From the NCBI GenBank assembly GCA_031281275.1, contig JAITFP010000043.1:1-64000 (forward strand): a DNA stretch of 64,000 nt. The letters are read 5' to 3'. Below the pieces are notes generated by a model. That model saw only the letters and a list, made by a program, of their open reading frames with translations. It did not search any database and was not told the DNA's origin. Numbering within the stretch: position 1 is the first letter of the stretch; each line of letters begins with the position of its first letter. The DNA comes from Candidatus Fibrimonadaceae bacterium (GTDB taxonomy: Bacteria; Fibrobacterota; Fibrobacteria; Fibrobacterales; Fibrobacteraceae). The position numbers were made by a program, and so were the translations under genes. Shown piece after piece: positions 1 through 64,000 of this stretch.

Positions 1-145
1 AAACCGTCACTTCGCCATCTATAAGAAGACATCTTTCCTCGCTATCGTAATGCCAGTCAAATTCCGAAACCTCACATTCCCATATAGGCTTTGACTCCAT
101 TTCGTTCTTCTCAGCCTCGCCTGCTTTTTTTACTGTTATGTTCAT
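1..145 (-). CDS. Cupin-domain protein, N-terminal fragment (cut by window edge)
   Basis: The reverse strand opens with ATG at 145 behind a strong AGGAGG ribosome site. It encodes about 48 residues (MNITVKKAGEAEKNEM...) before the window ends. The stretch WECEVSEFDWHYDSEE followed by LIDGEVTV resembles the first strand pair of small cupins of the ureidoglycine-aminohydrolase/DUF861 (COG3450) type. These are beta-barrel proteins, often of unknown substrate. The metal-binding half lies outside the window, so the family is suggestive only. A TTTTCTATATT promoter-like box lies 30 bases upstream. The gene is absent from the ORF track because it has no stop inside the window. Confidence 0.55.
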   Translation of the reverse strand, partial: MNITVKKAGEAEKNEMESKPIWECEVSEFDWHYDSEERCLLIDGEVTV

Positions 146-175
146 TTTGCCTCCTGCTTTTTGGCATAGGGTGGT

Positions 176-190
176 AATATAGAAAATTCT
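176..190 (-). promoter_or_regulatory. TTTTCTATATT box upstream of the cupin gene
   Basis: On the minus strand AGAATTTTCTATATT sits 30 bases before the cupin start codon. The same box recurs before many genes in this window and probably contains the -10 element TATATT. No good -35 is visible here. Confidence 0.45.
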
Positions 191-203
191 AGCTTACTTT
201 CCC

Positions 204-938
204 TCACAACCCGTTAACAACCTCTTTATCCAACCTATTCTTCCGTTGTTTCCAATCTGGCATTTGAATGGTGAGAAAATTGTAAAAATCAGTATTGTGT
301 TTGTCATATAACAAGTGGGTTAATTCGTGCAGAACAACATATTGGATGCATAGTTTATCGGCTTTGAGCAAATATTCATTTAACACTATTTTATTTCGCT
401 CTTTTATGCAACTGCCCCATAAAGTGCCCATTTTGCGAATTTGCAATAAAGGAAACGGAATGGAATATTTTTTAAAAATTCTGTTATATAAAAATGTTAA
501 TTCTTCTAAGAAAATGTTATAGGCCTGTTTTCGCCACCAAGATAGGAATAATTTTTCAAGACTTTCGGAATTATTTTTCTCCGTTAAATAAACATTTACG
601 ATTTTTCCATCTACGATAATTCTTGCCTTACTGGTATCGGATTTCTTTTGTAGTATTCGTACGTCCTTGCCTAAATATTGCGTTGAAGAACCATTTTTTA
701 AGCTATGCAAACTGTTATAACCATTAGCTGCTTTATATTTCGTAATCTGTTTGTCAATCCAGTCTTTATGTTTTTCTAAAAAAATTATTATCCATTCATC
801 TGGTACTTTGAGGGGTAAGTTTAGAAAGACCGATAAATTTTTATATACTTTCAAATGTACATTTCTTATCTTTTTATGCCGAATTTCAATACGAACTTTG
901 CCGTTGATTGCACCCAAATCTAAAATATAATTTTCCAT
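204..938 (-). CDS. YgjP/SprT-like (DUF45, M48-type) zinc metallopeptidase
   Basis: This 244-residue protein carries a zinc-metalloprotease signature, HELTHLLYDKHN, near residues 204-215: HExxH with a third His downstream. It is preceded by the WGSC motif and KIVLNEYLL typical of the YgjP/DUF45 family. Members are often encoded at the 3' end of type I restriction operons, as here. The ATG overlaps the last base of the hsdR stop region, so it is translationally coupled as the last gene of the hsd operon. No signal peptide is visible, so a cytoplasmic protein is expected. Its substrate is unknown; processing or turnover of restriction subunits is a guess from context. Confidence 0.8.
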   Translation of the reverse strand: MENYILDLGAINGKVRIEIRHKKIRNVHLKVYKNLSVFLNLPLKVPDEWIIIFLEKHKDWIDKQITKYKAANGYNSLHSLKNGSSTQYLGKDVRILQKKSDTSKARIIVDGKIVNVYLTEKNNSESLEKLFLSWWRKQAYNIFLEELTFLYNRIFKKYSIPFPLLQIRKMGTLWGSCIKERNKIVLNEYLLKADKLCIQYVVLHELTHLLYDKHNTDFYNFLTIQMPDWKQRKNRLDKEVVNGL

Positions 939-3900
939 TAAAATCTCACAATAGCTATATTCATAATTTCATCAATAATCAAATCTATAATTTGAACAAT
1001 ATCGCTGTTATTTGTATCAAGCCCGATTTTTTCAAATAATTCAAATAAATAATCGTCTAATGCTTTATGAATTTGTTTGTGTACTGTAGAATTGTTTTTC
1101 CAATCGCGTTTTGTGTTGTCTATTATCACTTGTTTAATATCTTTTGCAACCGAACCTATTAATTCTTTATAAGAGGTATCCAATTTCGTAATATTTTGCA
1201 AGTTTTTGTAAACAGCTCCGTAAAAGGATTTTGCTTCACTGTCGTTTGCTATAAAAGCCGGGTAATCGTGCGAAGTTAAACCTTGATTAAAATCATCGTA
1301 GATACGATTTATGTTGGCTAGGTATTTATCCGTATCTCGCAATAATTCATATTCAGCCAAAGTTTTACGGATTTTTGCCGAAAATTCTTCATACATTAAT
1401 GGGTCTTCATATCTCACTTGTCTCAATCTTGATTCTATTCTAGTTCTAATTGCATCTGCACGGGCATCGTTTGTTTCCAATTTCTCAAATATTTCTTGCA
1501 TAGCTTTTTTATCGCCTATTTGAATAGGTTTAACTGTTATTTTTATTTCATCGCCTTTTATAAAGGTATTCAAAAGATTGCGAATTCCATTCTCATATTT
1601 TGATAAATCCTCCGCATTGTCATTATATCGCATTATAACTGAATCTTTCAATTTTCTAAAAAACAAATAATCATTGTTATATATCTCGATTTGTTTTAAT
1701 CCTACCGCAATAAAAATCGCTCTGTTTGTGTGAGCTAAATTTAATGCTATTGCAAATTTTTTTAAAGCCTCGTAGAATTCTTTTCTGCGTTTGTCGCCAA
1801 AATCGTCATTTTTCAAATAAACTTGCCAAATATTGCTATCTTTTTGATTTTTATTTTCTAAGGCTTCAAAAATTGCCCATAATTTTTCGTGTGCATTTTT
1901 TAGTTTATTTTTCTCATCAATAGGACCAAAAATCGCTTGCTCCAAATCTTTTTTGTCAAATAGGTTAAAACCGGATTCTGCATCGTCATACATTTCCATT
2001 GCAGCATTCAATTTTGAAAAAATGCCGTAGTAATCGACAATTAATCCCACTTCCTTTCCTGGATGTACGCGATTAACTCGAGCGATTGCTTGTAATAAAG
2101 AATGCTCTTTAACTGATTTGTCTAAATACAATACTCCTGCAACAGGAGCGTCAAAACCTGTGAGCAATTTATCTTTTACTATTAAAATATCTAAGTCATC
2201 TTCTGGATTTTTGAACCTGTCGCAAACAGAGGTTTCGTATTTTTCATCGTTATCTCTAAACCTGAGATATACAACTTTTTTGTGATAATCATTTATTTTT
2301 TCCAATGCCGTATTGCTTATATCATCGCCTTCACCTTCGTTTTTATTATCAAATGTTATAACAACGGCAGGATGTATATCCTTGAAAGTATTGGTTAAAA
2401 TATTGTACATATCCACTGCCGCTGCACGAGAAGAGCAGACAATCATTGCTTTTAAACCTTTGGGTTTGCAATAGTTGATAAAATGGTCGTGAATATCAAA
2501 TGCAAGTAGATTCAGTCGGCTGCTTGTTCCTGCGAGTTGCTTGTATTTGCTAAATTTTTCTTTTAACTCTTTTTTTTGCTCAGGCAAAAGTTCTTTTGTT
2601 AAACTCTCAAAATAATCGTCTATTATATTTTTAGGATTGTCTAAACACACCTTTCGCCCTTCATAAACAAGCGGGACAATAGATTTATCTTCAATAGCTC
2701 GTTTCATTGTGTAATTATGTATTGCCTGACCAAAATTTTTATAGGTATTTTTATCTTTTCTTGCAATTAATGGTGTGCCTGTAAACGCTATAAACGCCGA
2801 TGACGGCAGTATTTCAAGCATATAATTATACATTGAGCTATATTGTGAGCGGTGTGCCTCATCTATCAAAACATAAAAATTTTCGCTATCTTTGCAAACA
2901 TACCCATCTTTTGCTATTTTGCCAAACTTATTTACGAGCGTGGTTATGGTATGCTTGCCTTTGTCTTCCAATAAGAATTCAAGTGCATTAGCTGTTTTTG
3001 CTCGTGCTGGTTCCATATCTGTATGTTTAAAGTTGTCGCGAATTTGTTTGTCAAGGTTAATCCTATCGGTTACAATTAAAAAACGAGGATTCTCAATTAA
3101 TTTCATCATTTTCAACTTTTTAACCAACATCACCATAGTTAAGGATTTTCCGCTACCTTGCGTATGCCAAATAACTCCGTTTCTGTTATCCGCTCCGTCT
3201 TTACCGCTAATGCGTTCTATTGTTTTATTCACAGCAAAATATTGCTGTGGGCGGCAAATCTTTTTTATGTTAGCATCATATAGAATAAAATTTTGAATTA
3301 AATCCAATAACCTTTTTTTGTCAAGCATAGAGATAATTGTTCTATCTTGCGTTGTTTTTTGCAAATCAAGTGTTGTTTCGTCTTCTTTCCATTCTGCAAA
3401 ATATTCCTGTGTTGTTCCTGCCGTTCCATACATAACCTTGTTTGGATTTACAGCCATAACAATTTGCGTGAATTTAAATAGCTGTTGAATATATTCAGGT
3501 CTCATATTGCGACAATGCTGTTTTACGCCTTCCAAAACATCTACGCTTGATTTTTTACATTCTATTACTACCAAAGGCAAACCATTTACCATTACAATTA
3601 TATCGGGGCGTGCATATTCTCCGTTTGAGCGTTCTACGCTGAACTCTTCGGTGACTTGCCAAATATTGTTTTCTGGATTTTGAAAGTCAATGTAATATAA
3701 GTCATAAGATTGCTTGCAGGGAGTTCCGCCATCTATAGGTATGTTTTGTTCTAGGCTTATACCATTTGTTAGGTTATTGTAAATTTCTTTGCTTGCAGTC
3801 ATTAATCCTTGCAGCAATGAGGCATCTATTTCTTTGATTGCTTTTGCAATTGAGTCTGCGGAAAAAGAATATTTTTGTTCATTGAAAATATAAACTTGTT

Positions 3901-4075
3901 TGCGTAGATATTTTGCAAGTTCGTCTTCAAAAATAACCTTAGACAACTGCCCTCGTTTTTTCTCCGCTTCGCTACGGCTTACATATTCGTAGCCCATTTT
4001 TTCGAGAAGCTGTATAATCTTGTCTTGGCTTTCCTTTCTTTCGTTGAAAATTGTATGGTCTAGGCGGATTGGCAT
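938..4075 (-). CDS. hsdR: Type I restriction enzyme, R subunit (HsdR)
   Basis: HsdR is the ATP-dependent translocase/nuclease subunit of a type I restriction complex; it cuts DNA lacking the HsdM mark. Visible elements are an N-terminal PD-(D/E)xK nuclease motif (PDIIVMVNG then VVIECKKSS), a Walker A TQGSGKS, a DEAH box (LIDEAHRSQY), SF2 motif III (FTGTPL) and the C-terminal motif AIARVNR. The ORF track starts at 4210, but the extra 45 residues overlap the upstream gene and look unnatural. I prefer the ATG at 4075 (MPIRLDHTIFNERK), one base after that gene's stop, giving 1,045 residues, normal for the family. The start lacks a clear ribosome site, suggesting translational coupling. Confidence 0.93.
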   Translation of the reverse strand: MPIRLDHTIFNERKESQDKIIQLLEKMGYEYVSRSEAEKKRGQLSKVIFEDELAKYLRKQVYIFNEQKYSFSADSIAKAIKEIDASLLQGLMTASKEIYNNLTNGISLEQNIPIDGGTPCKQSYDLYYIDFQNPENNIWQVTEEFSVERSNGEYARPDIIVMVNGLPLVVIECKKSSVDVLEGVKQHCRNMRPEYIQQLFKFTQIVMAVNPNKVMYGTAGTTQEYFAEWKEDETTLDLQKTTQDRTIISMLDKKRLLDLIQNFILYDANIKKICRPQQYFAVNKTIERISGKDGADNRNGVIWHTQGSGKSLTMVMLVKKLKMMKLIENPRFLIVTDRINLDKQIRDNFKHTDMEPARAKTANALEFLLEDKGKHTITTLVNKFGKIAKDGYVCKDSENFYVLIDEAHRSQYSSMYNYMLEILPSSAFIAFTGTPLIARKDKNTYKNFGQAIHNYTMKRAIEDKSIVPLVYEGRKVCLDNPKNIIDDYFESLTKELLPEQKKELKEKFSKYKQLAGTSSRLNLLAFDIHDHFINYCKPKGLKAMIVCSSRAAAVDMYNILTNTFKDIHPAVVITFDNKNEGEGDDISNTALEKINDYHKKVVYLRFRDNDEKYETSVCDRFKNPEDDLDILIVKDKLLTGFDAPVAGVLYLDKSVKEHSLLQAIARVNRVHPGKEVGLIVDYYGIFSKLNAAMEMYDDAESGFNLFDKKDLEQAIFGPIDEKNKLKNAHEKLWAIFEALENKNQKDSNIWQVYLKNDDFGDKRRKEFYEALKKFAIALNLAHTNRAIFIAVGLKQIEIYNNDYLFFRKLKDSVIMRYNDNAEDLSKYENGIRNLLNTFIKGDEIKITVKPIQIGDKKAMQEIFEKLETNDARADAIRTRIESRLRQVRYEDPLMYEEFSAKIRKTLAEYELLRDTDKYLANINRIYDDFNQGLTSHDYPAFIANDSEAKSFYGAVYKNLQNITKLDTSYKELIGSVAKDIKQVIIDNTKRDWKNNSTVHKQIHKALDDYLFELFEKIGLDTNNSDIVQIIDLIIDEIMNIAIVRF

Positions 4076-4076
4076 A

Positions 4077-4622
4077 TTAAACACAATATTTTGAAACAAA
4101 TTCAGTTTTTGAATAGGTAAAAACATCTTTGAAGTACAATTTTTTGAAACGATTAAGTCCAAAACGAATCTCACGCTCCTTAGCCGAGCTGAATAAATGT
4201 TTAGATACATTTTTTACATCGGTATTTTTAGGTTGTTCTTGTTTACGGACATCTTCGTTATAAACAAGTATAAAATACATATTACCTTCCATAAAATTAG
4301 TTTTAGGAAATTTTCTAGAAAGTAGCAATAGGCTTTCAAGTATTTTTATCTTTATGTCGTTATTTTTAAAATCACCATTTTTGAACTCAATCATAAAAAA
4401 TTCCTTCTGTGAAGTAGTCATATATATGGCATCGCAAGATTTACAGAAGCCCTTTTCGTCCGTTATTAATAACGTTTTCATAAAATCAACCTTGAATTGG
4501 TCAAAATAAACAACTTCTTTTTGGCATGAAGTCATATATTCTGATTTTTCTCTATCCAATGAAGTTTTTTCAAACGTACTAGGAAATTTTTCTAACATAT
4601 CATTGTATATATCTTCGGTCAT
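4077..4622 (-). CDS. Uncharacterised protein, possible PD-(D/E)xK nuclease, paired with an ATPase
   Basis: This is a 181-residue acidic/basic mixed protein of no family I can name. Around residues 60-85 a CDAIYMTTSQKEFF stretch leads into MIEFKNGDF. That spacing of Asp followed by ExK on a hydrophobic strand resembles the core of PD-(D/E)xK nucleases. It starts two bases after the stop of the AAA ATPase gene and ends one base before hsdR, so all three are co-translated. ATPase plus small nuclease pairs are a common design in phage defence. The pairing is seen directly; the nuclease assignment is inference from a short motif. Confidence 0.5.
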   Translation of the reverse strand: MTEDIYNDMLEKFPSTFEKTSLDREKSEYMTSCQKEVVYFDQFKVDFMKTLLITDEKGFCKSCDAIYMTTSQKEFFMIEFKNGDFKNNDIKIKILESLLLLSRKFPKTNFMEGNMYFILVYNEDVRKQEQPKNTDVKNVSKHLFSSAKEREIRFGLNRFKKLYFKDVFTYSKTEFVSKYCV

Positions 4623-4624
4623 TT

Positions 4625-5893
4625 CTAATCCTCATACGCTATATCTTCAAGTTTTTGAAAAGGCATTGCTAATTGTTTATAAATTAAATCCAAATTATCT
4701 TTAACGTCTTGTATACTAGATACATCCTCATTATTTTTAGCCAAATAAAAATTCATTTTTTCTTCCTTAATATTATGTTTATTTCCATAAATTTCAAGTG
4801 CATTAAGAAAATAAGGGCTATGGGTGGTAAGAAGTATAGTTAGGTCTAATTCTTTTTGCAGTAGAATAAGAATTTCTGCGAATTGCAATTGCCATTCGGG
4901 ATGAAGATGAATTTCTGGTTCGTCAAGAATTAAAATATCACGTTCTTTTATTTCACCCAATTCTAGAAGCCGTTTAATCACAAGAAAAGTTTTTATTCCT
5001 GTAGAAACGTTATAAATAGGAATCGGTTTTTCTAGACCATTTTCTATAAACATTAATTTTCCCTTATCTTTCTTGAATTCGCCTTTAATAACCGAGTGAA
5101 TGTTCGACAATATATTTGTGATTTTCTGTTTAGTAAGAACTTCGTCAATTATAGTCTTATCTGAAGATTCTTTTTTAAGACGGTAACGAAGATTTTCCCG
5201 ATGTTTTGTTGGAGGACTGGAATTCATGAAAAAAGGGATAAATCCCTTGAGACGAATTTCATCCATTACAAATGGCGTATCTATGTATATGGCATTGTGA
5301 CGGATTCCAATTTCATCGCTAAATTTACTACATTCATTATTTTCAATGGTAATACTTGTCTTCTTTTTCTGAATATTAAGCATGACATATCCAGTTGATT
5401 GAGGTTTATTAACATGGTTGATAACTTCATCAAATTCTCCTTTAATATAACGATTGATTATTGTTTTTTGTATTTCATTATCACTAATTTCAATTGAACG
5501 CTTAACATTCTTAATTAAATCGTTAATATTAGTATCGTCTTCTTCGGATGCCAAAAGAGATTGCTCTGATAAAGCACCGATAATGATTTTTCGAATATTA
5601 TTTTCAACAGATTCTTCTTCGCTTGTATTTTCAATTTCATTAATAATTTTTTTACTCAAATCATTTACAACATTTGGATTACAATCAGTTGAATTAAAAA
5701 TGATACGACAAATGTTGTCAAGCCTGGCATTGCGAATAGTCTCTTTTTTATTGCCAAAAGCATTAAACATACAATATAAGATTTTCCCATAGGTACTCTT
5801 GCCTGTGCCATTTGCTCCAGCAATGACAGTTATACCATTCATATGAATGATTGAATCTTGAATTTTTCCAATACCATTTATTTCCAAAAACAT
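4625..5893 (-). CDS. AAA/ABC-type ATPase (OLD/RloA-like) inside the type I RM operon
   Basis: This 422-residue protein has the ABC/SMC-like ATPase layout used in defence systems. The N-terminal strand-rich region carries a Walker A, AGANGTGKST (residues 26-35). A long variable middle follows, then a signature-like NVSTGIKTF, the Walker B LILDEPEIHLHPEW and a switch His in LLTTHSPYF. The Walker B form 'DEPEIHLHP' is typical of AAA_15/AAA_21 ATPases such as OLD, RloA and AriA. No TOPRIM domain is evident at the C terminus, so the effector is probably the neighbouring 181-residue protein. A leader of about 106 bases separates it from hsdS, with GAGGT as ribosome site. A role as sensor ATPase is inferred. 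Confidence 0.75.
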   Translation of the reverse strand: MFLEINGIGKIQDSIIHMNGITVIAGANGTGKSTYGKILYCMFNAFGNKKETIRNARLDNICRIIFNSTDCNPNVVNDLSKKIINEIENTSEEESVENNIRKIIIGALSEQSLLASEEDDTNINDLIKNVKRSIEISDNEIQKTIINRYIKGEFDEVINHVNKPQSTGYVMLNIQKKKTSITIENNECSKFSDEIGIRHNAIYIDTPFVMDEIRLKGFIPFFMNSSPPTKHRENLRYRLKKESSDKTIIDEVLTKQKITNILSNIHSVIKGEFKKDKGKLMFIENGLEKPIPIYNVSTGIKTFLVIKRLLELGEIKERDILILDEPEIHLHPEWQLQFAEILILLQKELDLTILLTTHSPYFLNALEIYGNKHNIKEEKMNFYLAKNNEDVSSIQDVKDNLDLIYKQLAMPFQKLEDIAYED

Positions 5894-5999
5894 TATCTAA
5901 CCTCGTGTGAAAGCCTATATGCCCCAATAAATATATAAAATATGAAATAGGACGAAATAACCCTGCCCTTCAGGCCTCCTGCGTTTTGCCAAAAACTCC

Positions 6000-7253
6000 T
6001 CATACCCGCACCGTTCCTGTTAAAAGTAGTTGCATAAGAGCTTTGCGTTGTTTTTTGAAAAGTTCAAGTTTTTGAAAGTGCAAATGCGTTTCTATATCTA
6101 GCTTATTCAATATATTGGCAATCTTTTTTTGTTCTTCTTGTGCAAAATTAAAATAAGGTAAATTTAATGACGAATATTCCTCGGCATTTATTCCTGGTTG
6201 TCCGCTACGAGCACAATTTATCTCTACCCATTTCCAATATTCTTTTGAGTTACAACAATATGAAATAAAACGAGAATCTGCCTTTTTTGGATCAATAGAA
6301 AATTTAATTAAAAAACCTGCAAAAGCAAGTTCGCCATCTGCTTCATTATATAAATATGATTTCCCAACCGAAGCACCTGTTCTAGCAAATACAATATCAT
6401 TCCGTTTCAATATATATACATCATCTTCACAATAAACGTGTGCTCCTTGATATACGTAATTTCCGTTGTCATTTATATCTGTTATTCGCAAATATCTTGG
6501 CAAAGTAATATCGTCGGTAGCAGCTTCATTCAACCCGTACAATGGTTTTGCCGAACATAAATCAATTAAGCGTATTTTAGTACTATTTGTTTTTTTCCAA
6601 TCTTTTTTTGGCATCAATAATTTTTTCATCAATCCTTTTTTCTGTATTTCAAGTTTTTCAATCAATCGTTCTTGCAACTCAATCGCCTCGTCCCATTTTG
6701 CTAGGATTTTGGCGATTTTTTGCTGTTCTTTTATATCACTAGGAAAAGAAACAACTATATTTTTTATACTATTTCTATTAACGCCATAAACCTTAAAACC
6801 AACAGACAAACGTTCAAATTGTTTTTGAACGTCTTGGGTTTGCGTGAAATATTTTTTATACCATTTACATAATGAATTATCAAGCGGTCTTGCTATAAAT
6901 GTATGAAGCCCAGCGATAAATGGCTTATTATCGGGATTATCAATTACAACACAACGAGAAGTTCCTGTTAAATCTTCGGAGGCATCAAGAAAAATAACAT
7001 CGCCATCTTTCATTAAAAAATCTTCATTACCATTTATTTTAATATCGTATTTAGGTAAAGCAGTATAATCATCATAAGATACAGATGAAAAAGTTCCTTT
7101 GTGCATATCGCCATAGTGCAGATAAGGAATACCTTTGTTGCCTAGTTGTTCGCGGGAAATGCCTAGTCCGCCGTGAAAGGAGAAAAGATTGTCTAAACAT
7201 TTCTTTTCCCAATTTTTCGAAAGATTATTTTTATTTGTTTTATTAGATGTCAT
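6000..7253 (-). CDS. hsdS: Type I restriction enzyme, specificity subunit (HsdS)
   Basis: HsdS reads the bipartite target site and holds HsdM and HsdR. The 417-residue protein shows the classical pseudo-twofold arrangement. Target-recognition domain 1 (about 1-180) is followed by a conserved coiled coil (EQQKIAKILAKWDEAIELQ). Domain 2 (about 220-370) is followed by the second coiled coil (EEQKKIANILNKLDIE) and the C-terminal RKALMQLLLTGTVRV. It starts two bases upstream of the stop-adjacent HEPN-like gene end, consistent with one operon. The length is normal for a two-domain HsdS, so it should work without the half-size S protein encoded at the operon start. Confidence 0.92.
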   Translation of the reverse strand: MTSNKTNKNNLSKNWEKKCLDNLFSFHGGLGISREQLGNKGIPYLHYGDMHKGTFSSVSYDDYTALPKYDIKINGNEDFLMKDGDVIFLDASEDLTGTSRCVVIDNPDNKPFIAGLHTFIARPLDNSLCKWYKKYFTQTQDVQKQFERLSVGFKVYGVNRNSIKNIVVSFPSDIKEQQKIAKILAKWDEAIELQERLIEKLEIQKKGLMKKLLMPKKDWKKTNSTKIRLIDLCSAKPLYGLNEAATDDITLPRYLRITDINDNGNYVYQGAHVYCEDDVYILKRNDIVFARTGASVGKSYLYNEADGELAFAGFLIKFSIDPKKADSRFISYCCNSKEYWKWVEINCARSGQPGINAEEYSSLNLPYFNFAQEEQKKIANILNKLDIETHLHFQKLELFKKQRKALMQLLLTGTVRV

Positions 7254-7254
7254 T

Positions 7255-8160
7255 TTATTTTTCCATTGCTTCCTTTTTGGCTATTTTAGCAATTAAATAA
7301 TTTACAAAAGCAGAACACGCAACTAACATATATTTGGCATATTCAAAAGATGGATCTTCTGTACTGAATGCATTTGCGTGCCTAATATCACCTATATCAG
7401 AAGCATAGCCATACATTTTTTCAAAAGCCGCTTTTAAAGCCTTATCAATTATAACTCCATTTTTTTCTAATTGTTTCAATGCTTGACCAAGTGAAAGCTG
7501 CTCATTTACTATAATCTGACATATATTTTCTACCGCAGAAAGACTTTCTTTAATACTATTTGAATAATCTTTTTTATTTCTATCTGCCAATAAATTCAAT
7601 GCTTTTGAAATGTGATTTCTGCATTTTTCATATGGATTTTCTTCTATCGCTTCTTCTATTGCTTTAATTTCATTCTTATCTGTTATAGCAACTATTCTAT
7701 TTTCTACAAATTTATATCCAACAAATTCACATTCAAATGTATGATTAAACATATCTTTATATTCGTTATATATATTATGTGAAGGCATAGACTCATAAAT
7801 TATAGCAAAAGATTCTATTAAATCTAAGACTTTATTATAAGTGTCTTCTTTTATTGTTCTATAAAAATAATTTTCAAATAAAAAATCTGTAGTATATTTT
7901 AAATTTTTACCAACTTGTTCAACATATACATATTCAAGAATAGTCCTACAAATATCTTGTTCAAATTTCATTCTTTCCCAGTTATTTTCAATTGTTTGCG
8001 ACGCACCATAAAAAACATTGGTTAATGTATTACAAAATGTAATACGCGTTCTTTCATCAAAATCCTCAAATTGAATATTTTTATTCTCTTCTTTTATACG
8101 ATTTCTATCAGAAAATCCATTTCTTAATCGTACTTGCGGTAATGGCGATGCAATAATCAT
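7255..8160 (-). CDS. AbiJ-NTD4/HEPN-like protein embedded between hsdM and hsdS
   Basis: This 301-residue protein resembles the AbiJ N-terminal domain 4 plus C-terminal HEPN-like architecture found in abortive-infection proteins. The N-terminal part (about 15-120) is the AbiJ-like segment. The C-terminal part (about 195-300) has the family hallmarks SIKESLSAVENICQ, LGQALKQLEKNG, YGYASDIGDIRHA and ACSAFVNYLIAK. HEPN proteins are often RNases that kill or arrest the cell; the Arg-His pair in DIRHA is the only candidate active-site motif I can see. It begins 3 bases after hsdM and ends 1 base before hsdS, so it is co-translated with both. The family is assigned from memory of motifs; the toxic role is inference. 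Confidence 0.62.
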   Translation of the reverse strand: MIIASPLPQVRLRNGFSDRNRIKEENKNIQFEDFDERTRITFCNTLTNVFYGASQTIENNWERMKFEQDICRTILEYVYVEQVGKNLKYTTDFLFENYFYRTIKEDTYNKVLDLIESFAIIYESMPSHNIYNEYKDMFNHTFECEFVGYKFVENRIVAITDKNEIKAIEEAIEENPYEKCRNHISKALNLLADRNKKDYSNSIKESLSAVENICQIIVNEQLSLGQALKQLEKNGVIIDKALKAAFEKMYGYASDIGDIRHANAFSTEDPSFEYAKYMLVACSAFVNYLIAKIAKKEAMEK

Positions 8161-8163
8161 TTC

Positions 8164-9729
8164 TCACCCCAACTCCAATTCCTTCAAATACTTCCCCATC
8201 TCCCTTTCCACCCCAGCAATCTTCCCCTTAATATCAGCAATCTCCGCATTAACAGCCGAAATATCAATCTGTTCCTCTTCCTCAAAAGTATCAACATAGC
8301 GAGGAATATTCAAATTATACTCATTATCTATAATCTCCTGCAACTTGGCAATATGGCTGTATTTTTCCACCTCCGCCTTTTTTTTATTCCCAGATAAATA
8401 TGCACGATAAGTCTCAATAATCTTTTTAATATCCTTGCTACGCAATTTATTCTTCGCCTTATTCTTCTCATAATTATCTTTACCAGAAGCATCTATAAAC
8501 AAAACATCCGTATTTTTCCTGCCTTTTTTAAAAACAATAACACAAGCGGGAATACTCGTTCCATAAAAAAGATTCTCAGGCAAACCAATAACAGCATCAA
8601 CCAAATTTTTCTCAACAATGGCTTCTCGAATACGACCCTCACTTGCACCGCGAAACAAAACGCCGTGCGGAGCTACAGCAGCAACGCGACCGCTTGTGCT
8701 CATACTTGCAATCATATGCAACAAAAACGCCCAATCACCTTTGCTTGCAGGAGGAACACCCAAATCAAAACGATGCCAGCGGTCAAGTGAAGGCTCCATA
8801 GTAAAATCTTTTTTTGAATCAAAAAATTCTCCGCCAGGATTAAAACCAGATGCCCATTTATCTTTGCTGAACGGCATATTGGCAACTATGCAATCAAATT
8901 TCATAAGATTGCCATCTCCGTCCAAATGCTTAGGATTAGCCAGCGTATCGCCTTGTACTAATTTTGCATCTGTAATGTTGTGCAGAAACATATTCATACG
9001 AGCTAATGAAATTGTGGAAGTGCCAACTTCCTGCCCGTAAATCGCCACCTTATTAATGCCGCCTTTCTTAGCCGTGCGAATGAGCAACGAAGCTGAACCG
9101 CAAGTTGGGTCATAAACACGCTCATTGGGCTTAGGTTCTACAATTTGAGCCAGAACTTCGGAAATTTCTTGCGGCGTAAAGAAAGTACCTGCCTTTTTGC
9201 CAGACATAGTTGCAAACTCACCAATCATATATTCATAAGCATCGCCTATAACATCGGCAGGGATTTGCTCTTGATTTGTTTCTATCTGTTTTGGGCGTAA
9301 GTCTAAATCTGCGAAATCATTTAGCAAATTTCTCAGAATTGGATTTTTTTGTTCTTTTCCGCCAAGATTCCCGTGGCTGTTAAAATCTATGGTACGGAAT
9401 AGCCCAGATAAAATAGGATTTGAGCTTTCTATTCCTGTCAGTGCTTCGTTTATTTTCCCACCTATATCAACCGCGTTTTTGTGTTTTAACAGATAATCAA
9501 AAGTACATTCCTCTTTCAATACAAATGGCAACTGACTTTTCTGGCGTTCAAGCCTTATGCCGTTGTATTGTTTTGATAACTCTTTCACATTTTCTTTGTA
9601 TGTATCTGATAAATACTTCACAAACAGCATAGAAAGCACGTAGTCTTTGTAGTTTGCCGCATCTATGGTGTCTCTGAAAGTATCGGCTCCAGCCCACAAT
9701 GCTTTTTTTATGTCATCAAAAGAGGTCAT
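8164..9729 (-). CDS. hsdM: Type I restriction enzyme, DNA adenine methyltransferase subunit (HsdM)
   Basis: This 521-residue N6-adenine methyltransferase modifies the HsdS-defined site and is required for restriction. An N-terminal helical HsdM domain (residues 1-130) is followed by the Rossmann methylase. Motif I is DPTCGSASLL, and motif IV reads NMPFSKDKW instead of the usual NPPF. PKQIETNQEQIPADVIGDAYE and GTFFTPQEI precede them. The C-terminal helices end with a coiled coil (AEIADIKGKIAGVEREM). Its ATG overlaps the stop of the upstream half-HsdS gene (TAATG). The Met in motif IV is unusual but lies next to the essential Asn, so activity is still expected. Confidence 0.93.
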   Translation of the reverse strand: MTSFDDIKKALWAGADTFRDTIDAANYKDYVLSMLFVKYLSDTYKENVKELSKQYNGIRLERQKSQLPFVLKEECTFDYLLKHKNAVDIGGKINEALTGIESSNPILSGLFRTIDFNSHGNLGGKEQKNPILRNLLNDFADLDLRPKQIETNQEQIPADVIGDAYEYMIGEFATMSGKKAGTFFTPQEISEVLAQIVEPKPNERVYDPTCGSASLLIRTAKKGGINKVAIYGQEVGTSTISLARMNMFLHNITDAKLVQGDTLANPKHLDGDGNLMKFDCIVANMPFSKDKWASGFNPGGEFFDSKKDFTMEPSLDRWHRFDLGVPPASKGDWAFLLHMIASMSTSGRVAAVAPHGVLFRGASEGRIREAIVEKNLVDAVIGLPENLFYGTSIPACVIVFKKGRKNTDVLFIDASGKDNYEKNKAKNKLRSKDIKKIIETYRAYLSGNKKKAEVEKYSHIAKLQEIIDNEYNLNIPRYVDTFEEEEQIDISAVNAEIADIKGKIAGVEREMGKYLKELELG

Positions 9730-10298
9730 TATTTATTCTCCGATTGTTTAATGCACATACTTAACAAGTAGTGCAACTTTTTATTTTCCAAAATCTTCAG
9801 TTGCTCTTGCAACTTAATCTTTTCCATTTCCAAAAACCAAAGTTCTCCTACAAGATTTTGTTTTTGCCTATCTGGTAATATAATTTCAAATTCCGCTAAA
9901 TCCTGCCGTGCAAGCGTGGGAAGCACTGTGCCTTTTGCTGCTTTTTTTATGATTTTAGTCAAGTTTTGTCCAAGATAATACGCTAAATATTTTGAATTAA
10001 CGAGTTCTGTTGCGCGGACTACTATTAAATTGTTTGCCACATAGCAATTCGGCACGGTTTCCTGTAGATAATTTACATAACCGGGGGCTATACGGCGTAT
10101 TAAAATGTCATTGCTTTTAACGGACAGCGATTCGCAGGGTTTAAAAGAAAGGTTTTGTTCATATTTTGCTATGTTATTGTTGGGCAAAAGATTAGCCGTG
10201 GTAATCCATTGGATTCCTTTATATTCTTTTTCTGATATTGGAGCGGATTCCAATATTCCGAAATTGATAGTTGCTATATCTTTTAAGCGATGTCTCAT
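9729..10298 (-). CDS. Half-size HsdS-like protein (single target-recognition domain)
   Basis: This 189-residue protein is the first gene of the restriction operon. It has one recognition-domain-like unit: RLKDIATINFG at the N terminus, GIQWITTANLLP, then AAKGTVLPTLARQDLAEFEI. A single coiled coil near the C terminus (LEMEKIKLQEQLKILENKK) follows. Normal HsdS has two such units. Half-size HsdS proteins can dimerise to recognise palindromic sites, and similar small S-like proteins are sometimes found ahead of hsdM. It ends overlapping the hsdM start codon. It may add a second specificity to HsdM, or modulate the full HsdS encoded three genes downstream; the sequence cannot decide. Confidence 0.75.
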   Translation of the reverse strand: MRHRLKDIATINFGILESAPISEKEYKGIQWITTANLLPNNNIAKYEQNLSFKPCESLSVKSNDILIRRIAPGYVNYLQETVPNCYVANNLIVVRATELVNSKYLAYYLGQNLTKIIKKAAKGTVLPTLARQDLAEFEIILPDRQKQNLVGELWFLEMEKIKLQEQLKILENKKLHYLLSMCIKQSENK

Positions 10299-10386
10299 AA
10301 TTCAATATAAATATACATTATTTCACGACTGTAAAGCAAAAGCTGTTGAAATTTTGTTATTTTGTGTGGAAAAAATGTGATATTTG

Positions 10387-12609
10387 TCAAGTATTCACCA
10401 AATATCCTCCCCTAGCACCCCCCTCCGGTCCAAGTTCAATCTCATAATTCGCCAGCTTAATCATATCGGGGTGATGCTCCACAAAAACAACAGCGTGCCC
10501 TGCGCTCGAAAGTTTGCGCAAATGGTTCCACAGAGGCTGAATATCCTGCAAATGCAGTCCGGTGGTAGGTTCGTCTAAAAGAAAAATGGTGCTTTCGGAA
10601 TTTGATTTGCAAAGTTCGGCGGCTAGCTTTAAACGCTGAATTTCGCCGCCGCTCATAGTGGTGGTGGCTTGCCCAAGCCGCAAATATCCAAGACCAATAC
10701 TGTTTAGAATTTGCAGAGGCTTTTCTATTCTTTTAATGTTCTTAAAAAAATCACAAGCTACTTCTATCCGCAAAGCTAAAATGTCTGCTATGCTTTTTCC
10801 GTTCCACAAAACTTTCAAAGTTTCGTTATTGTACCTTTTGCCCTTGCAAGCCTCGCAAAGTTCCCAAACATCAGAAAGAAAGTGCATCTCTATCAACTGA
10901 TAGCCCCTGCCCTCGCACACTTCGCAACGCCCGCCTTCTTTGTTGTATGCAAAACGTCCAACATCGTAGCCGCGAATTTTGCTCTCCGGCAATTTTGCAA
11001 AAAGGTCTCGCAGTTTGTCTAAAATGCTCATATAGCTAACTGGCGTGGAGCGCGGGCTTGAGTTTATTGGTGTTTGGTCTATAAAGCAAACGGGCTTTCT
11101 CTTTTTTTCTGCCTCTGAAAATATGCACTCCATTAAAGTGCTTTTGCCCGAACCGCTAACGCCAGAAATTGCGGTTATTGCACCGAATGGAATTTTTACG
11201 GAAATGTTTTTGAGGTTGTTTTTGGTTAGGTTTTTGAGAGTGAAATCAGGGGCTAGGGGGGAGGGAGGAGGGGTTGTTGGTTTTATATCTTCCAGAGCTT
11301 TTTTTCCTGATAAATATTTCACTGTGGGGCTGTTTGGGAATTTCTTTATAGATTTTGTGTTTGAAAGTTCTTTTGGGCTTCCTGTTGCCACAACTTCGCC
11401 TCCGAATTCGCCGGCTTTTGGACCCAAGTCCACAATGTGGTCTATTGCTTTTATAAATTCCAAATCGTGTTCAACAACAACTATTGTGTTTCCTAAATCG
11501 CGAAGTTTGTAAAGCGAATCCAAAAGTTTTTTTGTATCGCTTTGGTGAAGTCCTATTGTGGGTTCGTCTAGCACATAAAGAACGCCCTCCAAGCCGCTGC
11601 CTATTTGGCTTGCAAGCCTTAGTCTTTGAGCTTCGCCGCCGCTCAGGGACTCGCCTTTGCGGTCTAATCCTAAATATGAAATTCCTACATTTATAATGAA
11701 TTCCATTCTTCCCAAAATTTCTTTTAACAGGGGTTTGGCTATAATTTTTTGAGTTCCGTTAAATGGTATGTTTTTTAGCCAGTTGTAAGCCTCGCTGATG
11801 GAGAGTTTGCAAGCATCGCTTATGGATTTTCCGTCTATTTTCACCGCTAAAAATTCCGGCTTCAATCGTTCGCCTTTGCATTCTGGGCAAATACTTCCAA
11901 AAATATCCCCAATGCCCTGGCAACGCTCGCAAGCCCCGAAATGGCTGTTGAAGCTGAAATTTTTTGGGTCTAATTCTTCGGCAAAGCTAAAGTCGCAATC
12001 CGGGCAGCATAAAAAATTTGAATAGTGCTGATTTCCAATTTTTATTTTGCCCTCATTTTCTGAGTATGCTTTTTCTATGGAATCTAATAGCCTTGTTTTA
12101 TTTTTTTCTGTTAAGGGAACTCTGTCTAAAATTTCGTTTTTTGAATAGATCACCACTAAATCTTCGCTGCCTTTTTCGTATAGGTGCCGAGTTAGTTCTG
12201 CTGCATTGTATTTTTGTAGGGCTTTGTTGTGAGTGGAGCAGTGCATAGTTCCAAGCCTTGCCCACATTATGCGAAAGAAGTCGTAAATTTCCGTTAGGGT
12301 TGCGACGGTGCTTCTTGGGCTTTTGGAGGCGCTTTGCTGGTCTATGGCTATGGCGGGTGCAAGTCCTTGTATGGAATCCACGCTGCCTCGGTCTATTTTT
12401 CCCAAAAACCTGCGAGCATAAGTTGAGAGGCTCTCCAAAAATCTGCGTTGCCCCTCTGCAAAGAGCGTATCAAATGCCAAACTGCTTTTGCCCGCTCCGC
12501 TAACACCCGTAATTGCCGTTATTTTATGCCGAGGAATGCGAACGGTTATGTTCTTTAGGTTGTGTTTGCGCGCACCGGTTATGATGATGTCTAGGGATTT
12601 AGCTGGCAT
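10387..12609 (-). CDS. uvrA: UvrA-family excinuclease ATPase, short form
   Basis: UvrA is the damage-scanning ABC ATPase of nucleotide excision repair. Two nucleotide-binding halves are visible: Walker A GVSGAGKSS (about residue 33) and GVSGSGKST (about 485); signatures LSGGEAQRLRLA and MSGGEIQRLKLA; Walker B YVLDEPTIGLH and FLLDEPTTGLH. Zinc-binding Cys pairs are present (CCPDC, CERCQG, CPECKGERL, CEVCEGRGY, CEACKGKRY). At 740 residues it is about 200 shorter than canonical UvrA. The UvrB-binding region is reduced, and the insertion domain between CERCQG and CPECKG is almost absent. It may therefore be a UvrA2-like paralog rather than the housekeeping protein. The ATG lies directly before a DUF3791 gene end. 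Confidence 0.85.
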   Translation of the reverse strand: MPAKSLDIIITGARKHNLKNITVRIPRHKITAITGVSGAGKSSLAFDTLFAEGQRRFLESLSTYARRFLGKIDRGSVDSIQGLAPAIAIDQQSASKSPRSTVATLTEIYDFFRIMWARLGTMHCSTHNKALQKYNAAELTRHLYEKGSEDLVVIYSKNEILDRVPLTEKNKTRLLDSIEKAYSENEGKIKIGNQHYSNFLCCPDCDFSFAEELDPKNFSFNSHFGACERCQGIGDIFGSICPECKGERLKPEFLAVKIDGKSISDACKLSISEAYNWLKNIPFNGTQKIIAKPLLKEILGRMEFIINVGISYLGLDRKGESLSGGEAQRLRLASQIGSGLEGVLYVLDEPTIGLHQSDTKKLLDSLYKLRDLGNTIVVVEHDLEFIKAIDHIVDLGPKAGEFGGEVVATGSPKELSNTKSIKKFPNSPTVKYLSGKKALEDIKPTTPPPSPLAPDFTLKNLTKNNLKNISVKIPFGAITAISGVSGSGKSTLMECIFSEAEKKRKPVCFIDQTPINSSPRSTPVSYMSILDKLRDLFAKLPESKIRGYDVGRFAYNKEGGRCEVCEGRGYQLIEMHFLSDVWELCEACKGKRYNNETLKVLWNGKSIADILALRIEVACDFFKNIKRIEKPLQILNSIGLGYLRLGQATTTMSGGEIQRLKLAAELCKSNSESTIFLLDEPTTGLHLQDIQPLWNHLRKLSSAGHAVVFVEHHPDMIKLANYEIELGPEGGARGGYLVNT

Positions 12610-12612
12610 TAT

Positions 12613-12816
12613 TTAACTAGCTGGTTTCAAAATAAATTCGTCTATGTTATCCACAATATATTGAGAACTTGTGGTGTGCAATGCACCGTAGCATTTCTTG
12701 ATGTAATTCAATACATTGTATTTCTCAAAAATAGCAAAAGCTTCTTTTCCGCTGATTTTCTTTGCGTTCTTGTAAATTTCAACGCAGAATGCCAAAAATT
12801 TTAATTCGCTGCTCAT
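12613..12816 (-). CDS. DUF3791 domain protein
   Basis: This 67-residue protein matches the DUF3791 pattern: LKFLAFCVEIYKNAKKISG, AFAIFEKYNVLNYI and YGALHTTSSQYIVDNID. DUF3791 genes usually sit next to a DUF3990 (ADP-ribosyltransferase-like) gene in what look like toxin-antitoxin or mobile accessory modules. No DUF3990 gene is present here, so the module seems broken. It has a ribosome site GAGGAG in the preceding small reading frame. Its stop is 3 bases before the uvrA start, so it may be co-transcribed with uvrA by accident of insertion. The function is unknown. Confidence 0.75.
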   Translation of the reverse strand: MSSELKFLAFCVEIYKNAKKISGKEAFAIFEKYNVLNYIKKCYGALHTTSSQYIVDNIDEFILKPAS

Positions 12817-12894
12817 TTATTGCTCCTCGGGCCAAGTAATTTTTCCTGTTTCTAGTTCTTCTTCAGATTCATTTTCTGGCGAGACTAGGTGCAT
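12817..12894 (-). CDS. Possible 25-residue micro-ORF or gene remnant
   Basis: Between the GIY-YIG gene and the DUF3791 gene the minus strand holds ATG...TAA encoding MHLVSPENESEEELETGK and WPEEQ. It begins directly after the upstream stop (TAAATG) and ends directly before the DUF3791 start (TAAATG), and it contains that gene's ribosome site. This end-to-end packing suggests real translation. The acidic sequence could instead be the tail of a lost gene, for example the missing partner of DUF3791. It is too short to judge by codon use. Confidence 0.3.
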   Translation of the reverse strand: MHLVSPENESEEELETGKITWPEEQ

Positions 12895-13578
12895 TTATGG
12901 ATTCCTTGATTTTTTCTTAATAATATCATCAAGTATGTGTTTTACTTTTTTCACAAGTTGTTCCCTTTGTTCTTTATCATAAACATCAAAAGAATGTTTT
13001 TGTAACCATTCTTTATGTTTTCCATTTCTATACATATTTATACCTAAATCCTTTGAAGATAGTAACCTTGTCCTTAATTCGTCTTCTATTTCTTGTAAAT
13101 CAATTTCAATTGGTATTTGAAAAATATCTATTTGCTGAATTGGCTCAAATGGAAGGCTACTATTATAGGCATTCATACGAGTCCCTATATTTCCCGTTTG
13201 ACCAATTTTGAATAAACTTTCAGCAGCTGGAATTTTCACAACGGGATTTAAACAAATAAAATAAAGAATATTTTCTTTTGGCGATGGTTTATTATCATTG
13301 GTATTTTTTATCTTGCCGCCAATTTTACGAGAATTTGAATATGGTATTGATTTATCAAGCATATAAGAAGTATTATTATTTTTATCTTTTTTAACTTTGA
13401 TAGGATTTTTTTTTAAGTTTCTTGTTTGCCAATAGGAAGAAATATACATACGAACGGACGCTTCGGGAATTTTAGCTTCCATTTGCTTCAGTTTTTTACA
13501 AATGTCTTTGAAATTTGCCCATCGCCCTATTTTTTTTAAGGCATCAATTACTTGGTCATAGTGAGTAATTCTATTCAT
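12895..13578 (-). CDS. GIY-YIG (T5orf172/MUG113-type) nuclease-domain protein with winged-helix N terminus
   Basis: This is a 227-residue protein. The first 60 residues (DALKKIGRWANFKDICKKL, EASVRMYISSYW) look like a winged helix of the kind used for DNA binding. The C-terminal half, residues about 100-200, matches the T5orf172/MUG113 branch of GIY-YIG nucleases. A hydrophobic strand ILYFICLN is followed by LFKIGQTGNIGTRMNAYN with the catalytic-type Arg, and an acidic helix (EIEDELRTRLL) supplies a possible metal-binding Glu. Such proteins occur in phages and accessory islands; the cellular role is unknown. A TTTTCTACATT box lies 37 bases upstream and a GGAG ribosome site precedes the ATG. 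Confidence 0.7.
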   Translation of the reverse strand: MNRITHYDQVIDALKKIGRWANFKDICKKLKQMEAKIPEASVRMYISSYWQTRNLKKNPIKVKKDKNNNTSYMLDKSIPYSNSRKIGGKIKNTNDNKPSPKENILYFICLNPVVKIPAAESLFKIGQTGNIGTRMNAYNSSLPFEPIQQIDIFQIPIEIDLQEIEDELRTRLLSSKDLGINMYRNGKHKEWLQKHSFDVYDKEQREQLVKKVKHILDDIIKKKSRNP

Positions 13579-13615
13579 TATATTTTATTCTCCAAAATAT
13601 GTGTTCCTATGTAAG

Positions 13616-13628
13616 AATGTAGAAAATT
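13616..13628 (-). promoter_or_regulatory. TTTTCTACATT box upstream of the GIY-YIG gene
   Basis: AATTTTCTACATT on the minus strand, 37 bases before the start codon, is another copy of the recurring promoter-like box of this genome. Confidence 0.4.
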
Positions 13629-13715
13629 ATACGATTAAACCATAAGCCGCTATAGGCAGCGGAGTATTTACAGACTTATTTTAGCCAATAAATGAGTTTC
13701 AGTATAAATTTTTAC

Positions 13716-13744
13716 TTGACAATTTTGTATTTTGTATGTATATT
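13716..13744 (+). promoter_or_regulatory. Sigma-70-like promoter of brnTA
   Basis: A perfect -35 TTGACA (13716-13721) and -10 TATATT (13739-13744) are separated by 17 bases. The expected start of transcription is about 11 bases before the brnT ATG. Confidence 0.7.
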
Positions 13745-13755
13745 TATGTATATAC
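13738..13755 (+). promoter_or_regulatory. Palindrome over the brnTA -10, probable BrnA operator
   Basis: GTATAT-TTATGT-ATATAC is a perfect 6-base inverted repeat overlapping the -10 box. BrnA antitoxins are known to repress their own operon, so this is the natural candidate site. The protein-site match is inferred. Confidence 0.5.
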
Positions 13756-13761
13756 GGTTTT

Positions 13762-14085
13762 ATGGATACAACGGCAAAAGATAATGAACTCGTATTTGAG
13801 TGGGACGATTCTAAAGATGATTTAAATCGCCAAAAGCATGGTTTTTCCTTTGACGAAGCTATTGCTGTGTTTTTAGATTTGTTTCGCATAGAATATTACG
13901 ATAAGAAACATTCAACGCAAGTAGAAGACCGCTACATAACACTGGGTACTATCCGTAACGTTGTTGTGTTATGCGTATCATATACGGATAGAAATGGACA
14001 TATTCGTTTAATTTCCGCAAGGAAAGCCACACCAAAAGAGGAGAAAATGTATTATGCGTGTTACAAAAACGCTTTCAAAAGCTAA
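13762..14085 (+). CDS. brnT: BrnT family toxin
   Basis: BrnT is a ribonuclease toxin with a RelE-like fold, neutralised by BrnA. The protein has the family signature: FEWDDSKDDLNRQKHGFSFD at the N terminus, a central DRYITLGTI and the C-terminal LISARKATPKEEKMYY. The ORF track starts ten codons earlier at 13732, but that stretch contains the -10 box. The ATG at 13762 (MDTTAKDNELVFEW) gives 107 residues, close to the usual length of about 90-100. The 3' end overlaps brnA by 32 bases, the normal toxin-first order of brnTA. The pair sits among other accessory genes and probably arrived with them. Confidence 0.88.
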   Translation: MDTTAKDNELVFEWDDSKDDLNRQKHGFSFDEAIAVFLDLFRIEYYDKKHSTQVEDRYITLGTIRNVVVLCVSYTDRNGHIRLISARKATPKEEKMYYACYKNAFKS

Positions 14086-14350
14086 AAAGCAACCTTTGTC
14101 TAATAAGCGATTAGCCGAGATTTTGGCGTTTCAGGACAAGGATTTGGAAGATATTCCTGAACTGACCGATGAACAACTAGCTCAAATGAAATCAGTTCAT
14201 CCTGAACATTTTAAACCTGTGAAAAAAACATTGCAAATCCGTTTGGATTCAGATGTTATTGCTTGGTTTAAGAAAAGTGGCAAAGGTTATCAAACTCGCA
14301 TAAATACAGCATTGAGACATTTAATGCTGAAAAATGCGAGGCAATTCTGA
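14054..14350 (+). CDS. brnA: BrnA family antitoxin (DUF4415)
   Basis: This 98-residue antitoxin is encoded immediately after BrnT, with overlapping reading frames. The C-terminal half holds the ribbon-helix-helix DNA-binding and dimerisation unit in typical form (KKTLQIRLDSDVIAWFKKSG, YQTRINTALRHLM). The N-terminal half (ELTDEQLAQMKSVHPEHFKP) is the part expected to contact BrnT. BrnA dimers repress the operon. The palindrome over the promoter at 13738-13755 is a likely target. No truncation is evident. Confidence 0.88.
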   Translation: MRVTKTLSKAKKQPLSNKRLAEILAFQDKDLEDIPELTDEQLAQMKSVHPEHFKPVKKTLQIRLDSDVIAWFKKSGKGYQTRINTALRHLMLKNARQF

Positions 14351-14403
14351 TTTACAAACCCAAGCTTGCATTGTGAGCTTCCATTGCAATTATTTGCGTA
14401 TCA

Positions 14404-15540
14404 CTACACAAATTTCAAATAATTTTCTCCGTTAATTTCGTTAAACTTGCTGGGCTTGTAAGCATTTGCGAAAGCTACGGGAAGTTTTGATTTTTGAGGT
14501 TTCCATTTTATCTCATAAGCGTGAAGTTCGGAAGATTCTTCTGATTCTTCAATAAAATCTATTTCCTGTTTGTCATAAGTGCGCCAAAAATAAAAATTCT
14601 TTGATAAGCACGAATTCCAGCAATCTTTAAGTTTTTCGCCAATTATATAATTTTCCCATAGTGCCCCAATATCATTTCTCAACGCAATTTGCTTAAAATT
14701 ACCTATAAGTGAATTTCTAACGCCAACATCATAAAAATACCACTTACCAGCTTTTGCAATCTCTTTTCTCAAATTCTTTGAATATGCACCTAGACGAAAT
14801 AAAACGAAAGATTTTGAAAGCAAATCTAAATATTTCTCAACAGTATTTTTGCTCATTCCAAGCTGCCTGCCAAGCTCATCCAATGAAACTTCTTGCCCTA
14901 ATTGAAATGCTATTAAACGAAGCAAATCGCGCATTTTTGAGGCATTTTTTAGACCATCAATAGCCAAAATATCTTTTAATAAATACGAACTTGCCATTTC
15001 TCTCAAATAATTCGATTTGTCATTTGCATTTTTCATCATCACAACTTCGGGATAAGAACCATATATAAGTCTTTCTTCCAAATTTTGCCGAGTTTCTAGA
15101 GATGTTTCCATTATGGAAATTTCTTTTTGCGAAAATGGAGCAAGTCTAAATGTTTTGCTTCTGCCAACTAATGGTTCGCCAGTTTTATTTTGCAAATCAA
15201 AAGATGAAGAACCTGAAGCAAGAACGCAAACAGAGTGAATTTCGTCTAAAATTAACTTTATTTTTGAGCCTATGTCTGGAATATTTTGTGCTTCGTCTAT
15301 TGCTAAAAGGTTAATGCCATTCAACAGACGGCGATAATTTACGATGGAGCGATTTTCCAATAAATTTTGCGCATCGTAGTCTTCGCCGTTCAAGGAAAGC
15401 ACCTTACCTCTCCAGCGTTCTATTATGCGTTTCATAATCACAGTTTTCCCTGTTCGCCTTGCGCCAAAAATCAAAGCGGCTTTTTGAGGTTTTAAACCCT
15501 TTATTATTTCGCGTTCCAATATACGAGGAATATTCTTCAT
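14404..15540 (-). CDS. AAA_14/DUF4143 ATPase
   Basis: This 378-residue protein is of the large bacterial and archaeal family with an N-terminal AAA_14 domain and a C-terminal DUF4143 domain. Walker A is GARRTGKT (near residue 26 from the chosen start). Walker B is LLAIDEAQNI, followed by the sensor-like VLASGSSSF. The DUF4143 region contains a winged helix (SLDELGRQLGMSKNTVEKYL) and a C-terminal restriction-endonuclease-like strand (QEIDFIEE, AYEIKW). The biochemical function of this family is unknown. I use the ATG at 15540 because the ORF-track start at 15570 would place the promoter-like box inside the gene. It is transcribed divergently from bioF. Confidence 0.8.
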   Translation of the reverse strand: MKNIPRILEREIIKGLKPQKAALIFGARRTGKTVIMKRIIERWRGKVLSLNGEDYDAQNLLENRSIVNYRRLLNGINLLAIDEAQNIPDIGSKIKLILDEIHSVCVLASGSSSFDLQNKTGEPLVGRSKTFRLAPFSQKEISIMETSLETRQNLEERLIYGSYPEVVMMKNANDKSNYLREMASSYLLKDILAIDGLKNASKMRDLLRLIAFQLGQEVSLDELGRQLGMSKNTVEKYLDLLSKSFVLFRLGAYSKNLRKEIAKAGKWYFYDVGVRNSLIGNFKQIALRNDIGALWENYIIGEKLKDCWNSCLSKNFYFWRTYDKQEIDFIEESEESSELHAYEIKWKPQKSKLPVAFANAYKPSKFNEINGENYLKFV

Positions 15541-15547
15541 AATTGTA

Positions 15548-15561
15548 AATATAGAAAAATT
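15548..15561 (-). promoter_or_regulatory. TTTTTCTATATT box of the AAA_14 ATPase gene
   Basis: AATTTTTCTATATT on the minus strand ends 7 bases before the ATG at 15540. If TATATT is the -10, the transcript would be almost leaderless. Confidence 0.45.
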
Positions 15562-15566
15562 GTCAC

Positions 15567-15606
15567 TCAATTGACGAAATTTATGTAAAAATCGTCAATG
15601 AATTGA
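15567..15606. repeat. Imperfect inverted repeat between divergent genes
   Basis: TCAATTGACGA (15567-15577) is mirrored by TCGTCAATGAATTGA (15592-15606), identical apart from a two-base insertion. It lies between the divergent promoters of the AAA_14 gene and bioF and could be an operator. Confidence 0.4.
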
Positions 15607-15638
15607 CTGAATTTGAGTTTTTTACCCTGACACTTACC

Positions 15639-15666
15639 CTGACATTTTACACATTTTTTCTATATT
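15639..15666 (+). promoter_or_regulatory. Promoter of bioF
   Basis: CTGACA (15639-15644), 16 bases, then TATATT (15661-15666) within a TTTTTTCTATATT box; the ATG follows 11 bases later. A short duplication, TTACCCTGACA twice, surrounds the -35. Confidence 0.5.
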
Positions 15667-15677
15667 CCTTAACCGTT

Positions 15678-16811
15678 ATGCCATATAGTTTTGAAAATGC
15701 CATTGCAGACAAACTTGCAGACAAACACAAGCAGGGTCTTTTGCGTTCATTATGCCAGCCTTCTGGCGCAGATTTTTCCAGCAACGATTATTTGGGTTTG
15801 GCAAATCATTTTGAAATAGCAAAAGCTGCGGCAGATGCTTATATTAAATACGGAGCTGGCAGCAAAGGGTCTAGGCTTTTGGGGGGCAATCATAAAATTT
15901 TTGAAGAGACAGAAAAGTGGCTGGCAAATTGGAAAGGCACGGAAGCGGCTTTGATTTTCAACAATGGATATAGCGCAAATGTAGGTGTTATATCTTCTCT
16001 TTGCGATTCAAAAACACATCTATTCTGCGATAGGTTAGACCATGCTAGTATGTTGGATGGTTATGCAATAGGCGGTGGAAAATTGCACCGCTTTAAGCAC
16101 AATAATCCGGCAGATTTGGAAAAGGCTCTGAAAGAGGTTGAGCCGGAGAGTTTTAAACTGATAGCGGTTGAAGCTGTTTATAGCATGGAAGGAGATATTG
16201 CTCCTTTAAAAGACTATGCGGATCTAGCAGAAAAATACGGTGCTCTGCTTTATGTTGACGAGGCTCACAGCGATGGAGTTTTGGGACCCGAAGGCAAAGG
16301 CTTGGTTTCGCAGCTCGGATTGGAAAGCAAGGTTCATTTGTCGCTTACAACATTTGGCAAAGCCTATGGAACAATGGGTGCTTGCGTTTTTGGTTCAAAG
16401 TTGCTCATAGATTACTTCATCTGCAATGCTCGCAGTTTTATTTATTCCACGGCAATTTCACCGGGCATGGTTGTGGCAATGCAAAAAGCGGTTGAAGTTT
16501 CAACAAGGGAAGGCTTTCGCAGAGACAGTGTGCTGAAAATGTCTGTTGATTTTAGGCAAAAAATAAGGGAAGCAGGGATGAATTGCCTGCAAAGCGAAAC
16601 GCAAATTGTGCCCATAGTGCTTGGGACAGTGGAAAAAGCCCAAAAATGCAAGGATTTTTTGCTTGAAAAAGGTTTTTACGTACCTTGCATTCGTCCTCCA
16701 ACTGTGCCTAATGGCACGGCACGGCTGAGGATAAATATAAGTGCCTCTCACAAAACAAGCGAAATTGAGGCTTTGGCAGAGGCATTAATTTTCTATATTC
16801 AGTCTTTATGA
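15678..16811 (+). CDS. bioF: 8-amino-7-oxononanoate synthase (BioF) or close AONS-family enzyme
   Basis: This PLP enzyme joins pimeloyl-thioester and alanine in biotin synthesis. It shows the AONS-family motifs FSSNDYLGLA, GAGSKGSRLLGG, DRLDHASMLDG, VDEAHSDGVLG and the PLP-lysine motif TTFGKAYG, then FIYSTAISP. From the ATG at 15678 it has 377 residues, the normal length. The 25 residues upstream in the ORF track are a Thr/Leu/Phe-rich artefact covering the promoter. No other bio gene is nearby. A related alpha-oxoamine synthase (glycine C-acetyltransferase type) is possible but less likely given SNDYLGL. Its stop overlaps the next ATG (ATGA). Confidence 0.82.
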   Translation: MPYSFENAIADKLADKHKQGLLRSLCQPSGADFSSNDYLGLANHFEIAKAAADAYIKYGAGSKGSRLLGGNHKIFEETEKWLANWKGTEAALIFNNGYSANVGVISSLCDSKTHLFCDRLDHASMLDGYAIGGGKLHRFKHNNPADLEKALKEVEPESFKLIAVEAVYSMEGDIAPLKDYADLAEKYGALLYVDEAHSDGVLGPEGKGLVSQLGLESKVHLSLTTFGKAYGTMGACVFGSKLLIDYFICNARSFIYSTAISPGMVVAMQKAVEVSTREGFRRDSVLKMSVDFRQKIREAGMNCLQSETQIVPIVLGTVEKAQKCKDFLLEKGFYVPCIRPPTVPNGTARLRINISASHKTSEIEALAEALIFYIQSL

Positions 16812-18436
16812 AAAAAATGTGCATCCTCTCCTTGTGCCTTGCCTTGCTTATGCTGGCAGCTTGTGGAGATAATTTATTCGGAAGCAGTTCCTCAGATAAT
16901 GGCGATGATGTTAAATCCCTGCGCATAGATGCAGAAAACGCTTTTAGAAAAGGCAATTATAAAAAATCTTATGAAATTTGCGAAAAGATAGTTAAAAAAG
17001 ACCCTACATCATCCTTTGGCTACTATGGAATGGCAAAAGCGAGCTTGTGGTGGAATGGAGTTAATCCATTCAGCGTATTTAGCCTTGTTAAACCGAAAGA
17101 GGGAGAATGTCCCTTTATGGGAGAAGATGTAAAGGTTAGGAACAATTTTCTTCAAGCGATGAAAAAAATTGTGCCTGCGTTATCTGAATTGGATAGGCGA
17201 GATTCTTTAACTGCTCTTTACGAATTTCATATGCGAGCCAAAGAAAACAAAAGCTGGGATACTACTTTTATTATAACAAATATTATAGACGGAACTACGT
17301 TAAATTTAAGTTTAAATGAAAGACTCTTAGATTTTAGAAAAACATTCTGCAATAACTCTTCTAGCAGTGATTGCAGCGATACAACTTCCGGTGGCAAAAA
17401 GAAACCCTTTCCTTTAAGCGACAGGGAATACAAAAGCGGTTATTTTGGCGGGATTTTGCTTTTATCTTCCTTTTCAAGATGGTTTTTAAACTTTTTTGAC
17501 TTCAATAATGATGGCTGCATAACAAAGAATGGGGAAAAACCAGGCATAGATTTCCCCAGCTCAGCTTCTGAATGGGAAAAATGGGGTTGCGAAGGTAAAG
17601 ACAATTACGATATGTCTGTATCGGTAAAATGCCCAAGAGATCCTATAACTGGCGAGATGAGTGTTGTTATTGATTCCAAGCAAATATTGGAAGATTTGGA
17701 AAAAGAATTGCAAGATTATTATAAAAAAATTGACTCTTGCACAGAAGCCTGCGAAACTAAAGGCATACCAAATGAGGTAGGGAGCATCAACGATAAAATA
17801 GATGATTTGAGCGATGCTTTTGGAGATATAGCAGATCTATTAGACGGCCTTGGGATTGGAGGAGGCGACCCAGATATTGACCAGGGGAGCATAAGAGAAG
17901 AAATTGACAAGTACAAAGCTTATGCCTCTTTCTACAAAATGGGAACCCATTATGACGAAGATGGAGACGGTTGCGTGGACGAAGAACTCATAGACGGGCA
18001 AGACAACGATGGAGACGGATTTGTAAATGAAAACTCAAGGCTGGCTCCCATAGACCCAGACGATAAGTATTACGGTCTTAGCCCAATGAACAATTCTATG
18101 TGGGGAAGTAACCGTTATAAAGATAATTCAAATTGGGAATATAACAAGCCTGTGCAATTGACGCCTCCGGTGAGAATATGCAATGCCCCGGATTGCTCAA
18201 TTTTTACAGAACTTCCCGCAGGTGAAAACGGATTAGTGACCGTAATAAATTTCACTCAAAAATTATACCCAGACGGCAAAAAATACTGGACAACAAGAGA
18301 TGCAAACCTTAAACTTGAAGTTGCCCAAGACAAAAGTTGCTCTAAATATGGTCTTGAATACCGAAAGCAAAAAATAGGTGGTTGCTGGCCCTATTACGAC
18401 CAAAATAAATTTAAAGAATATTGCAAGGAGTCATAA
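16808..18436 (+). CDS. Lipoprotein with TPR-like N terminus and calcium-binding DxDGDG repeats
   Basis: This 542-residue protein has a lipoprotein signal (MKKMCILSLCLALLMLAAC, Cys at 19) and a short Ser-rich spacer. A TPR-like helical pair follows (RIDAENAFRKGNYKKSYEIC, DPTSSFGYYGMAKASLWW). Further on are two Asp-rich calcium-loop motifs, DEDGDGCVDEE and GQDNDGDGFVNEN, of the thrombospondin type-3 kind. It is probably anchored in the outer membrane. The ATG overlaps the bioF stop and a TTTTCTATATT box lies 9 bases upstream, so it may have its own promoter. It is followed by a beta-barrel protein gene translated from TTG. I do not recognise a named family for the whole protein. Confidence 0.7.
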   Translation: MKKMCILSLCLALLMLAACGDNLFGSSSSDNGDDVKSLRIDAENAFRKGNYKKSYEICEKIVKKDPTSSFGYYGMAKASLWWNGVNPFSVFSLVKPKEGECPFMGEDVKVRNNFLQAMKKIVPALSELDRRDSLTALYEFHMRAKENKSWDTTFIITNIIDGTTLNLSLNERLLDFRKTFCNNSSSSDCSDTTSGGKKKPFPLSDREYKSGYFGGILLLSSFSRWFLNFFDFNNDGCITKNGEKPGIDFPSSASEWEKWGCEGKDNYDMSVSVKCPRDPITGEMSVVIDSKQILEDLEKELQDYYKKIDSCTEACETKGIPNEVGSINDKIDDLSDAFGDIADLLDGLGIGGGDPDIDQGSIREEIDKYKAYASFYKMGTHYDEDGDGCVDEELIDGQDNDGDGFVNENSRLAPIDPDDKYYGLSPMNNSMWGSNRYKDNSNWEYNKPVQLTPPVRICNAPDCSIFTELPAGENGLVTVINFTQKLYPDGKKYWTTRDANLKLEVAQDKSCSKYGLEYRKQKIGGCWPYYDQNKFKEYCKES

Positions 18437-19915
18437 TTGAAATACTTTCCATTAGCCTTATCTTTTTTGTTTTTTACTTTTGCATATTCCGCCAAAGGAC
18501 CGGAATATCGCTCTTTAAAGGTGCATGGCATGGGCGGAGCCTTTGTTGCCGTAGCCGATGGCAAAGATGCTCTTTACTACAATCCTGCTGGGCTTAATCT
18601 CATAGACCGTTTGGGAAATTTTGAAAAAAATCCAGAGATGGGTTATATGCCGTGGTCAAAATCTGAGGTACGGTTGTTTTCTGCGGCTGTTTTTCTTCCG
18701 GCAAATGAAATTGATAACGTTATTGATGCCTGTGGCGCGCCAAGTCTTGGCAAAGTAATAAAAAAGGTTTTGTTTTTTGATTTTGGATTTTTTGGCGATG
18801 CCGCTTGGTGCCCAAAATATATGGACGTTATCCCAGATGATAATGAATTTTTGCCAGATTCTTTAAGAGCGCATCCCGAACTAGCAGAAAACCTAAGAAG
18901 AATAGACCACAGCAATATTGAGATGGGTACGCAAGTGAGCCTTTTGGAAATTGCAACCCACAATTTTGGGTTTGCTGGCTGGCTGAGAGCTTCTGCCGCT
19001 CCTTATGTGGATGTGGGTATTTTTGTTCCGACTTTTGGCTATGACCCCATACAAATAGATGGGGTTGCGCAAACAGCCTTTGCGTTTTCTCCTGTGGACA
19101 ATTGGTCTGTTGGAGCCGGGTTAAAAGTTGCGAAAAGATATAATCAGGCAAGGTACGATTTTAAACCGAGTATGGATTTCAATACCAATATTGGCGAGCC
19201 AACAATAAACAAAGAAGAGTTAGTAGATTCTATCAATTACAGATGGAAAAACGTTAAAGATGACTTATGGGATGCGGATTGGGCTATTGGCATGGATTTG
19301 GGTGTGCTTTATCAAATAACAAGAGAGGTTAGGCTTGGGTCATCGCTTCGCAATGTGTTTTTTAGCAAATTGGCAGGCGAGTCAATAACCCCAAACTGGT
19401 CTATTGGAGCAATGACAAGCCCAATGATTTTGCAAAGCAATAGCTTTTGGGCGCGAAGAGTGAATTTTGCCATAGATTATGTGGATATTTTAGATGGCAC
19501 AATAACCGAAAAGTTTTTTTCGCATTTGAACTTTGGGGCGGAAATTGATCAGGTAGTTATACCCTCTCCAACTAGAGAAATGTCCTTTTTGTATCGTGCC
19601 TTGTTTGGAATTGTGGGTGGAGCAGTAGGTCTTGGCATAGGTAATGTGATTGGCGATGGTTATGGTGGCTATGGTGTTCTTATTGGAATGGGTGTAGGTA
19701 CCATTGCCGGCATTAAATTTGGCATTGGCGGAGACGCCTTGCGTGTTTCCCTTGGGGGTGGCTTTGAGGGTGGCTACCCAGCTTTTAATTTGGGCTTTGG
19801 GCTTTTTGGAGATGTTATCAATATGCGGTTTGGCTCTTATGCAGAGGAAAGGGGGGTGAAAACGGGACAAAATGGTCATAGATTCTGGACTGGGGAATTT
19901 AGCATAGGTTTTTAA
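18437..19915 (+). CDS. Outer-membrane beta-barrel protein (TraF/UPF0164-like)
   Basis: This 492-residue protein has a cleavable signal peptide (MKYFPLALSFLFFTFAYSAK). The motif GMGGAFVAVADGKDALYYNP marks outer-membrane proteins of the TraF_2/UPF0164/FadL-like barrels. Alternating strands follow up to a final aromatic strand (FWTGEFSIGF), the usual barrel-assembly signal. A Gly-rich segment near residues 395-430 (GGAVGLGIGNVIGDG) resembles a glycine-zipper insertion and is unusual inside a barrel. The start is TTG, placed directly after the previous stop and 6 bases after AAGGAG. Co-transcription with the preceding lipoprotein suggests the two act together at the outer membrane. Confidence 0.72.
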   Translation: MKYFPLALSFLFFTFAYSAKGPEYRSLKVHGMGGAFVAVADGKDALYYNPAGLNLIDRLGNFEKNPEMGYMPWSKSEVRLFSAAVFLPANEIDNVIDACGAPSLGKVIKKVLFFDFGFFGDAAWCPKYMDVIPDDNEFLPDSLRAHPELAENLRRIDHSNIEMGTQVSLLEIATHNFGFAGWLRASAAPYVDVGIFVPTFGYDPIQIDGVAQTAFAFSPVDNWSVGAGLKVAKRYNQARYDFKPSMDFNTNIGEPTINKEELVDSINYRWKNVKDDLWDADWAIGMDLGVLYQITREVRLGSSLRNVFFSKLAGESITPNWSIGAMTSPMILQSNSFWARRVNFAIDYVDILDGTITEKFFSHLNFGAEIDQVVIPSPTREMSFLYRALFGIVGGAVGLGIGNVIGDGYGGYGVLIGMGVGTIAGIKFGIGGDALRVSLGGGFEGGYPAFNLGFGLFGDVINMRFGSYAEERGVKTGQNGHRFWTGEFSIGF

Positions 19916-19979
19916 GCAAATAATTAAAATAATTAACATTTTTTTTACGATAATCAACATTTTTATATATATTTATTAT

Positions 19980-21491
19980 ATGTTGCAAATCCGTTACATT
20001 CGCGTTTCGTTTGCTCGCTTCATTGTTTTTTTGGCAATAGGGCTTGTACTGGTGGCTCTTGTAGCTTGTACTACCGATGGTCCTGAAGACAAGCCTAGTT
20101 CTTCTAGTAGCGGCGGCACTCCTCCTGTTATAAGTTCTAGCTCAGACGGCAACGTTCCGGGAGTGAGTTCTTCTAGCTCAGACGGAGATAATCCTCCCGA
20201 TATAAGCTCTAGCTCCGATGGAGATGTTCCTAGTGTAAGCAGTTCTTCTAGTTCCAGTGCAGATACTCCTAGCGTAAGCTCTAGCTCTGGTGCTGTAGTT
20301 GGCAGTGAATGGCCATTTGACTCTTCTAGCGAGAGCTTAACGGCAAGCCCTGGGCTAGATGCTCTTGGTCTTGAAAATGTTATTAAAATTGAATATAAAA
20401 ATGGAGGTGCTGAAATAACCAAAACTGCTAGCGAAGTTACAGTAGATAAAGACGGCGAAAATGTAGTTGTCAGAATTCCTAATACTTCAACAACGGAATA
20501 CAATTTTGTGATAAGCGGAACCACTAGCAATGGCTCGCTTAAATTTTATGGCGATGTTAGAAAGGGGCTTTATTTAAATGGTGTGAGCATCACAAACAGC
20601 AAAGGTCCTGCCATAAACATTCAAAAAAGCAAAAGAGTAATTGTACATTTAGTTAACGGAACTCAAAACTTTTTGACAGATGCCCCAGGTTATGTATGTA
20701 GCAATGCTCCACAAAATACAGAGCAAACAAAAGGAGCTTTCTTTAGCGAAGGCAAGCTGGAATTTGAAGGTAGTGGCTCTTTGGAAGTGAAGGGAAAATG
20801 CAACCATGCAATAGCAGTTGATGACAATTTTGAATTAAAAAATGGAAAAATAACCGTCGAATCCTTTAACGATGGTATCCATGCAAACGACAAAATTGAT
20901 GTGAGTGGTGGAGTTTTGAGCATCAATAGTAAAGGCGATGCCATTCAAAGTGAGAAAGGAGTTGGCAAGATAACAATTACTGGCGGAAAAATAAAAGCCC
21001 AGACCACAGGCATAAAATCACACGGAATTGCAAGCGACTCGGCAGCAGTTTCAATAGGCGGCAATGCAATAATTCAAATAGGCGTTTCTGGCAATGGTTC
21101 AAAGGGAATAAGGGCGCGTAACTGGGTGGAGTTCAAAGGAAACCAAAAAACGTTAATAAAAACAAGCGGAACCAAACATACAGACCCCGCAGACCCAGAA
21201 GATGAGAGCAATGCTGCAGGAATAAAATTAACTGGAGATTTATTTGTGGAAGGCGGCGAATTAACCATAAAAAGCCTTGGCGTTGGAGCTAAAGGAATAA
21301 ATTCAGACGGAAGTGCTACTATGAAAGATTCAAAAGTTGATATTGAAGCAGACGATAACGGCATAAAAGTTAAAGGAACTTTGACAGTTGAAAGTGGCAC
21401 TGTTAATGTGAAATCAGTCAAAACAAAAGCCATAAATGGCACACTTAACAAAAAAGGCGGTACGGTAAACGAAACAAACGGAGGCTCTTAA
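19980..21491 (+). CDS. DUF4353 carbohydrate-binding-like beta-helix lipoprotein with poly-Ser linker
   Basis: This 503-residue lipoprotein has the signal VLVALVACTTDG (Cys near 30). A linker of about 80 residues of repeated Ser runs (SSSSDGDVP and similar), typical of Fibrobacter surface proteins, follows. Next comes a right-handed beta-helix-like domain matching DUF4353 (VVVRIPNTSTTEYNFVISG, GLYLNGVSITNSKGPAINI, SFNDGIHANDKIDVSGGVL). DUF4353 genes are commonly found beside CotH, VTC and DUF4956 genes, as here. It opens a tight run of four genes (stop TAA immediately followed by the next ATG). Its role is probably in binding or organising a surface polymer; the substrate is unknown. Confidence 0.78.
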   Translation: MLQIRYIRVSFARFIVFLAIGLVLVALVACTTDGPEDKPSSSSSGGTPPVISSSSDGNVPGVSSSSSDGDNPPDISSSSDGDVPSVSSSSSSSADTPSVSSSSGAVVGSEWPFDSSSESLTASPGLDALGLENVIKIEYKNGGAEITKTASEVTVDKDGENVVVRIPNTSTTEYNFVISGTTSNGSLKFYGDVRKGLYLNGVSITNSKGPAINIQKSKRVIVHLVNGTQNFLTDAPGYVCSNAPQNTEQTKGAFFSEGKLEFEGSGSLEVKGKCNHAIAVDDNFELKNGKITVESFNDGIHANDKIDVSGGVLSINSKGDAIQSEKGVGKITITGGKIKAQTTGIKSHGIASDSAAVSIGGNAIIQIGVSGNGSKGIRARNWVEFKGNQKTLIKTSGTKHTDPADPEDESNAAGIKLTGDLFVEGGELTIKSLGVGAKGINSDGSATMKDSKVDIEADDNGIKVKGTLTVESGTVNVKSVKTKAINGTLNKKGGTVNETNGGS

Positions 21492-22286
21492 ATGCTTGAA
21501 GCTTTTCAAAACAACATGATGCAAAACAGCTTGTTTCAAAATTGCCTGCAACCTTTTTTGCGTTCCTCTTTAGAAGAGTCAAAGGCAATGTCTTTCTTGA
21601 ACAGGTTTGATACCAAATATGTTTTGAAAATTGAAAATGCTTTTGATTTTTTAAAGGAAATTAAAGACAATTATTCCTTGCTCCAAATAAACGATGAGAT
21701 TATTCAAAGCTACAGAACAGTTTATTTTGATACTCCAGATTTGCATTGCTTTAACCTGCACCACAACAAAAGGGCAAATAGATTCAAATTCCGCACAAGG
21801 CATTATTTGAGCAACGGAAAAATTTACAACGAGATAAAGCAAAAATTAAACACTGGAAAAACCGTGAAATTTCGCCAACGCAGAGATGGAATGGAAAATA
21901 TAGCCGAATTTGACAATGATTTTGCAAACTTAATACACACCAACAATTACAATTTCGAAAACTTGGCACCTTCCCTTTTTGTTTTCTTTAACCGCATAAC
22001 GCTTTTGAACAAATATTTCCCAGAGAGAATGACATTAGATTTTGGCCTTAGATACGGTTACAACAATGAAGAATTTTCGCTTAACAACACAGCGATAGTA
22101 GAATTAAAGAGAGAAAGGACCCCCGATAGAACAGTCTCTCAGGATTTTTTCCGCAAAATTTGCAAAACACCAAGCGGTTTTTCCAAATATACCATTGGTG
22201 TTTCGTTAACTCACGAAGAGGCAAAGAAAAATCGCTTTTTGCCAAGAGTTAGAAAGTTATCTTATGAACATAGGAGTGTAGTATGA
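21492..22286 (+). CDS. VTC-domain (polyphosphate polymerase-like) protein
   Basis: This 264-residue soluble protein has the VTC catalytic tunnel fold. The motifs are FLNRFDTKYVLK at the N terminus, SYRTVYFDTPDLHCF, RANRFKFRTRHYL, IYNEIKQKLNTGKTVKFR and a C-terminal AIVELKRE. They supply the Lys/Arg clusters and acidic metal ligands that in yeast Vtc4 polymerise phosphate from ATP. Bacterial members occur next to DUF4956 and CotH genes but are biochemically little known. It is translated from an ATG abutting the DUF4353 stop and overlaps the DUF4956 start by 4 bases, a strong sign of a complex or shared pathway. A polyphosphate product is inferred. Confidence 0.82.
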   Translation: MLEAFQNNMMQNSLFQNCLQPFLRSSLEESKAMSFLNRFDTKYVLKIENAFDFLKEIKDNYSLLQINDEIIQSYRTVYFDTPDLHCFNLHHNKRANRFKFRTRHYLSNGKIYNEIKQKLNTGKTVKFRQRRDGMENIAEFDNDFANLIHTNNYNFENLAPSLFVFFNRITLLNKYFPERMTLDFGLRYGYNNEEFSLNNTAIVELKRERTPDRTVSQDFFRKICKTPSGFSKYTIGVSLTHEEAKKNRFLPRVRKLSYEHRSVV

Positions 22287-22879
22287 GCATTTTACATTTT
22301 GGCGCAGATGATCAGGCTTTTGTGGTGGCAATGGCTATTCGCTTTGTCATTGATATCATCTTTGCTTACGTTTTAATATGTGGCATTTATTCGAAAGAGC
22401 ATCGAATAAGGGAGTATTCCTTCACCTTTTTTATATCAAATATTTTGATATTTTTGGTGACCTCGGCTTTGGCTTCGGTTAAGGTTAAAACGGGTTTTGC
22501 ATTTGGGCTTTTTGCCATTCTCTCCATTTTGCGTTACAGAACGGAGCAAATTCAAATTCGAGAAATGACCTTCCTTTTTGCTTCCATAATCCTTGGAGTT
22601 ATAAACTCCCTTGCAACAGATGAGCTTTCTATATTCACAGTTCTTTTAGCAGATATTATGCTCTGCGCTAGCATTTTCATTGCCGAAAAAGCCTTCATAG
22701 GCAGCACCGACCAAATACTTTTATTCTACGATAACTCCAAGCTTTTGGCAAAAGATAAGAAAAAAGAACTCTACGAAGACATAAAAAACCGCTTTGGCTA
22801 TGAAGTGCTAAAAGTTTCCATAGTGAGAATGAACTATCTAACAGATAGCGCAGAAATCAAATTGGTGTACAGAAGGTAA
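22283..22879 (+). CDS. DUF4956 membrane protein
   Basis: This 198-residue protein has four predicted membrane helices in its first 140 residues (FVIDIIFAYVLICGIY, FFISNILIFLVTSALA, FAFGLFAILSILRYR, MTFLFASIILGVINSLA). A cytoplasmic C-terminal alpha/beta domain (LLFYDNSKLLAKDKKKEL ... KVSIVRMNY) follows. The helix ending AILSILRYRTEQIQIREM is the hallmark of DUF4956. The gene overlaps the VTC gene by 4 bases. The usual VTC-DUF4956 pairing suggests DUF4956 is the membrane partner or exporter for the VTC product, but nothing in the sequence proves this. Confidence 0.82.
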   Translation: MSILHFGADDQAFVVAMAIRFVIDIIFAYVLICGIYSKEHRIREYSFTFFISNILIFLVTSALASVKVKTGFAFGLFAILSILRYRTEQIQIREMTFLFASIILGVINSLATDELSIFTVLLADIMLCASIFIAEKAFIGSTDQILLFYDNSKLLAKDKKKELYEDIKNRFGYEVLKVSIVRMNYLTDSAEIKLVYRR

Positions 22880-22882
22880 AAA

Positions 22883-24127
22883 ATGGTAAATAGTTCAAAA
22901 ATCCTTCTCATTCTTCTAATCGGGGGAATCGGGGTTCAGACAGTTTTTGCCAAGAAAGATAAAAGTGCTGTTGCGAAAGACACCGTTGCGGTTATTACCG
23001 AAATAGAAACAAAAATAGAACCCAAAATAGAACCAAAGAAAGAATCTAAAAAAGTTGCCAAAAAAGACACCACTGTGAAAGCGGTGGCAGAAAAAGAGGA
23101 AACTATAATCAAAGTAGATGGAATTTTGGAAGTTGGCTTTGACAACCACTATAAAGCGGATAAAAAAGTCACTGAATACAATAGGATAGGCAAAGCGGAA
23201 GTTGATGTTTCTATGCGCCCTGCAAAGAAAATTAGGGCGGTAATTGGCTTTGAATATAACCGAGGCGATAGCGTTGCAATTGAAATAGAAAGGCAAATAA
23301 TTAGAGAAGACCGCCGCAAAGATAGTATTTGGATTGACACAGTATTCAAAGAAAAACATAAGGTTGAACGCACGTTCACAATGGACAAACTTTATGCTCA
23401 ATACAACCCTTTTAATTTTAGCACCATTCGCTTTGGTTATATTAAAAAATCTTTTGGAATAGAAGAAAAAACCAGTCTTGACGAGCGTTATTTCCGTAAA
23501 CGCTCAATAATAAACGATTTTCTCGATTCAAAAGGCATTGATTTTTTGGGGCACGATTTAACCTTGCAATATCGCCATGAATTGGGCAAAAAATTGGATT
23601 TAAGGGGAGGTTTTTCCTGGACTGAGGACTCTAAGCGCTACTTGCAAAATTACAGTGCTGAATATGACGATAAAAAAAATAATGTTATCTTAGCCGCCAT
23701 AATAAAGCACTATTTGCCAGATGATGATATGATAACCACATTCATTTCTTCGCTTTCTTATAAACGCACAGGTAATTTGCTTGCAAGCGAAGCGGAGCTA
23801 ACTTATGGCACTAATCCAGATTTGAAAAGCAGTGGCATAGATGCTACTATTTTGGGAGCTAGGTTAAAGGAAAATTTCTTTATAAATACAGGCACAAGCA
23901 TTTTGAATCAGGTTATTCCAGTTGCCGAGGCTGCTATTTTTAGCAGGGATTTTAAGATGGACAGCACAGAGTTTGAAGCTCAATTTAGAGCTGGCTTAAC
24001 CCTTGGTTTTGCCAAAAAATCAGCTTTTCAGTGGCGGAATAATTATGGAGTTGTTTCAAAAATAAAGGAAGACGACAAAAAACTCTGGCGAAGACGCTTT
24101 GATAGCGAGGTTGTGGTGATATTTTAG
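22883..24127 (+). CDS. Porin-like outer-membrane protein, possibly phosphate-selective (OprO/OprP-like)
   Basis: This 414-residue protein has a signal peptide that itself derives from a genomic repeat (KILLILLIGGIGVQTVFA). A Lys/Glu-rich periplasmic stretch (IEPKIEPKKESKKVAKK) follows, then a barrel of amphipathic strands with features of the OprO/OprP family. Examples are VDGILEVGFDNHYKADK, IRFGYIKKSFGIEEKTS and a final strand RRRFDSEVVVIF. The motif FGIEEKTSLDERYF is typical of the phosphate-selective porin family. Linkage to a VTC polyphosphate-polymerase-like gene makes a phosphate or polyphosphate role attractive, but substrate selectivity is inferred. It is the last gene before a separate promoter for the CotH array. 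Confidence 0.68.
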   Translation: MVNSSKILLILLIGGIGVQTVFAKKDKSAVAKDTVAVITEIETKIEPKIEPKKESKKVAKKDTTVKAVAEKEETIIKVDGILEVGFDNHYKADKKVTEYNRIGKAEVDVSMRPAKKIRAVIGFEYNRGDSVAIEIERQIIREDRRKDSIWIDTVFKEKHKVERTFTMDKLYAQYNPFNFSTIRFGYIKKSFGIEEKTSLDERYFRKRSIINDFLDSKGIDFLGHDLTLQYRHELGKKLDLRGGFSWTEDSKRYLQNYSAEYDDKKNNVILAAIIKHYLPDDDMITTFISSLSYKRTGNLLASEAELTYGTNPDLKSSGIDATILGARLKENFFINTGTSILNQVIPVAEAAIFSRDFKMDSTEFEAQFRAGLTLGFAKKSAFQWRNNYGVVSKIKEDDKKLWRRRFDSEVVVIF

Positions 24128-24185
24128 GCAATAAATATCACAAAATATTGCAAAAAGCCGTTTTTTAACTTTTTTCTACTCCAAA

Positions 24186-24214
24186 TTGTAATATATTTGT
24201 AATAATAATATATA
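24186..24214 (+). promoter_or_regulatory. Candidate promoter of the CotH array
   Basis: TTGTAA (24186-24191), 17 bases, then TATATA (24209-24214) in a very AT-rich stretch. A GGAGGTG ribosome site lies just before the ATG at 24250. Confidence 0.4.
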
Positions 24215-24249
24215 TTTATATAATAAGACGATTTCCCATCGGAGGTGTT

Positions 24250-26337
24250 ATGAACATCAAATCAATTCTAACGGTAATAGCCTGCCTTGCTCTTTTCTCT
24301 TTTGCGGCACTTCCTCAAATAAGGGTTACCACAACAGGCAATCAAAACCCCGATGGCAATTCGCAGCAGGGCGGCTGGCAAATGCCTGGAATGGGAGGTG
24401 GTACAACTAAAAAATATTATGCCGTGGACAAAGTTGAACTTACAGACCCGAGCAATTCCAGAAACAATTTAACCAGCAACACCACTTCTGGTACTGTGAG
24501 GGATTCCATAAAGGTGCGCGGAAATTCCACTGCGGGCATGGAAAAAAAGCCATACAGAATAAAATTCGCTACAAAAAAAGGTCTCTTTGGCAAAGAAGAG
24601 GCAAGAAGCTGGGTTCTGCTAGCCAACTGGTACGATGGCACATTTGCGCTGAATGCCATTGCTTTTGAGATGGGTAGGAGAATGGGGCTTGAGTTTACAA
24701 ATTCGTCTCAGTTGGTGGATCTGTGGATAAACGGCACCTATAAGGGTATTTACCAACTTACGGAGCAAATTCAGTCCCATAAAGGGCGTGTTGATTTAAA
24801 GGAAAAGCATAATGGATGGCTCGTTGAGTTTGATTATCATGACCCAGAAGACCAAGCCGAAAGGAACCAAGCGTTTAACACCAATCAATACAGCATTAAA
24901 GCTGTTATAAAATGGCCCCAGTTAGACGACACCTCCTTTACTAAACAGCCAAACAACACTGCACAACTCAACTTTGTGAAAAACGACGTTAACAACTTGA
25001 TGACTAAAATGTCACAAAGCGGATTTCCAAACAATGACTATCGCGACCTGATTGACCTTGAGAGTTATGCCAAATATGTGCTGATTCAATTGGTTTTAGA
25101 TAATTTTGATTTCAACAGCAAGGCACAAACTGGCTTTTTGTTAGGCTCAAATTACTTGTATAAAATAGAGGAATGTGACAGAATTAAAGCTGGTCCGCTT
25201 TGGGATTTTGACCTCGCGGCAGGCATAGAGAGGATGTCTAATGGCGGTTTTGGTGGTATGGGCGGTGCAGGCTCTTTCCCTGCGCACTATAAAACTTACC
25301 AAGACTCCATAACGCCAACCCACGCCTTCTATAGAAGGCTTTGGGAAGACCCTGTATTCAAAGCCAAATACAAGAAAAATTGGGATAAATATATAAACGA
25401 TTTCAAAGCTATGTCCGGTTTTATAGACAACATAAAGTCTCAGGCGGAAGGTAGCATTCAAGGCAATGGTACCAACAGATGGGGCAACAACCAAATGAGC
25501 GGTGGTGCCAACCTTACCACACAGGTATTCAACACCGAGGTTCAGAACCTGAAAACTTGGTGGAACAACCGCATTAATTGGGTTGATAATAGATTAAAGA
25601 GTTACAACATAGATACCAGCAAAGATATTACCCAAAATCCTCCAGCCGCTTGTGCAGCGGGCAACAAGAGCAGTAGCAGCATAGCTAGCAGCAGCAGTGC
25701 AAATAATTGGGGTGTAAGTAGCAGTAGTAGCGCAAATAATTGGGGTGTAAGCAGCAGTAGCAGTTTGAATAATAACGGGCAGGCTACACTGAGTTGCACA
25801 GGTCTTCAATCAAGTGTTGAAAGAGGTGGTACAATAAATCAACCTAATGTATCTTGCAGCAATGGCAGCCAGCCAACCAATATCAATTGGAATGGTCGTC
25901 CACAACAGAACGGTTCTTGGACAACAAATGCACAATCCACCACCGCCAGCTATACCATAAGCGTTACCGCTACTTGCGGACAGGCTTGGAATTTAACAGC
26001 ACAATGCGGCACGGTAACGGTTGGTAATGCTCCTACTACTCCAAGCTCGTCTTCAGGTGGTTTGTCTTCAAGCTCATCGGAAGATAATTTTGTTTCTCCG
26101 ATAGTACCTAAACAAGCATTGCTCAACATTCGTACTCAAACCGTAGGAAACGTAATAGTGCTTGAAAACCTGCCGAGCAACACAAAAGTAGAACTGTATA
26201 ACTTGCAAGGCAATCGCGTATATTCAACCAATTCTGGGAATTCTGGGGCTCTGAGAATTCAGGTTCAAACAGGAATGTATGTAATGCGCGCAACGCTTGG
26301 AAGTGAGAAAAAAGTACAGCGTTTTGTTGTAAAGTGA
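24250..26337 (+). CDS. CotH-kinase family secreted protein 1, with poly-Ser linkers and T9SS-like tail
   Basis: CotH proteins are atypical protein kinases, first known from Bacillus spore coats. This 695-residue copy has a signal peptide (residues 1-20) and a CotH core (about 45-450). Its motifs are VRGNSTAGMEKKPYRIKF, ARSWVLLANWYDGTFALN, WINGTYKGIYQLTEQI and the metal-binding GPLWDFDLAAG. Two or three Ser-rich linkers (SSSSSANNWGV) and a Cys-containing Ig-like module (LSCTGLQSSVERGGTINQ) come next. The C-terminal sorting-type tail (VELYNLQGNRVY ... QRFVVK) resembles type IX secretion signals. It is probably exported to the surface. It starts a four-gene tandem array following the VTC/DUF4956 genes. 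Confidence 0.85.
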   Translation: MNIKSILTVIACLALFSFAALPQIRVTTTGNQNPDGNSQQGGWQMPGMGGGTTKKYYAVDKVELTDPSNSRNNLTSNTTSGTVRDSIKVRGNSTAGMEKKPYRIKFATKKGLFGKEEARSWVLLANWYDGTFALNAIAFEMGRRMGLEFTNSSQLVDLWINGTYKGIYQLTEQIQSHKGRVDLKEKHNGWLVEFDYHDPEDQAERNQAFNTNQYSIKAVIKWPQLDDTSFTKQPNNTAQLNFVKNDVNNLMTKMSQSGFPNNDYRDLIDLESYAKYVLIQLVLDNFDFNSKAQTGFLLGSNYLYKIEECDRIKAGPLWDFDLAAGIERMSNGGFGGMGGAGSFPAHYKTYQDSITPTHAFYRRLWEDPVFKAKYKKNWDKYINDFKAMSGFIDNIKSQAEGSIQGNGTNRWGNNQMSGGANLTTQVFNTEVQNLKTWWNNRINWVDNRLKSYNIDTSKDITQNPPAACAAGNKSSSSIASSSSANNWGVSSSSSANNWGVSSSSSLNNNGQATLSCTGLQSSVERGGTINQPNVSCSNGSQPTNINWNGRPQQNGSWTTNAQSTTASYTISVTATCGQAWNLTAQCGTVTVGNAPTTPSSSSGGLSSSSSEDNFVSPIVPKQALLNIRTQTVGNVIVLENLPSNTKVELYNLQGNRVYSTNSGNSGALRIQVQTGMYVMRATLGSEKKVQRFVVK

Positions 26338-26356
26338 TAATATAGGGGGAGTATCT

Positions 26357-27940
26357 ATGAAATGTAGCACGTTAAAATCAACTCTAACGGCAGTAATTTG
26401 CCTTAGCGTTCTTTCGCTTGCTGCGCTTCCCGAAATGAAGATAACCACAAAGGATAATGCAAACCCAGACGGCAGCGGTGGTGGCGGCGGTTGGGGTGGC
26501 TGGGGCGGTGTCGGCGGTTGGGGAGGAATAGGAGGAGGAACGTACTCTTATTTCAACGTGACTGGTTTTCAGATAAATGACCAAAGCGATTCCAGAAACA
26601 ATATAACCAGAAATGCAAATGCCGATTCCATAAAGGTGCGAGGAAATTCCACTGCGGCAGCCGCCAAAAAACCATACAAAGTGAAATTCGGTGAAAAGGT
26701 CTCTCTCTTTGGCAAAGAACCTGCAAAAAGCTGGATTCTGCTTGCCAATTTCTACGATGCCACATTTTCGCTAAACGAAATGGCTTTTGCGCTGGGGCAA
26801 CGCTTGGGGCTTGAATTCACGCCAACATCTCAGCTTGTGGATTTATCCATAAACGGCACATATAAGGGCATTTACCAGCTCACAGAAAAAATCCAGTCCA
26901 ATAAGGGAAGAGTTGATTTAAGAGAAAAGCATAGAGGCTGGCTTGTTGAATTTGACTATCACAGCCCAGCTTCTGATGAACGTTCTAGTTATTTTACCAC
27001 GAGCAAGTACGACCTAACCACATTCATAAAATTTCCAGAATTAGACGACACCATACCAAATAGACCTGCTTCGTATTTGGATTATGTAAAAACCGACCTC
27101 AACAATTTAGTCAATAAAATGGCAGAAAACGGATTTCCAAACAACGGCTATCGCGACTTAATAGACCTTGATAGTTATGCCAAATATGTGCTGATTCAAT
27201 TATTTTTGGATAACTCCGACTTCAACAGCAAATTTCAAAACGGAGCCTTGCCCGGCTCAAATTACGCATATAGAATAGACTCAAGCTCTTGCTCAAAAAT
27301 TAAAGCAGGTCCGCTTTGGGATTTTGATTTAGCAATAGTTACAAAAACCAGCCATCCCCGTCACGACTACAACGGCTACAGAGAACCCATAACACCCACC
27401 CAAGCTTTCTACAAAAGGCTTTGGGAAGACCCAGTATTCAAAGCCAAATACAAAAGAATTTGGGTTGAAAACAAAAGCCATTTCCAAGCCTTGAGCGGTT
27501 TTATAGACTCAATAAAAACCGCCGCAGAAGGTAGCGTTAATAACAACACATGGAACAGCGGCACCCTGAACGCTCAAACATTCAACACCGAAATCCAAAA
27601 TCTAAAAGGTTGGCTGAACAACCGCATAAATTGGGTTGACCAGCAAATAGGCTCTAACTTAAACGGCGTTGACGGTCAACTGGGAATAGACGGCAGCAAA
27701 GACATTCCCGAATCCCTTCCCAGTACTTGCCAAAGCCAAGGTACCACCCCAATTATAATATCGCAACCAAAAACCAACAACAACTCAAACAAATCAAAAA
27801 TAGAAGTATATAACCTTCAAGGAAAACTAGTATATTCAGGCTATTCTGAAAATACCAAAATTCTGCAAATTCCGGTTCTGACAAAAGGAATATACATAAT
27901 AAAAACAGTACATGGAACTCAACGCATGGTGGTAAAATGA
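26357..27940 (+). CDS. CotH-kinase family secreted protein 2, short form without Ig module
   Basis: This 527-residue paralog of the preceding protein has a signal peptide (ICLSVLSLAALPEMK) and a Gly/Trp-rich spacer (GGGGGWGGWGGVGGWGG). The CotH core keeps VRGNSTAAAAKKPYKVKF, KSWILLANFYDATFSLN, SINGTYKGIYQLTEKI and GPLWDFDLAI. It lacks the poly-Ser linker and Ig-like module of the other copies and goes straight to the sorting-type tail (IEVYNLQGKLVYSGYSE, GTQRMVVK). The last 60 bases are almost identical to those of copy 3, suggesting recent duplication or gene conversion. Its stop overlaps the next ATG (ATGA). Confidence 0.85.
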   Translation: MKCSTLKSTLTAVICLSVLSLAALPEMKITTKDNANPDGSGGGGGWGGWGGVGGWGGIGGGTYSYFNVTGFQINDQSDSRNNITRNANADSIKVRGNSTAAAAKKPYKVKFGEKVSLFGKEPAKSWILLANFYDATFSLNEMAFALGQRLGLEFTPTSQLVDLSINGTYKGIYQLTEKIQSNKGRVDLREKHRGWLVEFDYHSPASDERSSYFTTSKYDLTTFIKFPELDDTIPNRPASYLDYVKTDLNNLVNKMAENGFPNNGYRDLIDLDSYAKYVLIQLFLDNSDFNSKFQNGALPGSNYAYRIDSSSCSKIKAGPLWDFDLAIVTKTSHPRHDYNGYREPITPTQAFYKRLWEDPVFKAKYKRIWVENKSHFQALSGFIDSIKTAAEGSVNNNTWNSGTLNAQTFNTEIQNLKGWLNNRINWVDQQIGSNLNGVDGQLGIDGSKDIPESLPSTCQSQGTTPIIISQPKTNNNSNKSKIEVYNLQGKLVYSGYSENTKILQIPVLTKGIYIIKTVHGTQRMVVK

Positions 27941-29913
27941 AAAAAATAACTCTAATCGCAATAGCTTGCTTAAGCATAAATTCGTTTGCGCAGCAGTCTC
28001 AGCTTCCAACTTTAAGGGTAGCTACGAAAAACAATGCGACACCTGGATATACTACGCTCAATAACAATAACAGATTTTGCCCATCAGGTACCTATTCCGC
28101 AAACGTGATGCAACAAGATGCCAACGCAAGTACAAGTGGTGCTAACGCTTATAGTACAACCTATCTTGAGGCAACGGAGACTGAATTGAGCGGAGCGGCA
28201 GATTCTAGGCATAATTTCAAAAAAACATCGTCTGGTAAACCGAATGAGAGTGACTCTGTAAGGAGACGCGGGAATTCTACTGTTACTGTTAACAAAATAT
28301 CTTTCAGGCTTAAATTTGATAAAAGAACAGCAATGTTTGACAGACCCGCAGAAAAAAGCTGGGCGTTGCTCGCCAACTACTATGACCCCTCTTTAATGCA
28401 GAGTGCCATAGCCTTTTATCTCGGTCAAAAACTAAATCTTCAATTTACACCGCATGGCTACCATGTGAAATTGAACTTGGCAAACTCAAACAGAGGAGTT
28501 TACCTGCTCACTGAGCAAATTCAGAGAAGTGAGGCTAGTGTCAATATAGATAAGGAAGATGGATGGCTTGCAGAGTTTGACTATCATTGTGCCATCAGTG
28601 CAGATGATCAAAAGAGATTTTATCATACGGGTTCCAACAGATACAATATAAACGTAAAAATAAGGGAGCCAGATTTGGATGATTTGCCGCTAAATTCAAG
28701 CAGGCAACCAGATGGAACATGTTTAGACTTTGTTAAAAGCGACCTCAATGCGCTTTTAGACAAAATGAAAGAGAGCAGTTTTCCTAATAACGGCTATCGC
28801 GATTATATTGACCTTGACAGTTATGCAAAATATATAATGATTCAATTGTTTATGGATAATCAAGATTTCAACGGTCTTGTGAGCAGCAGTACTTTACTGG
28901 GTTCAAATTACGCTTATAAAAACAAAGGTGAAAAAATCAAAGCCGGTCCGCTTTGGGATCTTGACATAGCCTGCGGTTCTCCTTTGAATATGGGATTTGG
29001 TGGTTCTAGGCAATTTTTTAGTGATTACCAAGAGCAAATGGAGCCTCGCAACAACTTCTATAAAAGGCTTTGGGAAGACCCTGTATTCAGGTTCAAATAC
29101 AAAAAAATATGGAATGACAATAAGTCTATTTTCGAAAGTGTAAACAAAACTAATGGTGTTATAGATTCCCTAACTAACTTGATAGCAAGCGGTGTTGCTG
29201 GCAATGTTGGAGATGGCGTTAGCAATGTTACGGAGCAATCATATAGACAACATACTGCAAAATTTAAAACTTGGTGGGGGAATCGCATAAATTCTTTTGG
29301 AAACTACGTGAACGGCATGAGCAACGTAGCGAGTAGCGATGTTGCAGAATCAGCTCCAGCGGCAGTCCTTGTTAATAGCAAAAGGAATTGTAGAGAGGCA
29401 GTTAGCAGTAGCAGCAAACCAAGCAGTAGTAGTGTGTCGGTAAGCAGCAGCAGTAATACGAATAGCGGTTCTGTTACGTTAAGTTGCACGGGTCTTCAAT
29501 CAAGTGTTGAGAGGGGTGCTACTATAGTTGAACCAACTTTAACCTGCGACAATGGCAGCCAAGCAACTAATCCCAATTGGACTGGCCGCCCGCAACAAAA
29601 CAGTTCTTGGGCAGTAAGCGCAACCACTACCACCGCTAGCTATACCATAAGCGTAACTGCCTCATGCGGTTCATCTCAACTATCAGCAAACTGCGGCACA
29701 GTAGCGGTCGTTGATGGTTCTACACCAATAGCCAACACCATAGTCCTAGAAAATATGCCAAGCAACACAAAAATAGAAGTATATAATTTGCAAGGCAAGC
29801 GCATATATTCTGGCTATTCTGAAAATTCTGGGATTCTTAAAATTCCGGTTCAGACAAAAGGTATCTACATAATAAAAACAGCACATGGAACTCAACGCAT
29901 GGTGGTAAAATGA
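27937..29913 (+). CDS. CotH-kinase family secreted protein 3
   Basis: This 658-residue paralog has a signal peptide (KKITLIAIACLSINSFA) and a CotH core. The core has VRRRGNSTVTVNKISFRLKF, KSWALLANYYDPSLMQ, NSNRGVYLLTEQIQR and GPLWDLDIACG. A short poly-Ser linker (SSSKPSSSSVSVSSSSN), the Ig-like module (LSCTGLQSSVERGATIVE) and the sorting-type tail (IEVYNLQGKRIYSGYSE) follow. The first catalytic-region motif is more divergent than in copies 1, 2 and 4 (NKISFRLKF replaces KKPYRIKF), so kinase activity may differ. The gene overlaps its neighbours by 4 bases at both ends, so copies 2-4 are one translational unit. Confidence 0.85.
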   Translation: MKKITLIAIACLSINSFAQQSQLPTLRVATKNNATPGYTTLNNNNRFCPSGTYSANVMQQDANASTSGANAYSTTYLEATETELSGAADSRHNFKKTSSGKPNESDSVRRRGNSTVTVNKISFRLKFDKRTAMFDRPAEKSWALLANYYDPSLMQSAIAFYLGQKLNLQFTPHGYHVKLNLANSNRGVYLLTEQIQRSEASVNIDKEDGWLAEFDYHCAISADDQKRFYHTGSNRYNINVKIREPDLDDLPLNSSRQPDGTCLDFVKSDLNALLDKMKESSFPNNGYRDYIDLDSYAKYIMIQLFMDNQDFNGLVSSSTLLGSNYAYKNKGEKIKAGPLWDLDIACGSPLNMGFGGSRQFFSDYQEQMEPRNNFYKRLWEDPVFRFKYKKIWNDNKSIFESVNKTNGVIDSLTNLIASGVAGNVGDGVSNVTEQSYRQHTAKFKTWWGNRINSFGNYVNGMSNVASSDVAESAPAAVLVNSKRNCREAVSSSSKPSSSSVSVSSSSNTNSGSVTLSCTGLQSSVERGATIVEPTLTCDNGSQATNPNWTGRPQQNSSWAVSATTTTASYTISVTASCGSSQLSANCGTVAVVDGSTPIANTIVLENMPSNTKIEVYNLQGKRIYSGYSENSGILKIPVQTKGIYIIKTAHGTQRMVVK

Positions 29914-31883
29914 AAACTCTAATTGCAATAATCTCCCTCAGCGTTTTTGCGTTTGCCGCTCTCCCAGAGCTAAAGGTCAGCACCAAAAACAACGCAGCCA
30001 TAAACTCTCCTGCGGCAAATCTACTTACGTCAGCCCAGCAAACCGCCAACAACTGCCAAAACCATCTTATTTTTGTTCACACGTACGTTCCAGCAACAAC
30101 TATTACGCTTACCGGTGCGGCAAATTCAGGGCATAACTTTTCCGTGTCATCTGGCAGAGATTCCATTCGTGGGCGTGGTAATTCTACTTGGGCTGGGGAC
30201 AAAAAGCCTTACAGAATAAAATTTGATTCAGCCCAATCTGTTTTCGGGTCAAAAAAACACAAAAGCTGGGCACTACTTGCAAACTGGTACGACCAAACTT
30301 TTGCCCTAAACGCCGTTGGGTTTGAACTCGGAAAACGTATTGGAATTCCAGGCACTCCCAACCAGTACCTTGTGGATTTCTATTTAAACAATGAATACAA
30401 AGGAATTTACCAAATAACAGACATAGTCCATGTGAACAAAGGCAGGTTGGAAATAGACGAAAAAGAGGGCTGGCTTGTTGAGTTTGATTACCACTGTCCC
30501 AGCACCGCAGACGAAATTGATTTTGCCACCGATTACCCTAACACACCGTCTAGGGATTCCAAGCTGCACACATTCATAAAATCACCAGAAGATTTGCCAA
30601 AACTGTCCGATTACGATTTTGTGAAAAGAGACGTAAATAACCTTATGACCACTATGTTCAATAAATCGGGTTTCCCAAATAACGGCTACAGAGATTTGGT
30701 GGACTTGGAAAGTGTTGCTAAATACTTAATGCTAGAACAGTTCTTGGATAATTTTGATTTTAACAATAAATCAAATAATAGTGGTTTTCCGGCTTCAAAC
30801 TTTTTTCATAAAGAAGACAGCAGAAGCAAAATTAAGGCAGGACCTATATGGGACTTAGATTTGATAGCAGGAGTGGAATATGCCTCTTTCCCCACTCATT
30901 TTAAAACGGATAAAACCCCAGTGATGCCAAGACACGCATTTTACAAGAAATTTTTTGAAGATACCCTATTCTTGATTAAATTTAAAAAGGCTTGGATTAA
31001 ATATAAACCAGACATTGAGGCAATGAGCAAACAAAATGGTTTTATTGATTCTATAGCCAAAGCCGTGCAGGGTTCAGTGGTGAAGAATTTTGAGCTTCAA
31101 CTTGGCACAAACAAAACTTGCAATGACAATAATACCAATACTTGCAAACGCGGAGCAGGCGGATTTTCTGGTATGGCACCAATAGTGCTGGGAAATTTGC
31201 AGGCGTATCAGGCTAAGGTTGATACATTGAAAATCTGGTGGGGCAAAAGGGTTACCTTCTTTCAGCAAGAAATGGACAAATGGAATATTGACTTAAGCAA
31301 AGATGTTATAGATGAGCCTTCTAGTAGTAGTAGCAAACCGGCTGGTAGCAGCAGTAGTAATACAAATAGCGGTTCTGTTACGCTAACTTGCACAGGTCTT
31401 CAACAAAATGTTGAAAAAGGTGCCAACATAGCTGAACCCACTTTAACATGCAGCAATGACAGCCCTGCGACTAACCCAAGCTGGACTGGTCGCCCAGGAG
31501 GTAACAGTTCGTGGGCAGTGAGCGCAACCACTTCCACCCCAAGCTATACCATAGGCGTAACTGCCACCTGTGGTTCATCTTCGGGATTATCGGCATCTTG
31601 CGGCACAGTAGCAGTTGGCAGCGATCCAATCGATCCTGGTGACCCCACTCCAATAATAATAGGCAAAACCATAGTCCTAAAAAATCTGCCAAGCAACGCA
31701 AAAATAGAAGTATATAACCTGCAAGGAAAACTTATATACACATCATCGGGAAAATCCTTGAATCGGGAGAATCGGGGTTCAGACAATTTGAGAATTCCGG
31801 TTCAGACAAAAGGAATGTACATAATAAGAATCAAGCAGGGAAACTCAACGTCCACCTACCAAAATAGAGTCCACCTTAATTGA
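29910..31883 (+). CDS. CotH-kinase family secreted protein 4
   Basis: This 657-residue paralog has a signal peptide (KTLIAIISLSVFAFAALP) and a CotH core. The core has GRGNSTWAGDKKPYRIKF (closest to the classical CotH motif), KSWALLANWYDQTFALN, NNEYKGIYQITDIVH and GPIWDLDLIAG. A short Ser linker, the Ig-like module (LTCTGLQQNVEKGANIAE) and a longer tail follow. The tail contains an in-frame copy of the ATTCTG/GGTTCAGAC repeat (KSLNRENRGSDNLRIPVQTK) and ends NRVHLN instead of QRMVVK. The last 39 bases overlap the convergent tldD gene. The altered end suggests the tail was extended by the repeat and runs into the neighbour. Confidence 0.85.
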   Translation: MKTLIAIISLSVFAFAALPELKVSTKNNAAINSPAANLLTSAQQTANNCQNHLIFVHTYVPATTITLTGAANSGHNFSVSSGRDSIRGRGNSTWAGDKKPYRIKFDSAQSVFGSKKHKSWALLANWYDQTFALNAVGFELGKRIGIPGTPNQYLVDFYLNNEYKGIYQITDIVHVNKGRLEIDEKEGWLVEFDYHCPSTADEIDFATDYPNTPSRDSKLHTFIKSPEDLPKLSDYDFVKRDVNNLMTTMFNKSGFPNNGYRDLVDLESVAKYLMLEQFLDNFDFNNKSNNSGFPASNFFHKEDSRSKIKAGPIWDLDLIAGVEYASFPTHFKTDKTPVMPRHAFYKKFFEDTLFLIKFKKAWIKYKPDIEAMSKQNGFIDSIAKAVQGSVVKNFELQLGTNKTCNDNNTNTCKRGAGGFSGMAPIVLGNLQAYQAKVDTLKIWWGKRVTFFQQEMDKWNIDLSKDVIDEPSSSSSKPAGSSSSNTNSGSVTLTCTGLQQNVEKGANIAEPTLTCSNDSPATNPSWTGRPGGNSSWAVSATTSTPSYTIGVTATCGSSSGLSASCGTVAVGSDPIDPGDPTPIIIGKTIVLKNLPSNAKIEVYNLQGKLIYTSSGKSLNRENRGSDNLRIPVQTKGMYIIRIKQGNSTSTYQNRVHLN

Positions 31884-33221
31884 AGGCTGCCCAACGGTAA
31901 CAGGAATGTGACCGGAGCTTGCTCCGCACATTCCAGCCGCGAGTTCAAGGTCATTCCCCACCATGCTTATTTTTGGCAGAATCTCGTGCCCAAGCCCGAT
32001 GAGCGTTGCTCCCCGAACCGCATTGCCTAATTTTCCGTTTTTAATTTCGTAGCCCTCTTCCACCGCAAAATTAAATTCCCCCGTTGCTGGATTAACAGAG
32101 CCGCCTGCCATTTTTGCTGCATAAAGCCCGTTATCAACGGTGGCTAACATATCTTGCAGGCTTGAATTGCCAGGTGCTATAAATGTATTTCTCATTCTGC
32201 TAACAGGAGCGTATTTATAAGATTCCCTTCTTGCACTACCAGTCAAGGGAAGTCCTAATTCTTTTGCCCCAACGCGGTCGCTCAAAAAGTTTTTCAAAAT
32301 TCCGTTTTCAATCAACACAGTTTTTTGAGTTGGGGTACCCTCATCGTCAATTTCAAGACTTCCCCAAACTCCGCTTAAAGTACCATCGTCAATGGCAGTT
32401 AGTACGTCTTGTGCAACTTTCTCTCCCAATTTTCCGCAAAAAGGGCTTGCCTGCCTACGCACGGATTCTGTTTCCAGAGGGTGCCCGCAAGCCTCGTGAA
32501 AAATAACCCCGCCAAAAGCGTTCCCCATAATAACGGGCATTTGTCCACCTTTTATATATGGAGCTTTTAACACTCTCAAAGCTCTTTCCGCGCAAGAAGC
32601 GGCGAGTTCTTTAACTTGCAAATTATCCAAAAATTCAAATCCGCCAAGCGCGCCCGGACCTTCGTGAGCCGATGCGCGTTCCGAATTTTCCCCTGCGGTT
32701 ACGTTTACGGAAAATCTAGTTCTGGTTCTATTGTCGCAAACTTGCAAGCCGCTACTGTTCCATATTTTTATTTTTTGCTCGGCATCTGCAATGGAGGCTT
32801 CTACCTGCACAATTTTTGAATCCATTCTCGCCGCTTTATTTGCCGTAAACAGAAAATCTTTTTTATATTCCTGCCCCAATTTGCGAGGGTCTTTGAAATG
32901 ATCTTTTATGTAAGATACATAACTTTGCTCCTTGCCAAACTGAAAATTCGCCTCTCCTTTTTTATTTTTTGAGAGAGATAAATTCTTGGCTATGTTCATA
33001 AGCGCTTTTTCTGAATCATCGCTTGTGAAGCCGTAAAGAACCTCTGTTCCATATAACATCCTAATTCCAATTCCATAAATTATGGAAGCAGAAGCACCTT
33101 CTATTGCATTGTCTTTGAGTGCCAAATGCGATTTTCTCGTTTCTTCTTCATAAATCTCGGCAAAATCTGCCCCAGCTTCAAGGCAAAAGTCCAGAATTTT
33201 CTTTGGTATGGATTGGTGCAT
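31845..33221 (-). CDS. tldD: TldD/PmbA family metalloprotease
   Basis: This 458-residue protein is a cytoplasmic zinc protease half-site. In other bacteria TldD pairs with TldE/PmbA and degrades or matures small peptides. The zinc motif is FHEACGHPLETES (HExxxH), followed by DDEGTPTQKTVLIENG and the C-terminal GTSGQ-like region GMCGASSGHIPV. The length is normal. No tldE/pmbA gene is in this window. The 3' end overlaps the last CotH gene in convergent orientation. The start faces glmM with only 36 bases between, and a TTTTTCTAAATT box is placed 7 bases before the ATG. Confidence 0.9.
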   Translation of the reverse strand: MHQSIPKKILDFCLEAGADFAEIYEEETRKSHLALKDNAIEGASASIIYGIGIRMLYGTEVLYGFTSDDSEKALMNIAKNLSLSKNKKGEANFQFGKEQSYVSYIKDHFKDPRKLGQEYKKDFLFTANKAARMDSKIVQVEASIADAEQKIKIWNSSGLQVCDNRTRTRFSVNVTAGENSERASAHEGPGALGGFEFLDNLQVKELAASCAERALRVLKAPYIKGGQMPVIMGNAFGGVIFHEACGHPLETESVRRQASPFCGKLGEKVAQDVLTAIDDGTLSGVWGSLEIDDEGTPTQKTVLIENGILKNFLSDRVGAKELGLPLTGSARRESYKYAPVSRMRNTFIAPGNSSLQDMLATVDNGLYAAKMAGGSVNPATGEFNFAVEEGYEIKNGKLGNAVRGATLIGLGHEILPKISMVGNDLELAAGMCGASSGHIPVTVGQPSIKVDSILVGGR

Positions 33222-33227
33222 AAGGGG

Positions 33228-33250
33228 AATTTAGAAAAATTTTCTACATT
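33228..33250. promoter_or_regulatory. Back-to-back promoter boxes of tldD and glmM
   Basis: Minus-strand AATTTTTCTAAATT (33228-33241) and plus-strand AATTTTCTACATT (33238-33250) overlap by 4 bases. Each lies 7-8 bases before its start codon, so the two transcripts probably compete for polymerase. Confidence 0.45.
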
Positions 33251-33257
33251 CCTCGTA

Positions 33258-34562
33258 ATGAATTTAATGCGTTCTATTTCGGGTATTCGCGGCATTGTTG
33301 GGAAAACTCTCACTCCGCAAACGGTGATAAACCACACAAAGGCTTTTTTGGATTTGCTAAAAGCAAAAAAAATAGTCATAGGCAGGGATTCTCGCCCAAC
33401 AGGGGTCAATATAGCCGAAATAGTTTGCGGAGTTTGCAGTTTGTACGGTGTTGAAGTTGTGGATGCCGGGCTTGCCACCACTCCAACGGTGGAGCTTTTG
33501 GTTGAGCAGTTCAAAGCCGATGGCGGAATAATAGTGACCGCAAGCCATAACCCAATTGAATGGAACGCCTTGAAGTTTTTAAACAGCAGGGGAATGTTTT
33601 TAGGTCCAAACGAGGTAAAAAAACTCTTTGCAAAAGCGGATGCCTTTGGGAAAAAAGAGAGCATATTGAATGGCAATGAAATGCACATAAAAGCGACCAT
33701 TGCCCTACCTTATGTGGATGTTCCAAAAATAAAGGAGCGCAAATTCAAAGTTGCCATAGATGCCGTGAATGGAGCTGGTTCTTTTGTTTTGCCAAAATTA
33801 TTGGAATCACTTGGCTGCGATGTTGTTAAAGTTCACTGCGAACCGAATGGGGTTTTCCCAAGGGGTGCAGAGCCTCTGCAAGAGAATTTGAGCTATTTGA
33901 GCAAGGTAGTTAAAGAGAATAACTGCGATATAGGTTTTGCATTAGACCCAGATGCAGACCGCTGCGCCATAGTTGACGAAAGAGGAGAACCTATTGGCGA
34001 GGAATACACTTTGGCAATAGCGGCAGAAACGGTTTTGGAAAGAGAGGCAAAGCCCCTTTCCATAAATTTGTCCACATCCAGAATGTGCGAAGATTTGGCA
34101 GAGAAATTTGGGACAAAGTGCTACCGAGCCGCCGTGGGCGAAATAAATGTCAGTTTGGATATGATTGAGCACCACTGCGTAGTTGGCGGCGAGGGCAATG
34201 GGGGAGTTATTCTGCCCGCTTTGCACTATGGGCGTGATTCCTTGGTTTCTGCCGCTTTGGTTTTGGATTTGCTTTCAAGGCAGGGTATCAAAGTTTCGGA
34301 CTGGGTTAAAAGCCACCCTTCTTATGCAATGCTCAAAAAGAAATTTGAAATAAAAAATCCTGTTTCTGAGGCTATGGAAAAGGCAGAAAAAGCCTTTGCA
34401 GATTGGAAAGCAGACAAGAGAGATGGCTTGTGGCTTGGCAAGGAAAAAAGCTTTGTGCATTTGAGAGCCTCCAACACAGAGCCTGTGATTAGGATAATCG
34501 CCGAAGCCCCCACGGTAGATGAGGCAGAAATGCTGTGCTCTAAAATAGAGGAATTATTATAA
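33258..34562 (+). CDS. glmM: Phosphoglucosamine mutase (GlmM/phosphomannomutase family)
   Basis: This alpha-D-phosphohexomutase probably converts glucosamine-6-phosphate to glucosamine-1-phosphate for cell-wall precursors. Family motifs in order are RSISGIRG, the phosphoserine loop TASHNPIEWN, the metal loop DPDADRCA, the sugar loop GGEGNGGVI and the phosphate loop RASNTEPVIR. The N-terminal SISGIRG and GEGNGG forms match the Bacteroidetes-type GlmM better than ManB, but substrate preference cannot be settled from motifs. The ORF track begins at 33126, inside divergent tldD. The ATG at 33258 (MNLMRSISG), or nine bases later, fits the family start and gives 434 residues. Confidence 0.85.
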   Translation: MNLMRSISGIRGIVGKTLTPQTVINHTKAFLDLLKAKKIVIGRDSRPTGVNIAEIVCGVCSLYGVEVVDAGLATTPTVELLVEQFKADGGIIVTASHNPIEWNALKFLNSRGMFLGPNEVKKLFAKADAFGKKESILNGNEMHIKATIALPYVDVPKIKERKFKVAIDAVNGAGSFVLPKLLESLGCDVVKVHCEPNGVFPRGAEPLQENLSYLSKVVKENNCDIGFALDPDADRCAIVDERGEPIGEEYTLAIAAETVLEREAKPLSINLSTSRMCEDLAEKFGTKCYRAAVGEINVSLDMIEHHCVVGGEGNGGVILPALHYGRDSLVSAALVLDLLSRQGIKVSDWVKSHPSYAMLKKKFEIKNPVSEAMEKAEKAFADWKADKRDGLWLGKEKSFVHLRASNTEPVIRIIAEAPTVDEAEMLCSKIEELL

Positions 34563-34575
34563 TAAACGCCACTCC

Positions 34576-34776
34576 CTAAGATTTATCAATGCCATATACC
34601 AAGAAGTCTATCTCATCTTGTTTCTTTCCGGCTTTTAAAAGTGCTCGCGCAAATTCCGCTTGTACAGCAGATTTGGAGAGTTTGTTGCCAGCTTCATCCA
34701 CAGGACCGCTTGCAAACTTCTGATTGATCATATCCTGTACCTTGGAATTGTCTATACCGTCTCTGCTTACAGCCAT
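34576..34776 (-). CDS. Uncharacterised small protein, second gene of a two-gene module
   Basis: This 66-residue hydrophilic, mostly helical protein (SRDGIDNSKVQDMINQKF, SAVQAEFARALLKAGKKQDE) belongs to no family I recognise. Its ATG overlaps the last base of the upstream gene's stop (TAATG), so the two are translationally coupled and likely interact. There is no signal peptide or membrane segment. Small coupled pairs under an autoregulated-looking promoter often form toxin-antitoxin or phage-derived modules, but no toxin fold can be read from this sequence. Confidence 0.55.
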   Translation of the reverse strand: MAVSRDGIDNSKVQDMINQKFASGPVDEAGNKLSKSAVQAEFARALLKAGKKQDEIDFLVYGIDKS

Positions 34777-35222
34777 TACGCACCCCCATTGGTTACAGGG
34801 TAGCGTTCTATATAATTCTTAGCTATTGTAAGTACTTCGAGAATGGTTATAGCAGTACTTCCTTTTTTTTCTTTCTCTGCTTGGCATATTTTAGTTACTG
34901 CGTTTTTTGCTACTGGGTCTGCGATAACGTTGTTTTCAATCAGTTTTTCTACGCTTAATTTTCGTAAAAGCCCAATTTCTTGTGTAGGGTACCACATTAT
35001 ATTTCCATAACCGTCTTGCCTATTTGCTACATCAATTACCCCTATTTCAGCAAGACCATCAATTACAAGACCTTTGTTTTGCGAATCCAATATTATTGTA
35101 ATTCTTTTTGTGACTTTGCCTGGTTCTAGATGTTCGTCAAAAAGAACTAAAACATTCTCTGCGGGAACACTCTTTTCGAGTAATTCCTTCGTAGGAGGCA
35201 TGAATGCGGTTCTTTTCTTCAA
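34776..35222 (-). CDS. Uncharacterised protein, first gene of a two-gene module
   Basis: This protein has about 148 residues in no family I can name. The middle (KGLVIDGLAEIGVIDVANR, GYGNIMWYPTQEIGLLRKL) reads like alternating strands and helices, and the C terminus (TILEVLTIAKNYIERYPV) is helical. The ORF track begins at 35255 with TTG and no ribosome site. I prefer TTG at 35222 because GGAAGG lies 9 bases upstream; ATG at 35201 is the alternative. A near-ideal promoter with a palindrome over its -10 lies about 50 bases upstream, so expression is probably repressor-controlled. The downstream 66-residue gene is coupled. Confidence 0.5.
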   Translation of the reverse strand: MKKRTAFMPPTKELLEKSVPAENVLVLFDEHLEPGKVTKRITIILDSQNKGLVIDGLAEIGVIDVANRQDGYGNIMWYPTQEIGLLRKLSVEKLIENNVIADPVAKNAVTKICQAEKEKKGSTAITILEVLTIAKNYIERYPVTNGGA

Positions 35223-35270
35223 TTTATTAAACCTTCCATCTAAAGTGTAACACAAAAAAATTTCAAAATA

Positions 35271-35304
35271 TGGGAATTATATCCTTAATTCCCATATAAA
35301 TCAA
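35271..35304 (-). promoter_or_regulatory. Promoter with operator palindrome for the two-gene module
   Basis: On the minus strand, -35 TTGATT (35304-35299), 17 bases, then a consensus -10 TATAAT (35281-35276). Perfect 9-base arms TGGGAATTA and TAATTCCCA (35271-35279, 35286-35294) straddle the -10, which is a typical operator arrangement. Confidence 0.65.
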
Positions 35305-35482
35305 AGTTTTATTTTTTTAGAATACTAAAAAGTTATGCCATAACAATATCTCCTGCAAGAATTTGCTTAAAAAAAACACCAGAATAGCGACAAAAGACAG
35401 CTATTTTCATAAAAAACCTCTAATTTAAAGACCAACTTTCTTACGGTGCAAAAAATATGCCATTTTTTTTGACATTTACCCC

Positions 35483-35511
35483 TTGACAAACCAAAGAGAA
35501 TTTTCTATATT
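35483..35511 (+). promoter_or_regulatory. Sigma-70-like promoter of glnA
   Basis: TTGACA (35483-35488), 17 bases, then TATATT (35506-35511) inside an AATTTTCTATATT box. It is the best-formed example of this genome's recurring box. The predicted transcript begins near 35518, at the base of the leader's first helix. Confidence 0.75.
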
Positions 35512-35515
35512 TGGC

Positions 35516-35604
35516 TTAGGTGATCTGCATAAGCAGGTTGCAGCACACAAAGGCGTGTGTTTTTTCCTGTTACCTAATCGCAATGGGGGAAAGCGCACGC
35601 CTTT
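35516..35604 (+). ncRNA. Candidate cis-regulatory RNA in the glnA leader (three-way junction plus pseudoknot)
   Basis: Helix P1 pairs TTAGGTGAT (35516-35524) with GTTACCTAA (35569-35577), including two G-U pairs. P2 is CTGC-ATAA-GCAG (35525-35536). P3 is AGCACAC (35542-35548) with GTGTGTT (35555-35561), closing loop AAAGGC. That loop is complementary to GCCTTT (35599-35604), which lies 6 bases before the AAGGAG ribosome site, forming a possible pseudoknot. An alternative 11-base pairing of AAAGGCGTGTG with CGCACGCCTTT would unfold P3 and is followed by a T-rich run. The fold is my manual pairing; the ligand, if any, is unknown. It does not match the glnA-motif glutamine riboswitch consensus as I remember it. 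Confidence 0.5.
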
Positions 35605-35621
35605 TTATTTAAGGAGAAACT

Positions 35622-37715
35622 ATGAAAGATATTCAAGATCTTTTCGGAAGCTGCGTTTTCAACGATGCAGTTATGCAAACTAGGTTACCCAAGGATATTT
35701 ACAAGGCAATGAAAAAAATAATCTCTGAGGGTTCGCAATTAAGCCCTGAGGTTGCCAATGTGGTTGCAAATGCCATGAAAGATTGGGCTGTGGAAAAAGG
35801 TGCCACGCACTTTACCCATTGGTTCCAGCCTATGACCAGCATCACAGCCGAAAAGCACGATAGCTTTATTTCTCCCTCCGGCAACGGAAAAGTCATTATG
35901 GAGTTTTCGGGCAAAGAACTTGTTCGCGGAGAGCCAGATGCCTCCAGCTTTCCTTCGGGCGGGCTTCGCGCCACCTTTGAGGCAAGGGGATATACCGTTT
36001 GGGACGTAACCTCTTATGCCTTTATAAAAGATGGAACGCTCTGCATTCCCACCGCATTTTGTTCTTATGGTGGCGAGGCTCTTGATAAAAAAACCCCGCT
36101 TTTGCGCTCAATGGAGGCTTTGGATAAGCAGGCAATGCGCATTTTAAGGCTTTTTGGCAATACAACTGCCCAGAGAGTTATAACAACCGTTGGTCCAGAA
36201 CAGGAATATTTCCTTATTGACAAAGAAATGTACTTAAAACGCCCAGATTTAATTTATACTGGCAGAACCTTGTTTGGTTCACGTCCGCCAAAAGGGCAAG
36301 AACTAGAAGACCATTATTTTGGTAGCTTAAAACCCAGAGTTTCTGCATTTATGAAGGAATTAGATGAAGAACTTTGGAAACTTGGCGTTTATGCCAAAAC
36401 CAAGCACAACGAGGTTGCTCCTGCCCAGCACGAGCTTGCTCCCATTTTCTCCACAACCAATATTGCCACAGACCACAACCAGATAACAATGGAAATTATG
36501 AAAAGCATAGCCGACAAGCACGGCTTGGCCTGCCTGCTCCACGAAAAACCTTTTGCAGGCATAAATGGCAGCGGCAAGCACAATAACTGGTCTATTTCCA
36601 CCGACACAGGCATAAATCTATTGGAACCAGGCGAAACTCCTTACGAAAACGCTCAATTCTTGTTATTCTTGGTTGCAGTGATCAAAGCGGTTGACAGATA
36701 TCAAGATTTGCTGAGAATTTCAGCGGCAAGTGCAGGAAACGACCACAGACTTGGTGCAAACGAAGCTCCCCCAGCAATAATATCCATATTCCTCGGAGAC
36801 GAACTTACAGCAATTTTAGAAGCACTTGAAGCTGGCACGGAATATAAAGGCAAGGGAAAACACCAAATGGAAATAGGCGTTACAACATTGCCCAGTTTCC
36901 CAAAAGATTCAACCGACCGCAATCGCACCTCGCCTTTTGCATTTACTGGCAATAAATTTGAATTCCGCATGTTGGGTTCGGCATTTTCCATTGCAGGACC
37001 AAACTTTGTGCTGAACACAGTGGTTGCAGAAATTTTGAGGGAATTTGCAGATGAGCTTGAAAAATCCAAAAACTTCAAAAAAGATATGGCAAAACTTGTG
37101 AAAGATACTTTCCACGAGCATAAGCGGATTGTCTTCAATGGCAACAATTACTCCAATGAATGGGTAACAGAAGCAAATAATCGCGGATTGTCAAACTTAA
37201 AAAACACCGTTGAAGCATTGCCTACTTTTATTTCCAAAAAGAGCGTTGAATTGTTCACGCATCACCGTGTTCTCACCAAGCAAGAAATTCATTCCCGCTA
37301 TGATATTCTTATGGAAGGCTATTGCAAAGTCATTCACATAGAAGCTCTAACAATAGTGGATATGGTTAAGGGAGAAATTATTTCTGCTTGCATAGATTAC
37401 CAAAGCGAATTGGCAAATCTTTTGAACCAGAAAAGAGCAGCCGGCGGTCACTACGATATTTCGCTTGAATCGCATTTGCTAGACAGAATTTCTAAATTAT
37501 CTGCCGCTTTGCTAAAAAAGCTGAATGTTTTGGAAAGTGCAATTTTGGAAACCAAAGAAGAGAGAGCGGTTCTTGCCCAAGCAACTTTCTACAGAGACAA
37601 GGTTTTCACAGCCATATCTGAACTGCGGCTTGTTGTTGACGAGCTTGAAACATTAGTTGCAAGAAAACATTGGCCCTTCCCAACTTATGCGGAACTGCTT
37701 TACAGTGTAATTTAA
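35622..37715 (+). CDS. glnA: Glutamine synthetase type III (GlnN-type)
   Basis: This ATP-dependent enzyme fixes ammonium onto glutamate. At 697 residues it is the large GSIII form found in Bacteroidetes, Fibrobacter and cyanobacteria, not the 450-470-residue GSI. GSIII features are [77 protein letters not shown] and the C-terminal helical extension. It is preceded by AAGGAG, a strong promoter and a structured leader RNA. It is followed after 17 bases by amtB and then a P-II gene, which makes an ammonium uptake and assimilation operon under nitrogen control. Confidence 0.93.
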
Positions 37716-37732
37716 CCCAGGAGGAATAACAA

Positions 37733-38965
37733 ATGGATACAGGAAACACAGCATTTATGATGATTTGCGCGGCACTAGTGTTTATTATGACACCGGGGCT
37801 TGGCTTTTTCTATGGCGGCCTTGGCAGGCGCAAAAACGTGGTGAGCAACATGATGAACTCCGTATCCATTATGGGGCTTGGAATGGTGCTTTGGTGCCTT
37901 ATAGGCTACACTATGGCTTTCGGTGGCGATGGCTTGATTATAGGCGGTTTTAGCAAAATCGCTTTGGCAGGCATTACCAAAGACAGCATTGCCCCAGACA
38001 CAACAATCCCTGAATTTGTCTTTGTAGCTTTCCAAATGATGTTTGCGCTCATTACTCCGGCAATCATTACTGGTTCGCTCGCAGGAAGAATGAAATTCGG
38101 CGCATTGTTCGCTTTTATAGCCCTTTGGTCTATTCTCGTGTATTACCCCTTGGCACACATGGTATGGGGCGGTGGCGGCTTGCTGGGCAGTGGCTGGTTG
38201 AATTCTGTGGATTTTGCTGGTGGCAACGTGGTGCATATATCTTCGGGTGTATCTGGCTTAGTGATTTGTTTGTTGCTTGGCAGGCGCTATGGGTATGAGC
38301 TTCATTCTTATAGAATTCACAATATTCCCTTTGTTATGCTAGGCATGGCACTTCTGTGGCTTGGTTGGTTTGGATTCAATGCAGGAAGCGCTTTGGCTGC
38401 TGATGGTTTAGCTGCGCATGCGTTCGTAACAACGGCAATTTCGGCAGCCACGGCTATGCTTGTTTGGATGGGGCTAGATTTGCTCAATAGCGGAAAACCC
38501 ACCCTAATCGGTGCCTGCACAGGAGTTGTGGCAGGATTGGTGGGCATAACCCCAGCCGCTGGATTTGTTCCCGTGTGGGCTGCTTTTGTTATTGGTGCCT
38601 TTGTAAGCCCAGTTTGCTATGGCGGAATTTTGCTGATTAAAAAGAAACTGAAAATAGATGATTCTCTAGACGCTTTTGGCTGCCACGGCATTGGAGGCAT
38701 TTTTGGCGGACTTATGACCGGTTTATTTGCCGACCCCGCTGTAAATGGAGTGGCAGGCTTATGCTTTGGAGATGTTGCGCAGTTGGGTCGCCAGGCATTA
38801 GCTATTATCATCAGCATTGCCTTTGCGGTTGTAGGCTCACTCATCAGCATTGTAATTGTTCGTGCTTTCATAAGGCTTCGCGTTGAAAAGAAACATGAAC
38901 TTATGGGTCTAGATATATCAGAACACGGTGAGAACGCATATCCAGCATATAACGGTTTGGATTAA
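37733..38965 (+). CDS. amtB: Ammonium transporter AmtB
   Basis: This 410-residue inner-membrane channel conducts ammonia/ammonium. About eleven hydrophobic helices are visible. The conserved twin histidines appear in GNVVHISSGVSG and FGCHGIGGIFGG, and the N-terminal PGLGFFYGGLGRRKNV motif is the Amt hallmark. There is no obvious signal peptide, although the first helix follows a short N terminus (MDTGNTAFMMICAALVF). CAGGAGG precedes the ATG. It lies between glnA and the P-II gene, the classic arrangement in which P-II blocks AmtB when nitrogen is plentiful. Confidence 0.94.
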   Translation: MDTGNTAFMMICAALVFIMTPGLGFFYGGLGRRKNVVSNMMNSVSIMGLGMVLWCLIGYTMAFGGDGLIIGGFSKIALAGITKDSIAPDTTIPEFVFVAFQMMFALITPAIITGSLAGRMKFGALFAFIALWSILVYYPLAHMVWGGGGLLGSGWLNSVDFAGGNVVHISSGVSGLVICLLLGRRYGYELHSYRIHNIPFVMLGMALLWLGWFGFNAGSALAADGLAAHAFVTTAISAATAMLVWMGLDLLNSGKPTLIGACTGVVAGLVGITPAAGFVPVWAAFVIGAFVSPVCYGGILLIKKKLKIDDSLDAFGCHGIGGIFGGLMTGLFADPAVNGVAGLCFGDVAQLGRQALAIIISIAFAVVGSLISIVIVRAFIRLRVEKKHELMGLDISEHGENAYPAYNGLD

Positions 38966-38975
38966 GGAGGTATTT

Positions 38976-39320
38976 ATGATTAAAGTAGAAGCAATAGTTC
39001 GCGAAGAGAAGCTAGAGGATGTCAAGGCAGCCTTGAACAAAATCGAAGTCACCGGCATCACCGTTTTCCAAGTTATGGGATGCGGTGTGCAAAAAGGATA
39101 TACCGAATTGGTTCGTGGGCAGCAAGTTGACTATGCTCTGAGACCAAAGGTGAAATTCGAAATTGTCGTATCTTCTGAAGAATGGGCAGAGAAAACCATC
39201 AAAGCCATTCAAGATGCTGCTTATACAGGAAGTGTTGGAGACGGGAAAATTTTCACTTACGATTTGCGTTCCGTTATGCGGATTCGCACTAAGGAAACAG
39301 GAACCCAAGCCATAAACTAA
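38976..39320 (+). CDS. glnB: P-II nitrogen regulatory protein (GlnB/GlnK-like), T-loop tyrosine missing
   Basis: This 114-residue P-II signalling protein, linked to amtB, would be GlnK in function. It has the fold markers IKVEAIVREEKLEDVKAAL, GITVFQVMGCGVQKGYTEL and the ATP-binding TGSVGDGKIFTYDL plus RIRTKE. The T-loop reads VRGQQVDYALRPK. Aligned with E. coli GlnB (YRGAEYMVDFLPK), the uridylylated Tyr51 is replaced by Val, so covalent control by GlnD is unlikely at that site; a Tyr two positions later could be an alternative. The ORF track starts at 38928, inside amtB. ATG at 38976 follows AAGGAGG and fits the family start. Confidence 0.9.
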   Translation: MIKVEAIVREEKLEDVKAALNKIEVTGITVFQVMGCGVQKGYTELVRGQQVDYALRPKVKFEIVVSSEEWAEKTIKAIQDAAYTGSVGDGKIFTYDLRSVMRIRTKETGTQAIN

Positions 39321-39332
39321 GCAGGACTGCGA

Positions 39333-40169
39333 GTGTTGCACTTTACAAAAATGCACGGTTGCGGCAATGATTATATCTATATCAATTGTTTTGATGCAGA
39401 AGTAAATTTGTCGCAATCGTTGATAGTGCAACTTTCCAATAGACATACAGGCATAGGCGGCGATGGGGTGGTGCTAATTTTGCGCTCCAATGTTGCCGAT
39501 GCCAAAATGAAAATGTTCAATTTAGACGGCAGCGAAGGCAATATGTGCGGAAACGCCATTAGATGCGTGGCAAAATATCTCTACGATAATGGAATAGTGA
39601 AAAAAGAAGAAATGCGAATAGAAACAAAAAGCGGTGTAAAAGAACTTTACTTATTTATAAAAAATGAACAAGTATATTCTGTGAAAGTAAATATGGGGAG
39701 AGCAGAACTTGCCCCCGAAAAAATACCAGTAAAGCTAAAAGGCAAGAACGCCATAGCAAAGCCAGTGACTATTGGCGGCAAAAAATATTCAATTACCTGT
39801 GTTTCTATGGGAAATCCTCACGCCGTGAACTTTGTTAAAAACATAGTCAAGCTCAATTTGCAAAAAATAGGACCCATGTTTGAAAACAACCGTCTTTTTC
39901 CCGAAAAAGTAAACACCGAATTTGTTGAGCTTGCAGGCAGGAACAACTTGAAAATGCGAGTATGGGAACGCGGCAGCGGAGAAACCCAAGCGTGTGGCAC
40001 AGGCGCCTGCGCCGTAGCTGTGGCGGCGGTTTTAAATGGGCATTGCGATAAAGACACAGATATAAAAGTTCAGCTCCCAGGCGGAGAGTTAATTATTAGA
40101 TATACAGACGAAGCTGTTTATATGACGGGTAATTGCGAGAAGGTTTTTGATGGTAAGATGATGGTGTAA
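39333..40169 (+). CDS. dapF: Diaminopimelate epimerase (DapF)
   Basis: DapF interconverts LL- and meso-diaminopimelate for lysine and peptidoglycan synthesis, using two cysteines as acid and base. Both are present: NMCGNAIRCVAKY and ETQACGTGACAVAV. The N-terminal FTKMHGCGNDYIYI and NRHTGIGGDGVVLI are typical. The 278-residue length is normal. The start is non-ATG: GTG at 39333 behind AGGA, or TTG at the next codon. It lies 12 bases after the P-II gene, so it may share the nitrogen operon transcript, a plausible link as the pathway product is an amino acid. Confidence 0.92.
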   Translation: MLHFTKMHGCGNDYIYINCFDAEVNLSQSLIVQLSNRHTGIGGDGVVLILRSNVADAKMKMFNLDGSEGNMCGNAIRCVAKYLYDNGIVKKEEMRIETKSGVKELYLFIKNEQVYSVKVNMGRAELAPEKIPVKLKGKNAIAKPVTIGGKKYSITCVSMGNPHAVNFVKNIVKLNLQKIGPMFENNRLFPEKVNTEFVELAGRNNLKMRVWERGSGETQACGTGACAVAVAAVLNGHCDKDTDIKVQLPGGELIIRYTDEAVYMTGNCEKVFDGKMMV

Positions 40170-40175
40170 ATTACA

Positions 40176-40203
40176 TTTCATATTTTATGTTTCATATTTT
40201 ATG
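40176..40203 (+). repeat. Perfect 14-base tandem duplication
   Basis: TTTCATATTTTATG occurs twice in direct succession between dapF and the next gene, immediately before a TTTTTTACTATATT box. It may be a regulator-binding repeat or simple slippage. Confidence 0.6.
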
Positions 40204-40217
40204 TTTTTTACTATATT
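40204..40217 (+). promoter_or_regulatory. TTTTTTACTATATT box of the 40,224 ATPase gene
   Basis: Variant of the recurring box with A for C; TATATT ends 6 bases before the ATG at 40224. Confidence 0.35.
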
Positions 40218-40223
40218 TAGGGT

Positions 40224-41351
40224 ATGGACACAAAACCTAAAAACCCGTTTTTAATATCTGGCTATCATAGCCCAGCCTATTTCTGCGACAGAGCCACAGA
40301 AACAAAACAAATAATATCTGCATTGCAAAACGGCAGAAATATATCTTTAATAAGCCCGCGCCGCATTGGAAAAACAGGGCTTATACACAATGTTTTTTAT
40401 TGTCTAAGGGAGAAGGATAAAAATTCAAACTGTTTTTACATAGATATTTTTGCAACTCAAAATTTGCTTGAATTTACAAACCTTTTAGGCAAAGCCGTTA
40501 TTGGGCAATTAGAGGGTAAACCGCAAAATGCAATAAAAAAAATAGCCAGTTTCTTTAAAAGTTTCAGACCTCTGTTTTCATTTGATTCCCAGACAGGAGT
40601 GCCGACAGTTTCTTTGGATATTAAATATGAACAAGCACAGAATAGTTTACAAGAAATTTTTTCATATCTTAAAAAGAGCGGAAAAACCATTTACATTGCT
40701 ATAGATGAATTTCAGCAAATTATGGATTATCCAGAAAAAGGAGTAGAAGCTCTGCTTCGTTCTTATATGCAATTTTTGCCTAATGTTCATTTTATTTTTT
40801 CTGGAAGTAAAAAACATTTGATGGATGCTATGTTTTCTTCGGTGAACAGACCATTTTACCAAAGTACGCAAAAAATAATTTTAAAGGAAATAGAAATTGA
40901 ATCTTACAGAAAATTTGCAATGAATATGTTTTTAAGATACAAAAAGAAATTACCAGCAAAAGTATTTGACTTTGTTTATGAAAATTTGCAAGGGCATACA
41001 TGGTACGTTCAATTGGTTCTAAATTTACTGTTTGCCATGGACAGAACAAATTATTCGGAACAAAACGCAAAGGAAGCGATAAATGGAATTTTACAAGAAG
41101 AAAACGCAACATATAAAACATATTGTGAAATGATAACCAGAGGGCAATTATACTTGCTTAGAGCAATAGCGAAAGAACATAGCGTAAAATCTCCCTATGA
41201 ATACTCTTTTATGCAAAAGCACGGTTTAAAAGCTGCCAGCAGCGTAAAATTGGCGCTCAAATCTCTGACGGATAAAACCTTAATTTTGAAAGGTGAAAAT
41301 GGTTATTATTATGTTTATGATAGATTTTTTTCATTGTGGTTGAAGGGTTGA
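40224..41351 (+). CDS. AAA family ATPase (archaeal-type ATPase/STAND-like) of unknown role
   Basis: This 375-residue protein belongs to a widespread family common in Bacteroidetes and archaea. The N-terminal NPFLISGYHSPAYFCDR motif is followed by Walker A LISPRRIGKTGLIHN (about residue 45-55) and Walker B IYIAIDEFQQI. A sensor-like FIFSGSKKHLMDAMF and a C-terminal winged-helix region (LLRAIAKEHSVKSPYEYSF, ASSVKLALKSLTDK) complete it. These proteins often occur as many paralogs per genome and are of unknown function. There is no signal peptide. No partner gene is apparent: the next gene starts 32 bases downstream with its own promoter box. Confidence 0.75.
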   Translation: MDTKPKNPFLISGYHSPAYFCDRATETKQIISALQNGRNISLISPRRIGKTGLIHNVFYCLREKDKNSNCFYIDIFATQNLLEFTNLLGKAVIGQLEGKPQNAIKKIASFFKSFRPLFSFDSQTGVPTVSLDIKYEQAQNSLQEIFSYLKKSGKTIYIAIDEFQQIMDYPEKGVEALLRSYMQFLPNVHFIFSGSKKHLMDAMFSSVNRPFYQSTQKIILKEIEIESYRKFAMNMFLRYKKKLPAKVFDFVYENLQGHTWYVQLVLNLLFAMDRTNYSEQNAKEAINGILQEENATYKTYCEMITRGQLYLLRAIAKEHSVKSPYEYSFMQKHGLKAASSVKLALKSLTDKTLILKGENGYYYVYDRFFSLWLKG

Positions 41352-41360
41352 AGGTCAATA

Positions 41361-41373
41361 AATTTTCTATATT
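41361..41373 (+). promoter_or_regulatory. TTTTCTATATT box of the 41,384 envelope-protein gene
   Basis: AATTTTCTATATT, 10 bases before the ATG at 41384; no clear -35 at the right distance. Confidence 0.45.
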
Positions 41374-41383
41374 AGAAGCATAT

Positions 41384-42139
41384 ATGCCCCTCAACTGCAA
41401 AAGAGCATTTATTCTGATATTTCTTGCCCTTGTCGTCCACGCACAAGAGCAGCAACGTGTTGCAATTCTGAGAACCGTGGATGACGGCGAACCGTCTGTG
41501 GAGATTACTGACTTATTTTTCCTTACAGGAAGGCTGCGCGAAATTGCCGGCAATGTTTTGCAGAATAATTATGGCATTATGACCGAACAGAGCATTATTG
41601 ACAAGCTGGGTGGCAGGGAAATTGCGGTGAAAGTCTGCAAGGAAACTGAGGGTTGCTTGGCACAGCTGGGCAGAAGGATAAACGCGGATTACATAGGGCA
41701 GGCGAGGCTGGGGCGTTTTGGCGGCAACCTGACAATAGTCGTGGAGCTATACAACAGCGGAAGCGGGTTGCAGGCTGCTCCTGCGATTACTGGGCAGGCT
41801 GAAAACATATCCGGCTTGCTTGATGTTTTGAATAAGAAAGCGCCGGAAATGTTCGGGAAAATGCCGGGTATTGTTTATGAGCAGGCGAAGCCTGTCAAAA
41901 CCAGTTTTTGGGTTGCCCTTGGCTTAGATATTCTAGGAGTGGCGGTTGTTTCTGTTGGGGTTGTAAAAAACTCGGAGATGAATGAGGCATTGGATAAATA
42001 CAACAAAAGAGGGCAAACGCCTGAATATTATAAAGATGCCCGTAAAGATGCGGAAAGCAGCCGCAACAGCAGGAATATGCTTTATGTCATTGGAGGTGTG
42101 GCTTTGGCTTCGGGTATGGGAGTGCATATATGGTTTTAA
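41384..42139 (+). CDS. Exported protein, paralog of the 46,186 TonB-like protein's N-terminal domain
   Basis: This is a 251-residue protein from the ATG at 41384 (MPLNCKRAFILIFLALVVHAQEQ: signal peptide ending HAQ). The N-terminal domain of about 150 residues (RVAILRTVDDGEPSVEIT, RLREIAGNVL, CLAQLGRRINADYIGQARLG) is closely similar to the first domain of the protein encoded at 46,186. It resembles the curli CsgG-like/TolB-like domains that collect periplasmic inputs. The C terminus has two hydrophobic segments (FWVALGLDILGVAVVSVGVV, MLYVIGGVALASGMGV). It overlaps the following FISUMP lipoprotein gene by 10 bases, which suggests joint function. Confidence 0.6.
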   Translation: MPLNCKRAFILIFLALVVHAQEQQRVAILRTVDDGEPSVEITDLFFLTGRLREIAGNVLQNNYGIMTEQSIIDKLGGREIAVKVCKETEGCLAQLGRRINADYIGQARLGRFGGNLTIVVELYNSGSGLQAAPAITGQAENISGLLDVLNKKAPEMFGKMPGIVYEQAKPVKTSFWVALGLDILGVAVVSVGVVKNSEMNEALDKYNKRGQTPEYYKDARKDAESSRNSRNMLYVIGGVALASGMGVHIWF

Positions 42140-43164
42140 GATTTTTTCTACTCACAGCAATGTTTCTTTTTGTGTCTTGCTCGGAAATGAAGTTCAACAA
42201 CCCAGACGATCCGGAAAGCTCCAAATATATCGGGAAATCCAGTTCCAGCTCTGATAAAGTGCCTTTGTCAAGCGCAAGGCAGAGCAGCAGCTCCAACGAA
42301 CCGTTCAGCAGTTCCTCCGCAGTTTTGCCAAGTTCTAGTTCTGCGACAAGTTCTAGTTCTTCGATGGTAGCGGCATTGTCTTCATCAAGCTCTAAGCAGA
42401 GCAGTAGTTCTAATGCACCGCCTAGTAGTTCCTCCGTTGCTATGCTAAGTTCTAGCTCGGCGGTTGTTTCTTCGTCAAGCATAACAGTATCAAGCAGTTC
42501 TTCTGCCGTTCCTAGTTCTAGTTCTGTGGTAGTATCTTCGTCAAGTTTAATGCCGAGTAGTAGTTCCATTGCACCACCTAGTAGTAGCTCTGTTGCTCCC
42601 AGTTCAAGCTCGATTCAAGCGGGTCCTTCTGTAATTCACGGGAGCGAGACTTATCAAACGGTTGTGATAGGCGAACAAACTTGGATGAATAGGAATTTGA
42701 ATTACAATGCAAGTGGTAGCAAATGTTATGACAACAACGAAGCCAACTGTGCTATTTACGGCAGGCTGTATAATTGGGCAACAGCAAAGACTGTTTGTCC
42801 TAGCGGTTGGCATTTGCCAAGTAATGCGGAGTGGAATGTCTTGATGAAATTCGTCAATCCTAGCTGTACTGACAATAGCAATTGTGCTGGTGCAGGAACA
42901 AAATTAAAGGCAACGAGCGGATGGTTTGAACCTGACAATGGCGAGGACACGTATGGCTTTTCCGCCCTGCCGGGCGGCCGCGGTCTTTCTGGTGGCAGTT
43001 TCTACGGTGTCGGCGGCTACGGCTACTGGTGGAGTGCCAGTGAGAAAGATAGCGACATCGCTTACGGCCGGGACATGTACGACTACCTCGATGACGTGCA
43101 CTGGGGCAACTACGATAAGAACTACATGTTCAGTGTCCGTTGCTTGCAAGATATTATGAATTAA
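42130..43164 (+). CDS. FISUMP-domain (Fibrobacter major paralogous domain) lipoprotein with possible hypervariable C terminus
   Basis: This 344-residue lipoprotein has the signal FFLLTAMFLFVSC (Cys 17). A poly-Ser linker of about 130 residues (many SSSSS runs) leads to a C-terminal FISUMP domain (TIGR02145) from about residue 170. The motifs are YQTVVIGEQTWMNRNLNY, GRLYNWATAKTVCPSGWHLP, AEWNVLMKFV, YGFSALPGGRG, YGYWWSASE and FSVRCLQD. The last 60 residues use mostly C-ending codons and raise GC sharply over the rest of the gene, a pattern expected of a diversity-generating retroelement target. The protein probably sits on the cell surface on a flexible stalk as a binding protein. Confidence 0.88.
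   Translation: MVLRFFLLTAMFLFVSCSEMKFNNPDDPESSKYIGKSSSSSDKVPLSSARQSSSSNEPFSSSSAVLPSSSSATSSSSSMVAALSSSSSKQSSSSNAPPSSSSVAMLSSSSAVVSSSSITVSSSSSAVPSSSSVVVSSSSLMPSSSSIAPPSSSSVAPSSSSIQAGPSVIHGSETYQTVVIGEQTWMNRNLNYNASGSKCYDNNEANCAIYGRLYNWATAKTVCPSGWHLPSNAEWNVLMKFVNPSCTDNSNCAGAGTKLKATSGWFEPDNGEDTYGFSALPGGRGLSGGSFYGVGGYGYWWSASEKDSDIAYGRDMYDYLDDVHWGNYDKNYMFSVRCLQDIMN
42960..43150 (+). other. Candidate DGR variable region in the FISUMP gene
   Basis: Codons at exposed positions are GGC, GAC, ATC, TAC, CTC, CAC and AAC: all one- or two-base variants of AAC with the C kept. They are interspersed with invariant framework codons (TGG TGG AGT GCC, TTC AGT GTC CGT TGC). This matches adenine-directed mutagenesis of a template rich in AAC. 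No reverse transcriptase, Avd or template repeat lies in this window. Confidence 0.5.
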
Positions 43165-43175
43165 CGTCATTGATG

Positions 43176-44237
43176 CTACAATAGTTGTTTAACAAACTCC
43201 GCCAATTCCCTCCCATTTTTCTCCGCCTGCCTCTTGCTCGGATGCCAATCCGCTCCATAACCAAGCGAACCATCTTGACGCGAAAACGAGAACCTGTGAA
43301 CCGAAATGCCTTGTTTTGCGAGTTCGGTTTTTGAAGCATCCAAAAATTTTTTGCAAAGGGTTAAACTAGGAACTCCTTTGGGCCAAAAATCGTTTAGCAT
43401 AGGACCGTCTGTTATGATTATTTGGGCATCGGGATATTTTTCCTTAACCTGCTTTGCGAACTTCACCATTGAATTGACAAACCCTGCGGAATCTGGCGCG
43501 CCCACGGCGAAATCATTTGTTCCAAGCTCTATAACGGCAATGTCTGGTTGCCAAGAAAAATCCCAGGGGATTTTTGAATTCACGCTTGTATACGGAAAAA
43601 ATTCCGGCAAAGTGCGGCGGTCTCCTGAATCTGAATTGTTGCGGAAAATTCCCCTGCCCGAAAAAGCCACGGTTCGCATTTCCGCATCTAGTTCCTTTGC
43701 GGCAACTCCTGCATAGGAAGAAAATACATCTTGAGTTTTTGGAGAATAGGTATGTTCCTTTACCGGATCTAAAACTCCGTAGCCTGCGGTTATGGAATTA
43801 CCTAAAAATTCAATTTTGAGTTTTGGTTTTTGCGGCAATGCTTCTTTTTTGGGAACGCCTTTTATTTCAAAGCCTTTGAAAAGAGCATCGCCTTGTATAG
43901 ATTCCGTGCGTTTAGCAACGCTGATTACATGAATCCCTTTTGCGAGATTTTTCGCTATGAGATGTTTTTCGTTTGCATTTGCCGATAAATCAAGAGGCGG
44001 CATTTGCTTGCCGTCCAAAGTTACGCTAAACACATTGCCGGGGCTTTTTAGCAAAATGCTTGCCTCTGTTCCTTCAAAAGCAATGATGAATTCAACGCCA
44101 GAAAATGAAGCTCTGGCAATATCCGCTTCTTTTGCAAAGCGACCATTTATGCTCACCGCTGAATCAAAGGGAGAGATTATCGTTTGGGCTATAACATTGC
44201 TCACGAGTATTCCAAAAAGTAGGTAAATGTGCATCAT
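43176..44237 (-). CDS. Secreted SGNH esterase, CE2-like acetyl-xylan esterase
   Basis: This 353-residue protein has a signal peptide (MMHIYLLFGILVSNVIAQ). An N-terminal jelly-roll domain (about 20-120, INGRFAKEADIARASFSG, FEGTEASILLKSPG) and a C-terminal SGNH hydrolase follow. The nucleophile motif is FLGNSITAGYG, block III is IELGTNDFA, and the catalytic Asp-His pair is GADWHPSKRQ. This two-domain layout is that of carbohydrate esterase family 2, which removes acetyl groups from xylan and other plant polysaccharides, fitting a fibre-degrading lifestyle. It is convergent with the FISUMP gene and divergent from recQ. A large palindrome sits between it and recQ. Confidence 0.82.
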   Translation of the reverse strand: MMHIYLLFGILVSNVIAQTIISPFDSAVSINGRFAKEADIARASFSGVEFIIAFEGTEASILLKSPGNVFSVTLDGKQMPPLDLSANANEKHLIAKNLAKGIHVISVAKRTESIQGDALFKGFEIKGVPKKEALPQKPKLKIEFLGNSITAGYGVLDPVKEHTYSPKTQDVFSSYAGVAAKELDAEMRTVAFSGRGIFRNNSDSGDRRTLPEFFPYTSVNSKIPWDFSWQPDIAVIELGTNDFAVGAPDSAGFVNSMVKFAKQVKEKYPDAQIIITDGPMLNDFWPKGVPSLTLCKKFLDASKTELAKQGISVHRFSFSRQDGSLGYGADWHPSKRQAEKNGRELAEFVKQLL

Positions 44238-44253
44238 ATATAAAATAAAAAAT

Positions 44254-44296
44254 TGTCCAAAATCTGTTTAAACATTGTTTAAACACTTTTTGGACA
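44254..44296. repeat. 43-base nested palindrome between the esterase gene and recQ
   Basis: Outer arms TGTCCAAAA and TTTTGGACA enclose two copies of the self-palindrome GTTTAAAC separated by ATT. The 20-base arms match at 18 positions. It lies 17 bases upstream of the esterase start and could be an operator or an RNA hairpin. Confidence 0.75.
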
Positions 44297-44365
44297 CTTT
44301 AAAACCGCAAATCCAAGCCAAATTTGTAGTTTTTGTTAATGGCATAGTTTTTGCGTTTGCTATAT

Positions 44366-46183
44366 ATGACTAAACTTGAAACCTTAAAGCAGTATTTTGG
44401 ATATGACAGTTTTCGCAGCGGGCAGGAAACTCTTATTGACGGCGTGGTTGCTGGCAGGGATGTTTTGGGAGTTATGCCCACCGGAGCGGGAAAATCTGTT
44501 TGTTTTCAGATACCTGCGCTTATGATGGATGGGGTTGCCATTATTGTGTCGCCGCTCATTTCGTTGATGAAAGACCAAGTGAACGCACTCACACAGTCGG
44601 GTATTCCGGCGGCTTTTATCAATTCTTCGCTTAGCGGATTGCAAATAGACAAAGCATTGCAAAAGGCACGGGAGGGGGCATACAAACTGATTTACGTTGC
44701 TCCCGAAAGATTGCTTGCTTCCGATTTTTTGAGCTTTGCGCAAACTGCCAAACTTTCTATGCTAACCGTTGATGAAGCTCACTGCATATCGCAATGGGGG
44801 CAGGATTTTCGCCCAAGCTATTCAAAGATACCGGAATTTGTTGCAAGTTTGCCCAAACGCCCAATTTTATCGGCTTTTACGGCAACAGCGACGGCGAAAG
44901 TTAGAGAGGATATAGTTGCTTTGCTCGGGTTAAATGACCCCATTGTTTTGGTTACGGGTTTTAATAGAGAGAATCTATATTTTGAAGTACAAAAAACCAA
45001 AGACAAATATGCAGCACTTACCACATTCCTCAACATTCAAAAAGAACGAAGCGGAATTGTTTATTGTTCCACTCGCGCTGCGGTTGAAGAGGTTTGCGAA
45101 AAATTGAAAACAGAAGGGTATAGCGCATCGCGCTATCACGCCGGACTTGCCGATGATGAGCGGCACGATAATCAAGATGATTTTTTATACGACCGTGTGC
45201 AGATAATGGTTGCAACAAATGCTTTTGGCATGGGAATAGATAAATCAAATGTATCTTTTGTGGTGCATTACAATATGCCCAAAGATATGGAAAGCTACTA
45301 TCAAGAAGCCGGACGTGCAGGGCGCGATGGCGGACCAGCAGATTGCATTTTGCTTTACAGCGGGCAAGATGTGCGCACGAATATGTGGCTCATTGAAAAT
45401 GCTCGCGATGTGCAATATCCCGACAAAGAAACAGAAGAATTGCTAAAAGAGCGAGACCGCAAGCGGTTGCGAGAAATGACATTTTACTGTTCCGTAAATG
45501 ATTGCCTGCGTGGATATATTCTTAAATATTTTGGAGAAAATCCACCGAATTATTGCGGCAACTGCGGTAATTGCGATACGAATTTTGAAATGGTTGATAT
45601 AACGGTTGAAGCGCAAAAAATTCTCTCTTGCGTAGCGAGGATGAAGGAGAGATATGGACAGAAAATGCTAATAGATGTGCTTAGAGGCAGCAAAAGCGAA
45701 AAAGTGCTGCGTTTGCAGCTTGATAAACTCTCAACTTATGGCATAAGCGAAAAAAGCGAAAAACAATTGTACGAGATGATCAACCAGTTAATTTTGAACG
45801 ATTATCTTTTAAAAACAGATGACGAATATCCCGTGTTAAGATTGGGAAATCGCGCAAGCGAAATTTTGCGAAACGGAAAAACCGTGCAGATGAAATTGGT
45901 AAAAGAAAAGCAAGCTCCAGAAATTGCAACCAATAAAAAACAAACCAGACCAGTTGACAACAGACTATTTGCTGTTTTGAGAGAACTAAGACTGGCAATA
46001 GCAAAAGAACAAAATGTTCCAGCATTCGTAATTTTCCCAGACAGTGCTTTGATAGATATGTGTATGAAAGTTCCCACGACAGACGAGGAATTTTTGAAGG
46101 TATCTGGTGTTGGCAAAGTAAAGCTGGAAAGGTATGGCGAAAAATTTTTAAAAGTTATTGTGGAATTTCTACATTACAAATAG
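44366..46183 (+). CDS. recQ: ATP-dependent DNA helicase RecQ
   Basis: RecQ is a 3'-5' helicase for recombination and repair. It has Walker A MPTGAGKSVCFQ, DEAHCISQWGQDFRPSY, FTATAT, and motifs V and VI (ATNAFGMGIDK, YQEAGRAGRDG). The RQC zinc-binding region is CSVNDCLRG ... CGNCGNCD. A C-terminal HRDC domain (FAVLRELRLAIAKEQNVP ... LKVSGVGKVKLERYG) completes a full-length RecQ of about 605 residues. I use ATG at 44366 (MTKLETLKQYFGYDSF), as the ORF-track start five codons earlier adds only MRLLY. The tyrosine-rich TATATATG context resembles other promoters here. The next gene starts 2 bases after its stop. Confidence 0.94.
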   Translation: MTKLETLKQYFGYDSFRSGQETLIDGVVAGRDVLGVMPTGAGKSVCFQIPALMMDGVAIIVSPLISLMKDQVNALTQSGIPAAFINSSLSGLQIDKALQKAREGAYKLIYVAPERLLASDFLSFAQTAKLSMLTVDEAHCISQWGQDFRPSYSKIPEFVASLPKRPILSAFTATATAKVREDIVALLGLNDPIVLVTGFNRENLYFEVQKTKDKYAALTTFLNIQKERSGIVYCSTRAAVEEVCEKLKTEGYSASRYHAGLADDERHDNQDDFLYDRVQIMVATNAFGMGIDKSNVSFVVHYNMPKDMESYYQEAGRAGRDGGPADCILLYSGQDVRTNMWLIENARDVQYPDKETEELLKERDRKRLREMTFYCSVNDCLRGYILKYFGENPPNYCGNCGNCDTNFEMVDITVEAQKILSCVARMKERYGQKMLIDVLRGSKSEKVLRLQLDKLSTYGISEKSEKQLYEMINQLILNDYLLKTDDEYPVLRLGNRASEILRNGKTVQMKLVKEKQAPEIATNKKQTRPVDNRLFAVLRELRLAIAKEQNVPAFVIFPDSALIDMCMKVPTTDEEFLKVSGVGKVKLERYGEKFLKVIVEFLHYK

Positions 46184-46185
46184 AT

Positions 46186-47841
46186 ATGTCCCTCAGCTGC
46201 AAAAGAGTGTTTATTTTACTATTTCTTACCCTTGCTATCCACGCACAAGAGCAGAAACGTGTTGCGATATTGAATACGGAGGATAACGGCGAGCCATCGC
46301 TGGAATTTACGGATTTGACCTATTTGACCGATAGGTTGCGTGAAATAGCTGGGAATATGCTGCCCGAAGATAAATACTTTGTTATGACCACGCAGAGCAT
46401 AATAGACAAGATGGGTTCAAAGGAGAACGCCCGAAAAGTATGCAAAGAGGCGACGTGCATGGCTGAAATTGGCAGGAAAATAAGTGCTGAGTATATCGGT
46501 CAGGCAAGGCTAGGTCGTTTTGACGGCAATTTTACAATAAGTATGGAATTGTATCATAGCGCAAGAGGCAATTTGCTTGTTTCCTTCACTGGTAAAGCGA
46601 AAGACGTATCTGGTTTGGAGGCTGTTATAGATGAAAAAGCACCACAAATGTTTGGCAAAATGCCTGGTGCCTCTGGCGGTTCAAAAACTACTCCCGTTGC
46701 TCCTGTTGTTGCTGGTGGCATTAGCGGCGTACAATCCACAGGCAGAGATTATGAGTTTGAAGGCAGAAAAAGTTACTTGGCAAGTATAGCTACAGAGCCA
46801 GAAGGAGCGGTCGTAAGTTTTAACGGAGTGCCCGATTCTCGCTGCACCAAAACGCCTTGCAAATTAACGCTTGCGGAAGGCAATGTTCGCATAGTGGCGG
46901 CATTGGAGCAGTACGAGAGGGCAGACACCACGGTTTTCATAAAACAGAACAACCAGAACATAAGCATCAGGCTAAAAGCGAATTTCGGTGTTTTGGAGAT
47001 AAAACCAGCCTATTCCGATGGCATAGGCAAAGACGAGCAATGGGGTTTATCAATAAACGGCAAGGTATCTTCTTTTTTGGAAAGCAAGCTTTCACCGGGT
47101 AAATATAAGGTAGAACTCAGCCATAGGTGCTATGAAACTTTAAGTTTTGATGCAGGGATAAACAAGGATAAGCGCGAAGTTTTTGATATTGCTACTTATA
47201 TAAAATTGAAAAAAGGAGGCTTGGTTTTGAACGCGGAGAAAAATGGCGAACCAGTTAGCGAACCCGTTTTCGTGAACGGCAAGCAGGCAGGGGAAACTCC
47301 GTTCAGTGGTTCTGTGCCTTTGTGCGCAAAAATTGAGATTGGCAAAAACAGAGAAATAGTTAATGTAAAATTAGAATACAACGAAAAAGTCAATTATACA
47401 TACAAAGTCAACTTAGACAACAGGCTTGGTTCTGGCGGTATTGGTGATGCGCTTGGCGGCTTGATGGGTGGTAGCGCAGGCGGTCTTGGCACAAAAGCCA
47501 AAGGCTCTTTAAAGGCTCCGAGCGCAAGAGATATAGATATGGGTTCTGGCGATGGTTCTCGCTCCAAAGCGGAAATTATGGCTGTTGTTAATGCCCGTAT
47601 GCCAGGTTTAAGAAACATCTATAACAAGTATTTGAAGTTGAAACCGGGCTTTAGCGGCAAGGTTACTCTCAAATTCACCATTGCTCCCGGTGGCGATATT
47701 GTTAGCATTAGCATTGTGTCTTCCACAACAGGCTATGGCGAGTTTGATACCGCTGTTAAGAATATGGTGGCAACTTGGAAATGGAAGGTTATAAAGAGTG
47801 GCAACACTACTCCGACCATACCATTTAATTTCACGGAATAA
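46186..47841 (+). CDS. Exported PEGA-domain protein with TonB/AgmX-like C terminus
   Basis: This 551-residue protein from ATG 46186 has a signal peptide (LSCKRVFILLFLTLAIHAQ). An N-terminal domain shared with the 41,384 protein follows (RVAILNTEDNGEPSLEFTD, ISAEYIGQARLGRFDG). At about 200-290 lies a PEGA-type repeat (IATEPEGAVVSFNGVPDS, TPCKLTLAEGNVRIVAA), with further beta-rich segments and a Gly-rich linker. The C-terminal TonB_C/AgmX-PglI-like domain (LRNIYNKYLKLKPGFSGKV, FTIAPGGDIVSISIVSSTTG) ends it. The arrangement suggests a periplasmic or outer-membrane-associated energy-coupling or gliding-type protein. The ORF-track start at 46060 lies inside recQ. A strong terminator follows. Confidence 0.72.
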   Translation: MSLSCKRVFILLFLTLAIHAQEQKRVAILNTEDNGEPSLEFTDLTYLTDRLREIAGNMLPEDKYFVMTTQSIIDKMGSKENARKVCKEATCMAEIGRKISAEYIGQARLGRFDGNFTISMELYHSARGNLLVSFTGKAKDVSGLEAVIDEKAPQMFGKMPGASGGSKTTPVAPVVAGGISGVQSTGRDYEFEGRKSYLASIATEPEGAVVSFNGVPDSRCTKTPCKLTLAEGNVRIVAALEQYERADTTVFIKQNNQNISIRLKANFGVLEIKPAYSDGIGKDEQWGLSINGKVSSFLESKLSPGKYKVELSHRCYETLSFDAGINKDKREVFDIATYIKLKKGGLVLNAEKNGEPVSEPVFVNGKQAGETPFSGSVPLCAKIEIGKNREIVNVKLEYNEKVNYTYKVNLDNRLGSGGIGDALGGLMGGSAGGLGTKAKGSLKAPSARDIDMGSGDGSRSKAEIMAVVNARMPGLRNIYNKYLKLKPGFSGKVTLKFTIAPGGDIVSISIVSSTTGYGEFDTAVKNMVATWKWKVIKSGNTTPTIPFNFTE

Positions 47842-47858
47842 ACTTAAAATTTTTTCAA

Positions 47859-47880
47859 AGCCCCGAAAGGGGCTATTTTT
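47859..47880 (+). terminator. Intrinsic terminator directly before cheR
   Basis: AGCCCC-GAAA-GGGGCT stem-loop followed by ATTTTT. The T-run ends at the base before the cheR ATG. Confidence 0.85.
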
Positions 47881-48723
47881 ATGAAAATAACGCTTACCGA
47901 ATTCAAACTCCTTCGAGATTATCTGGAAGAACGGAGCGGTATTTGTTTAAATGAAGATAAAGCGTATTTGCTTGAAAATAGATTGGCTTCTATTATAGAA
48001 TCTTATAAGTGCAAAGATTTTTCCGAGTTTTATTATATACTTAAAGGTGCGCAGCACGAGGAACTTGATAACAAGCTGATAGATATTATGACCACAAACG
48101 AAACGTTGTGGTTCAGAGATGCTCATCCTTATGCTATTTTGAAAGAGAAAATCTTGCCAAGTTTTGTTCAAGCTGTCAAAGACGGAAAAAAAAATTCAAT
48201 TAAAATTTGGAGTGCGGCGAGCAGTACAGGTCAGGAACCATATAGCATAGCTATTACCGTGCGTGATTTTTGTATGGGACAAAATATAATTAAAAAAGAA
48301 ATGGTGCATATACTAGCAACAGATATTTCCGATTCTTGTATTGAAAAAGCCAAGGCAGGCACTTATGATTCCATTGCCATGAGCAGGGGAATTAGTCAGG
48401 AGCAACTGAACAGATATTTTACGAAGGAATCTACTAACAGTTATACTATTAATCAAGAAATTAAAAGCATGGTTAAATTCCAAAAATTTAATTTGCAAGA
48501 TAATCCCATTATTTTGGAGCCTCATTTTGATTTGGTATTTATGCGTTATGTGGCTATTTATTTTAGCGATGAGTTCAAAAAGGGTTTGTACAGCAGGCTT
48601 GCAAGAATTCTTTCTCCAAACGGATTTCTGATTATTGGCGCGGTGGAAACGCTCAGGGGGCTTAGCGAGAATTTTGAGATGATGTCTCACGCGGGCGGTT
48701 TATACTATCAATGTAAGCGTTAA
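47881..48723 (+). CDS. cheR: CheR-type protein-glutamate methyltransferase
   Basis: This 280-residue SAM-dependent enzyme methylates chemoreceptor glutamates. The N-terminal all-helical CheR domain (FKLLRDYLEERSGICLNED) leads to IMTTNETLWFRDAHPYA. The SAM-binding region IKIWSAASSTGQEPYSIA, LATDISDSCIEKAKAGTYD, FNLQDN and LVFMRYVAIYFSDE follow. The length is normal. No other chemotaxis gene is adjacent, so the target receptor system is elsewhere. The start codon immediately follows a terminator, leaving no conventional ribosome site except GGGG of the hairpin. It overlaps convergent hisG by 4 bases. Confidence 0.9.
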   Translation: MKITLTEFKLLRDYLEERSGICLNEDKAYLLENRLASIIESYKCKDFSEFYYILKGAQHEELDNKLIDIMTTNETLWFRDAHPYAILKEKILPSFVQAVKDGKKNSIKIWSAASSTGQEPYSIAITVRDFCMGQNIIKKEMVHILATDISDSCIEKAKAGTYDSIAMSRGISQEQLNRYFTKESTNSYTINQEIKSMVKFQKFNLQDNPIILEPHFDLVFMRYVAIYFSDEFKKGLYSRLARILSPNGFLIIGAVETLRGLSENFEMMSHAGGLYYQCKR

Positions 48724-49562
48724 ACTCGTGCGCTTTCAATGTTGAATAGCAAAATTCCTTTGCAGCCAATATCTTGAAGTTTGTCCATTATTGAATTTGA
48801 TTCTTCGCTTTTCACCATTGCTTTTACTGAATACCAATTTTTATTTTGCAAAGGTGCCACAGTTGGCGATTCGATGCCGGGCGTTATGGAACAGGCTTTT
48901 TCCAATAGTTCTGAAGGAACATCGTATTCAACCATTTTATAGCTCATAGCCACCAATTTGCCTTCTATGCGCCGAGTAAGTGTGCGAACTTCTAGGTATT
49001 CTTGGCGGTTTGGGTGAGCAAATAGTGCTGCATTGCTCAAAAACAGAGGTTCTCCCAAAATGCGAAGCCCTGCTTGTTTTAGGGTTGTTCCCGTATCCAC
49101 AACATCAACAACTGCATCTGCAACATCAAGCCCCACAGATATTTCAACCGCGCCTTCCAGCTCAACGAGTTCCATATTAGGTTTTTTGAAATAATTGCGA
49201 ACAATGTTTGGAAAGCTGGTTGCTATCCGCAAATTTTCAATATCACTCAATTTTTGATAGCTACTATGCTCTGGAACAGCAGCGCAGTGTTTGCTTCCAC
49301 CAAAAGGCAAGTCAAGTATTTTTATAGCAGGACTTTGTGCTTCTACGCAAAAATCCACGCCAGTTATGCCAGCATCTATTATGCCTTTGCCAACATACAT
49401 TGGAATATCGCTAGGTCGCAAAAAATAAAATTCAATGCCATTTGCGGCATCTACCGAACTGAGCGTTTTAATAACTTTGCTAACCTTGTATCCACAAGCC
49501 TTTAGCAAATCCAGCGCAGGCTCCGAAAGCACGCCTTTATTTGGAATGGCAACTTTTATCAT
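48720..49562 (-). CDS. hisG: ATP phosphoribosyltransferase, long form (HisG)
   Basis: HisG catalyses the first step of histidine synthesis, joining ATP and PRPP. At 280 residues it is the long form with a C-terminal regulatory ACT-like domain (WYSVKAMVKSEESNSIMDKL, GCKGILLFNIE) that binds histidine. It therefore does not need HisZ. Catalytic-domain motifs are VAIPNKGVLSEPALDLL, DAGITGVDF, LRIATSFPNIVRNYF and the PRPP loop VDVVDTGTTLKQAGLR. No other his gene is adjacent. The start has a TTTTTCTAAATT box 11 bases upstream. Its 3' end overlaps cheR. Confidence 0.93.
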   Translation of the reverse strand: MIKVAIPNKGVLSEPALDLLKACGYKVSKVIKTLSSVDAANGIEFYFLRPSDIPMYVGKGIIDAGITGVDFCVEAQSPAIKILDLPFGGSKHCAAVPEHSSYQKLSDIENLRIATSFPNIVRNYFKKPNMELVELEGAVEISVGLDVADAVVDVVDTGTTLKQAGLRILGEPLFLSNAALFAHPNRQEYLEVRTLTRRIEGKLVAMSYKMVEYDVPSELLEKACSITPGIESPTVAPLQNKNWYSVKAMVKSEESNSIMDKLQDIGCKGILLFNIESARV

Positions 49563-49572
49563 TTACGGGAAT

Positions 49573-49584
49573 AATTTAGAAAAA
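49573..49584 (-). promoter_or_regulatory. TTTTTCTAAATT box of hisG
   Basis: The minus-strand copy of the recurring box ends 11 bases before the hisG ATG and touches the left inverted repeat at 49585. Confidence 0.4.
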
Positions 49585-49786
49585 CCATTGCATTTTAACC
49601 TTCCTTAAAACGCAACACTATTAATATACATTATTTTTCACCTCCGTGACCATTTTTAAGCCACTTTTGTCAATTTTTTGTCATTTTTCGCCTACTTTTG
49701 TCAAAATTATGTCGTTTTCTGCAAAAAAATCAGCTTGTTTGTAAGGGCAAAAACGTTGCATTTAAAGGAACCTTAAAATGCAATGC
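49585..49786. repeat. 32-base inverted repeats enclosing 138 AT-rich bases upstream of the pilin gene
   Basis: The reverse complement of 49585-49616 and the copy at 49755-49786 agree at 27 of 32 positions by my alignment. Each copy is itself nearly palindromic: TTGCATTTAAAGG then AA then CCTTAAAATGCAA. It could be a small MITE-like element or a pair of operators; no target-site duplication is visible. Confidence 0.6.
49665..49714 (+). repeat. Tandem TTTTGTCAA-type boxes
   Basis: TTTTGTCAA (49665), TTTTGTCAT (49676), TTTTGTCAA (49696) and the weaker TTATGTCG (49707) lie between the two inverted repeats. They are likely binding sites or a repeat expansion. Confidence 0.45.
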
Positions 49787-49839
49787 GGGAATGCCGAAAA
49801 CCGTGGAAAAGAGTAGGCTCGTTCAATATGGAGGACTTT

Positions 49840-50367
49840 ATGTCTACTCAAAAACTTAAAAAAGGGTTCACCCTTATCGAGCTGATGGTTGTTATTGTGA
49901 TCATCGGTATTCTCGCCGCAATAGCCATTCCAAAGCTGTTCGGTATGACCGCAAAAGCAAAAGCCAGCGAAGTTGGTCCCGCAGTTGGCACTTGGAGCAA
50001 GTTGGAACAAGCATTTGTTACGGAAAACGGTGTAGCTGGAAGTTTTAGGGCTATTGGCTATACTCCGCCCGGAGACACCGTTGTTGGCAAAAAAAGTGAG
50101 GAAAGTAAAACATCAAATTTTTATTATGAATCTACTACTGCTGGGGACGGAGTAGCTTACTCGAATGATACCACCAAAATATCAACTTGGCAAGCAAAAA
50201 ATCTAGTTCCTCTAAATAATTGTACCAAAGATAGTGTATGGCTAGCTAATTTCAATAGGGATAGTATAAAAGCAACTACAATAAAAATTAGTGGTGGTGA
50301 TGTCAAGGGCAAAGTCGCTGTCGGTAATTGCGGTTCTTTAACTCCGCAGTTCGGTTATTTGAGATAA
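49840..50367 (+). CDS. Type IV pilin-like protein
   Basis: This 175-residue prepilin has a short basic leader MSTQKLKKG and the prepilin peptidase site G-FTLIELMVVIVIIGILAA with Glu5 of the mature protein. It is a class III/type IVa N-terminal methylation signal. The remaining soluble domain has two Cys (NNCTKDS, VGNCGSL) that could form a C-terminal disulfide loop, as in many pilins. The ORF track starts 19 codons earlier, within the right inverted repeat. ATG 49840 follows GGAGGA and gives the standard leader. The product may be the major pilin used for surface adhesion or twitching. No assembly genes are adjacent. Confidence 0.88.
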   Translation: MSTQKLKKGFTLIELMVVIVIIGILAAIAIPKLFGMTAKAKASEVGPAVGTWSKLEQAFVTENGVAGSFRAIGYTPPGDTVVGKKSEESKTSNFYYESTTAGDGVAYSNDTTKISTWQAKNLVPLNNCTKDSVWLANFNRDSIKATTIKISGGDVKGKVAVGNCGSLTPQFGYLR

Positions 50368-50592
50368 ATAAAAAGACCAAACAGTCTTAACTAAGCACAC
50401 AATGGTTTCCTTATTACTCCATTGCCCTGCCTAGCCAAAAGCTGCTTGGTGTCCCTGTGCAAGCAGGGATGCAACCCGCCTTCCTTTAGCCCAATATGTT
50501 AACACCTTATGCAGTTCTTCTGCACAAGCGTTGGGGATTGGCAGGTCGGGTTGCCAATTTTGCGTTTTTACTATATTTAAGACCAAGGAGCA
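50368..50592 (+). other. 225-base region between the pilin and rsmI genes with several hairpins
   Basis: No gene is visible. Possible RNA stems are AAGAC/GTCTT just after the pilin stop, and CTGCTT/AAGCAG enclosing CCCTG/CAGGG (about 50430-50470). A terminator-like stem ATTGGCA/TGCCAAT (50537-50558) is followed by a T-rich run. A TTTTACTATATT box (50566-50577) precedes rsmI. It may be the pilin 3' untranslated region or a small RNA. Confidence 0.4.
50537..50569 (+). terminator. Terminator-like hairpin upstream of rsmI
   Basis: A 7-base stem ATTGGCA/TGCCAAT with an 8-base loop is followed by TTTGCGTTTTT. The T-run is interrupted, so efficiency is uncertain. Confidence 0.45.
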
Positions 50593-51276
50593 ATGAACAC
50601 GCTTTATATAGTGAGTACGCCTATAGGCAATTTGGAAGATATAACATTCAGAGCGGTGCGTATTTTAAAGGAAGTTTCGCTTATTTTGGCAGAAGATACG
50701 CGGCATAGTCGGGTTTTGCTTGAACATTATGGAATACCTACTAAAATGGAAAGCTATCACGATTTTAACAAGGAACAGGTTACGCCAAAATATATTGAAT
50801 ATTTGAAAAAAGACGGAGATATAGCCCTTGTGAGCGATGCTGGAACACCTGGAATTGCAGATCCGGCGTTTAATTTGGTGAGAGCTTGCAGGGTAGAGCA
50901 TATTCCAGTTAGAGCGGTGCCTGGGGCAAATGCCCTATTAACAGCTCTGGTTGCAAGTGGATTTGCAACAGACAGATTTCGCTTTGAAAATTTTTCGCCC
51001 AAAAAAAGCGCCCAAAGGGAGCATTTGCTGCAAAAATTGAAAAACGATGGAAACAGCACCCTTATATTTTATGCTAGTCCGCACAATCTTGTGAAATTTT
51101 TGGGAGAAATAAAAAAAGTTTACGGCGAAGTAAATGTAGCCTTAATGCGAGAACTAACAAAAAAATTTGAAGAACACCTAACAGGCACCCCCACCGAACT
51201 CCTAGAACACTACAAAAACCGTACCCCAAAAGGCGAGTTCGTCTTACTAATAGACAAGGTGGAAAATGAAAAATAA
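50593..51276 (+). CDS. rsmI: 16S rRNA (cytidine-1402-2'-O)-methyltransferase (RsmI)
   Basis: This 227-residue tetrapyrrole-methylase-fold enzyme methylates C1402 in the ribosomal decoding centre. It has the diagnostic motifs LYIVSTPIGNLEDITFRA, ILAEDTRHSRVLLEHY, VSDAGTPGIADPAF, VRAVPGANALLTALVASG and LIFYASPHNLVKFL, then ALMRELTKKFEE. The length is slightly short (about 280 is common) because the C-terminal helical domain is reduced. A ribosome site AAGGAG lies just upstream and a TTTTACTATATT box 16 bases before the ATG. The last 11 bases overlap the next gene. Confidence 0.93.
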   Translation: MNTLYIVSTPIGNLEDITFRAVRILKEVSLILAEDTRHSRVLLEHYGIPTKMESYHDFNKEQVTPKYIEYLKKDGDIALVSDAGTPGIADPAFNLVRACRVEHIPVRAVPGANALLTALVASGFATDRFRFENFSPKKSAQREHLLQKLKNDGNSTLIFYASPHNLVKFLGEIKKVYGEVNVALMRELTKKFEEHLTGTPTELLEHYKNRTPKGEFVLLIDKVENEK

Positions 51277-53059
51277 CTATACCATTCTGTTAATCCTGTT
51301 AATTCTGGCCATTCTGGTTCAGACATGTGCCTCCGTGGCTCCGCCCTCTGGAGGTCCCGAAGACAAATTGCCACCCAGAGTTAGCGGCTCAACGCTTGCT
51401 CTAAATTCCGTAAATCAAAGCGTGAATTTGGATTTAACACTGCAATTTGATGAGTGGATAGTTCAAAAACCGCCAAATGGAGCGGTTGCAATTTCGCCTC
51501 CTATTTCTGGCAAGCTGCGTATAGAAGCAAATGGCGACAAGTTGCGCATTTATTCCACCGAACCTTTGGATTCCAACACAACCTATAACCTAACAGTTAC
51601 AAATGCCATAAGAGATTTGCAGGGTAATCCGTTGGAAAAGCCATTCCAAATTTTGTTTTCAACCGGAAGTTTCTTGGATAGCCTCAAAGCGAATTTTTCT
51701 GTGCTGCTCCAAGATTCTTTGATTAAGAAAAAGAAATTCCCCGTTGTTGCTTTTTATCCCTTTGGCGCAGCTCGCTTGCACAAAGGTTATTTGGAGAAAT
51801 TCAGGGATTCAACCTTAAAAGCAGAAGCCGATACCATTCCGCGTATCATAAAAGAGATTCCCCTATATATTGCTCAAACAGATAGCCTTGGAAACGGAGT
51901 TTTACAGGGAATGCAAGCCGGTTCGTATTTAGCCGTAGCCTTTTTAGACGAAAACAACAATCAAAAATTAGATGCGGCAAGTGAAATTGCAGGCATTGCA
52001 GATTTTCCGTTTAAATTAACCGAACCAAAAAAAGGTAAAACTATGCCATTGCTTAAGTTTTCTCTTGGAGATTTAGATACATCTTCGTTTAGTTTGGAAG
52101 CTGTTAGTCAAAGAGGAAATAGGGAAATTGAGTTTTCATTTTCCAGAAATACAGTTTTAGATTCTCTGTTTAAAGAAAAAAACAATTGTTTTGTTTTAAG
52201 CGGCAAAGATACTATTTTCCCCTCTGATTTTTATGTTGAAGCAAACAGCCAAAACACCGTGTTTTTAATTGATAACTTAAAAAATGATTCGCTTTACACA
52301 GCGCGTTGCCTTTATGCGAAAGATTCTCTTGGAAGGCAATTGGACACTGCGCAGAGTTCTACAAAATTCAAGTTTAAAAAAATCCCAGAAAAAGAAATTA
52401 CGCCCACATTTATTTCCAAAATGGAACCGGCAAAAGGAGCTTCTGATGTTTTGCCAGATTTGCCCATAAGACTGTATTACAACCATCCAATTTCAGCAGA
52501 TAGTTTGAAATTTCGCCTTTATGTAAATGAAGATAGCGTTAAAATTGAGGTGAAACAACTTGATGCTGCTAATCTGGAAATTTTGGCAGATACCGCTTGG
52601 GGAACAGATTCAAAAATCAAGTTTGTGCAGGTGGAAAAGGATTCTGTTGTTGATACCTTGTTCAAGGAAAAAATTTTGACCCAATTCAACACTATTTCAA
52701 AATTGAAAATGGCCTCTTTGAAAGGGGAAATACCGGGTGGCGATGATGAGACGGTGGTTGTTTTGCAAGAAATAATAGGTGCAGCCAAATCAAAACACTC
52801 CAGGCACTCTAGGTCTTTGGGCAGGCAGTGGCAGACAAGGTGCGATGATTCGGGGAATTTTGAAATAAAAGGTTTGCTGGAAGGTATTTATAACCTGCTT
52901 TATTTTAGAGATTTTAATGGGGATGGACGTCTGACTGCTGGTTCAATTTACCCGCTCAAAGCCGGAGAGCCTTGGGCAAGCCCTGAAGAAGACCTTGTGC
53001 TCCCACATGGCGATGACAATTTTTTAAAGGATTTGCTCAAAGAATTGCCGGAATTGTAG
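51266..53059 (+). CDS. Ig-like (SbsA/Big_5) domain lipoprotein with a repeat-derived signal peptide
   Basis: This 597-residue envelope protein belongs to the family starting CASVAPPSGGPEDKLPPRV, common in Bacteroidetes-related bacteria. An N-terminal Ig-like domain (VNLDLTLQFDEWIVQ, LRIYSTEPLDSNTTYNLTV) follows, then a carboxypeptidase-regulatory-like segment (GVLQGMQAGSYLAVAFLDEN). A second Ig-like domain (PIRLYYNHPISADSLKFRLY) and a C-terminal SdrD-like segment (YNLLYFRDFNGDGRL) complete it. The signal ILLILLILAILVQTC has Thr before the Cys, an unusual lipobox, and is encoded by a dispersed genomic repeat. It overlaps rsmI by 11 bases. The function is unknown. Confidence 0.75.
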   Translation: MKNNYTILLILLILAILVQTCASVAPPSGGPEDKLPPRVSGSTLALNSVNQSVNLDLTLQFDEWIVQKPPNGAVAISPPISGKLRIEANGDKLRIYSTEPLDSNTTYNLTVTNAIRDLQGNPLEKPFQILFSTGSFLDSLKANFSVLLQDSLIKKKKFPVVAFYPFGAARLHKGYLEKFRDSTLKAEADTIPRIIKEIPLYIAQTDSLGNGVLQGMQAGSYLAVAFLDENNNQKLDAASEIAGIADFPFKLTEPKKGKTMPLLKFSLGDLDTSSFSLEAVSQRGNREIEFSFSRNTVLDSLFKEKNNCFVLSGKDTIFPSDFYVEANSQNTVFLIDNLKNDSLYTARCLYAKDSLGRQLDTAQSSTKFKFKKIPEKEITPTFISKMEPAKGASDVLPDLPIRLYYNHPISADSLKFRLYVNEDSVKIEVKQLDAANLEILADTAWGTDSKIKFVQVEKDSVVDTLFKEKILTQFNTISKLKMASLKGEIPGGDDETVVVLQEIIGAAKSKHSRHSRSLGRQWQTRCDDSGNFEIKGLLEGIYNLLYFRDFNGDGRLTAGSIYPLKAGEPWASPEEDLVLPHGDDNFLKDLLKELPEL

Positions 53060-53105
53060 GGTACCCCCGAAATTCTTTCTAAAACTTGGCACAAATTTTG
53101 CATAT

Positions 53106-53711
53106 ATGTTCTGTATGGATATACGTGCTAGAGATTTAATAGGCGTGGGCATTGCATCGTTGCTGCTTTTTCCGGTGATTTTCTTTGCCGTGTTGCTTGC
53201 TAGCGGTATGGCGAGGCTGGAAGTGGGTGCTTTGAATGTGGAAGTCAAAAAGATGATTGCCGGCTATTTGGAAAGGAATTCGCCCGACCAAGAAGCACAA
53301 GACTTGGAACAGAGCAAACTTTACGAGGCAAATCGCAAATTGGCTGCGGAATTAGAGGAAAAACAGCTACAATTAAAGGAAGAACTCTCCCGTTTGGAGC
53401 TTTTAAAGCTGGAAACTAGCCAAAATTTGGCAAAAATGAGCCAAGATAGAGAAGAAATAAACAAAAAAGTAGGGGAGTCTGATGTTCTCACCAATCAAAA
53501 AATTGAAGAATTGGCACAGGTTTATGCTGCTATGAAACCGGTTGAGGCAGCACCTATTTTAATGAATTTAGATGATAATTCCGTTGCGCGCATATTGAAA
53601 AAGATTCCAGATTCACGCTCGCAGGGTAAACTTTTGGCAGCAATAGGAGCTCTTAACTCTAAAAGGGCTGCTTCGGTTACAAAAATTTTAGGTTGGAAGG
53701 ACAAATTATGA
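53106..53711 (+). CDS. motE: MotE/MgtE-N-like flagellar protein
   Basis: This 201-residue protein has one N-terminal membrane helix (GIASLLLFPVIFFAVLLASG) and a long periplasmic coiled coil (residues 60-130, LEEKQLQLKEELSRLELLK). A C-terminal FliG/MgtE-N-like repeat (YAAMKPVEAAPILMNLDDN, VARILKKIPDSRSQGKLL) ends it. This is the architecture of MotE, a chaperone for the stator protein MotC in other flagellated bacteria. It sits directly before fliK and flgD, overlapping fliK by 4 bases. The start at 53106 or 53115 is equally possible; neither has a clear ribosome site. Confidence 0.72.
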   Translation: MFCMDIRARDLIGVGIASLLLFPVIFFAVLLASGMARLEVGALNVEVKKMIAGYLERNSPDQEAQDLEQSKLYEANRKLAAELEEKQLQLKEELSRLELLKLETSQNLAKMSQDREEINKKVGESDVLTNQKIEELAQVYAAMKPVEAAPILMNLDDNSVARILKKIPDSRSQGKLLAAIGALNSKRAASVTKILGWKDKL

Positions 53712-55879
53712 ATAGCGTTTCTATAATACCGGCTCCTGTTGCGGCTCAAATTTCGGGTCCAGGTTCTTTTTTTGGCTCTTGCCAAATTGCTTCTGGCAAT
53801 TTTGAAGACATATTAAGTGCTATGTCTGGAGACATTATAAATAATGTTATACCAGATGTTATGTCTGAGTTTCCAGCAATAAGCAGTGATTCAGAAAATT
53901 TAGTGGAACAGCCTGTGCCCTTAGATTTTACTTTTCAGGATTTTGACAAAAGCGAAGTGTTAATGCAATTGCAGCAAATACTCGGTGAAGATGCTGGGAC
54001 AGAGGCTTATGAGCGCATAGTAAATTTACTTGAAAAAGGCACCCTTTCTGTGCATGCAGATACCCTTGATTTGGATAAGAATGCTTTTGAAAAATTAACG
54101 GTATCTCTTCTGGAAAGGCTTGATATAGCAATAAAACAGATAACAAAAGCCCCAGTTGATGAGCAAGACAGAGATTTGCAAGTCAGTGATGTGCGAGAAT
54201 ATGAAAATAAAGATAATTTAGACAGGGAAAAATTTTTGAATTTGATAACGGATTTATTGAAGACTGGAATGATAACCCCGCAAGAATATGAAACTGCTTT
54301 GAAAAATCCCGAAGAATCTTCTTTGCCAGAACTTTTTGGAGAGCTTAAAAAAGAAGCGGTGAAATTGATTGAAAAACTTGAAAATGTTGAAGAAATTGAC
54401 CCAGAACGGATTGTTCTGTACTCGCCTATAGAAGAACCAAGTCAAATTGAGCAACCAAGTAAAGTTGAGCAGCCAAAGCAAGCAGAGCAACCGAAACAAG
54501 TAGAACCGCAAAGGCAAGGTGAGCAACCTAGGCAAACGGAACAATTCTGGCGAGCAGAACGACCTGTTCAGGTTAAAGAACCAAGCCAAGTTGAACGTAC
54601 CGAGCAAATTGAACAACCCAAACAGCCAAGGCAGGTAGAACAACCTAGGCAAACTGAACAACCCATTAGAACGGAACTATACAGCCAAGTTGAACATACC
54701 GAGCAAACTGAACAACCCAAACAGCCAAGGCATATAGAACAACCTTGGCAAACTGAAGTTTTCAGGCAGGTAGAAAAATTTTCGCAAGCCGAACAACCAC
54801 AACCCAAACAAGCTGAGCAACCCATATCTGCAGAGTCTATGGAACAACCAAGGCAGGTTGTGCAAACCGAACAAAATGAACCATTGCTAGAAGAACTGCG
54901 CGTTATTAGCATGGAAATGGAAACGGGAATTCAGCCTAAAGATAAGGCTAAATTTCACGAACTGATAAATAACTTGCTGGAAAAAGGCTTGATAAATGAA
55001 CAAGATTTGAAAAATATTGTAAAAATTCCCGCAATAGATGATGAGAGCAGTTCTCCAATTGAGCCAATTTCTAAAAGCGAGAAAAACGATGCTGAAAAAA
55101 CAGAACCTGTTTTTATTAAGAGTAATGTTTTGGAAAAAATTTGGACAAATTTTGAAAGCGAAAATAAAGTTGAAAAAGAAAACATATTTTCGAAAATCAA
55201 AGAAATTGTTGAGTCAAAAAGCATAAGTACGAGTACAAGTACGAGTACGAGTACAAATACAAGCGCAATCGCAAGCGGCGAGAAGATAGATTTTAAACAT
55301 GCAAAGGTAGAAGTTGAAGTTCGTGCTGTTTGGGAAGCTGGCGATTTAAAGATAGAAACGGTTAATCCAAAAACAGGTGAAAAACTGCAAAGCATTCCCG
55401 TGGCAAATTCGCACAGAATGCAAGAGAGAATACATGAATTTGAAGTTGTTCGCCAAGTTGTATCGCAAGCGAAGTTTATAACAACTCCCACAGGAGAACA
55501 AAAACTTACAATGCAGCTCCGTCCTGAGCATTTGGGGCAAATGAATTTACGCATTGTTTTGAATAACGGAGAAATGCAAATTCACGCACGTGTTGAAAGC
55601 ATAACGGCTCAGGCAGCATTAGAAAGCCATATTGGGCTTTTGCGCGAGGGTTTGGAAAAGCAGGGAATAAATTTAGAGAGGCTGGAAGTTTCTGTTGAGC
55701 AAAGAGACAGGCAAGATGCTTTTTCTTTGGCAGAGAAACATGAACAGCACGAAAGACATGGCAATGGCAAGCACCACCATCGCAACAAAGAAATGCACTT
55801 GGCGGTTTCGGTAAAAAAAGATGTAGATTCCGATACGGGCAGGCGACTGGGTTACAACACAATGGAATATTTAGCATAA
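53708..55879 (+). CDS. fliK: Flagellar hook-length control protein (FliK)
   Basis: FliK measures the flagellar hook and switches the export gate to filament substrates. The protein has 723 residues from ATG 53708 (ORF-track TTG start 5 codons upstream rejected; GGAAGGA precedes the ATG). The conserved C-terminal domain is clear: KLTMQLRPEHLGQMNLRIVL, MQIHARVESITAQAALESHI and LREGLEKQGINLERLEVSV. The N-terminal two-thirds is a low-complexity ruler, including a Glu/Gln/Pro repeat (EQPKQAEQPKQVE, about residues 245-395) and a Ser-Thr run. This is longer than the usual 400-600 residues. It is co-translated with motE and precedes flgD. Confidence 0.88.
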   Translation: MNSVSIIPAPVAAQISGPGSFFGSCQIASGNFEDILSAMSGDIINNVIPDVMSEFPAISSDSENLVEQPVPLDFTFQDFDKSEVLMQLQQILGEDAGTEAYERIVNLLEKGTLSVHADTLDLDKNAFEKLTVSLLERLDIAIKQITKAPVDEQDRDLQVSDVREYENKDNLDREKFLNLITDLLKTGMITPQEYETALKNPEESSLPELFGELKKEAVKLIEKLENVEEIDPERIVLYSPIEEPSQIEQPSKVEQPKQAEQPKQVEPQRQGEQPRQTEQFWRAERPVQVKEPSQVERTEQIEQPKQPRQVEQPRQTEQPIRTELYSQVEHTEQTEQPKQPRHIEQPWQTEVFRQVEKFSQAEQPQPKQAEQPISAESMEQPRQVVQTEQNEPLLEELRVISMEMETGIQPKDKAKFHELINNLLEKGLINEQDLKNIVKIPAIDDESSSPIEPISKSEKNDAEKTEPVFIKSNVLEKIWTNFESENKVEKENIFSKIKEIVESKSISTSTSTSTSTNTSAIASGEKIDFKHAKVEVEVRAVWEAGDLKIETVNPKTGEKLQSIPVANSHRMQERIHEFEVVRQVVSQAKFITTPTGEQKLTMQLRPEHLGQMNLRIVLNNGEMQIHARVESITAQAALESHIGLLREGLEKQGINLERLEVSVEQRDRQDAFSLAEKHEQHERHGNGKHHHRNKEMHLAVSVKKDVDSDTGRRLGYNTMEYLA
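54421..54870 (+). repeat. Degenerate EQPKQ-type coding repeat in fliK
   Basis: About 25 imperfect units of roughly 15-18 bases encode variants of (V/A)EQP(K/R)Q. Many units have diverged, so this is an old expansion of the ruler region. Confidence 0.7.
55225..55262 (+). repeat. Six-base AGTACR tandem repeat in fliK
   Basis: About six AGTACG/AGTACA units encode alternating Ser-Thr. The period is a multiple of three, so copy-number change would lengthen FliK without frameshift. Confidence 0.8.
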
Positions 55880-55888
55880 GGAGGCTTT

Positions 55889-56968
55889 ATGGCTGCTGTT
55901 ACTGGTTACAATAGTTTATTTGACCTTGAGCACAAACCGGAGGTTCGCAAGGTATCTGCTTCTGCCTCTGGCGGCGAGAAAGTTGTTAGCGAAGGAGACA
56001 CCAAGCTATTTAAAGCCTCAAAAGATGAGATGGGCAAAGATTCGTTTTTGAATTTGCTCGTTGCACAGTTAAAATATCAAGACCCACTTAATCCAGCAGA
56101 AGATACTCAGTTTGTTTCGCAGCTCGCTCAATTCTCGCAGCTTGAATTCACGCAAAATTCTACGCAGGCAATTTCTACCCTCGCGAGCAGTATGCAGGCA
56201 TTTATGGAAATGCAGACTTTACAGGCACAGAGCATAACCAACGCCAGTGCAACTCCGCTTTTAGGCAAGGATGTTCGTGTTATGGAAGCTGCTTTTGACT
56301 ATAAAAGCGGTGGAAGGGAATTTAATATTCATTTGCTTGAAGGAAATAAAACTGGAACTGTTGTGATTAAAGATAAAGAAGGAAAAACTGTTGCTGAATT
56401 AGAAGTTGGAGTTGAAAGCAGCAAAGGTGGCGATGCAAAGATAAAATGGGATGGCAAAGACACGGAAACCAAGAATGCCGTACTAGCGGGCCAATACTCC
56501 GTTGAAGTTTTTGATGCCTCTGGCATGAAAAACGCAGGTTATGCTTATCAAGATGGCACGGTGAGCGGAGTTAGCTTTAGCTCAAGCGGAGCTGGTTTAA
56601 CTATAGGCGGACTGCAATACGGGCTTGGATATTTGGTAAGCGTGGAAGAAGATTCCAAAAAGGCGAGCGGTGCTTCAAGTAATCCTGATCATAAGATATC
56701 TGATGATGTTATGAAGAAAATAGCGAGCATTATGAAATCCAAAGACGAGAAAGATGCAATAGTGAATATAGCTAAAGCTCTTGGTTGGAAAGACATAGAT
56801 GCAGACGGAGATCCTTTGGATTACGAAGGAGTGAACGAGATTGTTGAGATTCTGAACAAGCCCGAAATAAAAGACGAAGAGATGATAAAGAAGCTAGCCG
56901 AACTTCTTGGAAAAGAAGATGAAGATTTTGCAGAGATGTTAAAGAAGGTAAAGAATATTTTGGGTTAA
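55889..56968 (+). CDS. flgD: Flagellar hook-capping protein FlgD
   Basis: FlgD caps the growing hook so that hook subunits polymerise. The N-terminal scaffold motif is typical (MGKDSFLNLLVAQLKYQDPL, NPAEDTQFVSQLAQFSQLE). A FlgD Ig-like/Tudor region follows (FNIHLLEGNKTGTVVIKDK, DAKIKWDGKDTETKNAVLAG). The 359-residue protein has an extra C-terminal acidic and lysine-rich helical region of about 100 residues (DDVMKKIASIMKSKDEKD, EMIKKLAELLGKEDEDF) not usual for FlgD. AGGAGG precedes the ATG, 9 bases after fliK. Together with motE and fliK it shows the organism is, or recently was, flagellated. Confidence 0.9.
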   Translation: MAAVTGYNSLFDLEHKPEVRKVSASASGGEKVVSEGDTKLFKASKDEMGKDSFLNLLVAQLKYQDPLNPAEDTQFVSQLAQFSQLEFTQNSTQAISTLASSMQAFMEMQTLQAQSITNASATPLLGKDVRVMEAAFDYKSGGREFNIHLLEGNKTGTVVIKDKEGKTVAELEVGVESSKGGDAKIKWDGKDTETKNAVLAGQYSVEVFDASGMKNAGYAYQDGTVSGVSFSSSGAGLTIGGLQYGLGYLVSVEEDSKKASGASSNPDHKISDDVMKKIASIMKSKDEKDAIVNIAKALGWKDIDADGDPLDYEGVNEIVEILNKPEIKDEEMIKKLAELLGKEDEDFAEMLKKVKNILG

Positions 56969-56972
56969 AAAA

Positions 56973-57647
56973 GTGCATCCGCTGCTTTCGCTATGCAATA
57001 AATCTTCGCTTTGGATTTATGAGAATTTGACGAAAATTCTCAGAACCCACGAAGAAGGCGGAAACACATGTTTTGGATTGACAATGCGTTTGCATGGTGA
57101 ACTTGTGAAATTGGGATATTCTCCCAAACTTTTGCTCGGTCATAAAAAACACATAAAAAATGCGCATTGCGCACTTAGCATTGTTGATAATGGAGTTGAG
57201 CTTTTTTTAGACCCAGGATATTTGATTTTTGACCCCCTGCCCATACCACCAAATATTCCGCAGCAAAACAAGGCTACATTTCCCTTGCAACCAAACTGGG
57301 TACGTCTTGAAAGAGATGGCGAAAATCTCTGCCTTTGGACAGGTGTTGCAAACGAGGCGGCAAAATTCCGTTTTTACTTTCCGCTCAAAGGCTGCTCAAT
57401 GGAAGAATTCAACGTAGCGTGGGAAGAGAGCTACACGGGTGAATCGATGAAATATTTGGTATTCAACAAACTGGATAGAAAAACTGCAACTCAATATTAT
57501 TACCAAAATGGAAAACTTTTGATAAGAACTCCAACTGGTTCAACTCAGAGAAAACTTGAGAGAAAGGATAAGATAGAAGTTTTATCGGGTATGTTTGAGT
57601 TGGATAGAGGGTTGTTGGAGGAGCATTTTTCTACATTAGACCCATGA
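56973..57647 (+). CDS. Arylamine N-acetyltransferase/transglutaminase-like protein
   Basis: This 224-residue protein has a Cys-His-Asp order resembling the arylamine N-acetyltransferase fold. The Cys motif is GGNTCFGLTMRLHGELVKLG, His is in NAHCALSIVDNG and Asp in ELFLDPGYLIFDP, each at the expected spacing. It lacks the classical RGGYCFE sequence, so it is a divergent relative and its acyl donor is unknown. The start is GTG at 56973, five bases after the flgD stop, with no strong ribosome site. It overlaps the YhhQ gene by 4 bases, so the flagellar transcript may continue through it. Confidence 0.55.
   Translation: MHPLLSLCNKSSLWIYENLTKILRTHEEGGNTCFGLTMRLHGELVKLGYSPKLLLGHKKHIKNAHCALSIVDNGVELFLDPGYLIFDPLPIPPNIPQQNKATFPLQPNWVRLERDGENLCLWTGVANEAAKFRFYFPLKGCSMEEFNVAWEESYTGESMKYLVFNKLDRKTATQYYYQNGKLLIRTPTGSTQRKLERKDKIEVLSGMFELDRGLLEEHFSTLDP
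57626..57637 (+). promoter_or_regulatory. TTTTTCTACATT box before the YhhQ transporter gene
   Basis: The recurring box lies inside the end of the NAT-like gene, 6 bases before the ATG at 57644. Confidence 0.35.
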
Positions 57648-58327
57648 ATAAAACTGTAACCGTTCCATTTATGTTATTAGGCATTCTTTTCAGTGTTTGC
57701 CTGATTACCTCTAATTTATTAAGTACCAAAGTTATTAAATTAGGAGACATCACTACAATTACAGGCGGTATGCTTGTATTTCCAATATCGTATATCATAA
57801 ATGATTGTATAGTTGAAGTATGGGGATATAAAAAAACTCGTATGATTATTTGGATTGGATTTGCAGCTAATTTTTTTGTGTTGGCTTTTGCTCAATTAGT
57901 TGTTCTTTGTCCTTCGCCTGATTTTTGGACTGGTGAATCTAGTTTTAATTTTGTTTTTAGATTGGCTCCAAGAATTGCTTTTGCTAGCGTTCTAGCTTTT
58001 TTAGTGGGTTCATTTTTAAATGCTTATGTTATGAGCAAGATGAAAATATATCATAAAGGAAAGTATTTTTCATTTAGAGCTATAGTTTCAACATTATTTG
58101 GCGAGGCAGCAGATTCAATTATTTTTTTCCCAATAGCTTTTGCAGGAATGCTAGCTATGAAATATTTATTTTTAATGATTATCACGCAAATTTTTCTAAA
58201 ATCTCTTTACGAAATTATTGTATTGCCTATTACCATTATATTAGTAAAATATTTAAAAAAAATAGAGAATACAGATGTATTTGACCATGATATTTCTTAC
58301 AATGTATTGAAGGTAAAGGATATTTAA
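57644..58327 (+). CDS. yhhQ: Queuosine precursor transporter (YhhQ/QPTR family)
   Basis: This 227-residue inner-membrane protein has about six helices. The family motifs are LITSNLLSTKVI, GMLVFPISYIINDCIVEVWGY, SVLAFLVGSFLNAYVMSKMK and STLFGEAADSIIFFPIAFAG. The acidic residues in the IINDCIVEVWG loop and the GEAADS helix are conserved in the family. YhhQ imports 7-cyano- or 7-aminomethyl-7-deazaguanine for queuosine in tRNA. No que or tgt gene is adjacent, fitting a salvage strategy. It overlaps the preceding gene by 4 bases and ends 2 bases from the convergent 58,330 gene. Confidence 0.88.
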   Translation: MNKTVTVPFMLLGILFSVCLITSNLLSTKVIKLGDITTITGGMLVFPISYIINDCIVEVWGYKKTRMIIWIGFAANFFVLAFAQLVVLCPSPDFWTGESSFNFVFRLAPRIAFASVLAFLVGSFLNAYVMSKMKIYHKGKYFSFRAIVSTLFGEAADSIIFFPIAFAGMLAMKYLFLMIITQIFLKSLYEIIVLPITIILVKYLKKIENTDVFDHDISYNVLKVKDI

Positions 58328-58329
58328 AA

Positions 58330-59055
58330 CTACCCACCCATCTCTGTTAAATGCTTCCAATATTTAACGGGCAAACATCGCCTTTGGAGCCGTGGATTTT
58401 TTCTCTCTTTTATATTGGCAGATTTATAATAACCCTTCCAAAGAGCAGAAAATTCATCATCTATTTTAGGAATCTCCGCAGCATTGCCGCATATTTCGTA
58501 AACATCCATGCCATCATAATGAATGCCAAGCCCTCTTTTTACATCAACAATCATCCATTGCATATTTGGAAATCTGTTTGCAAAATGCTCTGCGAGTAAA
58601 TTTACAATATTATAAGTAGGTTCAATCACCCCCACCATCAAGTCATTTTCCGCTTTTTGAAAACGCACAAATCCTTTCATATCGTGAGCTTCTTTTCTAA
58701 CTTTGTTCGCTGTTTGAAAAACCGCGTGTGTATGCGGTTCAAGCGTATTTTGCGCATTTTCTGGATTTGTGAAAATTCCCTTTACATATTCCCACAATGA
58801 AATTTCCATTTCCGGTAGTTCAGAAAGATAAGCCGCTTGTATCATAAATGCGGTATTTTTGCCAGCATTTTTTTGGATGCCTTTCCAGACTCTTGCTGCA
58901 TTTTCTGGGTTTGTTGTAATTGAGTGAGTGTCTTCGAACATTTGCGGAATATGAACTTCTTCTGCGACAATTCTTTGTACTGGGAGTTTTAGCCTGAATG
59001 CTTCGAAGACGGCACTTAGGAAGCCTTCGAGGGATTGTTCAGTTAGGAGGGTCAT
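58330..59055 (-). CDS. TIGR03915/DUF4130 probable DNA metabolism protein
   Basis: This 241-residue protein of the DUF4130 family has a C-terminal domain with ARVWKGIQKN, VRKEAHDMKGFVRFQKAEND, IEPTYNIVNLLAEHFANRFP and WMIVDVKRGLGIHYDG, then LWKGYYKSANIKERKNPRLQ. In other genomes it is almost always beside a radical-SAM protein (TIGR03916), and the pair has been linked to DNA repair. That partner is not next to it here. Only 30 bases separate its start from the divergent cas9 start, so the two promoters must overlap. The function is unproven. Confidence 0.8.
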   Translation of the reverse strand: MTLLTEQSLEGFLSAVFEAFRLKLPVQRIVAEEVHIPQMFEDTHSITTNPENAARVWKGIQKNAGKNTAFMIQAAYLSELPEMEISLWEYVKGIFTNPENAQNTLEPHTHAVFQTANKVRKEAHDMKGFVRFQKAENDLMVGVIEPTYNIVNLLAEHFANRFPNMQWMIVDVKRGLGIHYDGMDVYEICGNAAEIPKIDDEFSALWKGYYKSANIKERKNPRLQRRCLPVKYWKHLTEMGG

Positions 59056-59085
59056 GGGGGTAAGATAGATTTCTATTTTGTCTAT

Positions 59086-62000
59086 ATGAAAAAAATATTA
59101 GGACTTGATTTGGGAACCAATAGCATTGGGTGGGCATTGGTGAATGAAGCGGAAAATGATGAGGAAAAATCCTCAATTATTCGGTTAGGTGTGCGGGTAA
59201 ACCCATTAACCGTAGATGAGTTAACTAATTTTGAAAAAGGAAAAAGTATTACAACCAATGCTGAAAGAACTCTTAAACGCAGTATGCGCCGTAACTTGCA
59301 ACGTTACAAGCTTCGCCGTAAAAATTTGATAGAACTGCTGAAAGAATACGGGTTTATTTCAGATGAAAGTTTTTTATCAGAAAATGGTAGTGCTAAACCA
59401 AAAAATCCAAAATATACAGCTAATTGGGAACATTTTGAAACACTTCGTTTAAGAGCTAAAGCCGCTACAGAAGAGATAACGTTGGAACAATTTGCTCGCG
59501 TATTATTGATGATAAATAAAAAGCGTGGCTACAAAAGTAGCCGCAAGGCAAAGAATAAAGATGAAGATGGAGCTTTGATCGATGGAATGGAAGTTGCAAA
59601 AAAACTATATGATGAAAGTATTACACCAGGACAGTACTGTCTTCAGCTTTTGGAAAAAGGTAATAAACATCTTCCTGATTTTTATCGTTCAGATTTACAA
59701 ACAGAATTTGACAAAATTTGGAAAAAACAAAAAGAATTTTATCCTGAAATTTTGACAGATGAATTGAAAGATAAATTACATGAAAAGAATGAAAAACAAA
59801 CATGGGCTATTTGCAAAGAACCATTTGATATTAAAGGAATTCCCAGAACAACCAAAGGTGAAGAACAAAGAAAAGAGAATTTTGCTTGGCGAGCCAAAGC
59901 TCTATTCGAAAAAATGGAGATGGAAAGTTTAGCTATAGTTTTGCAAAAGATTAACTCGCAAATTAACGGTTCTAGTGGTTATTTAGGGGCTATCAGCGAC
60001 CGGAGCAAGGAACTCTATTTCAACAAACAAACTGTTGGGCAATACCAAATGGCAGTTTTAAATAAGAATCCAAATGCAAGTTTGCGGAATATGGTTTTTT
60101 ACCGTCAAGATTATTTAGATGAGTTTAACACAATTTGGGAAACACAGTCCAAATTTCACAAGGAATTGACAGATGAATTGAAAAGTGAAATTCGTGATGT
60201 TGTGATTTTTTATCAACGTAGATTAAAAAGCCAAAAAGGTTTGATCAGTTTTTGCGAATTTGAAAATCATAAAAAAGAAGTCACAATTGACGGCAAAAAG
60301 AAAGTCATTACTGTTGGTTTGAAAGTTATTCCACGTTCTTCGCCATTATTTCAGGAGTTTAAGATTTGGCAGATTTTAAATAATATTGAAATTGCAGATA
60401 AAAGTACAGATGAAGGTGAAGTTACATTATTGGAACAATGTGAAAAGGAGAAATTATTTGCAAAACTACAAATCACAGAAAGTTTAACTCCAAAAGAAGC
60501 GTTAGAAATTTTATTTGAAAAGAAAGCAAAAAATTATTCGCTATTGAATTATGAAGAGAAAATAGAAGGCAATAAAACCAGAGCGAAAATATATGAAGTT
60601 TTAGGTGAAAATTTAACGGATGAAAATTTGAATGAACTTTGGCATTTGCTTTATTCTTGGGAGGGAGAAAATAAAAATTTAGCAGAAAAAATAACGGAGA
60701 AATATGGTTATCCTACAGATATAACTAAAAAACTATCAAATTTAACTTTCCAAGATGATTATGGTTCTTTAAGTTCGAAAGCAATAAAGAAAATATTACC
60801 TCATTTGAAACAGGGCAATCAATATGATAAAGCGTGTGAACTTGCTGGTTATATTTTTTCAAAAAATTCTTTAACTAAAGAACAAATTGAAAATAAAGTT
60901 TTAAAAAATAAACTTGATATTTTACCAAAAAATTCTCTGCGAAATCCTGTGGTTGAAAAAATCCTCAATCAGATGATTCATATAGTAAATGGAATTATTG
61001 ACACATACGGAAAACCGAATGAAATACGCATTGAATTGGCTCGCGAACTAAAGAAAAATGCAAAAGAACGTGAAGAATTAACAAAATCTATTACTGAAAC
61101 AACAAAATTACACGAGCAATATAGAGAAATTTTGACAAAATCACCTTTCAATCTTTCTTATGTAAGTCGTAATGATATAATTCGTTATAAACTTTACAAG
61201 GAATTAGAAGGTAACGGTTATAAAACACTTTATTCTAATACTTATATTTCACAAGAAAATCTTTTTAGCGGAGATTTTGATGTTGAGCATATCATTCCAC
61301 AATCAAGATTATTTGATGATTCTTTTTCTAATAAAACTTTGGAATTAAGAATTGTAAATAGTGAAAAAGGAAATTTGACCGCCTATGATTTTGTAAAAGA
61401 AAAATATGGTGAAGACACTTTAGAAAATTATTTGAGCAAAATTGAAGATTTATTTGAACGAAAAATTATTTCACGAGCCAAATATAACAAGCTCAAAATG
61501 CAGGGTAAAAATATTCCCGATGGTTTTATCAATCGTGATTTGGCAAACACTCAATACATTACCAAATATGCTAAAACAATGCTCGGTGACTTGGTAAAAT
61601 TTGTTATCAGTACAACTGGTTCAATAACAGAAAGACTACGAGAAGATTGGCAGTTGGTAGATGTTATGAAAGAATTAAATTGGGATAAATACAAAAATCT
61701 TGGTTTGACTGAAGAATTTATAAATGAAGAAGGTCATAAAATTCGTAAAATCAAAAATTGGACAAAACGAAATGATCATCGCCATCACGCGATGGATGCT
61801 TTAACAGTGGCATTTACAAAACGACAATTCATTCAATACCTCAACAATCTCAATGCCAAAAGAATAAACGAAGATCAGAATATTTCCAATACTGAAAAAG
61901 AAGAACAAGATAATTTTACAATAACTTCGGAAGATATTATATTGAAGACAAGAGATGTTTTGGGTATTGAACGAAAAGAATTGTATAAGGATAGAAAAGG

Positions 62001-63162
62001 TAAATTAAGATTTAAACCACCAATGCCTTTAGACGAATTCAGGACAGAATCTAAAAAACATTTAGAAAATATTTTGATTTCTATTAAAACAAAAAACAAG
62101 GTGGTTACGAAAAACGTAAATAAAATAAAGAAAAAAAATGAAACGAATAAAAAAATACAACAAACTCCACGAGGACAACTACATATGGAAACCATTTATG
62201 GTAGTCAAAGGCAATGTGTAGTAAAAGAAGAAGTTGTAAATGCAAAATTTGATGAAGCAAAAATTTTGACAGTCACTAAATCTGCATATAAAGATGCCCT
62301 ATTAAAGCGTTTACGTGAAAATGGGAATGATCCAAAAAAAGCATTTACAGGTAAAAATAATTTGGAGAAAAAACCAATTTGGTTGAATGAATTACATACG
62401 TTGAAAGTACCTGAAAAAGTAAAGACCTTGTCGTTTGAAACAATATACACAATCCGCAAAAAAATTTCTTCGGATTTGAACATAGATAAGGTAATTGATG
62501 TTAAAATTAAACACATACTAAAGAAACGTTTGAATGATTTTAAAGGAGATATGAAAAATGCTTTCACTGATATAGACAAAAATCCAATATGGTTAAATAA
62601 AGAAAAAGGAATTTCTATAAAGTGTGTGACCATTATAGGGTTAAATAATGCCGAAGCATTGCATAACAAATGTGATAAAAATGGCAAAAAGCGAGCTGTA
62701 GATTTTGTAAATACGGGAAATAACCACCACGTAGCAATTTATCGAGATGCAAGTGGAAATTTACAGGAAAATGTAGTTTCATTTTTTGAGACAGTTAAGA
62801 GAGCCAATATGGGTTTACCGATTATTGACAAGAAATATAAACAAGACGAAGGCTGGAAGTTTCTCTTCAGTTTGAAACAGAATGAATATTTTGTGTTTCC
62901 CAATGAAAAAACAGGCTTTAATCCGAAAGAAATTGATTTAATGAATCCAGAAAATTATGGTTTGATTAGCTCAAATTTATTTAGGGTACAAAAAATTGCC
63001 AGTAAAGATTATTGGTTTAGACATCATTTAGAAACTTCAGTTACCAATGATATAAAAGATATAAGTTATAAAAGAGTATCATCATTATCATTTGCCGAAA
63101 ATGTTGTTAAAGTTCGCATAAACCATATTGGTCAAATTGTATTTGTGGGAGAATATGATTAA
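59086..63162 (+). CDS. cas9: CRISPR-associated endonuclease Cas9, type II-C-like
   Basis: This 1,358-residue RNA-guided nuclease has all catalytic motifs intact. RuvC-I is ILGLDLGTNSIGWAL (Asp8), and an Arg-rich bridge helix follows (RSMRRNLQRYKLRRKN, about 63-82). RuvC-II is IRIELARELKKN (near 645), HNH is DVEHIIPQSRLFDD with SNKTL (near 731), and RuvC-III is NDHRHHAMDALTVAF (near 897). The C-terminal PRGQLHMETIYGS segment and closing strands (VRINHIGQIVFVGEY) match the Bacteroidetes-type II-C proteins. It is more AT-rich than flanking housekeeping genes, suggesting transfer. No cas1, cas2 or repeat array lies within the window, and the 3' end overlaps a rhuM gene by 8 bases. Confidence 0.95.
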   Translation: MKKILGLDLGTNSIGWALVNEAENDEEKSSIIRLGVRVNPLTVDELTNFEKGKSITTNAERTLKRSMRRNLQRYKLRRKNLIELLKEYGFISDESFLSENGSAKPKNPKYTANWEHFETLRLRAKAATEEITLEQFARVLLMINKKRGYKSSRKAKNKDEDGALIDGMEVAKKLYDESITPGQYCLQLLEKGNKHLPDFYRSDLQTEFDKIWKKQKEFYPEILTDELKDKLHEKNEKQTWAICKEPFDIKGIPRTTKGEEQRKENFAWRAKALFEKMEMESLAIVLQKINSQINGSSGYLGAISDRSKELYFNKQTVGQYQMAVLNKNPNASLRNMVFYRQDYLDEFNTIWETQSKFHKELTDELKSEIRDVVIFYQRRLKSQKGLISFCEFENHKKEVTIDGKKKVITVGLKVIPRSSPLFQEFKIWQILNNIEIADKSTDEGEVTLLEQCEKEKLFAKLQITESLTPKEALEILFEKKAKNYSLLNYEEKIEGNKTRAKIYEVLGENLTDENLNELWHLLYSWEGENKNLAEKITEKYGYPTDITKKLSNLTFQDDYGSLSSKAIKKILPHLKQGNQYDKACELAGYIFSKNSLTKEQIENKVLKNKLDILPKNSLRNPVVEKILNQMIHIVNGIIDTYGKPNEIRIELARELKKNAKEREELTKSITETTKLHEQYREILTKSPFNLSYVSRNDIIRYKLYKELEGNGYKTLYSNTYISQENLFSGDFDVEHIIPQSRLFDDSFSNKTLELRIVNSEKGNLTAYDFVKEKYGEDTLENYLSKIEDLFERKIISRAKYNKLKMQGKNIPDGFINRDLANTQYITKYAKTMLGDLVKFVISTTGSITERLREDWQLVDVMKELNWDKYKNLGLTEEFINEEGHKIRKIKNWTKRNDHRHHAMDALTVAFTKRQFIQYLNNLNAKRINEDQNISNTEKEEQDNFTITSEDIILKTRDVLGIERKELYKDRKGKLRFKPPMPLDEFRTESKKHLENILISIKTKNKVVTKNVNKIKKKNETNKKIQQTPRGQLHMETIYGSQRQCVVKEEVVNAKFDEAKILTVTKSAYKDALLKRLRENGNDPKKAFTGKNNLEKKPIWLNELHTLKVPEKVKTLSFETIYTIRKKISSDLNIDKVIDVKIKHILKKRLNDFKGDMKNAFTDIDKNPIWLNKEKGISIKCVTIIGLNNAEALHNKCDKNGKKRAVDFVNTGNNHHVAIYRDASGNLQENVVSFFETVKRANMGLPIIDKKYKQDEGWKFLFSLKQNEYFVFPNEKTGFNPKEIDLMNPENYGLISSNLFRVQKIASKDYWFRHHLETSVTNDIKDISYKRVSSLSFAENVVKVRINHIGQIVFVGEYD

Positions 63163-64000
63163 AAAGAAACAATTTCCCATAATCCGTTCCTCTGCCGCAG
63201 AGTACCTAACCTTTGTCGCCGCTACAGGCGATACTCCTCAAAGCATTGAAATGCGCTATGAAGATGAAAATATATGGCTAACGCAAAAAATGCTCGCAAC
63301 GCTATATGATGTGGAAATACCAACTATTAACTATCACTTAAAGAAAATTTTTGAAGATTCTGAATTAAACGAAGATTCAGTTATTAGAAATTTTCTAATA
63401 ACTGCCACTGATGGAAAAGACTATGTTGCTAAACATTACGGTTTACAGGCAATAATTGCCGTAGGCTTCAAAGTAAATTCTGCTCGTGCCGTTCAATTCC
63501 GCAAGTGGGTTAATAAAATAGCCAAAGATTACACAATCCAAGGTTGGGTAATAGATAAGGAACGGCTTATACAGGGTGGTTCCGTATTAACAAACGAATA
63601 TTTCGATTATTTATTACAGGAAATCAGGGAAATTCGCCTTTCTGAGCGAAAATTTTATCAAAAAATCACCGATATCTATGCCACCGCATTAGATTATGAT
63701 TTAGATGCAAATACTACAAAATTATTTTATGCAACAGTTCAAAATAAACTCCACTGGGCTATACACGGACATACAGCAGCAGAATTAATTTATAAACGAG
63801 CAGATAGCAAAAAGAAGAATATGGGTCTAACAACTTGGAAAAATTCTCCAAAGGGGAAAATCTTAAAAACAGATGTTTCAATTGCAAAAAATTATTTAAC
63901 CAAAGACGAGTTAGAAGAATTAGGACGTATTGTGAATGCTTATCTTGATTTAGCAGAGGTAAAGGCGAAACGAAAAATACCGATGACAATGGATGATTGG
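63155..64000 (+). CDS. rhuM: RhuM family protein, C-terminal end cut by window edge
   Basis: The frame opens with ATG at 63155, 8 bases before the cas9 stop, and continues open to the window end (282 residues seen). It matches the virulence-associated RhuM family: IWLTQKMLATLYDVEIPTIN, KKIFEDSELNEDSVIRNFL, DGKDYVAKHYGLQAIIAVGF, VNSARAVQFRKWVNKIAKDY and GWVIDKERLIQGG. The first part is a KilA-N/helix-turn-helix-like DNA-binding region. The second (FYQKITDIYATALDYD, LHWAIHGHTAAELIYKRA) is helical and related to Fic-associated domains. RhuM proteins are common in genomic islands; their activity is unknown. It is missing from the ORF track because its stop is outside the window. Confidence 0.85.
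   Translation, partial: MIKKKQFPIIRSSAAEYLTFVAATGDTPQSIEMRYEDENIWLTQKMLATLYDVEIPTINYHLKKIFEDSELNEDSVIRNFLITATDGKDYVAKHYGLQAIIAVGFKVNSARAVQFRKWVNKIAKDYTIQGWVIDKERLIQGGSVLTNEYFDYLLQEIREIRLSERKFYQKITDIYATALDYDLDANTTKLFYATVQNKLHWAIHGHTAAELIYKRADSKKKNMGLTTWKNSPKGKILKTDVSIAKNYLTKDELEELGRIVNAYLDLAEVKAKRKIPMTMDDW

Follow-up and report, generated by a model that had tools for sequence, protein, structure and literature searches.

A candidate DGR variable region, probably rewritten in trans, at the 3′ end of a FISUMP lipoprotein gene from Candidatus Fibrimonadaceae

The locus examined here raises the question of why the 3′ end of a single lipoprotein gene looks so unlike the rest of it. The gene (42130..43164, plus strand, an ORF of 344 aa) lies in the window, by which we mean the whole 64-kb stretch of Candidatus Fibrimonadaceae DNA that was analysed, and its terminal segment exceeds the remainder both in C-ending codons (54% vs 21%) and in GC content (57% vs 45%). 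A first-pass annotation made from the sequence had remarked on this and proposed that the segment is a diversity-generating retroelement (DGR) variable region (VR), in which the codons GAC, ATC, GGC, TAC, CTC, CAC and AAC reflect random replacement of the adenines of AAC. This codon set does reach its peak in the VR (28/63 codons, the next best stretch in any frame of at least 100 codons in the window having 18). Our best explanation, to which we give a probability of about 95%, is that the window VR (42956..43151, plus strand), which forms the last 65 codons of the gene, is a remote DGR variable region rewritten in trans from a template of the type found on contig C8 of the same genome. This reading draws on the template itself, the reverse transcriptase (RT), the adenine bias, the retained third bases, the absence of hairpins and the divergence of the VR after duplication of the gene. 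Two observations count against it: the non-adenine differences from the template amount to about 7% (0–2% in the freshest VRs), and no hairpin lies downstream of the window VR.

The target gene and its template repeat

Profile searches identify the product of 42130–43164 as a FISUMP protein, with PF09603 (E=1.8e-29, 103.8 bits against a cut-off of 33.9) and TIGR02145 (E=3.8e-49, 167.7 bits against a curated cut-off of 41.65). By inspection it starts with a lipoprotein-like signal and lipobox (MVLRFFLLTAMFLFVSC); a poly-Ser stalk follows (coding region 42230..42625, plus strand, approximate limits taken from the translation) and the FISUMP domain makes up the C-terminal part. The sequence of the domain had no match among PDB sequences. 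The structure predicted for residues 167–344 is confident (pLDDT 95) and its best matches among PDB structures are mostly CLec proteins, these matches being weak (E>=0.018, TM-scores mostly 0.24–0.38); we treat a C-type-lectin fold as a lead from this model, and surface location and ligand binding of the lipoprotein as putative. Upstream, the 3′ end of a partner gene (41336–42139, plus strand, with 41384, MPLNCKRAFIL..., a more plausible start than 41336) overlaps the start of the FISUMP gene and encodes a secreted protein whose C terminus carries a hydrophobic segment. Elsewhere in the genome partner homologues are found upstream of many FISUMP VRs, or fused with them in one ORF, often with a PEGA domain, and the order partner then FISUMP is kept in a Fibrobacter cassette, which suggests that the two proteins work jointly. 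The partner’s PDB match to 7y9n (E=8e-4) was treated as spurious, 7y9n being an engineered spike construct. Another window gene (46060–47841) combines the partner N-terminal family and PEGA with a TonB/AgmX-type C-terminal domain at the place where fused copies have FISUMP. In those relatives that have the esterase found downstream, no FISUMP gene lay beside it within the stretch examined.

The range first proposed for the VR (42960–43150) is close to the block that is homologous to a template repeat (TR) on C8, which we call TR-A (C8:1513-1709, minus strand, outside the window). As many as 25 of the 64 codons of TR-A are AAC or AAT (translated, the repeat reads SALPGGNGNSGGNFNNVGNNGNWWSASENNSNNAYNRNMNYNNENVNYNNNNKNNMFSVRCLQD). 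When the codons of the window VR and TR-A are aligned without gaps, 30/65 template adenines are changed, as against 9/127 other bases (p=6.7e-10), the concentration at template adenines that a DGR origin had led the first-pass annotation to expect, and the blocks it had called invariant (TGG TGG AGT GCC and TTC AGT GTx CGx TGC) fall on adenine-poor or 3′-end stretches of the TR. The behaviour of the AAY codons is more telling: 22/25 are changed at positions 1–2 in the window VR and the third base is kept in 22/22 of these, the figure for changed codons being 32% in an internal control made up of the genome’s 36 most distant FISUMP copies (p=1.2e-11). We relied on the codon alignment for this test, as the DNA aligner used favours mismatches at template A and inflates the odds ratios of distant copies. 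The window VR scores 294 against TR-A and 204 against a second template, TR-B.

The 3′ segment of the VR (43128..43152, plus strand) is IMH-like and free of adenine changes, and it reads GTC CGT where TR-A has GTT CGG; CGT replaces CGG in 27/30 aligned VRs and GTC replaces GTT in 14/30. Part of the drift of the window VR is in this 3′ end, in which VRs in general depart from TR-A. Codon 47 (TAC to TGG) matches the TR of a relative, G012, and another part of the drift possibly stems from an older template allele. Overall the assignment of 42956–43151 as a DGR variable region is supported, and the attempt to refute it by a search of the genome failed.

Cassettes encoding reverse transcriptase and Avd

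The genome (G000; 2.71 Mb in 124 contigs, 79% complete) has two RTs with RVT_1 matches above cut-off, one on C8 and one on C109, so the template repeat and the DGR-type RT with Avd that the first-pass annotation had predicted are all present in it. On both contigs the order is a FISUMP gene with a VR, an accessory gene (261–273 aa), a template repeat and the RT gene; TR-A on C8 and TR-B on C109 each lie between accessory gene and RT. Both RT frames are open and their translations contain YVDD and IGNLTSQ, the latter fitting IGxxxSQ, which we take to be a DGR signature. The cis VRs of these cassettes carry a cleaner adenine signature than the window VR, with changes relative to their own templates at 30/65 adenines and 2/132 other bases on C8 and at 23/70 adenines and 1/127 other bases on C109. 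TR is in frame with RT, and the RT ORF of C109 consequently gets a FISUMP profile match, an annotation trap by which a TR could pass for a coding domain.

The accessory proteins (C8:1732-2550, minus strand; C109:6463-7248, plus strand) match Avd (NF033474, E=6.5e-10, below the curated cut-off; phrog_3206, E=2.9e-12). In Bacteroidetes and other relatives their N-terminal domain is encoded by a neighbouring gene of its own, which matches MutS_I weakly, and the MSL accessory has been described as PF01624 (PMC10053308). The domain is thus the known MSL accessory, and MSL and Avd are fused in Fibrobacterota. The modelled structure of the MSL–Avd protein is of low confidence (pLDDT 69.5) and its matches to PDB sequences were all insignificant.

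A family of remote targets and their 3′ hairpins

The genome contains at least 150 FISUMP domains (161 profile matches). At least 19/150 copies are recent VRs, with a non-adenine difference of 12% or less and 86–100% of third bases kept; with the false-discovery rate set at 0.1%, 57/150 carry the third-base fingerprint. Among the 12 best VRs a template A appears as A, G, T or C with frequencies of.55,.25,.16 and.05, other bases being kept at 92–96%. VRs of the TR-A type lie on many contigs (C52, C18, C43, C70, C11, C87, C109, C42, C119 and others). That of C52 has 26 adenine changes and one 3-base gap as its only differences in a DNA alignment over 197 template bases; as the TR-A cassette sits on C8, homing in trans is the best explanation for this VR. 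C109, a 102-kb contig, carries two TR-A-type VRs as well as the second cassette, an argument against simple contamination as the source of the C8 template. On the sequence evidence, then, this is a genome-wide network of FISUMP targets on which the DGR probably works in trans. One 1641-aa VR protein (L053:11062-15984, the C10:26251 copy) has Listeria–Bacteroides repeats before its FISUMP domain, and similar repeats occur near 29560–29740 of the window.

Two tandem GC hairpins come immediately after the majority of the VRs with the least drift, the first being GGCGC-TTTTAC-GCGCC and the second CCGCTAGC-loop-GCAAGCGG. With two mismatches allowed, the pattern of hairpin 1 has 12 matches in the genome, of which 11 follow FISUMP VRs and the remaining one is at the edge of C66, where the bases before it are the cut-off 3′ end of a VR. 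All 12 matches to the hairpin 2 pattern in the genome (12/12) follow VRs, and a reversed control of this pattern had no match in the genome. The rest of the genus contributes 38 further hairpins, and among the matches listed at least 18 are placed 15–99 nt after a VR-like match. The stem sequence of the hairpins varies while pairing is kept (GGCGC/GCGCC, GGCAC/GTGCC, GGGC/GCCC). With hairpins called by motif plus folding (a strict inverted-repeat scan under-calls them), the median non-adenine difference is 9% for copies with a hairpin and 31% for those without (p=1.4e-10), and drift correlates with the folding energy of the flank (rho 0.55, p=1.8e-10), both p values overstating independence as the copies are related. 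Hairpins are present in 9/10 VRs with less than 6.5% drift and in 0/49 copies with 30% or more.

The 3′ flank of the window VR, taken from the stop codon (43162..43223, plus strand), matches neither hairpin pattern, and folded as single-stranded DNA it gives −1.6 kcal/mol (z=0.03, no better than shuffles); the flanks of two VRs that do have hairpins gave −12.4 and −17.1.

History of the window copy and comparison with other systems

A sibling of the two-gene unit on C1 allows the order of events to be considered. The two units are 92% identical in the partner and 90% in the stalk, and 77% identical in the VR, where differences fall at 28/62 template-A columns and 12/128 others (p=4.5e-8). As the VR has diverged beyond stalk and partner, and mostly at template-A columns, the rewriting of one of the two VRs, if not of both, came after duplication of the gene and its partner. 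The flank of the C1 copy also has neither hairpin motif. The scheme that we favour begins with this duplication; later the RT and MSL–Avd of C8, or those of a predecessor cassette whose template was nearly identical, would have copied the adenine-rich template RNA with misincorporation opposite adenines, and the cDNA would have replaced the 3′ end of the window FISUMP gene in trans. The product would most likely be an outer-membrane lipoprotein, its diversified binding face carried on the poly-Ser stalk, working with the overlapping upstream partner. Hairpin loss and gathering non-adenine drift would then mark the window copy as probably frozen; given the absent hairpins and the drift of about 7%, it is most simply read as a copy first diversified and afterwards frozen, probably not hypervariable at present.

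Other histories can be set against this one. Ordinary divergence of paralogs, with positive selection on binding-loop codons and no DGR, would suit a family of 161 matches, and in the distant copies too changes are slightly enriched at template-A sites, an enrichment inflated by the aligner. If 22 of 25 codons had been replaced in the ordinary way, however, their third bases would have been randomised, and here all are kept; the genome also has a template accompanied by RT and Avd. We consider this alternative very improbable. Many similar donors exist for a patch of the window VR made by gene conversion, with another VR and not template cDNA as its source, yet at the adenine sites none of the other aligned VRs shares the full pattern of bases that conversion would have left, and we consider this route improbable. 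The VR may have been written from another template allele, either an ancestor of TR-A or a third TR lying in the 21% of the genome that is missing, its non-adenine differences not being drift at all: some recur among the 30 aligned VRs (the third base of codon 47, C to G, in 7/30; the CGT of codon 59 described above) and some match templates of relatives. Against it, TR-A is far better than the other known template, and the window differences at codons 28 and 40 are rare among the aligned VRs. We hold this possible, short of probable, and the template behind the window VR may indeed be an older or unassembled allele, the genome being 79% complete.

The last alternative, that the window VR is still an active target reached by trans retrohoming at a normal or reduced rate without hairpins, is in our judgement rather unlikely. 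It gains from the perfect third-base signature and from the VR at C43:15533, which has a degenerate flank and a non-adenine difference of just 4%. In Bordetella phage BPP-1 the hairpin just after the VR is of great help to homing (PMC3240598), and without it homing is impaired, not abolished (PMC12875486). The association of hairpins and stable flanks with low drift across the family argues the other way and for the frozen copy that we prefer. If extended to the genus, that preference would give a picture for which we put the chances near even, in which a small DGR machinery acts in trans on dozens of FISUMP binders, tandem 3′ hairpins license rewriting, and loss of hairpins freezes a copy, leaving live targets beside an archive of fixed former ones.

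The DGR mechanism is already known, as is Fib_succ_major as a DGR target: together with DUF1566 variable proteins it was described from human metagenomes and listed as a target domain (PMC4159848), there from metagenome contigs and here as a family of targets spread through the genome of a Fibrobacterota member. The mtd/avd/brt system of BPP-1 shares with the present one a cassette of VR gene, avd, TR and RT, the adenine-directed changes, the VR at the gene’s 3′ end and a GC hairpin just after it, the importance of which for homing is established there (PMC3240598); it has one target in cis, whereas here there are many remote targets, tandem hairpins and an MSL domain fused to Avd. Treponema denticola also serves several dispersed targets (2–7 per isolate) from one RT and TR (PMC4891356), although these are TvpA-type whereas ours are FISUMP, with at least 19 recent targets and a graded series of older ones. 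The network of Thiohalocapsa PB-PSB1 is likewise multi-target and partly in trans (PMC10907252), with nine loci and 15 target genes tied to conflict systems; the present genome has two cassettes, and its FISUMP targets are secreted proteins or lipoproteins. A further parallel is offered by cyanobacterial DGRs with remote CLec paralogs, where the VR domain is dispersed in the genome on varied N-termini and cruciforms were suggested to activate remote targets (PMC7517822); that study covers 76 remote targets over 21 genomes, whereas our comparison relates the presence of hairpins to the decay of VRs within one genome. The largest genuine multi-target cases in the literature consulted are T. denticola (7) and Thiohalocapsa (15); one survey gives larger repeat counts, but these are atypical and not adenine-directed. 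Neither a target number on this scale, nor the relation of hairpins to drift, nor the MSL–Avd fusion was found in the open-access literature, and no role for FISUMP, the ‘major paralogous’ domain of Fibrobacter, in the literature searched. The results suggest that a large share of the FISUMP domains in this genome are current or past DGR targets. The graded VRs with and without hairpins offer a natural test within one genome of what makes a trans DGR target, and the hairpin pair is a practical motif for finding remote VRs missed by contig-based surveys, whose blindness to such VRs has been stated (PMC8144416).

Among relatives, 28/111 genomes of the family have an RT match; the named close matches are to Candidatus Fibrimonadaceae and Fibrobacteria MAGs. 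These MAGs are presumably of termite-gut origin. Fibrobacter genomes have the cassette as well, and in one of them the cis VR differs from its own TR at 27/64 adenines and 1/131 other bases. Since they have few VR-like places (0–8 per genome, compared with at least 40 here, one Fibrobacter template having been used for six genomes), the many-target expansion looks specific to the genus of the window organism. Within that genus, hairpin 2 matches number 0, 0 and 1 in G004, G005 and G007, where no RT was found, and 3–17 in the RT-bearing G003, G009, G012 and G013; the misfits are G011, with an RT and no hairpin, and G008 and G010, 60–77% complete, with hairpins and no RT found. A 99% complete Fibrobacter genome (G027) has four RT matches of this type, one of them in a cassette of partner, FISUMP, MSL–Avd, TR and RT.
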